Below are positions 1-10,737 of a DNA stretch of 10,737 nt, one piece after another (position 1 is the stretch's first letter; the number at the start of each line of letters is the position of its first letter). Below the pieces are notes generated by a model. The model did no database searches. It saw only the letters and a list, made by a program, of their open reading frames with translations, and had not been told where the DNA came from. The position numbers and the translations under genes were made by a program. This stretch comes from Eubacteriales bacterium (GTDB lineage: Bacteria; Bacillota; Clostridia; Christensenellales; CAG-138), in NCBI GenBank assembly GCA_030695285.1, contig JAUYTF010000232.1:1-10737 (forward strand), written 5' to 3'.

Positions 1-421
1 CACGGAAGGTGTCCGCCGCCGCCAGCATGACGCGTCTGCCCTGCTCACGATAGCTGTTTGCAAGCTTACCGATGCTGGTCGTCTTTCCCACACCGTTGAC
101 GCCGACGATGAGCAGCACCGTAGCGCCCGCGTCAACCGAAAACGGCTTTTGCGTGGTGACGGCTTTGGCAATCACTCCCGCAAGCGCTTTTTTCGCGCCC
201 GCGCGGTCGGAGATCTTTTGTTCTTTGATAGTAACCTGTAGGTCGTCCAGCAGATGCTCGGTGACGGCGGCCCCCGCGTCCGCGAGGATCAGCGCTTCTT
301 CGAGCTCTTCATAAAACGCTTCGTTGATGCCGTCTTTGGAGGCAAAGAGTCGCGCGAGCAGCCCCGTGCGGGTCTTGCCCAACCCTGTTTTCCATTTTTG
401 GAACAATGGCTTTTTTTCCAT
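1..421 (-). CDS. ftsY: FtsY, signal recognition particle receptor GTPase (N-terminal part, cut by window edge)
   Basis: FtsY is the SRP receptor. It docks the Ffh-ribosome complex at the membrane and hydrolyses GTP to hand nascent membrane proteins to SecYEG. About 140 codons are visible, and the 3' end lies beyond base 1. The protein starts [20 protein letters not shown] and goes straight into the helical N domain, with no long acidic A domain, as in many Firmicutes. The G1 P-loop GVNGVGKTT is at residues 107-115, and the G2 region ending ADTFR is at the edge. I chose the ATG at 421 because an in-frame TAA lies only 3 bases upstream and an AAGGTG sits 6 bases before it. That ribosome-binding site lies inside the last of a set of 54-bp repeats that copy the first eight ftsY codons. 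The gene follows smc, a standard arrangement; ffh would be expected further downstream. Confidence 0.95.
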
Positions 422-424
422 GCA

Positions 425-475
425 TTACACCTTGAATTCTCTGTAACTATTTTGGAACAATGGTTTTTTCTCCAT
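425..475 (-). other. Possible leader mini-ORF 3 (16 codons), directly upstream of ftsY
   Basis: The ORF encodes [16 protein letters not shown], with ATG at 475 and TAA at 427-425. AAGGTG lies 6 bases before its start. Its own last sense codons, AAG GTG, form the ribosome-binding site of ftsY, and the ftsY ATG begins 3 bases after its stop. This is the geometry of translational coupling. The first eight residues are identical to those of FtsY; the codons differ only at synonymous positions (GAG/GAA and AAA/AAG). It could equally be an untranslated remnant of tandem duplication. Confidence 0.35.
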
Positions 476-478
476 GCA

Positions 479-583
479 TTACACCTTGAATTTTCTATAA
501 CTAGTTTGGAACAATGGTTTTTTCTCCATACATTTCACCTTGAATTCTCTGTAACTAGTTTGGAACAATGGTTTTTTCTCCAT
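479..583 (-). other. Possible leader mini-ORF 2 (34 codons, two fused repeat units)
   Basis: The ORF starts at the ATG at 583 and ends at TAA 481-479. An AAGGTG lies 6 bases before the ATG. In this copy the TAA that normally closes a unit is AAA, so two 18-codon units are fused: [18 protein letters not shown] followed by [16 protein letters not shown]. The stop is followed after 3 bases by the next ATG. The product is small, basic and not recognised. Whether it is translated is unknown; the ribosome-binding site and stop-start spacing would allow it. Confidence 0.3.
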
Positions 584-604
584 ACATTACACCTTGAATT
601 CTCT

Positions 605-664
605 CTAACTATTTTGGAACAATGGTTTCTTTCCCATATTTATTGATCCAATCGTTAAGATCAT
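605..664 (-). other. Possible leader mini-ORF 1 (10 or 19 codons) in the outermost repeat
   Basis: From the ATG at 637 this reads MGKKPLFQNS and stops at TAG (607-605). An in-frame upstream ATG at 664 would extend it to 19 residues. The unit has TAG where the other copies have TAC or TAT, so this copy ends early, 21 bases before the next ATG at 583. Neither ATG has a convincing Shine-Dalgarno, so translation is doubtful. I list it because it shares the frame and most of the eight-codon block with ftsY. Confidence 0.2.
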
Positions 665-697
665 TCGTCGCTTTTTCTTCTAATTGTTTTGGTAAAA

Positions 698-3600
698 TCA
701 GCTTGCCTGTTCCGGCACGGTGGTGATGCCGTTTTCGCCAAAGCGCGCGGAGACCACCTTGCTTACTCCCTTTTCCTCCATCGAAACACCGTAAAGCGTG
801 TCGCAGACCTCCATGCTCCCTTTTCGGTGCGTGATGAGGATGAACTGCGTCCCGTCGGAATAGCGCTTGACGTAGTCCGCAAAGCGAGAGACGTTCGCCT
901 CGTCCAGCGCGGACTCGATCTCGTCTAGCATGCAAAACGCGGGCGGCTTGAGCTTTAGCATCGCAAACAAGAGCGCGATAGCGGTCAGCGTGCGCTCGCC
1001 GCCGGAGAGCAGCGAAAGCAGCTGCAGCTTCTTGCCCGGCGGCTGGGCGATGATGTCTATGTCGCAGCCCAGCACATCGTTTTTGTCCGCGAGGCGGAGC
1101 TCGGCCTGTCCGCCGCCAAAAAGCTCGGCAAACGTGACGGAAAAATTCTCTTGAATCAGCGCAAACTGGCGCAGGAACACGGTTTCCATCGTGCCGGTGA
1201 GTTCGACGATCAGGGTCTCGAGATCCTGCTTTGCTTTGTGCAGGTCGTCGCATTGCGTGGCGAGCTCGCTGTGCCGCTCGAACACGCTCTTATATTCTTC
1301 GATAGAGCCCAGGCTGATGTCCCCTAGCCCCTTGATCTCCTGCTTGATCTCGCTCACCCGCGCGTTGCTCATGCCAACCGCGATCTCGCGCTTGAGCGCC
1401 GCCGCGTTTTCATAGGTGAGGTCGTATTCGTTCCAGATATGATCCTGCATCGCGCCGAGTTCCATCTCGAGCTTGCTTTGCGTCATCTCCTGCTTATGGA
1501 TGCGCTCGGCGAGGTCGCGCGAGCCCGTGAGCAGTTCTTCGCGCCGCGCGCGCTGCTCATAGAGCGCGGCGGATACGTTCGCACGTTCTTCCTCGAGTTT
1601 TCTCTGTGCTTCTTTTTCCACGGAGGTCAGCGCGCTGTCGTTTTCGATCTGCGCACGCATGCCGGCGAGATCCGCGTCGATTGCGGCAATATTCGCCTCA
1701 TTCTCCTGAGACTCGTGCTCCAGCGCGGTCAGGCGGAAGGTCAAGTCGCGGTGCTCTGAGACAAGGCGCTTCTGCTCGGCATAGACCGCGTCGCGCTCCT
1801 TGCTCAGCGCCATACGGCGCACCTTCTGCTCGGTGAGTTCGCCTGCAATGGTTTCGCGGTTTTTGCGCAGCTCGTAGAGCTCGCCCTGCGCGCGGGTCAC
1901 ATCCTCGCGCGTGCTTGCGTTGCCCTGCTCAATGTCGGTCTGCTGTTCGTCCGCGCTGGTACGTTCGCGCTCAACCTCGGCAAGGTTGTCGGTAAGCTGG
2001 AGCCGTTCGTCTGCAAGCGTCTGTTCGCTCTGCTCGCTGTGTTCCACATCCCGCCGGATGATGTCCAGCTGTTCCGCCTGCTTTGCCGCAGCGATTTCGC
2101 AGGCATGCACCGCGTCCCGGAAGGAATCCACCTGAATGTCGCAGCGGAGCACATCCTGCTCACCTTTGCGCAAGGAGGCTTTCTTGTCCTCCAGCGCGGC
2201 GTCGGCCTTCTTGAGCTTTTCGCGGAGCTCCTGCAGTTCCCGCTCGCGGCTGAGCAGGTTAAAGTTGTGCTTTTGTAGGCTGCCACCGCTCATGGAACCG
2301 CCGGTGCTGATGATGTCGCCTTCGAGAGTTGCGATGTGGAACGCACCGCGCGTGCGGCTCTTGAGCGCGATGCCCGCGTCGAGGTTCTTTACGATGATCG
2401 TGCGGCAGAGCAGATAGTCCATGACGTTTTTCACGTTATCGTCGCTGTCCACCAGCTCGTTGGCCATGCCGATGCAGCCGGGCACGTCTAAAAACGCCCG
2501 CTCGTCCCGCGTGATGCGCGTGGGGTTGAGCAGCGCCATAGGCAGCAGCGTCGCGCGGCCGTAATCCTTGGCGCGGAGGTATTCGATGACGTATTTCGCG
2601 TCCTCGGCGGTCGGGGTCACGATGTTTTGCAGCGTGCTGCCCAGCGCCATGGTCACGGCGATTTCGTATTCTTTCGGCACGCGGAGCAGCTCGGCTACAA
2701 CGCCGACGATGGCGCGGCCTAGCTTTGCGTCGTTGGGCGCATCCTTGAGTATGTTTTTTACGCTCGCGTAATAGCCCTCGCGCGAGCGCTGCATTTCGTC
2801 CAGCACGCGAAGGCGCGACTGAATCGATGGAATCCCCTGTTCGTCGCGCGAGATCTCCTCGCGCAGCGCGGTGAACGCGTCCAGCGTCTTTCTGCGGTTT
2901 TCAACCGAGCCGTCGAGGTCTTTTTTCGCCTGCTCCAGCCGCTGCGCTTCTTCGGCGTGCTGCTCCTGCGCGAGTTTGAGTTCTTCTAGCAAGCGTGCGG
3001 TCTCGTCCGCGCGGCGCTGCTCTTCGGCCTCTATGGCGACGAGCCGCTCGCCGATGGAGCTTTTCATCGTGTCAAAGCGTGCCGCGCTGGATTTGAAGTC
3101 CGACGCGCGGTTCATCGCCTCGATGATGCTGTTCTTCATCTCGTCGAGGGCTTCTTCGCGCGCAGTGATGTCCGTGTCAATCGCATTGAGGCGCGCTTCC
3201 GCTGATTCCATCTCCTTTTCGAGTAAGGCAAGCGCCGCCTGGCCGGACTCGTCAGCCTGCAATCCGGAGATCACCGCGCCAAGCTCGTCGATGCGCGCCT
3301 TGCTCTGCTCGCGCTCCTGCTCGATTCGTTTTTTTACGTTGAGCGCGTTTTCGCGGCGCTCGGCTAGCACATGGCTGGTGCCGACGCGCGTCTCCGCCTC
3401 TGAAACCAGCCCCATGAGCTTGTTTTGTTGCGCATTCAGCGCGGCATCCAGCGCCTTTAATTGTTCTTCCAGCGCGGCGCAGGTGGAAAGCAGCGCGGCT
3501 TCCCCGTTTTCTGCCAGATCGCGCTCCTCAGTCATCTGGCGCATGGTCTCGTTGATCTGCGTGAGCTTTTCGTGTACGCGGTCGTACTGATAGAGAAAGA

Positions 3601-4285
3601 GATTGACCTCCAGATCCTTCAGCTCGTCGCGCAGGCGCAAGTAGGCGCGCGCGGACGCGCTCTGCTGCTCTAGCGGAGCCAGTCTATCTGCGAGTTCTTT
3701 TAAGATATCCTCGATGCGCTCGAGGTTTTTTTCCGTGTTGTTGAGCTTTCGCTCCGCGTCCTCTTTGCGTACGCGGTAGCGCATCACGCCCGCAGCCTCC
3801 TCAAAGGCCGCGCGGCGATCCCCGCTCTTGTTGGAGAGGATCTCCTCGACCTTGCCCTGGCTGATGATGGAGTAGCCGTCCTTGCCGATGCCGGTGTCGC
3901 AAAAGAGATCGGAAATGTCGCGCAGGCGGCAGTTGTTGCGGTTGATGCAGTATTCGCTCTCGCCGGAGCGGTAGACGCGGCGCGTGATGGCAACCTCGGT
4001 AAACGGAATCTTCAAAAGCCCGTCGCTGTTGTCAAACGTCAACGTCACTTCGCTGTAAGCGAGCGCTTTTCTCAGCTGCGTGCCGTTGAAGATGACGTCC
4101 TCCATCTTACCGCCGCGCAGCGCTTTTGCGCTCTGTTCGCCGAGCACCCAGCGCACCGCGTCGGAGATATTGCTCTTTCCGCTGCCGTTGGGGCCGATGA
4201 TGGCGGTGACGCCCGTTCCAAATCGAATCTCGGTTTTGCGCGCAAAGGATTTAAAGCCGTTGAGCTCCAGCTTGGTCAGTCTCAT
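698..4285 (-). CDS. smc: Smc, chromosome condensation and segregation ATPase
   Basis: Smc is the ATPase of bacterial condensin (Smc-ScpA-ScpB). It organises and segregates the chromosome, loading at ParB/parS sites in characterised species. At 1195 residues it is full length. The Walker A GPNGSGKS is at residues 31-38. Long charged coiled coils of about 170-490 and 680-1000 flank a hinge of about 498-672, which ends with Gly-rich GGSMSGGS. The signature LSGGER begins at 1093. The Walker B CMLDEI is at about 1118-1123, and the ITHRKGSME switch region near 1152 completes the head. The start ATG overlaps the rnc stop as ATGA, which implies translational coupling. Downstream, base composition changes abruptly at the stop codon: the next 300 bases up to ftsY are AT-rich and partly repetitive. 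No terminator was seen between smc and ftsY. Confidence 0.98.
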   Translation of the reverse strand: MRLTKLELNGFKSFARKTEIRFGTGVTAIIGPNGSGKSNISDAVRWVLGEQSAKALRGGKMEDVIFNGTQLRKALAYSEVTLTFDNSDGLLKIPFTEVAITRRVYRSGESEYCINRNNCRLRDISDLFCDTGIGKDGYSIISQGKVEEILSNKSGDRRAAFEEAAGVMRYRVRKEDAERKLNNTEKNLERIEDILKELADRLAPLEQQSASARAYLRLRDELKDLEVNLFLYQYDRVHEKLTQINETMRQMTEERDLAENGEAALLSTCAALEEQLKALDAALNAQQNKLMGLVSEAETRVGTSHVLAERRENALNVKKRIEQEREQSKARIDELGAVISGLQADESGQAALALLEKEMESAEARLNAIDTDITAREEALDEMKNSIIEAMNRASDFKSSAARFDTMKSSIGERLVAIEAEEQRRADETARLLEELKLAQEQHAEEAQRLEQAKKDLDGSVENRRKTLDAFTALREEISRDEQGIPSIQSRLRVLDEMQRSREGYYASVKNILKDAPNDAKLGRAIVGVVAELLRVPKEYEIAVTMALGSTLQNIVTPTAEDAKYVIEYLRAKDYGRATLLPMALLNPTRITRDERAFLDVPGCIGMANELVDSDDNVKNVMDYLLCRTIIVKNLDAGIALKSRTRGAFHIATLEGDIISTGGSMSGGSLQKHNFNLLSRERELQELREKLKKADAALEDKKASLRKGEQDVLRCDIQVDSFRDAVHACEIAAAKQAEQLDIIRRDVEHSEQSEQTLADERLQLTDNLAEVERERTSADEQQTDIEQGNASTREDVTRAQGELYELRKNRETIAGELTEQKVRRMALSKERDAVYAEQKRLVSEHRDLTFRLTALEHESQENEANIAAIDADLAGMRAQIENDSALTSVEKEAQRKLEEERANVSAALYEQRARREELLTGSRDLAERIHKQEMTQSKLEMELGAMQDHIWNEYDLTYENAAALKREIAVGMSNARVSEIKQEIKGLGDISLGSIEEYKSVFERHSELATQCDDLHKAKQDLETLIVELTGTMETVFLRQFALIQENFSVTFAELFGGGQAELRLADKNDVLGCDIDIIAQPPGKKLQLLSLLSGGERTLTAIALLFAMLKLKPPAFCMLDEIESALDEANVSRFADYVKRYSDGTQFILITHRKGSMEVCDTLYGVSMEEKGVSKVVSARFGENGITTVPEQAS

Positions 4286-4995
4286 GCTTCTTCCTCCAGA
4301 ACGCCGAGGCGAATCAGGGCGGCTCTTGCCGCTTCCTGCCCCGCGCTCTGTTTATTTAAGCCCATGCCCTCGCCAACTGCCTCGCCGGAAAGGCGCACAC
4401 AGATGGTGAAGCGCTTCTGATGCTCCGGACCCGCCTCGTCCATGCATTCGTACTCAAGCATGCCGATGTGCCCTTTTTGCACGTGCTCCTGCAGGCGAGT
4501 TTTATAGTCTTTGTCGGTTTCGTCCACGCGCGCCTCTTCCAGCAGGCGAATCACGCGCTCTATGATTACGCGCCTCGCGTTGGTCAGTCCGCCGTCGAGA
4601 TAGATCGCGCCGAGGATTGCTTCTAGCGCGTCAGAGACGATAGAGGGCTTGTTCCGCCCTCCGGTGAGTTCTTCGCCGTTGCCGAGGCGCAGATATGCGG
4701 AGATGCCAAGCGATAGCGCCGCGCTATAGAGCGCGCGCTCGCAGACCAACCGCGCGCGGTGGCGCGTCATCGCGCCCTCCTGCAATTGCGGCTGCTGCAG
4801 ATATAGATGCTCGCTCACGCAAAGCTCCAGCACCGCGTCGCCAAGGAACTCGAGGCGCTCGTTGTGCGTTTGCCGCTTTCCGTCCCCTTTGACAAACGAG
4901 GTATGCGTCAGCGCCGTTTCCAGAAGGGAACGGTCGGCAAACCTGTACTCAAGGGTTTCCTCCAGCGTGGAGAGCGTGTCTTGCTGCTGCGCCAT
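4282..4995 (-). CDS. rnc: Ribonuclease III
   Basis: RNase III cuts double-stranded RNA, including pre-rRNA stems and structured mRNAs. The 237-residue protein has the family's usual length. The signature NERLEFLGDAVL is at residues 45-56, and the expected metal-binding residues are E46, E49, D53, D122 and E125. A double-stranded RNA-binding domain covers about residues 163-232 and ends with the KQSAGQEAA motif. The start ATG at 4995 is preceded by AAAGGA at a suitable distance. Its stop overlaps the smc start (ATGA). A terminator upstream closes the acpP transcript, and a TTGACA lies about 50 bases before the start codon, so rnc probably opens a rnc-smc-ftsY unit. The order rnc-smc-ftsY is widely conserved in Firmicutes. 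Confidence 0.98.
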   Translation of the reverse strand: MAQQQDTLSTLEETLEYRFADRSLLETALTHTSFVKGDGKRQTHNERLEFLGDAVLELCVSEHLYLQQPQLQEGAMTRHRARLVCERALYSAALSLGISAYLRLGNGEELTGGRNKPSIVSDALEAILGAIYLDGGLTNARRVIIERVIRLLEEARVDETDKDYKTRLQEHVQKGHIGMLEYECMDEAGPEHQKRFTICVRLSGEAVGEGMGLNKQSAGQEAARAALIRLGVLEEEA

Positions 4996-5023
4996 CCGGT
5001 CTTCCTTTGATCAGTGGATTTTG

Positions 5024-5052
5024 AGAATCAGGATAATACTATTATTTGTCAA
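5024..5052 (-). promoter_or_regulatory. Candidate promoter for rnc-smc-ftsY
   Basis: A perfect -35 TTGACA is at 5052-5047. The best 17-base-spaced -10 is GATTCT (5029-5024), which is poor. A better-looking TATTAT lies too close, inside the spacer. The spacer also contains a perfect palindrome, ATAATA-C-TATTAT (5033-5045 on the plus strand). The position just after the acpP terminator and 29-57 bases before the rnc start supports a promoter here, but the exact -10 is uncertain. Confidence 0.5.
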
Positions 5053-5102
5053 AATTCATAAAAAAACAAGCGCTGCATATGGGCTATCGCCAAACGCTTT
5101 AC

Positions 5103-5141
5103 AAAAAAACCCGCACCCTCTCTCAGCCTTCGGATGCGGGT
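5103..5141 (-). terminator. Rho-independent terminator after acpP
   Basis: On the minus strand ACCCGCA (5141-5135) pairs perfectly with TGCGGGT (5115-5109). Three further pairs (TCC with GGG, one wobble) extend the stem, which closes a 13-base loop. The stem is followed by a run of seven T ending at 5103. It lies about 20 bases after the acpP stop and separates acpP from rnc. Confidence 0.9.
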
Positions 5142-5162
5142 AAACAAGTTATGTGTTGTTGC

Positions 5163-5387
5163 TTATTTCTTCTCGAGGTAGCCCACGATGTCCGCGACGG
5201 TCTGCACCTTGGGAAGCTCCTCGTCCGGGATTTCGATGTTGAACTCCTGCTCGAGGTCCATGATGAGTTCTACGATGTCGAGCGAGTCAGCCTTGAGGTC
5301 GTCGATCAGGCGGCTGGTCATGGTGATGGTGCTAGCTTCGATATCCAGTTGCTTTGCGATAATATCTCGAACTTTTTCAAAAAACAT
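5163..5387 (-). CDS. acpP: Acyl carrier protein
   Basis: AcpP carries growing fatty acyl chains on a 4'-phosphopantetheine arm in type II fatty acid synthesis. It also supplies acyl-ACP to PlsX, encoded just upstream. The 74-residue acidic protein is of standard size. It has the canonical DSL motif with the attachment serine at Ser35 ([17 protein letters not shown]). The ATG at 5387 is preceded by AAAAGGAG at 8 bases. The gene has its own near-consensus promoter and its own terminator, so it can be expressed as a single-gene transcript. This suits a protein needed in much higher molar amounts than its neighbours. fabH, fabD and fabG, which lie between plsX and acpP in many Firmicutes, are absent here. 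Confidence 0.98.
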
Positions 5388-5436
5388 ATTTATAACTCCT
5401 TTTCAATGCGTTTTTCACACATCTCATTCGCGTAGT

Positions 5437-5465
5437 ATTCTATCGGAAACACGGGGTTCTGTCAA
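5437..5465 (-). promoter_or_regulatory. Sigma-A-type promoter of acpP
   Basis: The -35 TTGACA is at 5465-5460, the spacer is exactly 17 bases, and the -10 TAGAAT is at 5442-5437. The acpP start is about 50 bases downstream of the -10. The block CCGATAGAATACT around the -10 is nearly identical to that in the DUF177-rpmF promoter. Confidence 0.9.
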
Positions 5466-5492
5466 TGCTTGCTGCACATACGCCGGGCGCGC

Positions 5493-5514
5493 ACCCGCGC
5501 TGTGCTCTGCGGGT
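5493..5514 (-). other. Small hairpin after plsX, without a U-tract
   Basis: Just after the plsX stop, ACCCGC and GCGGGT can form a 6-bp GC-rich stem around a 10-base loop. No T-run follows, so it is not a classical intrinsic terminator. It could stabilise the plsX 3' end, or plsX transcripts may read through into acpP. Confidence 0.35.
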
Positions 5515-5517
5515 TTG

Positions 5518-6537
5518 TCACTCCGCCGCCTGTTCCTCTATGCCGAATTGCGCAATCTCTTCACCCAGCAGGCGCGTGACGTTCGAGGAGACGAGTTTTT
5601 CCGCCTGCAAAATTGCCGAGCGGAACGATTTTCCGTTGGAGCTGCCGTGCGCCTTGATCACGCCGCCGTTGACGCCGAGCAGGGGCGCGCCGCCGTATTC
5701 GGTGTGATCCAGCTTCTTTTTGAGTTGCTTGAACGCGGGCTTGCAGATGAGCGCGCCCATCTTGGTGCGAAGGCTCGACATCAGACTCTTTTTGAGCAGA
5801 TCCATGATCAGCCCCGCTGCGCCTTCGGTTCCCTTGAGTATGATGTTGCCGTCAAACCCGTCGCAGACGACCACGTCAAAATCTCCACTGAGCACATCGC
5901 GCCCTTCGCAGTTTCCTGTGAAGTTCACGGGCGCGGTCTTGAGCAGCTGATGCGCTTCTTTTGTGAGCTCGTTGCCCTTTTCCTCTTCCGCGCCGTTGTT
6001 GAGTAAGCCGATGCGCGGGTTGTTCACGCCGATGACGCTCTTCATGTAAGCAGACCCCATCAGCGCGAACTGCACGAGATAGTCGCTCTTGCAGTCGGTG
6101 TTTGCGCCGCAGTCTAAAAGCAGCATGCAGGCGTCCACCGTCGGCATTATCGTCGCGAGCGCGGGTCTCTTTACGCCCTTGAGTCGTTTGATGATGAGCG
6201 TGGCACCTGTGAGCAACGCGCCCGTGCTGCCCGCGGAGAGCACGCAGTCCGCGTCTCCCGCGGCGACGGCTTCCACCGCGCGCACCATGGAGGAATCCTT
6301 CTTTTTGCGGATGGCGAGCGTCGGCTGCTCGTCGCAGCTGATCACCTGCGTGGTGGAGACGACAGAAACACGCGCGTCTTTGACCCCGAGCGCATCAAGC
6401 CCGCTTTTGATGATGGTCTCCTCGCCGTAGAGCACGAGCTCCACGTCCTTCTTGAGTTCCGGCAATACGAGCTTGACCCCTTCCAGCACCGCCTGCGGCG
6501 CGTGGTCTCCGCCCATTGCATCGATGGCAATTCTCAT
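5518..6537 (-). CDS. plsX: PlsX, acyl-ACP:phosphate acyltransferase
   Basis: PlsX is a peripheral membrane enzyme. It converts acyl-ACP and phosphate to acyl-phosphate, which PlsY then uses to acylate glycerol-3-phosphate in the first step of phospholipid synthesis. The 339-residue length is normal. The N-terminal family motif MRIAIDAMGGDHAP is intact, as are SAGSTGALL (about residues 102-110), the LLDCGAN segment and the VCDGFDGNIILK segment. The ATG at 6537 follows GGGAG about 10 bases upstream. The gene has its own promoter and a leader of about 130 bases containing a perfect 7-bp hairpin near the ribosome-binding site. fapR, often found directly upstream of plsX in Bacillus, is absent, and I see no FapR-like operator. 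acpP, its substrate carrier, is the next gene. Confidence 0.98.
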   Translation of the reverse strand: MRIAIDAMGGDHAPQAVLEGVKLVLPELKKDVELVLYGEETIIKSGLDALGVKDARVSVVSTTQVISCDEQPTLAIRKKKDSSMVRAVEAVAAGDADCVLSAGSTGALLTGATLIIKRLKGVKRPALATIMPTVDACMLLLDCGANTDCKSDYLVQFALMGSAYMKSVIGVNNPRIGLLNNGAEEEKGNELTKEAHQLLKTAPVNFTGNCEGRDVLSGDFDVVVCDGFDGNIILKGTEGAAGLIMDLLKKSLMSSLRTKMGALICKPAFKQLKKKLDHTEYGGAPLLGVNGGVIKAHGSSNGKSFRSAILQAEKLVSSNVTRLLGEEIAQFGIEEQAAE

Positions 6538-6558
6538 ACTGTGTCTTCTCCCAATTCC

Positions 6559-6576
6559 GCGGCAATCTGTTGCCGC
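6559..6576 (-). promoter_or_regulatory. Hairpin in the plsX leader next to the ribosome-binding site
   Basis: GCGGCAA and TTGCCGC form a perfect 7-bp stem with a 4-base loop, a few bases upstream of the GGGAG of plsX. The position would let it influence ribosome access, but no regulator or alternative structure was identified. Confidence 0.4.
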
Positions 6577-6671
6577 TGTCCCAAACCATTTCCTTCACGC
6601 CGCATAAAAAGCGATGATGAGTTCGAATGATGAAATAGTTTGCTCTTATGCAGCGCATGCGTGATTGCAAC

Positions 6672-6700
6672 ATTATACGAAAAAAATTAAAAATGCGCAA
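6672..6700 (-). promoter_or_regulatory. Sigma-A-type promoter of plsX
   Basis: The -35 TTGCGC (6700-6695), a 17-base AT-rich spacer and a perfect -10 TATAAT (6677-6672). The start of transcription would be near 6665, inside or beside the palindrome CGCATGCG (6654-6661), which could serve as an operator. It lies downstream of the rpmF terminator, as expected for the first promoter of a new unit. Confidence 0.85.
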
Positions 6701-6754
6701 CGCAAACAGGTGTTTACGTATGCTTATCCTCCGCACAGGACGTTTATCGGCAAG

Positions 6755-6790
6755 CAAAAAGACTTCCCGTGTGAAAAAACACGAAAAGTC
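6755..6790 (-). terminator. Rho-independent terminator after rpmF
   Basis: GACTTTTCGTGT (6790-6779) pairs with ACACGGGAAGTC (6772-6761) over 12 bp including two G-U wobbles. The loop has 6 bases and a T5 tract follows. It ends the DUF177-rpmF transcript. Confidence 0.9.
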
Positions 6791-6812
6791 CTTGTGCTCT
6801 TGCAAAACTTGC

Positions 6813-6829
6813 TGTCGAAGGGTTCGACA
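6813..6829 (-). other. Perfect hairpin directly after rpmF
   Basis: TGTCGAA and TTCGACA form a 7-bp stem with a 3-base CCC loop, about 20 bases after the rpmF stop and before the main terminator. It has no T-run. It may protect the mRNA 3' end or be an incidental inverted repeat. Confidence 0.35.
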
Positions 6830-6848
6830 TATTTCGAAGGACGGATGA

Positions 6849-7049
6849 TCAGGCGTTCTTCTTTTCCTTCTGTTCCATGTCGACGACCAGCTTGCCGCCG
6901 TAATACCCGCACGTCTTGCATACCGTGTGGGACGGTACAAGCGAGCGGCACTGCGGGCACTCGCCTAGCTGCACTTCCGCAACTTTAAAGTTGGAAGCTC
7001 TGCGCGAATCACGCCTTGCCTTGGACGTTTTTCTCTTGGGTACTGCCAT
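6849..7049 (-). CDS. rpmF: 50S ribosomal protein L32 (zinc-ribbon form)
   Basis: L32 is a small basic protein of the large ribosomal subunit. The 66-residue product begins MAVPKRKTSKARRDSRRA, the conserved family start. It keeps the four zinc-binding cysteines C31, C34, C44 and C47 (CPQC and CKTC), so this is the zinc-containing version. A strong AGGAGGG lies 7 bases before the ATG. It follows DUF177 with a 47-base gap, the near-universal DUF177-rpmF pairing, and shares that gene's promoter. The transcript ends at the hairpin terminator about 60 bases downstream. Confidence 0.98.
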   Translation of the reverse strand: MAVPKRKTSKARRDSRRASNFKVAEVQLGECPQCRSLVPSHTVCKTCGYYGGKLVVDMEQKEKKNA

Positions 7050-7096
7050 GATAATCCCTCCTATTCTTCATCTGATAGCACGTCGGGCGAAAAACC

Positions 7097-7558
7097 CTAG
7101 GCTTCCTGTATGGTGCAATTACATGTGGTCGCGTTTCGATCCGCACCGCAGACGGGGCATAACCCCTGACAGTCCTCCCGGCAGATGCTCGCGATGGGAA
7201 GCTCTAAAAAGAGATTGTCCATCACGGCTTTGTCGAGCAAAAGCTCGTCTCCCGTATAAGGATAGGTCTCATCGTCCAGCGATGCGCCTTCTCCTTTTAC
7301 AAACCGCTCGGAAAAGGAAACATCCAGGTGATCGACAATTGGCTTCGTGCAGCGGGCGCAAACGGTATGGACAGCGCATTTCGCCTTGCCGCTCACCGTA
7401 AACCCCTTGCCGTCGTAGACATACGTTCCGCTGACCGAAACAGGTTCTGAGAACGCAATCGTACGCTCGCCAAACTCCTGCTCGGCAAACAACTCCGCCG
7501 CTTCAAACGAAAACAGCTCTCCCGTTTGCCGAATGGCGTTTGCAACTCGAATCCGCAT
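7097..7558 (-). CDS. DUF177 (YceD-like) protein, 23S rRNA accumulation factor
   Basis: This is a member of the DUF177/YceD family. In E. coli and in plant chloroplasts members are needed for normal 23S rRNA accumulation. The linked rpmF supports a role in 50S assembly, though the mechanism is unknown. I chose the ATG at 7558 (153 residues, MRIRVANAIRQTGELFSF), which matches the family's typical start; GGTGGAG lies just upstream. A longer frame back to a TTG at 7618 has no ribosome-binding site and extends almost to the transcription start. Cysteines C61, C67 and C70 form a first cluster. C126, C130, C134, C137, C146 and C148 form a second, with the family motif CQGLCPVCG. Confidence 0.93.
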   Translation of the reverse strand: MRIRVANAIRQTGELFSFEAAELFAEQEFGERTIAFSEPVSVSGTYVYDGKGFTVSGKAKCAVHTVCARCTKPIVDHLDVSFSERFVKGEGASLDDETYPYTGDELLLDKAVMDNLFLELPIASICREDCQGLCPVCGADRNATTCNCTIQEA

Positions 7559-7649
7559 GATCTCCACCGCCTTTGCTGCCGAGGAAATCGGCGCGAACCA
7601 ATCTGCCAGCGCGCACAAAACTACCGCGCGTTTCCACGCAACCTAGAGT

Positions 7650-7678
7650 ATTGTATCGGTTCACGTGTGTTTTGTCAA
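7650..7678 (-). promoter_or_regulatory. Sigma-A-type promoter of DUF177-rpmF
   Basis: The -35 TTGACA is at 7678-7673, the spacer is 17 bases, and the -10 TACAAT is at 7655-7650. The 5' untranslated leader would be about 85 bases. Its CCGATACAATACT block closely resembles the -10 region of the acpP promoter. Confidence 0.9.
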
Positions 7679-7693
7679 GAACTTACCTTGCCA

Positions 7694-7714
7694 GCTTGCG
7701 CGATTTTCGCAAGC
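7694..7714 (-). other. Hairpin after the YgiQ gene, without a U-tract
   Basis: GCTTGCG and CGCAAGC form a perfect 7-bp stem with a 7-base loop, about 20 bases after the radical SAM gene and 16 bases before the next -35 element. No T-run follows, so intrinsic termination here is doubtful. It may mark the 3' end of the divIVA-ygiQ transcript. Confidence 0.4.
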
Positions 7715-7736
7715 GATACGGCATGTTTTTTGCGCC

Positions 7737-9662
7737 TCAGCCTCTGTCGCGCTTTGGGGGGCGCCCGCCACTGCGCGCGTTCTTTTTCCCTCCGCCGCGC
7801 GTGGCGTTCCCGCCGCGCTGCTGCGGGCGGTTCATCGCGCTCGCGCGCTGTTCGTCCGGCGAGAGATAGTCTGGCGGAACCAGACAGTTTTTGCCGCTGC
7901 CGATGAGATCCTCGCGGTCAGCCGAACGCAGCGCTTTTCGAATCAGCGGCCAGTTTCTGCGGATGTGGCATTGCATCAGCGCACGCTGCATCGCCTTTTC
8001 TTCCCGCGTTTTGACAACATAGACCGTCTGCATCGAAGCAGGATCCAGCCCCGTATGGTACATGCAGGTGGAGGCTGTGCCGGGCGTGGGGTAAAAATCC
8101 TGCACCTGCTCTGGTCTATGCCCCGTCTGCTTGAGGTATTGCGCGAGCTCAATGGCATCGTGGATGTTGCTGCCGGGATGCGAGCTGATGAGGTACGGCA
8201 CGAGGTATTGCCGCATACCGAGGCTCTTGTTGATCGCTTCGTATTTCTGCACAAAACGCTCATAGACCGCGTGCGGCGGCTTATTCATATACTTGAGCAC
8301 GCGGTCGGAGACGTGCTCGGGTGCGACCTTGAGCTGGCCGCTCACGTGGTGTTCAATCAACTCGCGCAAAAACGTGTCGTCGCGATCCAGCATCGCATAG
8401 TCATACCGTACGCCGCTACGCACAAATACCTTCTTTACGCGCGGCAGCTCGCGGAGCTTACGAAGGAGCGCGACATAGTCGTCCTCGGACGTGTCGAGCT
8501 GTCTGCACGGCGTAAACCCGATGCACTGACGATCCGCGCACACGCCGCTCTTGAGCTGCTTTTCGCAGGCGGGATGGCGAAAGTTTGCGGTAGGTCCTCC
8601 TACATCGTGGATATACCCCTTGAACTCCGCGTCCCATGTCAGCTTTTCCGCCTCGACCAAGATCGAAGCGTGGCTCCTGCCCGTCACGACGCGTCCCTGA
8701 TGGAACGTCAACGCGCAAAAATTGCAGTTGCCGAAGCACCCGCGCGCGGACGTGATGGAAAACGAAACCTCCTCGATCGCGGGGATATACCCGCGATACA
8801 TCGGATGTGGCTTGCGCGTAAACGGCAGCGCGTAGACTTCGTCCAGCTCCTTGGTCGATAGCGGCCTCGCGGGCGGGTTGCAGAGCACAAAACCCCTTTC
8901 GTGCGGCTGGAGCAGGTGTTTGCCGCGCACGGCATCCTGTTCTCTGGTCTGTGCGTTAAACGCCTCGCAGTATTTTCTTTTGTCGTTGGCGACCTCGGTG
9001 TAGGAGGGCAGCAGAACTGCGCCTTTCACATCGTCAGCGCTGTTCACGCGCACACAGGTGCCGGGGATGTCTGTGATCTCGGAGACAGGCTTACCGGACT
9101 TGAGCGCGTCCGCAACCTGTACGATCGCGCGTTCGCCCATGCCGTAGATCAGGATATCCGCGCACCCGTCATAGAGGATGCTGTGCCTCACGCGGTTATC
9201 CCAGTAATCATAGTGCGCAAATCGTCTCAGGCTCGCTTCGATGCCGCCGATGACCATCGCTACGTTCGAGTACGCCTGCTTGCAGCGGTTTGCGTATACA
9301 ATCGTCGCGCGGTCAGGTCGCCTTCCGGCGATGCCTTCCTCGGTATAAGCGTCAATCGTTCTCCGCGATCCGGAGACGGAGTAATGGTTGACCATACTGT
9401 CGATGTTTCCCGAGGAGATGAGAAAAGCGAGCCTAGGTTTACCGAGCACGCGAAATGGCTCAACGCTGTGCCAGTCCGGTTGCGCAATGATGCCGACGGT
9501 ATAGCCCCGGCTCTCCAGCAGGCGTGTGATGATCGCCGCGCCGAAGCTGGGATGGTCGATGTACGCATCCCCGCTGACGAAAACGAAGTCAAGTTGATCG
9601 ATGCCTCTCGCGCGCATGTCCTCGCGGCTGACGGGCGGGAAAGCGTTCTTTTGTTTAGCCAT
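7737..9662 (-). CDS. YgiQ-family (UPF0313) radical SAM protein
   Basis: This is a radical SAM enzyme of the YgiQ/UPF0313 family. The family is widespread, but I know of no established reaction for it. Its 641 residues contain the expected three parts: an N-terminal radical-SAM-associated domain (about 5-285), the radical SAM core (about 300-505), and a DUF3362-type C-terminal part (about 515-620) with the characteristic PTPGTASTCMYHTGLDP. The 4Fe-4S ligands are C309, C313 and C316 in CFGNCNFC. The last 30 or so residues are a basic Gly/Arg-rich tail (QQRGGNATRGGGKKNARSGG and following), possibly RNA-binding. The ATG at 9662 lies 2 bases after the divIVA stop and has only a weak ribosome-binding site, so translation is probably coupled to divIVA. 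Confidence 0.95.
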   Translation of the reverse strand: MAKQKNAFPPVSREDMRARGIDQLDFVFVSGDAYIDHPSFGAAIITRLLESRGYTVGIIAQPDWHSVEPFRVLGKPRLAFLISSGNIDSMVNHYSVSGSRRTIDAYTEEGIAGRRPDRATIVYANRCKQAYSNVAMVIGGIEASLRRFAHYDYWDNRVRHSILYDGCADILIYGMGERAIVQVADALKSGKPVSEITDIPGTCVRVNSADDVKGAVLLPSYTEVANDKRKYCEAFNAQTREQDAVRGKHLLQPHERGFVLCNPPARPLSTKELDEVYALPFTRKPHPMYRGYIPAIEEVSFSITSARGCFGNCNFCALTFHQGRVVTGRSHASILVEAEKLTWDAEFKGYIHDVGGPTANFRHPACEKQLKSGVCADRQCIGFTPCRQLDTSEDDYVALLRKLRELPRVKKVFVRSGVRYDYAMLDRDDTFLRELIEHHVSGQLKVAPEHVSDRVLKYMNKPPHAVYERFVQKYEAINKSLGMRQYLVPYLISSHPGSNIHDAIELAQYLKQTGHRPEQVQDFYPTPGTASTCMYHTGLDPASMQTVYVVKTREEKAMQRALMQCHIRRNWPLIRKALRSADREDLIGSGKNCLVPPDYLSPDEQRASAMNRPQQRGGNATRGGGKKNARSGGRPPKRDRG

Positions 9663-9664
9663 TG

Positions 9665-10306
9665 TTATAGTTTACTTTCCGGCGGCTCTGCCGCTGTTGT
9701 CTCTGTTTGTTGTTGCACCGGTTCAACGTTGGCTGCCGGTTGCGGCTGCGTTGCGGACGCTCCCTGCAGGGGGTTATCGTAATCGAGGCTTTCGTGTTCC
9801 GCGATGTTGATCAGCAGCTCGTCCAGCCAGTTAGCTGCGGCGCTGGACATACGCTTAGCGCGCTTGTCCGCTTCTTCCGGCGTGAGCTCCTGCAGCGGAA
9901 TCGCGGCTTTCGCCTCTTCGATGATCTGCGCCTTTGCGTCCTCTTCGCCCTTGACGCGGCTGACTTTCGGCGCGCGCATGGATTTGTTAGCGCCGCCGTT
10001 TCCGCGCGCGATGGAGCGGGCCGCCGTCTTTTGTTCGTCGTCCCGGGCTTGTTCTCCTTCCGGCAAAGAGGGTTTTGCCTGACTCCTGCCAGAATCGATG
10101 GCCTTTTTCATGTCCGCAAACGGAATCTTCTGTCCGCGCTCCAGTTTTTTCATCAGATATTCCATGGCGGCGAGCATCTCACGCTTTTCTGCCTCGTAGC
10201 GCTCCAGCGTCTCAATGACTTCGTCGAGAAAAACATCTACCTGCTCGATTTCATAGCCCATGAAGGAGCGAGCGAATACTTGATTGACGATTTCATCCGT
10301 GCGCAT
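9665..10306 (-). CDS. divIVA: DivIVA-domain protein
   Basis: This is a DivIVA-like protein of 213 residues. The family binds curved membrane through its N-terminus and recruits partners to septa or poles. Here the N-terminal 60 residues carry the family pattern: MRTDEIVNQVFARSFMGYEI, then VDVFLDEVIETLERYE and a short coiled coil. The middle is charged and probably disordered. A second helical stretch at about 138-172 includes ANWLDELLINIAEH, and the tail is Pro/Gln/Thr-rich. The ATG at 10306 has a strong AGGAGGG 7 bases upstream. It lies downstream of sepF, its usual neighbourhood, although ylmG/ylmH are missing between them. A terminator separates the two genes and I see no strong promoter in the 50 bases that remain. 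This could be a DivIVA paralogue rather than the main polar protein. Confidence 0.88.
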   Translation of the reverse strand: MRTDEIVNQVFARSFMGYEIEQVDVFLDEVIETLERYEAEKREMLAAMEYLMKKLERGQKIPFADMKKAIDSGRSQAKPSLPEGEQARDDEQKTAARSIARGNGGANKSMRAPKVSRVKGEEDAKAQIIEEAKAAIPLQELTPEEADKRAKRMSSAAANWLDELLINIAEHESLDYDNPLQGASATQPQPAANVEPVQQQTETTAAEPPESKL

Positions 10307-10356
10307 AGAATTGCCCTCCTGCCTACAGAATGTTGCTAGGCCTCAACTGACCCGGT

Positions 10357-10389
10357 AAAAAATTGGCACACCAACTGTCTGATGTGCCA
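10357..10389 (-). terminator. Rho-independent terminator after sepF
   Basis: TGGCACATC (10389-10381) pairs with GGTGTGCCA (10372-10364) over 9 bp with one G-U, around an 8-base loop, followed by A and a T6 tract. It ends the sepF transcript about 30 bases after the stop and 50 bases before the divIVA start. Since no strong divIVA promoter follows, it may be leaky or act as an attenuator. Confidence 0.88.
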
Positions 10390-10421
10390 GTGAATTCTGT
10401 TTCGTTATGCGGTAATCCTGC

Positions 10422-10737
10422 TCAAACCAGGTCGCCGTAGTCGTCTTCGCCGTTGCCGACGACATCATAGTTGTTCGGGGCGACGACAAATATCCCGCGT
10501 GAAATCTTGCACATGGTGCCGTTGAGCGCATAGACGGCTCCGGAAAGAAAGTCTAAGATCCGCTGCGCGGTGTCCAGCTCCAGCTCTTCCATGTTGACGA
10601 TGACGGGCTTCCTGTTCTTCAGGTTGTCGATGATGCTCTGCGTGTCCTCATAGCTCACGGGATGATAAACGATCATCTTCATGCCGCCGGAGATGGGCAG
10701 ATTTGCGCCGGATGTATTCTGCGCGCGCTCGCTTCTG
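10422..10737 (-). CDS. sepF: SepF, cell division protein (C-terminal part, cut by window edge)
   Basis: SepF is a membrane-associated partner of FtsZ that helps align protofilaments and anchor the Z-ring in Gram-positive bacteria. The frame is open to the right edge, so the N-terminal membrane-binding helix is outside the window. About 104 codons are visible: a linker (SERAQNTSGANLPISGG), then the conserved SepF domain. That domain runs from MIVYHPVSYEDTQSIIDNLK through KNRKPVIVNMEELE and AQRILDFLSGAVYALNG to ISRGIFVVAPNNYDV. The protein ends in a short acidic tail (NGEDDYGDLV). A terminator follows. Confidence 0.95.
   Translation of the reverse strand, partial: RSERAQNTSGANLPISGGMKMIVYHPVSYEDTQSIIDNLKNRKPVIVNMEELELDTAQRILDFLSGAVYALNGTMCKISRGIFVVAPNNYDVVGNGEDDYGDLV

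Follow-up and report, generated by a model that had tools for sequence, protein, structure and literature searches.

A 54-bp tandem array upstream of ftsY that repeats the gene's own translation start

Intergenic minisatellites, or VNTR loci, are local head-to-tail arrays with units of roughly 10-100 bp, and the period of some mycobacterial repeats is similar to that of the 54-bp unit described here. Upstream repeats have been linked to expression in Mycoplasma hyopneumoniae: one report (PMC5179023) describes genes with differing numbers of upstream repeats that differed in expression. BrickBuilt, an intergenic minisatellite of Porphyromonas gingivalis, has a 23-bp unit, lies in a MITE with inverted-repeat ends, occupies 19 places in the genome and has a possible effect on its neighbours (PMC4596501). 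In Beggiatoaceae, direct repeats of the fixed-sequence heptamer TAACTGA lie near start codons at 169 places, and a role in translation has been proposed for them (PMC4679880). A recent review (PMC12548453) covers two systems in which a mini-ORF stands close to a gene start. The MIRU are short, apparently mobile repeats found at the starts of genes at many loci, and their mini-ORF can be coupled to the next gene at -4 nt. Coupled short upstream ORFs end beside the start of the main gene. The same text places the most efficient coupling from -4 to +3 nt, with galT/galK at +3, and quotes a coupling range of about 30-40 nt.

We analysed a window that is one entire contig (C92, 10,737 bases) of a 2.54-Mb genome in 515 contigs (G000). 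We regard the organism as an uncultured member of the Clostridia, solely because named FtsY matches to the G003 protein, from a same-genus relative, are labelled Firmicutes bacterium HGW-Firmicutes-9, Eubacteriales, Clostridiales and Christensenella sp. An earlier note on this DNA had claimed that a 54-bp tandem array copies the start of ftsY. The array is indeed present, and smc, ftsY and the array all lie on the minus strand, a correction to that note. The junction contains the following features:

698-4285, minus strand: smc, upstream neighbour of ftsY (ORF and Pfam)
638..697, minus strand: A+T-rich piece of 60 nt that separates the smc stop from the first copy; open in one frame, absent from the gaps of relatives
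396..638, minus strand: tandem array, period 54, 4.5 copies, 92% matches (Tandem Repeats Finder); the sole array between smc and ftsY
584..637, minus strand: unit P, with an ATG at 637 that lacks AAGGTG; 10-codon mini-ORF 637-605, TAG at 605
530..583, minus strand: unit 1, with AAGGTG at 595-590 and an ATG at 583; the TAA of this copy has been lost, and the frame continues through unit 2
476..529, minus strand: unit 2, with AAGGTG at 541-536 and an ATG at 529; 16-codon mini-ORF 529-479, TAA at 481-479
422..475, minus strand: unit 3, with AAGGTG at 487-482 and an ATG at 475; 16-codon mini-ORF 475-425, TAA at 427-425
2..421, minus strand: ftsY, first 140 codons, truncated by the contig end (ORF; SRP54_N and SRP54 Pfam matches)

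The repetition is strong: the self-match fraction at a shift of 54 was 0.92, versus a maximum of 0.44 in shuffles (2000 mononucleotide shuffles, shifts 30-79). The repeat unit consists of the native smc-ftsY leader and ftsY codons 1-8, the first 26 bases of ftsY forming the final partial copy. The smc stop, at 700-698, lies 276 nt upstream of the ftsY ATG. The ATGs at 637, 583, 529, 475 and 421 are spaced by exactly 54 bp and all stand in the ftsY frame, as the earlier note had stated. It had also given every unit a ribosome site and an ATG. This holds at 583, 529, 475 and 421, where AAGGTG stands 6 nt 5' of the ATG, and fails at 637, where the ATG is preceded by other DNA. The array thus comprises three extra complete copies of site and ATG, one extra ATG with no site, and the true ftsY start, whose own AAGGTG (433-428) is included in unit 3.

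The four 54-bp units are 47-51/54 identical in pairs, with eight variable columns; start codons and sites are invariant among the copies, which is uninformative given so few variable columns. Owing to the TAA lost from unit 1, the mini-ORF from 583 runs for 34 codons (583-479). The stops at 481-479 and 427-425 each lie 3 nt upstream of the next ATG. Because every mini-ORF has a stop, the array cannot lengthen FtsY, and an N-terminal extension encoded by the copies was ruled out. Of 7997 passing FtsY homologues, the 120 that were listed all lack the repeat peptide. Compared over the 140 residues encoded in the window, the two best of these, P0036 (99%) and P0026 (95%), both begin with MEKKPLFQ, as the protein does here.

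Where did the unit come from? The earlier note had proposed comparing the smc-ftsY gap between related genomes. In the six same-genus relatives with an ftsY match the gap is a plain 27-60 nt without repeats; the seventh same-genus genome, G005, gave no ftsY match. FtsY identity over the 140 residues is 89% for G003 and 90% for G002. The G003 gap aligns to the leader of the unit, with AAAATAGTT, GAATT and AAGGT in the same order and then the same gene start, showing that the unit is the native junction, leader plus eight codons. An A-run is common to both ends of the unit: AAAATAG in the leader (G003) and CCAAAAATGG in ftsY (window). We propose that repeated tandem duplication of the native junction, from the leader through the ribosome site and ATG to codon 8, gave rise to the array, probably beginning with slippage between two A-runs, a short one in the leader and one at ftsY codons 8-9. 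The A-runs at the unit ends fit such slippage or microhomology-mediated duplication, a step that we infer from sequence with G003 in place of the lost ancestor. The upstream-most native leader is missing from the window locus.

We also tested other ftsY loci for copies of the gene's start region lying upstream. The test covered 105 of 109 loci, four being too short, and scores of 24/33 or lower were treated as background. Three loci scored high, L053 (32/33), L093 (27) and L050 (25), versus 31/33 in the window. These scores come from candidate starts within long N-terminal repeats of FtsY: Tandem Repeats Finder puts L053 and L093 in coding repeats, and L050 has 24-bp and 6-bp arrays there that we take to be coding too.

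The ftsY array is present at one place only in the G000 genome, and three of its units gave no match at E 0.01 in the seven same-genus genomes. We wondered whether other genes of G000 are preceded by arrays and sampled 80 further contigs (389,841 bases, about 15% of the genome) for periods of 30-150 and scores of at least 100. The resulting listing holds seven arrays and calls five of them mostly intergenic. It files the array of L139 as coding, on account of a long ORF across a riboswitch, and we count this array as intergenic; it gives L166 3215-3418 in a 105 x 1.9 reading. Our count leaves out L166 31 x 2.0, as well as L164 84 x 1.9, which sits at the end of its contig. On this count the sample contains five further local arrays, unlike in sequence, with units of 42-52 bp and located inside other contigs. 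All five lie upstream of a gene or over its start:

L139 (G000:C95), 2482-2681: 51 bp x 3.9, between a tandem glycine riboswitch and the gcvH ATG at 2439
L166 (G000:C10), 3215-3418: 52 bp x 3.9, preceding a riboflavin-type ECF transporter gene with its ATG at 3073
L171 (G000:C204), 708-848: 47 bp x 3.0, at the start of an rqcH-like gene with an NFACT_N match
L175 (G000:C208), 2792-2910: 42 bp x 2.8, preceding an ORF with its ATG at 2999 that has no Pfam match
L177 (G000:C300), 592-730: 52 bp x 2.7, upstream of a degV gene, ATG at 784

The 47-bp unit of L171 carries a TTGGAG site, an ATG (positions 813, 766 and 719) and first codons, upstream of and into the NFACT_N gene that we take to be rqcH. 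Thus, ftsY is not the sole gene start copied in G000. The riboswitch of L139 corresponds to Rfam matches at 2707-2804 and 2807-2893, and gcvH was named from its protein and from this preceding element. The unit of the gcvH array starts with a T-run resembling that after the native hairpin; the array was considered as a repeated terminator hairpin, and folding gave no support for this (z -0.60 to 0.95, four pieces). The last 20 contigs sampled (119,012 bases) contributed no array, which weighs against our reading. Tandem repeats were also seen at contig ends, in L142 1-66 (G000:C98, 13 bp x 5.1) and L164 1-160 (G000:C8, 84 bp x 1.9), which suggests that arrays of this kind may end contigs and that our count may be too low. 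What fits into short contigs may partly explain the 42-54 bp size class.

At rqcH, gcvH and degV, the relatives that align on both sides show no array. At rqcH, six of the seven same-genus relatives match (G005 does not), with the flanks 9-60 nt apart and the array absent; at gcvH, all seven match, with the flanks 9-78 nt apart. The array occupies about 136-250 nt at these two loci of G000. All seven relatives match degV solely from beyond the array and, of five examined further, G005 and G001 also align upstream, without an array. The L175 locus found matches in two relatives. With the same settings, arrays classed as intergenic numbered 0 in 383,434 bases of G003, 1 in 200,000 of G002, 4 in 200,000 of G008 (another genus) and 0 in 200,000 of G090; the regions around ftsY in 80 other genomes, 483,719 bases in all, gave 4. 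We do not count the four G008 arrays as alike, given their position 3' of a gene or between genes and their degenerate or palindromic appearance. In G002, a 55 bp x 2.5 array (L145 5528-5665, G002:C1) follows rpsI and has, by eye, one arm of a terminator hairpin per unit. G000 seems richer in arrays than G003, five versus none, in small numbers. The earlier note had called tandem copies of an essential gene's translation start unusual, which is half right: they are absent at ftsY of six same-genus relatives, yet G000 has other local arrays, one of them at a translation start.

Could ribosomes use the copies? Hybridisation of AAGGTG to the anti-Shine-Dalgarno sequence is weak in the array (-3.9 to -4.1 kcal/mol, duplex estimate), within the range for the ftsY starts of six relatives (-3.2 to -4.9 kcal/mol); the values at seven further starts of the window ran from -3.3 to -10.8 kcal/mol. 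Predicted openness around the ftsY start is 0.38 with the array versus 0.53 in a one-copy join. Compared with shuffles, a 321-nt transcript of the array region has a somewhat better predicted fold (z -1.83; 2/100 as good) and a single unit none better (z 0.20); none of our claims rests on the folding of this transcript. A scan of the window against Rfam at the gathering score gave 0 matches, hence no known cis-regulatory RNA, and a simple consensus scan of 300-900 found 0 sigma-70-type hexamers and 0 intrinsic terminators.

Taken together, these observations lead us to favour, with some reserve, a local minisatellite born of microhomology, probably near-neutral or mild in effect and possibly serving as a ribosome relay to ftsY. 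Each AAGGTG-bearing copy would be a weak yet plausible initiation site. With only 3 nt between the stops of the mini-ORFs from 583/529 and 475 and the ATG that follows, a spacing within the range given for the most efficient coupling, ribosomes loading at 583, 529 or 475 could restart and be passed on to ftsY. Such a relay, a use of the copies predicted from their geometry, would help maintain expression of the essential ftsY despite smc ending 276 nt upstream. Any effect of the array we infer to be mild. Against this reading stand the weak sites, the lower predicted openness of the ftsY start with the array, the missing upstream-most native leader and the 60-nt piece, for which it gives no account.

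Two alternatives concern the origin of the array. Assembly could have altered a locus that in truth has one copy or another number: the genome is in 515 contigs, and 396 bp separate the array from a contig end. However, all 54-bp units differ from each other, which makes an artefact unlikely, and the five unrelated local arrays lie inside other contigs; we give this alternative very little weight, and solely the exact copy number of the ftsY array is doubtful. Equally improbable is an insertion of foreign DNA, in which the 60-nt piece and the repeats came together, for example as the tail of a mobile gene. The piece is stop-free in one frame, with a protein-like end, and absent from relatives. 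However, the repeat unit is native junction DNA, and the peptide of 638-697 found no match in plasmids, matches of E 5-8 only in phages and nothing convincing in 101 genomes (best non-self E 0.17), while a pattern of part of it had no match in viral contigs; the piece as a foreign gene tail was therefore rejected. In a search of DNA 600-700 against 61 genomes, the best matches outside its own genome had E 0.00096, which is merely the G002 ftsY start, and E 0.0016. The piece was also considered as a worn copy of the unit and rejected: when it was aligned locally to the copies from 583 onward, 737 and 441 of 1000 shuffles did as well. Across the entire reverse strand it matches the first copy best, with a score of 21 versus 20 for the top match on the other strand.

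Other alternatives give the array a stronger function. The copy number might vary between cells or strains and set the FtsY level through added ribosome entry sites. The position at the start of an essential gene, the in-frame period, the two stops 3 nt before the next start and the M. hyopneumoniae precedent (PMC5179023) are consistent with such tuning, but similar arrays stand before unrelated G000 genes, which suggests a mutational habit, and we consider tuning unlikely. We are slightly more sceptical of a decoy, in which the extra sites and mini-ORFs would either reduce ftsY translation by trapping ribosomes or insulate the gene from smc. The smc-ftsY distance is now past the coupling range quoted in PMC12548453, and the array region as a whole folds somewhat better than shuffles; against this, the lone unit does not, and with stops only 3 nt ahead of the next starts, restart is favoured over loss. 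A broader proposal would have a lineage with locus-born 42-54 bp arrays made from the genes' own leaders or starts, in which those of ftsY and rqcH act as mini-ORF relays and copy number sets the ribosome supply; we put it forward as a long shot. The local minisatellite with a possible relay thus remains our preferred reading.

Arrays of a gene's own translation start, at the essential ftsY and again at rqcH of G000, would show how upstream mini-ORFs can arise from plain local duplication. The ftsY array would allow a direct test of whether starts in tandem increase, reduce or relay the ribosome supply, and of whether some bacteria hold many such arrays before genes.

How does the ftsY array relate to described systems? 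A literature search of titles and abstract starts, with most subscription journals outside its scope, recognised no array of a gene's own translation start and no ftsY repeat, which is weak evidence of absence. Like BrickBuilt, the ftsY array is an intergenic minisatellite with a possible effect on its neighbours; unlike BrickBuilt (PMC4596501), it is at one place and not 19, and its unit is not the 23-bp unit of a MITE. With the TAACTGA repeats it has in common direct repeats near start codons and a proposed role in translation, but it is a 54-bp unit at one place, not a heptamer of fixed sequence at 169 (PMC4679880). Its mini-ORFs from 583, 529 and 475 end beside the next ATG, as coupled short upstream ORFs do beside that of the main gene (PMC12548453), yet they come in several tandem copies, each of the main gene's own first codons. 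With MIRU the array has in common short repeats at a gene start that carry a mini-ORF placed for coupling, the stops at 481-479 and 427-425 standing 3 nt before an ATG. The ftsY array differs from MIRU in that its unit is native to one locus and derived from the gene's own start, with a spacing of +3 nt instead of -4 nt; many loci and mobility are not seen here, with one place in G000 and no match in seven same-genus genomes. As a local, intergenic head-to-tail array of about 50 bp, it resembles the intergenic minisatellites and VNTR loci, from which it is set apart by a unit that extends over the ribosome site and start codon into the coding sequence of the next gene, and by being known from one genome. 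We place the ftsY array among the bacterial intergenic minisatellites, with a MIRU-like coupling geometry.
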